A DNA stretch of 11,587 bases from an uncultured Peptococcaceae bacterium. Its GTDB lineage: Bacteria; Bacillota; Peptococcia; Peptococcales; Peptococcaceae. Of the stretch, positions 1 through 11,587 are shown piece after piece (position 1 is the first letter of the stretch; each line of letters starts with the position of its first letter). Location of the stretch: the NCBI GenBank assembly GCA_900552455.1, contig URZX01000049.1:1-11587 (forward strand). The letters are read 5' to 3'. A program made the translations under genes and the position numbers. The notes beneath the pieces were generated by a model that ran no database searches, was not told where the DNA came from, and saw only the letters and a list, made by a program, of their open reading frames with translations.

Positions 1-75
1 ACCAGAAGTTCTATGGGTCATTTTTATTTGTTGCACTTAGATTGTAAATTCACATGGGCAAAATAATGTTTTGCT

Positions 76-136
76 TTGTATGTAGGAGATGGAGATGATA
101 GAATAATAAGCAATATCAAACTTTGGAGGCGAGTGG
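76..136 (+). promoter_or_regulatory. Leader and possible weak promoter of the AraC-type regulator gene
   Basis: A -10-like TAGAAT lies at 99-104, 17 nt downstream of a poor -35 (TTGTAT, 76-81). Transcription from it would leave a leader of about 26 nt. The ribosome binding site GGAGG at 125-129 sits 7 nt before the ATG at 137 and fixes the start. A tandem GGAGAT GGAGAT (85-96) and a mini-ORF (89-106) lie in the same stretch. The mini-ORF would be transcribed only from a promoter further upstream, such as one using AATAAT at 62-67, which has no good -35. The promoter call is weak; the ribosome binding site is solid. Confidence 0.35.
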
Positions 137-1081
137 ATGGATTATTACGAACAATTTGGAATCACTCGCATGTCTGGTGACGAGGTGCGCACAGTCTATG
201 GTGAGGCCGGACAGTGGCTTATGATCGTGTTCCACTTGTTTAGCGGGGTGGACGCTGTGTTGTATAACCAGTTTGCGAGATTTGAACGGGCGCCGGGAGA
301 ACTTCAGCTTGATGACACGCGGTATTATTGCATTTCTTATTACACGATGGGGTTGGTAGAAGCGGATCTTGGTAACCATCGACGACGGGAAGCGATGCCG
401 GGAATCATTGACGTGTTGCGTGATCATCCTGTGAGCGCGCAGACTGCGGTGCGTGCGGAAAGCGTGCATGGCTACAATGTGATACTTTTTCCGGAGCAGA
501 TTCAGCGGGAGCTTTCTGAGATGTTGGTACGTAATTTCGATGTGTCGCTTGCCGATACGATGGCGCTGCTCGATGAGGCTGCGATTGCGGCGTCTTTTAT
601 TCCAAACGAGCGTTTGCTGCACATCGCCGGAGAGCTTGGAGACTATCTAAAGGACGAGGCGATTGGCATGGTGCGTCTCAAAGTACTGGAATTCTTTCAT
701 GCGATTACCACCGGCGGGCTTAAATTTATTTCTTCGACAAAGCACTGTTCGCCGACGCACATCGAAAAAACCATGCGGATTCACGAGCGCATGTTGGCTG
801 ATCTCAGCCGTCGTGAAACGATTGCCGAGCTTTGCCGCGACGAAGGACTTTCGGAAACAACCTTTAAAGATTGTTTCAAAGCGCTTTACCAGCGCACCCC
901 TGGTGATTTTTTACGTACTGCGCGCATGAATCAGGCGGCCATTCTGCTGGCAGATTCCAAACGATCAATTGCAGAAATTTCACAGATGATGGGTTATGAC
1001 AATCCGAGCAATTTCACGCGCACGTTCAAAGGTGTGTACGGGATGCTGCCGAAGGTGTATCGAGAAAAATGTCTGAAATGA
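137..1081 (+). CDS. AraC/XylS-family transcriptional regulator (PchR/YbtA-like)
   Basis: DNA-binding regulator of 314 residues that probably controls the adjacent transport operon. Residues 1 to about 205 form a sensor region I cannot assign to a named domain. The C-terminal 100 residues carry the paired AraC helix-turn-helix motifs: the first around 228-251 (TIAELCRDEGLS...FK..F), the second around 277-309 (SIAEIS..MGY....NFTRTFK..YG..P), with the family hallmark GY-x-N/S-x-S-x-F-x-R-x-FK. The start at 137 follows GGAGG with a 7-nt spacer. Regulators of this architecture next to exporter-fold ABC pairs are typically activators that sense an imported iron chelate (PchR and YbtA are models), and a 15-bp direct repeat beginning at the end of this gene is a likely target. 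The family is secure from the motifs; the ligand and activator role are inferred from context. Confidence 0.9.
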   Translation: MDYYEQFGITRMSGDEVRTVYGEAGQWLMIVFHLFSGVDAVLYNQFARFERAPGELQLDDTRYYCISYYTMGLVEADLGNHRRREAMPGIIDVLRDHPVSAQTAVRAESVHGYNVILFPEQIQRELSEMLVRNFDVSLADTMALLDEAAIAASFIPNERLLHIAGELGDYLKDEAIGMVRLKVLEFFHAITTGGLKFISSTKHCSPTHIEKTMRIHERMLADLSRRETIAELCRDEGLSETTFKDCFKALYQRTPGDFLRTARMNQAAILLADSKRSIAEISQMMGYDNPSNFTRTFKGVYGMLPKVYREKCLK

Positions 1082-1103
1082 GCATTTTTGCCTGAAATGA
1101 GCA
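1070..1103 (+). promoter_or_regulatory. Direct repeat, probable AraC-family operator
   Basis: TGTCTGAAATGAGCA (1070-1084) and TGCCTGAAATGAGCA (1089-1103) are two same-orientation 15-mers differing at one base, with a 19-bp period and a 4-bp gap. The first copy overlaps the last codons and stop of the regulator gene. The second ends where the -35 of the downstream TATAAT would fall. AraC-family proteins commonly bind paired direct repeats about two helical turns apart abutting the -35, so this is the natural binding site for the neighbouring regulator. The repeat is directly visible; its function is inferred. Confidence 0.65.
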
Positions 1104-1131
1104 GGAAAAGTTTTATATGACAAACTATAAT
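1103..1131 (+). promoter_or_regulatory. Activator-dependent type promoter of the ABC-ECF operon
   Basis: A perfect TATAAT lies at 1126-1131. The -35 position for a 17-bp spacer (1103-1108, AGGAAA) has no resemblance to TTGACA. A consensus -10 with no -35, directly behind a paired repeat, is the expected layout of an activator-dependent promoter. The start of transcription would be near 1138, giving a leader of about 45 nt before the first ABC gene. Confidence 0.5.
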
Positions 1132-1169
1132 GACGGTAATCAGTAAGCACTGGTTAACGTCATTTTTTT
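1129..1169 (+). terminator. Hairpin with T-run between the regulator and the transport operon
   Basis: Arms 1129-1144 and 1149-1164 pair over 16 positions, with one mismatch (G1136/A1157) and one G-T wobble (1140/1153), around an AAGC tetraloop. A run of seven T (1163-1169) follows. This is the shape of a rho-independent terminator, although the stem is AT-rich. It would end transcripts coming from the regulator gene. It overlaps the TATAAT at 1126-1131, and a transcript starting near 1138 would lack most of the 5' arm and escape termination. It could instead be an operator dyad or an attenuator. Confidence 0.55.
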
Positions 1170-1183
1170 GTAAGGAAGTGATC

Positions 1184-2929
1184 ATGATGCAAGGTATTTT
1201 TGCGTACGGAGGCACGAACAATCGCCGTACGCTGCTTTCGGTTGTCGTGTTGTTCGTTGCGTCGGTGCTGTTGGTGATGCCGTATTATTTTGTTTATCGT
1301 GCAGTCACTGTGTTGTTGGACGGAGGCGCATTTTCGCCTGCGTTTATAGCCGAGCACGCCCTCATTATTGGTGGTTTGATGATTGTGCAGACGGTGCTTT
1401 ATACGAAGGGGCTGGATCTTTCTCATCAGGCAGCGTACGGCACTTTGATGAATCTACGGCTCTCGCTCGCTGAAAAGATGGAAAAACTGCCGCTGGGCGT
1501 GACCCAGCAAAAGGGCGTGGGTGCCTTGAAAAAGATTTTCACTGATGACATTGACAGTTTTGAAGTGCTTCTGGCACACGCCTTGCCGGAGGGCGTCGCT
1601 AATGCGCTTTCGACGCTCCTTGTGCTGACAGCGATTTTCGTTTGTGATTGGCGATTGGGCCTTCTGGTGCTTGCGGTGATCGTGTTGGGCATGGTGCCGG
1701 TGATGCTGATGGGGAGCATTGGCAACAAAGGTGCGGCCGACTACTACAATGCGAGCCGGCACATGAACAATACCATCATTGAATATGTCAACGGAATGGA
1801 AGTGGTCAAGGTCTTTAATAAAACCGGGGAATCCTACGCACGTTTCACCAATGCTGTCAACGATTATCGTGACTACACGCTGCGTTGGTATCGTGCCTGC
1901 TGGCCATGGATGGCGGCATATACGTCAATTCTTCCCTGCACGCTGCTCTTTGTGCTGCCTGTCGGCGCGGTTATGGTGATGAAAAACTGGGTGGCACTGC
2001 CAGATTTTGTGCTGGCAATTTGCCTGGCACTGGCGCTGGGGATGCCGCTTTTGCGCACGATGTCGTTCGTGTCGGTGATGCCGCAGATTCGCTACAAATT
2101 GGCGGAGCTGGAGCGTGTGCTGGATCATCAGCCGCTGATCGAAGGGCGCATTTGCGAAACTGCCAAGCAGGTTGATGTGGTGTTCGACCATGTTGATTTC
2201 AGTTATGAGGATGGCACGGAAATTTTGCACGATGTGTCGCTTGTGCTTGCACCGGGAACCAAGACGGCAATTGTCGGCGAGTCTGGCGCGGGCAAGAGCA
2301 CGCTGGCGAAGCTCCTCGTGCATTATTATGATGTGTCCGGTGGCGCTGTGCGTATTGGCGGCAGAGACTTGCGCGACTTGTCGCTTGCCGGATTGAATGC
2401 GCTTGTAAGTTATGTGTCGCAGGATAATTTTCTTTTCAACAGAAGTTTGGCTGACAACATTCGCCTCGGCCGTCCAGAGGCGACGGATGAAGAGGTGCTC
2501 CGCGCAGCGGAAGCCGCACAATGCGCAGATTTCATTGATGCGCTGCCCGAAGGCATTCACACACTGGCGGGTGACTGTGGCAACAGACTCAGCGGCGGCG
2601 AACGTCAGCGCATTACGCTGGCACGGGCGCTTCTCGCAGATGCACCGGTGCTGGTGCTGGATGAGGCGACGGCTTTCAGCGATGCTGAACATGAACGTCG
2701 GATAGAAGCAGTGTTGAATCAGTCCTGCGGAGATAAGACGCGACTGGTCATTGCGCACCGATTACAGACGATCTGCGATGCCGATCAGATCTGTGTGCTG
2801 GATGGCGGCCGCATACAGGATATAGGCACCCATGAGGAACTGCTTGGGCGCTGCGCCATTTACAAACGACTCTGGCAGGCAAACGAAGAAAGCGATGTTT
2901 GGCAGATAGAAGGGAGTGATGAGCCATGA
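1184..2929 (+). CDS. Exporter-fold ABC half-transporter, membrane domain fused to ATPase (first of a pair)
   Basis: A 581-residue half-transporter that should pair with the next gene product in the cytoplasmic membrane. The N-terminal ~320 residues hold about six membrane helices. The ATPase domain shows Walker A GESGAGKST (365-373, Lys371), Q-loop VSQDN, signature LSGGERQR (469-476), Walker B VLVLDEAT with Asp493 and Glu494, and His525 of the H-loop, so the ATPase site looks intact. The post-Walker B sequence DEATAFSDAE is unusual for multidrug exporters but resembles the DEATAF-D pattern I associate with YbtP/IrtA-type siderophore importers. The start at 1184 follows AAGGAAGTGATC (one mismatch from a full anti-Shine-Dalgarno match); ATG 1187 is equally possible. 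An in-frame ATG at 1130 would add 18 residues but lies inside the promoter/hairpin. Import of a metal chelate is inferred; export cannot be excluded. Confidence 0.9.
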   Translation: MMQGIFAYGGTNNRRTLLSVVVLFVASVLLVMPYYFVYRAVTVLLDGGAFSPAFIAEHALIIGGLMIVQTVLYTKGLDLSHQAAYGTLMNLRLSLAEKMEKLPLGVTQQKGVGALKKIFTDDIDSFEVLLAHALPEGVANALSTLLVLTAIFVCDWRLGLLVLAVIVLGMVPVMLMGSIGNKGAADYYNASRHMNNTIIEYVNGMEVVKVFNKTGESYARFTNAVNDYRDYTLRWYRACWPWMAAYTSILPCTLLFVLPVGAVMVMKNWVALPDFVLAICLALALGMPLLRTMSFVSVMPQIRYKLAELERVLDHQPLIEGRICETAKQVDVVFDHVDFSYEDGTEILHDVSLVLAPGTKTAIVGESGAGKSTLAKLLVHYYDVSGGAVRIGGRDLRDLSLAGLNALVSYVSQDNFLFNRSLADNIRLGRPEATDEEVLRAAEAAQCADFIDALPEGIHTLAGDCGNRLSGGERQRITLARALLADAPVLVLDEATAFSDAEHERRIEAVLNQSCGDKTRLVIAHRLQTICDADQICVLDGGRIQDIGTHEELLGRCAIYKRLWQANEESDVWQIEGSDEP

Positions 2930-4668
2930 TTCGACGTATGATTGCACGTGTCCTGAAGCTTTCGGGACGCTATAAGGGACGCATCCAAGGCGCGTTTGTT
3001 TTCTCGGTGTTCAATGTTATTTTTTCAAAAATGCCAATTTGTTATGCAATGATCACTGTTTACTGGCTTTCCCAGGGACAAATGACCGTTCGCATGGCGG
3101 GCGGCATTGCGGTGGCGATGGTTGTGACGCTGGTGCTACAAATGCTTTGCCAGCATGCTTCTGATCGCTTGCAGAGCGGCGCCGGGTATATGCTTTTTGC
3201 AGATAAACGTTTGGCGCTTGGCGATCATCTGAAACGGCTCCCGATGGGCTATTTCAACGCAGGGAACATTGGGCGTATCAGCTCGGTGCTCTCAACGGAC
3301 ATGCTGTTTGTTGAAGAAAATGTGATGCAGAAATTGGCGACGATTATGACCTATATTCTTTCGGCGGTCGTGCTGCTCGTGTTTCTCTTTGTGCTAAGCC
3401 CGGTTCTTGGTCTGATTGTGCTGGTGACGACACTGGCTGCGTTCGCTGTCGCTGGCGGCATGAACCGCGTTTCGCAGCGCTCGGCTGTGGCGCGCCAGGC
3501 GCAAAGCGAGCGGCTCACCGAAACAGTGTTGGAATTTGTGCGCGGCATTGCTGTAATCAAGAGCTGCAATTTGGTCGGTGAACAGTCTGATCTGCTCAGA
3601 AACAGCTTCCGTGATGCGCGGGATCAGGCAATCGCTTTTGAAAAGAGTATCCTCCCTTGGATGATGGGGCTTGGCGTGCTGTATGGGCTTGGCACGGCAG
3701 GCGTTTTTGCTGCCGGGCTTTGGGCTTACATGAACGATGGGCTTTCATTGTTGTATCTGCTTGGTATGCTGCTTTTCGTGCTCGAGATTTTCGGCCCGCT
3801 CAAAGCGCTGTTCGCTGAGTCGTCGAATCTCGCCATCATGGATAGCTGCCTAGATCGCATTGATGCGCTTTTTGCCGAGCCGGAACTTTGCGACGGTGCA
3901 CGCACCACGTTCCCGGATGATTGGCAGGGGCCGGTGGTGGAATACCGTCATGTGGGCTTTTCGTATGGCGAAGGCGAAGTGTTGCACGACGTTTCTTTTG
4001 CCATGCAGCCAAAAACGATGACGGCGCTGGTGGGATCGAGCGGAAGCGGCAAATCGACCGTTGCAAATCTCCTGCCGCGTTTTTGGGATGTATCAGACGG
4101 CGCGGTGCTGGTAGGCGGCGTCGATGTGCGGGAGCTTTCCTTTACAACGTTGATGGATCAAGTGAGCATGGTTTTCCAGAATGTGTATCTGTTCAACGAT
4201 ACGATCGCCAATAATATCGCCATGGCCAAACCAGACGCAACGGAAGAAGAGATCGTGCGTGCTGCCAAAAAAGCGCGTTGTTATGACTTCATCAGGGCAT
4301 TGCCAGAGGGCTTTCAAACGATGGTTGGCGAAGGCGGCGCGAATCTTTCCGGCGGAGAGAAGCAGCGCATTTCCATTGCACGCTCGATTCTCAAAGACGC
4401 ACCGATCGTCATTCTTGACGAAGCGACAGCCAGTGTTGACAGCGACAACGAGCGCCATATTCAGGAAGCCATTGACGCACTGGTGCGCGGCAAGGTGCTT
4501 TTGGTGATTGCACATCGTTTGCGGACCATCGAGCGCGCAGATCAAATCCTTGTGCTTGATGACGGACATATCGTTGAGCGTGGCACGCATCAGCAGCTTT
4601 TGGCACAAAATGGCCTTTACGCCGATCTTTATCGCAAAACCACAGGACGAACAGAAAGGATGGAATAA
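2926..4668 (+). CDS. Exporter-fold ABC half-transporter, membrane domain fused to ATPase (second of a pair)
   Basis: A 580-residue half-transporter and probable heterodimer partner of the preceding protein. Its ATG lies within the upstream stop (ATGA overlap at 2926-2929), with AGGGAG at 2911-2916 as ribosome binding site, so the two are translationally coupled. About six membrane helices occupy residues 20-300. The ATPase domain has Walker A GSSGSGKST (370-378, Lys376), Q-loop VFQN, signature LSGGEKQR (474-481), Walker B IVILDEAT with Asp498 and Glu499, a canonical D-loop (SVD, Asp505) and H-loop His530. Both subunits therefore keep a catalytic Glu and His, unlike many heterodimeric ABC exporters with one degenerate site. 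There is no siderophore-interacting domain of the kind fused to mycobacterial IrtA. The fold and pairing are secure; substrate and direction are inferred from the regulator and the ECF genes. Confidence 0.9.
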   Translation: MIRRMIARVLKLSGRYKGRIQGAFVFSVFNVIFSKMPICYAMITVYWLSQGQMTVRMAGGIAVAMVVTLVLQMLCQHASDRLQSGAGYMLFADKRLALGDHLKRLPMGYFNAGNIGRISSVLSTDMLFVEENVMQKLATIMTYILSAVVLLVFLFVLSPVLGLIVLVTTLAAFAVAGGMNRVSQRSAVARQAQSERLTETVLEFVRGIAVIKSCNLVGEQSDLLRNSFRDARDQAIAFEKSILPWMMGLGVLYGLGTAGVFAAGLWAYMNDGLSLLYLLGMLLFVLEIFGPLKALFAESSNLAIMDSCLDRIDALFAEPELCDGARTTFPDDWQGPVVEYRHVGFSYGEGEVLHDVSFAMQPKTMTALVGSSGSGKSTVANLLPRFWDVSDGAVLVGGVDVRELSFTTLMDQVSMVFQNVYLFNDTIANNIAMAKPDATEEEIVRAAKKARCYDFIRALPEGFQTMVGEGGANLSGGEKQRISIARSILKDAPIVILDEATASVDSDNERHIQEAIDALVRGKVLLVIAHRLRTIERADQILVLDDGHIVERGTHQQLLAQNGLYADLYRKTTGRTERME

Positions 4669-4670
4669 AT

Positions 4671-5264
4671 ATGAAAAACAACAACGCGTTAAACGGCAAA
4701 GATTTTATCAACATCGGTATCTTCACAGCAATCTACATGGTGATCGTGATCGCGATCGCCTGCACGGTGGGACTGATTCCAATCGGATTTATTCTATTGC
4801 CCATCATCCTGCCGATTATCGGTGGGATTCCAATGATGCTTTATTTTACCAAGATCAAAAAGCCTGGCATGTTGTTGATCTTTGAGATCCTATTTGGTAT
4901 TGTCATGATCTTGACTGGAATGGGCGTGGACCTTTTGATCTGGGGTGTCGCTGTTGGGATTATTGGTGAAATTCTTTACCGCGCTGCACATTACCAGAGC
5001 GCCAATATGGCGATTTTCACCTATGGCGTACTTTCAACCTGCATCTGCGGGAACTATATTCACTGGATTTCTGCCAGTCAGGATTGGCTTGATATGCAGG
5101 CAGCGACCTATGGCGATACTTATGTGACGACTATCCATGGTTTTCTCACAACTGGCTGGGGATTTCCGGCAATGATCGTTGGCGCCTTTCTCGCTGGCGT
5201 CGTTGGCGGGCTTATCGGCAAACGGGTGATGAAGAAGCATTTTGAAAAGAGTGGGCTTGTATGA
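4671..5264 (+). CDS. ECF transporter S component, Trep_Strep/MptE family
   Basis: A 197-residue integral membrane protein, very hydrophobic, with about six predicted helices (roughly 14-32, 36-58, 67-83, 85-103, 113-131, 163-187). The N-terminal pattern L-x-x-KDFI-x-IGIFTAIY and the GGIPMMLYFTKIKKPG segment are what I recognise as the Trep_Strep (MptE-like) family of ECF substrate-binding components. It would capture a small substrate and hand it to the T and A subunits encoded next. The gene starts 2 nt after the previous stop, with AAAGGA at 4655-4660 as ribosome binding site. Possible metal- or haem-ligating side chains near a membrane boundary are Cys124, Cys126 and His131, with His107 and His156 elsewhere; that role is speculation. 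Family members next to exporter-fold ABC pairs have been linked to haem uptake in streptococci, as I recall it. Confidence 0.8.
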   Translation: MKNNNALNGKDFINIGIFTAIYMVIVIAIACTVGLIPIGFILLPIILPIIGGIPMMLYFTKIKKPGMLLIFEILFGIVMILTGMGVDLLIWGVAVGIIGEILYRAAHYQSANMAIFTYGVLSTCICGNYIHWISASQDWLDMQAATYGDTYVTTIHGFLTTGWGFPAMIVGAFLAGVVGGLIGKRVMKKHFEKSGLV

Positions 5265-5998
5265 AGGTGGCCCATCTCCTCAGCGACATCTATGCGCCAA
5301 CGGCGAAAGCCAAGCAGCTTTACCTCGATCCACGAACGAAAATCGTGCTCTGTCTGGCGGTTTCCTTTATTATGTTGGATTCGACGATTTCGCCGGTGGT
5401 GAACGCGTTGCAGATCACGCTGGCGGCGCTGCCGCTCATCTTTCTGCTGATGCTGCGCAAATATAAAATGGCGGCTTATTATCTGTGCGCCTACGTCTTT
5501 GCATCGCTGGTGCCGCAGCTGCTTGTTCCGCTGCTCCCGGCGATTATCAATTTGCTCTTTACTGGAATGATCGCGCTCATGACGCAGATCCTGCCGGGAA
5601 TGATGATGGCCTATTTTCTCATCGTGAGTACTTCGGTGAGTGAATTTGTAACGGCGATGGACAGGATGCACGTACCCAAGAGCATCAGCGTGCCAATGTC
5701 GGTGCTCTTTCGCTTCTTTCCGACGATCGTGGAAGAATATGGACATGTGCGCGATGCCATGCGCATGCGCGAGGTTGGCAATTTGCGCCAGCCGATGGCC
5801 ATGCTCGAGTACCGTATGGTGCCCTTTATGACGAGCATCGTTTCCATCGGCAACGATCTGGCGGCGTCGGCGTTGACACGAGGACTTTCTGCACCAGTCA
5901 GACGCACGAACGTGTGCCCCATTGGCTTCACCTGGCGCGACGGGCTGGCATTTGTCCTGACAGGCGGCTGTATTGCCATTTTTCTCATCTATCGTTAG
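5261..5998 (+). CDS. ECF transporter transmembrane (T) component, EcfT/CbiQ family
   Basis: A 245-residue membrane protein that couples the ECF ATPase to the S component. The N-terminus LDPRTKI (about 22-28) followed by hydrophobic helices is typical of EcfT/CbiQ. The cytoplasmic coupling region holds the two Arg-containing motifs expected to dock on the ATPases: AMRMREVG (166-173) and LTRGL (205-209, Arg207), the latter matching the family's A-R-G motif closely and the former loosely. A C-terminal helix spans about 226-244. The start ATG overlaps the stop of the S gene (ATGA, 5261-5264) and has only a weak ribosome binding site (AAGAG at 5247-5251), so its translation probably depends on the upstream gene. 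A full set of S, T and A genes in one operon indicates a dedicated (group I) ECF system rather than one sharing a housekeeping EcfAAT module. Confidence 0.88.
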   Translation: MKVAHLLSDIYAPTAKAKQLYLDPRTKIVLCLAVSFIMLDSTISPVVNALQITLAALPLIFLLMLRKYKMAAYYLCAYVFASLVPQLLVPLLPAIINLLFTGMIALMTQILPGMMMAYFLIVSTSVSEFVTAMDRMHVPKSISVPMSVLFRFFPTIVEEYGHVRDAMRMREVGNLRQPMAMLEYRMVPFMTSIVSIGNDLAASALTRGLSAPVRRTNVCPIGFTWRDGLAFVLTGGCIAIFLIYR

Positions 5999-6008
5999 GA
6001 GGTGCGTG

Positions 6009-7481
6009 ATGATAACGTTTGATCGTGTGAGTTTTACCTACAACAACGCCGGAGTGGATGCTGGTGTGCACGACATCAATCTGGACATTCCTGCAGGCCA
6101 AGTTGTTCTTCTCTGCGGCAGCTCAGGCTGCGGAAAGACGACGCTGACGCGGCTCATCAATGGGTTGATTCCGCACTTTTACGAAGGCACGCTCACAGGA
6201 AATGTCACGGTAGATGGATGCACAGTGGACGAAACACCGCTTCACGCGCTGGCACCGATTGTTGGGTCGGTGTTTCAAAATCCCAAGAGCCAGTTTTACA
6301 CAGTGGAGACCGATTCTGAGATCGTTTTCGGCTGCGAGAATATTGGCCTGCCAAAAGAACAGATTTATGAACGCTTTGAAACCGTTGTGCCGGCACTCAA
6401 CCTGGAGGCGTTGTTGGGGCGCAGCCTGTTCGCTCTTAGCGGCGGTCAAAAGCAACAAATCGCCTGCGCGTCAGTGGCTGCGCTGCGTCCGCAGGTGCTT
6501 GTGATGGACGAGCCTTCATCCAATCTGGACATTGCCGCTGTAAGCGCGCTTGCTGAAATAATACGTAAGTGGAAAGAAGAGGGGCGCACCATTGTGATTG
6601 CTGAACATCGTCTCTATTGGTTGATGGATTTGGTGGATCGTGTGGTCATCATGGAGCACGGACGTATCGTGGACGATCTTCCTATCGACGATTTTCGGAG
6701 GCTCACGCCTCAGGCGCTGACAGAACGCGGTTTGCGTGCAAGGGAGATTTCTTTTGACGGATTACGCCTGCCTGGTGCTGCATCAGATGAAGCGCTCTGC
6801 TTTAACGACGTGGTTTTTTCCTATGGACGCGAGCGCGCGCTGGAGATTCCCACGCTAAAGATCCCATGTGGAAGTATTGTGGCCGTTATTGGAGTGAACG
6901 GCGCCGGCAAATCCACCTTCGGACGCTGCCTCTGCGGGCTTGAAAAGAAAATGCAAGGAACCATTTCTCTGCGGGGAAAAGTTCTCGGTTACAAGGAGCG
7001 CATCAAGCGAAGCTACCTCGTCATGCAGGATGTGAATCACCAGCTTTTTACCGAAAGCGTCGAGGAAGAAGTCATGCTTTCAATGGAAAAATCTCCCCTG
7101 AGCGACGCGCAAAAGTGTGAACAAGTGCAGGCGGTTCTTCAGACAATGCATCTGGAAGATTTTGCGCAGATACATCCTATGGCACTTTCCGGTGGTCAGA
7201 AGCAGCGTGTTTCTGTCGCCTGCGCGTTTGCCAGCGATAAAGAAATATTGGTTTACGACGAACCAACAAGCGGGCTTGATCATGCGCGTATGTTGAATGT
7301 GGCTGAAGTGATGAAAACGATGCAAACGCGAGGCAAAACGCAATTTGTCATCACACACGACCCGGAACTCATTGTACAGGTCTGCGATTATCTGCTGTTT
7401 CTCGAAAAAGGTCATGTACGCTGTGCAGGACCGTTCAGTGATGAGTATGTTCAAGCGCTCGAGGCGTTCTTTATTGGATAG
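6009..7481 (+). CDS. ECF transporter ATPase with two fused ABC domains
   Basis: A 490-residue cytoplasmic protein with two complete ECF-type ATPase domains in tandem, replacing the usual separate EcfA1/EcfA2 pair. Domain 1 has Walker A GSSGCGKTT (37-45, Lys43), signature LSGGQKQQ (143-150), Walker B LVMDEPSSNLD (Asp167, Glu168) and His200. Domain 2 has Walker A GVNGAGKST (295-303, Lys301), signature LSGGQKQR (393-400), Walker B LVYDEPTSGLD (Asp417, Glu418) and His450. Both sites look catalytically competent. The start at 6009 follows AGGAGGTG (5997-6004), which overlaps the T-gene stop; an ATG at 5973 would add 12 residues inside the upstream gene and lacks this site. It powers transport through the T component encoded just upstream and is the last gene of the operon. 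Confidence 0.92.
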   Translation: MITFDRVSFTYNNAGVDAGVHDINLDIPAGQVVLLCGSSGCGKTTLTRLINGLIPHFYEGTLTGNVTVDGCTVDETPLHALAPIVGSVFQNPKSQFYTVETDSEIVFGCENIGLPKEQIYERFETVVPALNLEALLGRSLFALSGGQKQQIACASVAALRPQVLVMDEPSSNLDIAAVSALAEIIRKWKEEGRTIVIAEHRLYWLMDLVDRVVIMEHGRIVDDLPIDDFRRLTPQALTERGLRAREISFDGLRLPGAASDEALCFNDVVFSYGRERALEIPTLKIPCGSIVAVIGVNGAGKSTFGRCLCGLEKKMQGTISLRGKVLGYKERIKRSYLVMQDVNHQLFTESVEEEVMLSMEKSPLSDAQKCEQVQAVLQTMHLEDFAQIHPMALSGGQKQRVSVACAFASDKEILVYDEPTSGLDHARMLNVAEVMKTMQTRGKTQFVITHDPELIVQVCDYLLFLEKGHVRCAGPFSDEYVQALEAFFIG

Positions 7482-7500
7482 GTGATTTTTGTAAATAGGC

Positions 7501-7534
7501 AGAGCTGCTTCATGTTGTGTGGCAGCTCTTTCTC
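7501..7534 (+). terminator. Terminator after the ABC-ECF operon
   Basis: A perfect 8-bp inverted repeat, AGAGCTGC (7501-7508) and GCAGCTCT (7522-7529), encloses a 13-nt loop and runs into TTTCTC. It lies 20 nt after the stop of the fused ATPase gene. The T-run is short and interrupted and the loop is large, so termination may be incomplete. Confidence 0.6.
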
Positions 7535-7735
7535 ATGCCTGTGAAAAGCAATGGCTGGCAGCATGTAGAGCATCTGAATGGGACTGGCTTCATGAAATAT
7601 TGGCGCGAGGGGGCGACGGTCATTCTTTGCAAAAAAATTATAAGAAATTGTGATGAAGTCAGACGGGATCTTAGCAAATCGACACCAAATCCAAGGCATT
7701 GCCTGTATAGACTTATGAAGCAATATTTGATATGA
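7535..7735 (+). pseudogene. Doubtful small ORF with a faint HicA-like pattern
   Basis: A 66-codon open frame (ATG at 7535) in the spacer before alaS. No ribosome binding site precedes it, and its first codons adjoin the operon terminator. The pattern NGW, about eight residues, G-T-G-F-M-K-Y-W, a short strand, then RNCDEVRRDL vaguely recalls HicA-like double-stranded-RNA-binding folds (GW...G-S-x-H-x-x-Y). The N-terminal helix is missing and the usual catalytic His is replaced by Phe. Its end overlaps the alaS -10. It is either a decayed fragment or chance; I would not annotate it as functional. Confidence 0.2.
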
Positions 7736-7736
7736 T
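7708..7736 (+). promoter_or_regulatory. Promoter of alaS
   Basis: The -35 TAGACT (7708-7713), a 17-bp spacer and the -10 TATGAT (7731-7736) with TG one base upstream (7728-7729, extended -10) make a good sigma-A-type promoter. Transcription should start near 7743, leaving a leader of about 30 nt that holds only the ribosome binding site GGAG (7763-7766). This leaves no room for a T-box or other long riboswitch downstream of this start. Confidence 0.65.
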
Positions 7737-7758
7737 AGGGAAAGAATGAATTCAATGA

Positions 7759-10425
<2,667 letters not shown>

Positions 10426-10432
10426 AACCAAC

Positions 10433-10693
10433 ATGAGAGACGATCTCGATCAGACGATGTATTTTGACAAGAACAACTTGCAGAAGGAGATGGGGCCAAG
10501 AGAAGTGCTCCGCGAAGTCTACGCCGCGCTGGAAGCCAAGGGCTATCAGCCGCTGAACCAGATGGTCGGCTACATCTTATCCGGAGACCCAGCCTACATC
10601 ACCAGCTACAACAATGCCCGCGCATTGATCAAGAAGTTTGACAGAGATCAGTACATCGAAGAAATGCTGGTCAACTATTTGGATGAGCGCTGA
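10433..10693 (+). CDS. ireB: IreB-family regulatory phosphoprotein (UPF0297/DUF965)
   Basis: A small soluble 86-residue protein of full family length. The N-terminus DQTMYFD followed by the LREVYAALEAKGYQPLNQ-type stretch, then GYILSGDPAYIT and the NARALI-KK-DRD segment, are diagnostic. In Enterococcus faecalis, IreB is a substrate of the PASTA kinase IreK and phosphatase IreP and acts in cephalosporin resistance; the phosphorylated Thr residues there are near the N-terminus, where this protein has Thr8. No kinase gene is in the window, so that link is family knowledge only. AAGGAG (10417-10422) overlaps the end of alaS and lies 10 nt before the ATG. The next gene starts just after this stop, and the order alaS-ireB-ruvX is widely conserved in Bacillota. 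Confidence 0.95.
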   Translation: MRDDLDQTMYFDKNNLQKEMGPREVLREVYAALEAKGYQPLNQMVGYILSGDPAYITSYNNARALIKKFDRDQYIEEMLVNYLDER

Positions 10694-10694
10694 G

Positions 10695-11117
10695 ATGACC
10701 GGACGTCTCGTATGTTTTGACGTGGGCGAACGGCGCATCGGCATCGCCGCCAGCGATCTCTTGGGGATCACAGCGCAGCCGGTGGAAACGTACACGCGCA
10801 CAGGGAAAATAGAAGAAGATTACCAGTATCTGGCGAAGATTTTGCGCGACCAGGAAGCCGTGAAGCTCGTGGTCGGCCTTCCCAAAAATATGAACAACAC
10901 CCTTGGCTTCAAGGCGCAGGAGATCCAGGAATTCATCGCCGGATTCCAGCCCCATCTGCCAGAAGGCTTTCCCATCGACTGGATCGATGAGCGACTGACC
11001 ACCGTGCAGGCCGAAGGCGTGCTCCTCGAGGCCAACGTGTCTCGAAAGAAAAGAAAGAAATTTGTAGACAAGATCGCGGCCGTGTTTATGCTGCAGGCAT
11101 ACATGGACGCTCATTAA
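10695..11117 (+). CDS. ruvX: RuvX/YqgF-type RNase H-fold nuclease (putative Holliday junction resolvase)
   Basis: A 140-residue protein of the usual YqgF length. It carries the N-terminal FDVGERRIGIAASD motif (Asp9), the VVGLPKNMN segment, the WIDERLTT motif (Asp98, Glu99) and the C-terminal KKFVDKIAAVFMLQ motif (Asp125), so the acidic residues of the RNase H-like active site are all present. Family members are proposed to resolve Holliday junctions or to act in 5'-end processing of pre-16S rRNA; the cellular role varies by species. The ATG at 10695 begins 1 nt after the ireB stop. An in-frame ATG at 10683, overlapping ireB, would add four residues and has no better ribosome binding site. A longer frame from 10638 lies wholly within ireB and is not credible. 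Weak Shine-Dalgarno sequence suggests translational coupling to ireB. Confidence 0.94.
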   Translation: MTGRLVCFDVGERRIGIAASDLLGITAQPVETYTRTGKIEEDYQYLAKILRDQEAVKLVVGLPKNMNNTLGFKAQEIQEFIAGFQPHLPEGFPIDWIDERLTTVQAEGVLLEANVSRKKRKKFVDKIAAVFMLQAYMDAH

Positions 11118-11128
11118 GGAGGATCCTC

Positions 11129-11422
11129 ATGGACGAAAACAAAGAATATCTCGACAACGAAGAAGAACTCGAAGACGGCCTCGTCGTGCTCGTAGACGAA
11201 GACGGCCACGAACACACCTTGCAGGTGCTCGAACGCGTCGAACTCAACGGCAACGACTACGCCATCCTCGTGCCTTGGGACGAGGAAGAAGACGACAGCG
11301 CCATTCCGTTCAAGATCGTCGTCGAAGACGGCGAAGAGCTGCTCTACGACATCGAAGACGACGACGAATGGGAAGCCATCGTCGAATTCTGGAACAACTA
11401 CGTCGACGAACAGGAAGACTGA
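11129..11422 (+). CDS. yrzB: DUF1292 family protein (YrzB-like)
   Basis: A 97-residue extremely acidic protein: about 38 residues are Asp or Glu, in an acidic N-terminal run, a central WDEEEDD stretch and an acidic tail. The core pattern, D-E-D-G-x-E followed by Y-A-I-L-V-P, then V-E-D-G-E-E-L-Y-D-I-E-D-D-x-E-W-E, is the DUF1292 signature. Its function is unknown. Its position right behind ruvX is the conserved one in Bacillota, which supports the call. AAGGAGG at 11116-11122 overlaps the ruvX stop and lies 6 nt before the ATG, one of the strongest ribosome binding sites in the window. It is the last gene before a strong terminator. The gene symbol follows the Bacillus subtilis homologue by position and family, not by any proven role. 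Confidence 0.92.
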   Translation: MDENKEYLDNEEELEDGLVVLVDEDGHEHTLQVLERVELNGNDYAILVPWDEEEDDSAIPFKIVVEDGEELLYDIEDDDEWEAIVEFWNNYVDEQED

Positions 11423-11435
11423 GCGACGCGTCATC

Positions 11436-11465
11436 AAGGCTGGGCCAAAGGGCCCGGCCTTTTTT
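11436..11465 (+). terminator. Strong intrinsic terminator of the alaS-ireB-ruvX-DUF1292 operon
   Basis: Arms 11436-11446 and 11451-11461 form an 11-bp GC-rich stem with a single G-T wobble, closed by an AAAG tetraloop and followed by a run of six T (11460-11465). It starts 13 nt after the DUF1292 stop. Textbook rho-independent terminator. Confidence 0.93.
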
Positions 11466-11505
11466 CGTGCACCTGTAGATCTGAATGGCGGGCGGATGCT
11501 TTCTT

Positions 11506-11534
11506 TTGACACATGTTATTCTATGTGTTATGAT
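11506..11534 (+). promoter_or_regulatory. Near-consensus promoter of the partial hicA-like gene
   Basis: A perfect -35 TTGACA (11506-11511), an exact 17-bp spacer and the -10 TATGAT (11529-11534) with an upstream TG (11526-11527). This is the strongest promoter in the window by eye. It drives a short leader with AGGAGGTG (11543-11550), 5-7 nt before the ATG at 11556. Confidence 0.82.
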
Positions 11535-11555
11535 GGAGCTGCAGGAGGTGGGGAT

Positions 11556-11587
11556 ATGAAGTCATATTCTTCCCGAGAAATCCTGAA
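11556..11587 (+). CDS. hicA: HicA-family toxin, N-terminal fragment (runs off the window)
   Basis: Only the first 10 codons and two bases are present (MKSYSSREIL, next codon begins AA). The sequence M-K-S-Y-S-S-R-E-I/V is the characteristic start of many HicA (YcfA-type) mRNA-interferase toxins, small proteins of about 60-80 residues that cleave translated mRNAs and are neutralised by HicB, usually encoded just downstream. AGGAGGTG at 11543-11550 sets the start. The family call rests on a short stretch, so the remainder of the gene, the GSHH motif and a hicB partner must be looked for beyond the window end. Confidence 0.62.
   Translation, partial: MKSYSSREIL

Follow-up and report, generated by a model that had tools for sequence, protein, structure and literature searches.

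The locus described here, an araC gene followed by a five-gene transporter operon, is probably an AraC-controlled system for uptake of the metal complex of an aryl-thiazoline metallophore resembling yersiniabactin, pyochelin or equibactin. Its relatives often adjoin genes for yersiniabactin-like metallophores, and it therefore probably takes up such molecules. The window is a stretch of 11,587 nt (contig URZX01000049.1, positions 1–11,587). For this stretch an earlier note had described an AraC regulator followed by ABC–ABC–S–T–fused A-A genes, and our gene calls bear this architecture out, with araC at 137–1081 and the five genes at 1187–7481. The note's metal-chelate substrate class and dedicated ECF importer are likewise supported. 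The features of the locus are:

137..1081, forward strand: AraC-family regulator, 314 aa; models match the C-terminal HTH only
1070..1103, forward strand: 15-nt direct repeat, 14 of 15 positions identical, start-to-start distance 19 nt; overlaps the last part of araC and is a candidate AraC operator
1126..1131, forward strand: TATAAT, candidate -10 box of the five-gene operon
1129..1169, forward strand: hairpin (1129–1164) running into seven T (1163–1169), candidate araC terminator; -16.1 kcal/mol, z -5.8
1187..2929 (start at 1184 or 1187), forward strand: ABC half-transporter P1, YbtP/IrtA-like; best single half-transporter match YbtP (325 bits), IrtA next; also placed by trees
2926..4668, forward strand: ABC half-transporter P2; trees place it on the YbtQ side
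4671..5264, forward strand: ECF S component, Trep_Strep/MptD family, 197 aa; profile matches and structure model
5261..5998, forward strand: ECF T component, CbiQ family
6009..7481 (from ATG), forward strand: fused A-A ECF ATPase whose single chain holds two NBDs; two matched stretches

The operon's genes are joined as previously stated, by an ATGA overlap (2926–2929), a 2-nt gap, a second ATGA overlap (5261–5264) and a 10-nt gap. An ORF-finder start for P1 at 1130 falls within the hairpin; the ATG at 1184/1187 is preceded by AAGGAAG. The S, T and A components are encoded together, as in dedicated (group I) ECF transporters. Directly downstream of the operon lie alaS, ireB, ruvX and a DUF1292 gene (7774–11422).

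The S component scored 164.3 bits against PF09605 (cut-off 28.7) and 110.3 bits against TIGR02185 (cut-off 76.45), and its structure model (pLDDT 91) has S-component folds among its best matches. Combination of a PF09605 ECF module with an ABC pair exceeds chance. We counted half-transporter genes at the 60 named loci that had an S call and 17 kb or more of sequence: 50 had two or more within 9 kb of the S gene, and in 44 these lay in the same operon. Within the stretch read, an ABC pair was present at 16/20 PF09605 loci versus 1/20 CbiQ loci lacking PF09605 (L234; Fisher 1.1e-6). Around L001, the nearest ECF relative, no ABC pair occurs within 9 kb. Mantel tests gave 0.79 for S–P1, 0.87 for S–T and 0.71 for S–R, values from which co-function and shared descent cannot be told apart and which are weak evidence. 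The window's P pair is 27–36% identical to pairs from its own S clade, and its S component is 25% identical to the S protein beside the nearest P pair. Conserved linkage makes plausible the earlier proposal of related substrates for the two transporters; the window's ECF and ABC modules derive from different sub-lineages, so any match between them need not be strict. A plasmid search with S and a megablast of one named locus (L006) against plasmids both returned no match.

The note's comparison of the ABC pair with YbtPQ held up. P1 and P2 fall with YbtPQ, away from MsbA, MdlAB and 15 other half-transporters (split 97/99). P1 is 35.6% identical to YbtP over 89%, while P2 scores were near equal for YbtQ (279 bits), Sav1866 (275) and MsbA (273), with no clear preference. 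In an earlier tree, with weak support at some inner forks, YbtP was joined by the P1 rows and YbtQ by the P2 rows. Both NBDs of the pair carry consensus motifs. When 29 half-transporters from three genomes were added, five encoded away from PF09605 fell on the YbtPQ side, which is thus not exclusive to PF09605 loci; one further protein was a long-branch outlier.

The substrate class is suggested by biosynthesis genes beside relatives. The window's own S clade (support 100/100) includes proteins from Faecalicatena contorta (G008, locus L017) and Propionibacterium australiense (G005, locus L008). Both genomes encode a thiazolinyl imide reductase (TIGR01761, cut-off 188.8 bits; 203 and 256 bits, respectively), and in both the reductase, aryl-AMP ligase and NRPS genes lie closely upstream of P-P-S-T-A or S-T-A genes. 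A thioesterase gene, a short ABC fragment and a transposase-like gene separate the NRPS and S genes in P. australiense; locus L015 is a near-copy of L017 (S 95.4% identical). We then sampled 391 genomes from the class of F. contorta. TIGR01761 exceeded its cut-off in nine, all of which also carried PF09605. With a distance of 22 kb, chosen after the data were seen, 9 of 10 thiazoline-siderophore clusters in this sample lay near PF09605 (expected 0.72, P 1.4e-11). Removal of F. contorta G008, known beforehand, left 8/9 (P 3.4e-10), and further removal of its near-copy G1227 left 7/8 (P 5.4e-9). The TIGR01761 genome lacking this linkage was G1174. Biosynthesis-linked S proteins are scattered across the S tree amid uptake-only ones, and relatives of NRPS, aryl-ligase or reductase genes were found in the flanks read of only 5/80 named loci.

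Systems of this kind are already known from Streptococcus equi (eqb) and Clostridium difficile (023_CTn1); the breadth of the PF09605–thiazoline linkage was not found described in the literature searched, mostly at title and abstract level. According to the parts of PMC3672683 consulted, the eqb locus of ICESe2 combines a three-gene importer, eqbHIJ, without which most equibactin-dependent accumulation of iron is lost, with two YbtPQ-like half-transporters, eqbKL. EqbHIJ would correspond to an ECF set, EqbH being likened by its description alone. The eqb locus differs from ours in its NRPS genes, DtxR-like regulator and gene order (PMC3672683). In clade 3 C. difficile, the siderophore island 023_CTn1, carried on a conjugative element, has the same part list as our locus in a different order: Table 1 of PMC6814731 gives ABC, ABC, AraC, ATPase, ECF and membrane proteins beside a thiazolinyl imide reductase and NRPS, with a salicylate synthase and DtxR/MntR-type regulator also following. 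Measured against that table, the window has the ECF-like module, ABC pair and regulator, and no biosynthesis genes, thiazoline NRPS included, within its 11.6 kb. It is therefore an uptake-only relative of equibactin/023_CTn1-type systems and no full member. The Parvimonas micra set AcrR-ABC-ABC-A-T-MptD has the same transporter parts plus a regulator, but that regulator is of TetR/AcrR type, the order is A-T-S and a sigma-70 gene lies alongside (PMC11076991, as far as the text available describes). In Klebsiella (L273) the AraC-family regulator YbtA adjoins the YbtPQ pair, and the stretch read contains no ECF module. The sifABCDE genes of Bifidobacterium breve were dropped as a relative, SifB and SifC being FtsX-like permeases (PMC5449479).

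The regulator resembles the PchR/YbtA type in having a C-terminal AraC HTH and an adjoining transporter. Of 1358 candidates in a protein search, seven were relatives at E<=0.001, and no specific NCBIfam model exceeded its cut-off among the 25 listed. The direct repeat at the end of araC was equalled in 0/2000 shuffles. Between araC and the operon sits the terminator-like hairpin, and a transcript begun near 1138 would miss most of its 5' arm; folding from 1138 leaves the upper seven hairpin pairs only, with the T run paired elsewhere.

The earlier note had also suggested a link to Fur boxes, which is borne out only in part, and among relatives. Fur-like boxes (9/135 vs 4/542) and DtxR-like boxes (12/135 vs 2/542 at four mismatches, named after a single consensus) were enriched upstream of relatives' S operons; Zur-like boxes were not (2/135 vs 5/542). 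Control palindromes with permuted halves reached the 12 DtxR-like hits at four mismatches in 0/300 cases, with a best of 4, while at three mismatches the enrichment was not significant (2/135 vs 1/542, p 0.1). The DtxR-like 19-mer at up to three mismatches matched S operons alone, in 2/6 genomes, so control of other iron genes by this box is not supported. The window's promoter regions hold no clear Fur or DtxR box at the levels counted. The Fur 19-mer had no match in the window, and the Fur 7-1-7 box had two matches with three mismatches against 0.37 expected. One of these lies at 104–118, upstream of araC, and is not claimed as a Fur box. Best matches to a Zur/FurB box in the two promoter regions had 5 and 6 mismatches of 14, using one consensus only.

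Haem had been offered as a possible substrate by comparison with the sia genes of group A Streptococcus. The ECF module would then be a haem importer like SiaFGH (reportedly treated in Chatterjee 2020), and the ABC pair would handle haem or a product. The gene order given in the note is right and equals siaDEFGH, where siaD and siaE are ABC genes and siaF, siaG and siaH encode ECF S, T and A, behind shr-shp-siaABC and under MtsR regulation (PMC6593403). The P-P-S-T-A order occurs in five of six streptococcal NEAT-gene regions (missing in L232), and sia-type S proteins belong to PF09605 too (G344). The LhaSTA haem transporter of Staphylococcus lugdunensis, likened by description alone, also brings in an iron compound through a dedicated ECF system, with no half-transporter pair described in the accessible part of PMC7299338. 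However, the window's S shares only 19–22% identity with the five sia-type S proteins compared, and it sits in a separate clade (100/99). The one sia pair sampled falls on the exporter side of the tree, with long branches (siaDE had joined CydCD, also on long branches, in the earlier tree). No NEAT or binding protein is encoded among the window's ten genes, and thiazoline NRPS genes, not haem genes, recur beside relatives. Because the sia-type S and ABC proteins sit in other clades, haem was rejected as the main reading and appears very unlikely. A vitamin, corrinoid or drug-export locus seems slightly less credible still. ECF modules often move vitamins, and the folds nearest to the S model are vitamin S components, but nothing in the window matches Rfam at gathering score. 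Among the extra gene families that recur near S, a TetR-like one is the most frequent (28/120 loci), no vitamin family appeared among the recurrent neighbour clusters inspected (identified in part), and the ABC pair stands apart from the 15 other half-transporters.

Two further alternatives keep the chelate class. The physiological metal could be zinc or copper rather than iron. Yersiniabactin binds both zinc and copper. The mptABCDEF cluster of Mycobacterium avium subsp. paratuberculosis, whose MptD names the S family, has two transporters, one IrtAB-like, on an island with sid genes; it is likened by description alone (PMC4298942, PMC4132290). Its mptABC genes are FurB/Zur regulated and reported to respond to zinc, not iron (PMC4298942). 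The enrichment of DtxR-like and Fur-like but not Zur-like boxes before relatives speaks against this, the window itself having no clear box, and we consider a zinc or copper role quite unlikely. Somewhat unlikely, in our judgement, is that the ABC pair is an exporter for chelator recycling or efflux, leaving import to the ECF module alone. The pair has an exporter fold, and in the sections of PMC3672683 available EqbKL deletion did not block equibactin action, leaving the iron-toxicity phenotype; conditioned medium of the mutant was twofold less active, which its authors read as possible efflux. Against export stand the pair's position on the YbtPQ side of the tree and its retention in many loci whose flanks, as far as read, show no biosynthesis genes and where export of an own siderophore would be unneeded, although recycling is still compatible.

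Uptake of an aryl-thiazoline metallophore complex could proceed as follows. The AraC protein would sense the chelate and turn on the five-gene operon, whose transcript may start inside the araC terminator and so escape termination. No binding protein would be needed: the S subunit would itself capture the loaded chelate at the membrane, and T and A-A would drive its entry, much as reported for EqbHIJ with equibactin. The YbtPQ-type pair might import the same class of chelate or expel the emptied chelator. As the window holds no biosynthesis genes, the chelate may be scavenged from other organisms rather than self-made, and is perhaps produced by neighbours; scavenging thus stands as the possible source that had been proposed.

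More tentatively, and with slightly less than even confidence, we propose that Gram-positive anaerobes generally use PF09605 ECF modules with YbtPQ-type pairs to bring thiazoline metallophores across the membrane. Most copies, the window's included, would be uptake-only scavengers. A genome would carry as many as eight, many of them under an AraC or TetR sensor of their own, and loci would have exchanged ECF and ABC modules. If this is true, a large family annotated merely as 'putative ECF S component' would gain a directly testable substrate class, and its haem (sia) and siderophore branches, which now share one annotation, would become separate. The uptake-only copies would then make xenosiderophore scavenging common among gut and oral anaerobes.

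The window carries an AraC-type regulator gene followed by five closely packed genes encoding two ABC half-transporters and the ECF S, T and fused A-A components, joined by ATGA overlaps at two junctions and by gaps of 2 and 10 nt at the others. This gene content and these junctions confirm the operon of AraC regulator, ABC pair and dedicated ECF importer claimed in the earlier note. The regulator had seven relatives at E ≤ 0.001 among 1358 candidates. The housekeeping genes alaS, ireB and ruvX and a DUF1292 gene lie directly 3′ on the same strand (7774–11422). The alaS protein gave matches at 100% and 80%, both named Peptococcaceae bacterium, and the closest S protein among named genomes (80%) belongs to a Peptococcaceae MAG (locus L001). 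No tRNA was found in the window, and no Rfam family matched it at gathering score. The promoter region between araC and the operon contains:

1070–1084 and 1089–1103, 15-nt direct repeat, 14 of 15 positions identical, 19 nt apart
1126–1131, TATAAT
1129–1164, hairpin running into seven T at 1163–1169 (−16.1 kcal/mol, z −5.8)

None of 2000 shuffles gave a direct repeat as good as that at 1070–1103. The hairpin would end the araC transcript. A start about 7 nt 3′ of TATAAT would place the transcript 5′ end within the hairpin 5′ arm, and RNA folded from 1138 formed the upper seven pairs only, with the T run paired elsewhere. An AraC-driven operon transcript may escape the hairpin because it would begin inside this arm, from which the full structure is not formed.

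The generality of the arrangement was assessed with an alignment of 21 S proteins (family PF09605) as query; the scan gave 80 named loci, the best 80 of 358, three of them lacking an S call. Sixty loci had an S call and 17 kb or more of sequence; in 50 of these, two or more half-transporter genes lay within 9 kb, and in 44 the pair was in the S operon itself. Gene order varied across classified operons while content was kept: with P for half-transporter and R for regulator, PPSTA occurred 17 times, SRPPTA 14, STARPP 8, STA only 7, STAPP with divergent AraC 6 and STA with divergent AraC 5, the rest being rarer. An AraC gene lay within or adjoining 44 of 77 classified operons, and a TetR-like family recurred (28 of 120 loci). 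The ABC pair was present at 16 of 20 PF09605 loci (five genomes) versus 1 of 20 control CbiQ loci without PF09605 (ten genomes, including those five; Fisher 1.1e-6), in a hand-picked comparison where some control stretches were under 16 kb and three case loci duplicate named ones (L257, L263, L265). In three genomes, 30 of 73 half-transporter genes lay within 8 kb of PF09605, against 4.2 expected. PF09605 matches reached 7–9 per genome (G001, G003, G009, G012, G1256), two of the nine in G001 being pieces of one interrupted copy. Copies split or interrupted by stops were seen in G001 (L096, L099) and G772 (L171, L174, L176); the family also shows decay in places. In the order of Enterococcus sp. 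665A, PF09605 exceeded the cut-off in 151 of 395 sampled genomes, nearly always as a single copy, and many loci among the contexts read had no ABC pair.

Two members of the window's S clade point to thiazoline siderophores. In Faecalicatena contorta (G008), genes for an aryl-AMP ligase, an NRPS, a thiazolinyl imide reductase (TZR, TIGR01761), a second NRPS and two small proteins precede P-P-S-T-A. A Ruminococcus MAG (L015) has five transporter proteins 95–99% identical to these, and likewise an NRPS gene at this position. In Propionibacterium australiense (G005), such biosynthesis genes lie upstream of S-T-A, separated from it by a thioesterase gene, a short ABC fragment and a transposase-like gene. 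TIGR01761 scored 203 bits in G008 and 256 in G005 (cut-off 188.8); for the aryl ligases TIGR02275 was the best model, yet under its cut-off. Both NRPS clusters (L310 4281–17452 in G008; L309 3858–17593 in G005) also contain sub-cut-off matches to macrolide-type glycosyltransferases and hexapeptide acetyltransferases, hinting at a glycosylated thiazoline siderophore.

Among 391 sampled genomes from the class of G008, TIGR01761 was found at E 0.001 in 43 and over its cut-off in nine, all nine having PF09605. Nine of ten TIGR01761 clusters had PF09605 on the same contig, about 1 to 21 kb away (exception G1174), against 0.72 expected from random placement (P 1.4e-11, the linkage distance having been chosen after the data were seen). 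Excluding G008, the centre of the genome draw whose linkage was known beforehand, left 8 of 9 (P 3.4e-10); also excluding G1227, whose cluster is a near-copy of that in G1256, left 7 of 8 (P 5.4e-9). Layouts at further loci were:

L370, TZR-NRPS-P-P-S-T-A
L365, NRPS-TZR-x-divergent AraC-S-T-A-P-P
L373, NRPS-TZR-x-P-P-S-T-A, in a genome from the Propionibacterium phylum

Cluster-linked L363, L366 and L367 had S-T-A without the pair within the stretch read. Cluster-linked S proteins were dispersed among uptake-only ones in the S tree. Table 1 of PMC6814731 places the same parts as the window's beside a thiazoline cluster in C. difficile 023_CTn1. According to PMC3672683, most equibactin-dependent iron accumulation requires eqbHIJ, whereas deleting eqbKL lacked that effect.

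The earlier note had both transporters acting on the same or related substrates such as a metal chelate or haem. Haem uptake draws on the streptococcal sia genes: NEAT genes occurred in 6 of 147 streptococcal genomes, five of the six regions (exception L232) had sia-type order with P-P-S-T-A, and PMC6593403 gives siaD–H in this order. Substrate is not told by gene order alone. The sia-type S proteins are just 19–22% identical to the window S and form a separate clade (support 100/99), and the sia ABC pair falls on the exporter side of the half-transporter tree. The general part of that interpretation is supported in part, and haem is not.

The locus, whose probable role is uptake of an aryl-thiazoline metallophore, looks chimeric. 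The window S, T and A are closest to L001 (78, 74 and 65%), a locus without an ABC pair within 9 kb. P1 and P2 are closest (53 and 56%) to L181, another locus of the same genome, whose S is just 25% identical to the window's; their identity to the pairs of the window's S clade is 27–36%. ECF and ABC modules were probably exchanged between loci, an argument for the ABC pair serving a class of chelates and not one fixed partner. Near-identical transporter cassettes were seen in L002, L003 and L004, labelled Peptoniphilus, Anaerococcus and Eggerthia. In L002 (6752–8092, 17478–19846) the cassette looks to be carried by a conjugative element, because a relaxase, a sigma-70 region 4 protein and a Tn916-type integrase flank it. 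S proteins of Catonella morbi (L006), Lachnospiraceae oral taxon 107 (L007) and P0038 (named Streptococcus dysgalactiae) are 98.6–99% identical, indicating recent transfer.

A 19-mer of DtxR/IdeR type, at 4 mismatches or fewer, preceded 12 of 135 S operons versus 2 of 542 other operons at these loci (p 1.6e-7). For a Fur 7-1-7 box, at 2 mismatches or fewer, the counts were 9 of 135 versus 4 of 542 (p 1.4e-4). The rows are non-independent: the loci contain seven repeats of an identical or near-identical S gene, and two of the 12 (L001 and L180) represent a single locus. Across these regions, enrichment of the 19-mer at 3 mismatches was not significant and Zur-like boxes were not enriched. The 4-mismatch box of L001, the nearest ECF relative, lies at −60; the window promoter regions contain no Fur- or DtxR-type box at the mismatch levels counted. 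A palindrome, often about 20–60 nt ahead of the start codon of S operons (L070 −32, L031 −36, L047 −34), resembles the DtxR/IdeR consensus and is a candidate metal box; in six genomes searched it occurred at up to 3 mismatches nowhere besides S operons.

Biosynthesis-type genes flank 5 of the 80 named loci, a count over flanks of up to 10 kb that underestimates producers. The wider family-level pattern was not found in the literature searched. With biosynthesis genes absent from the window's 11.6 kb, scavenging of the chelate is the simplest reading, and the locus is an uptake-only case of an already known kind of system.
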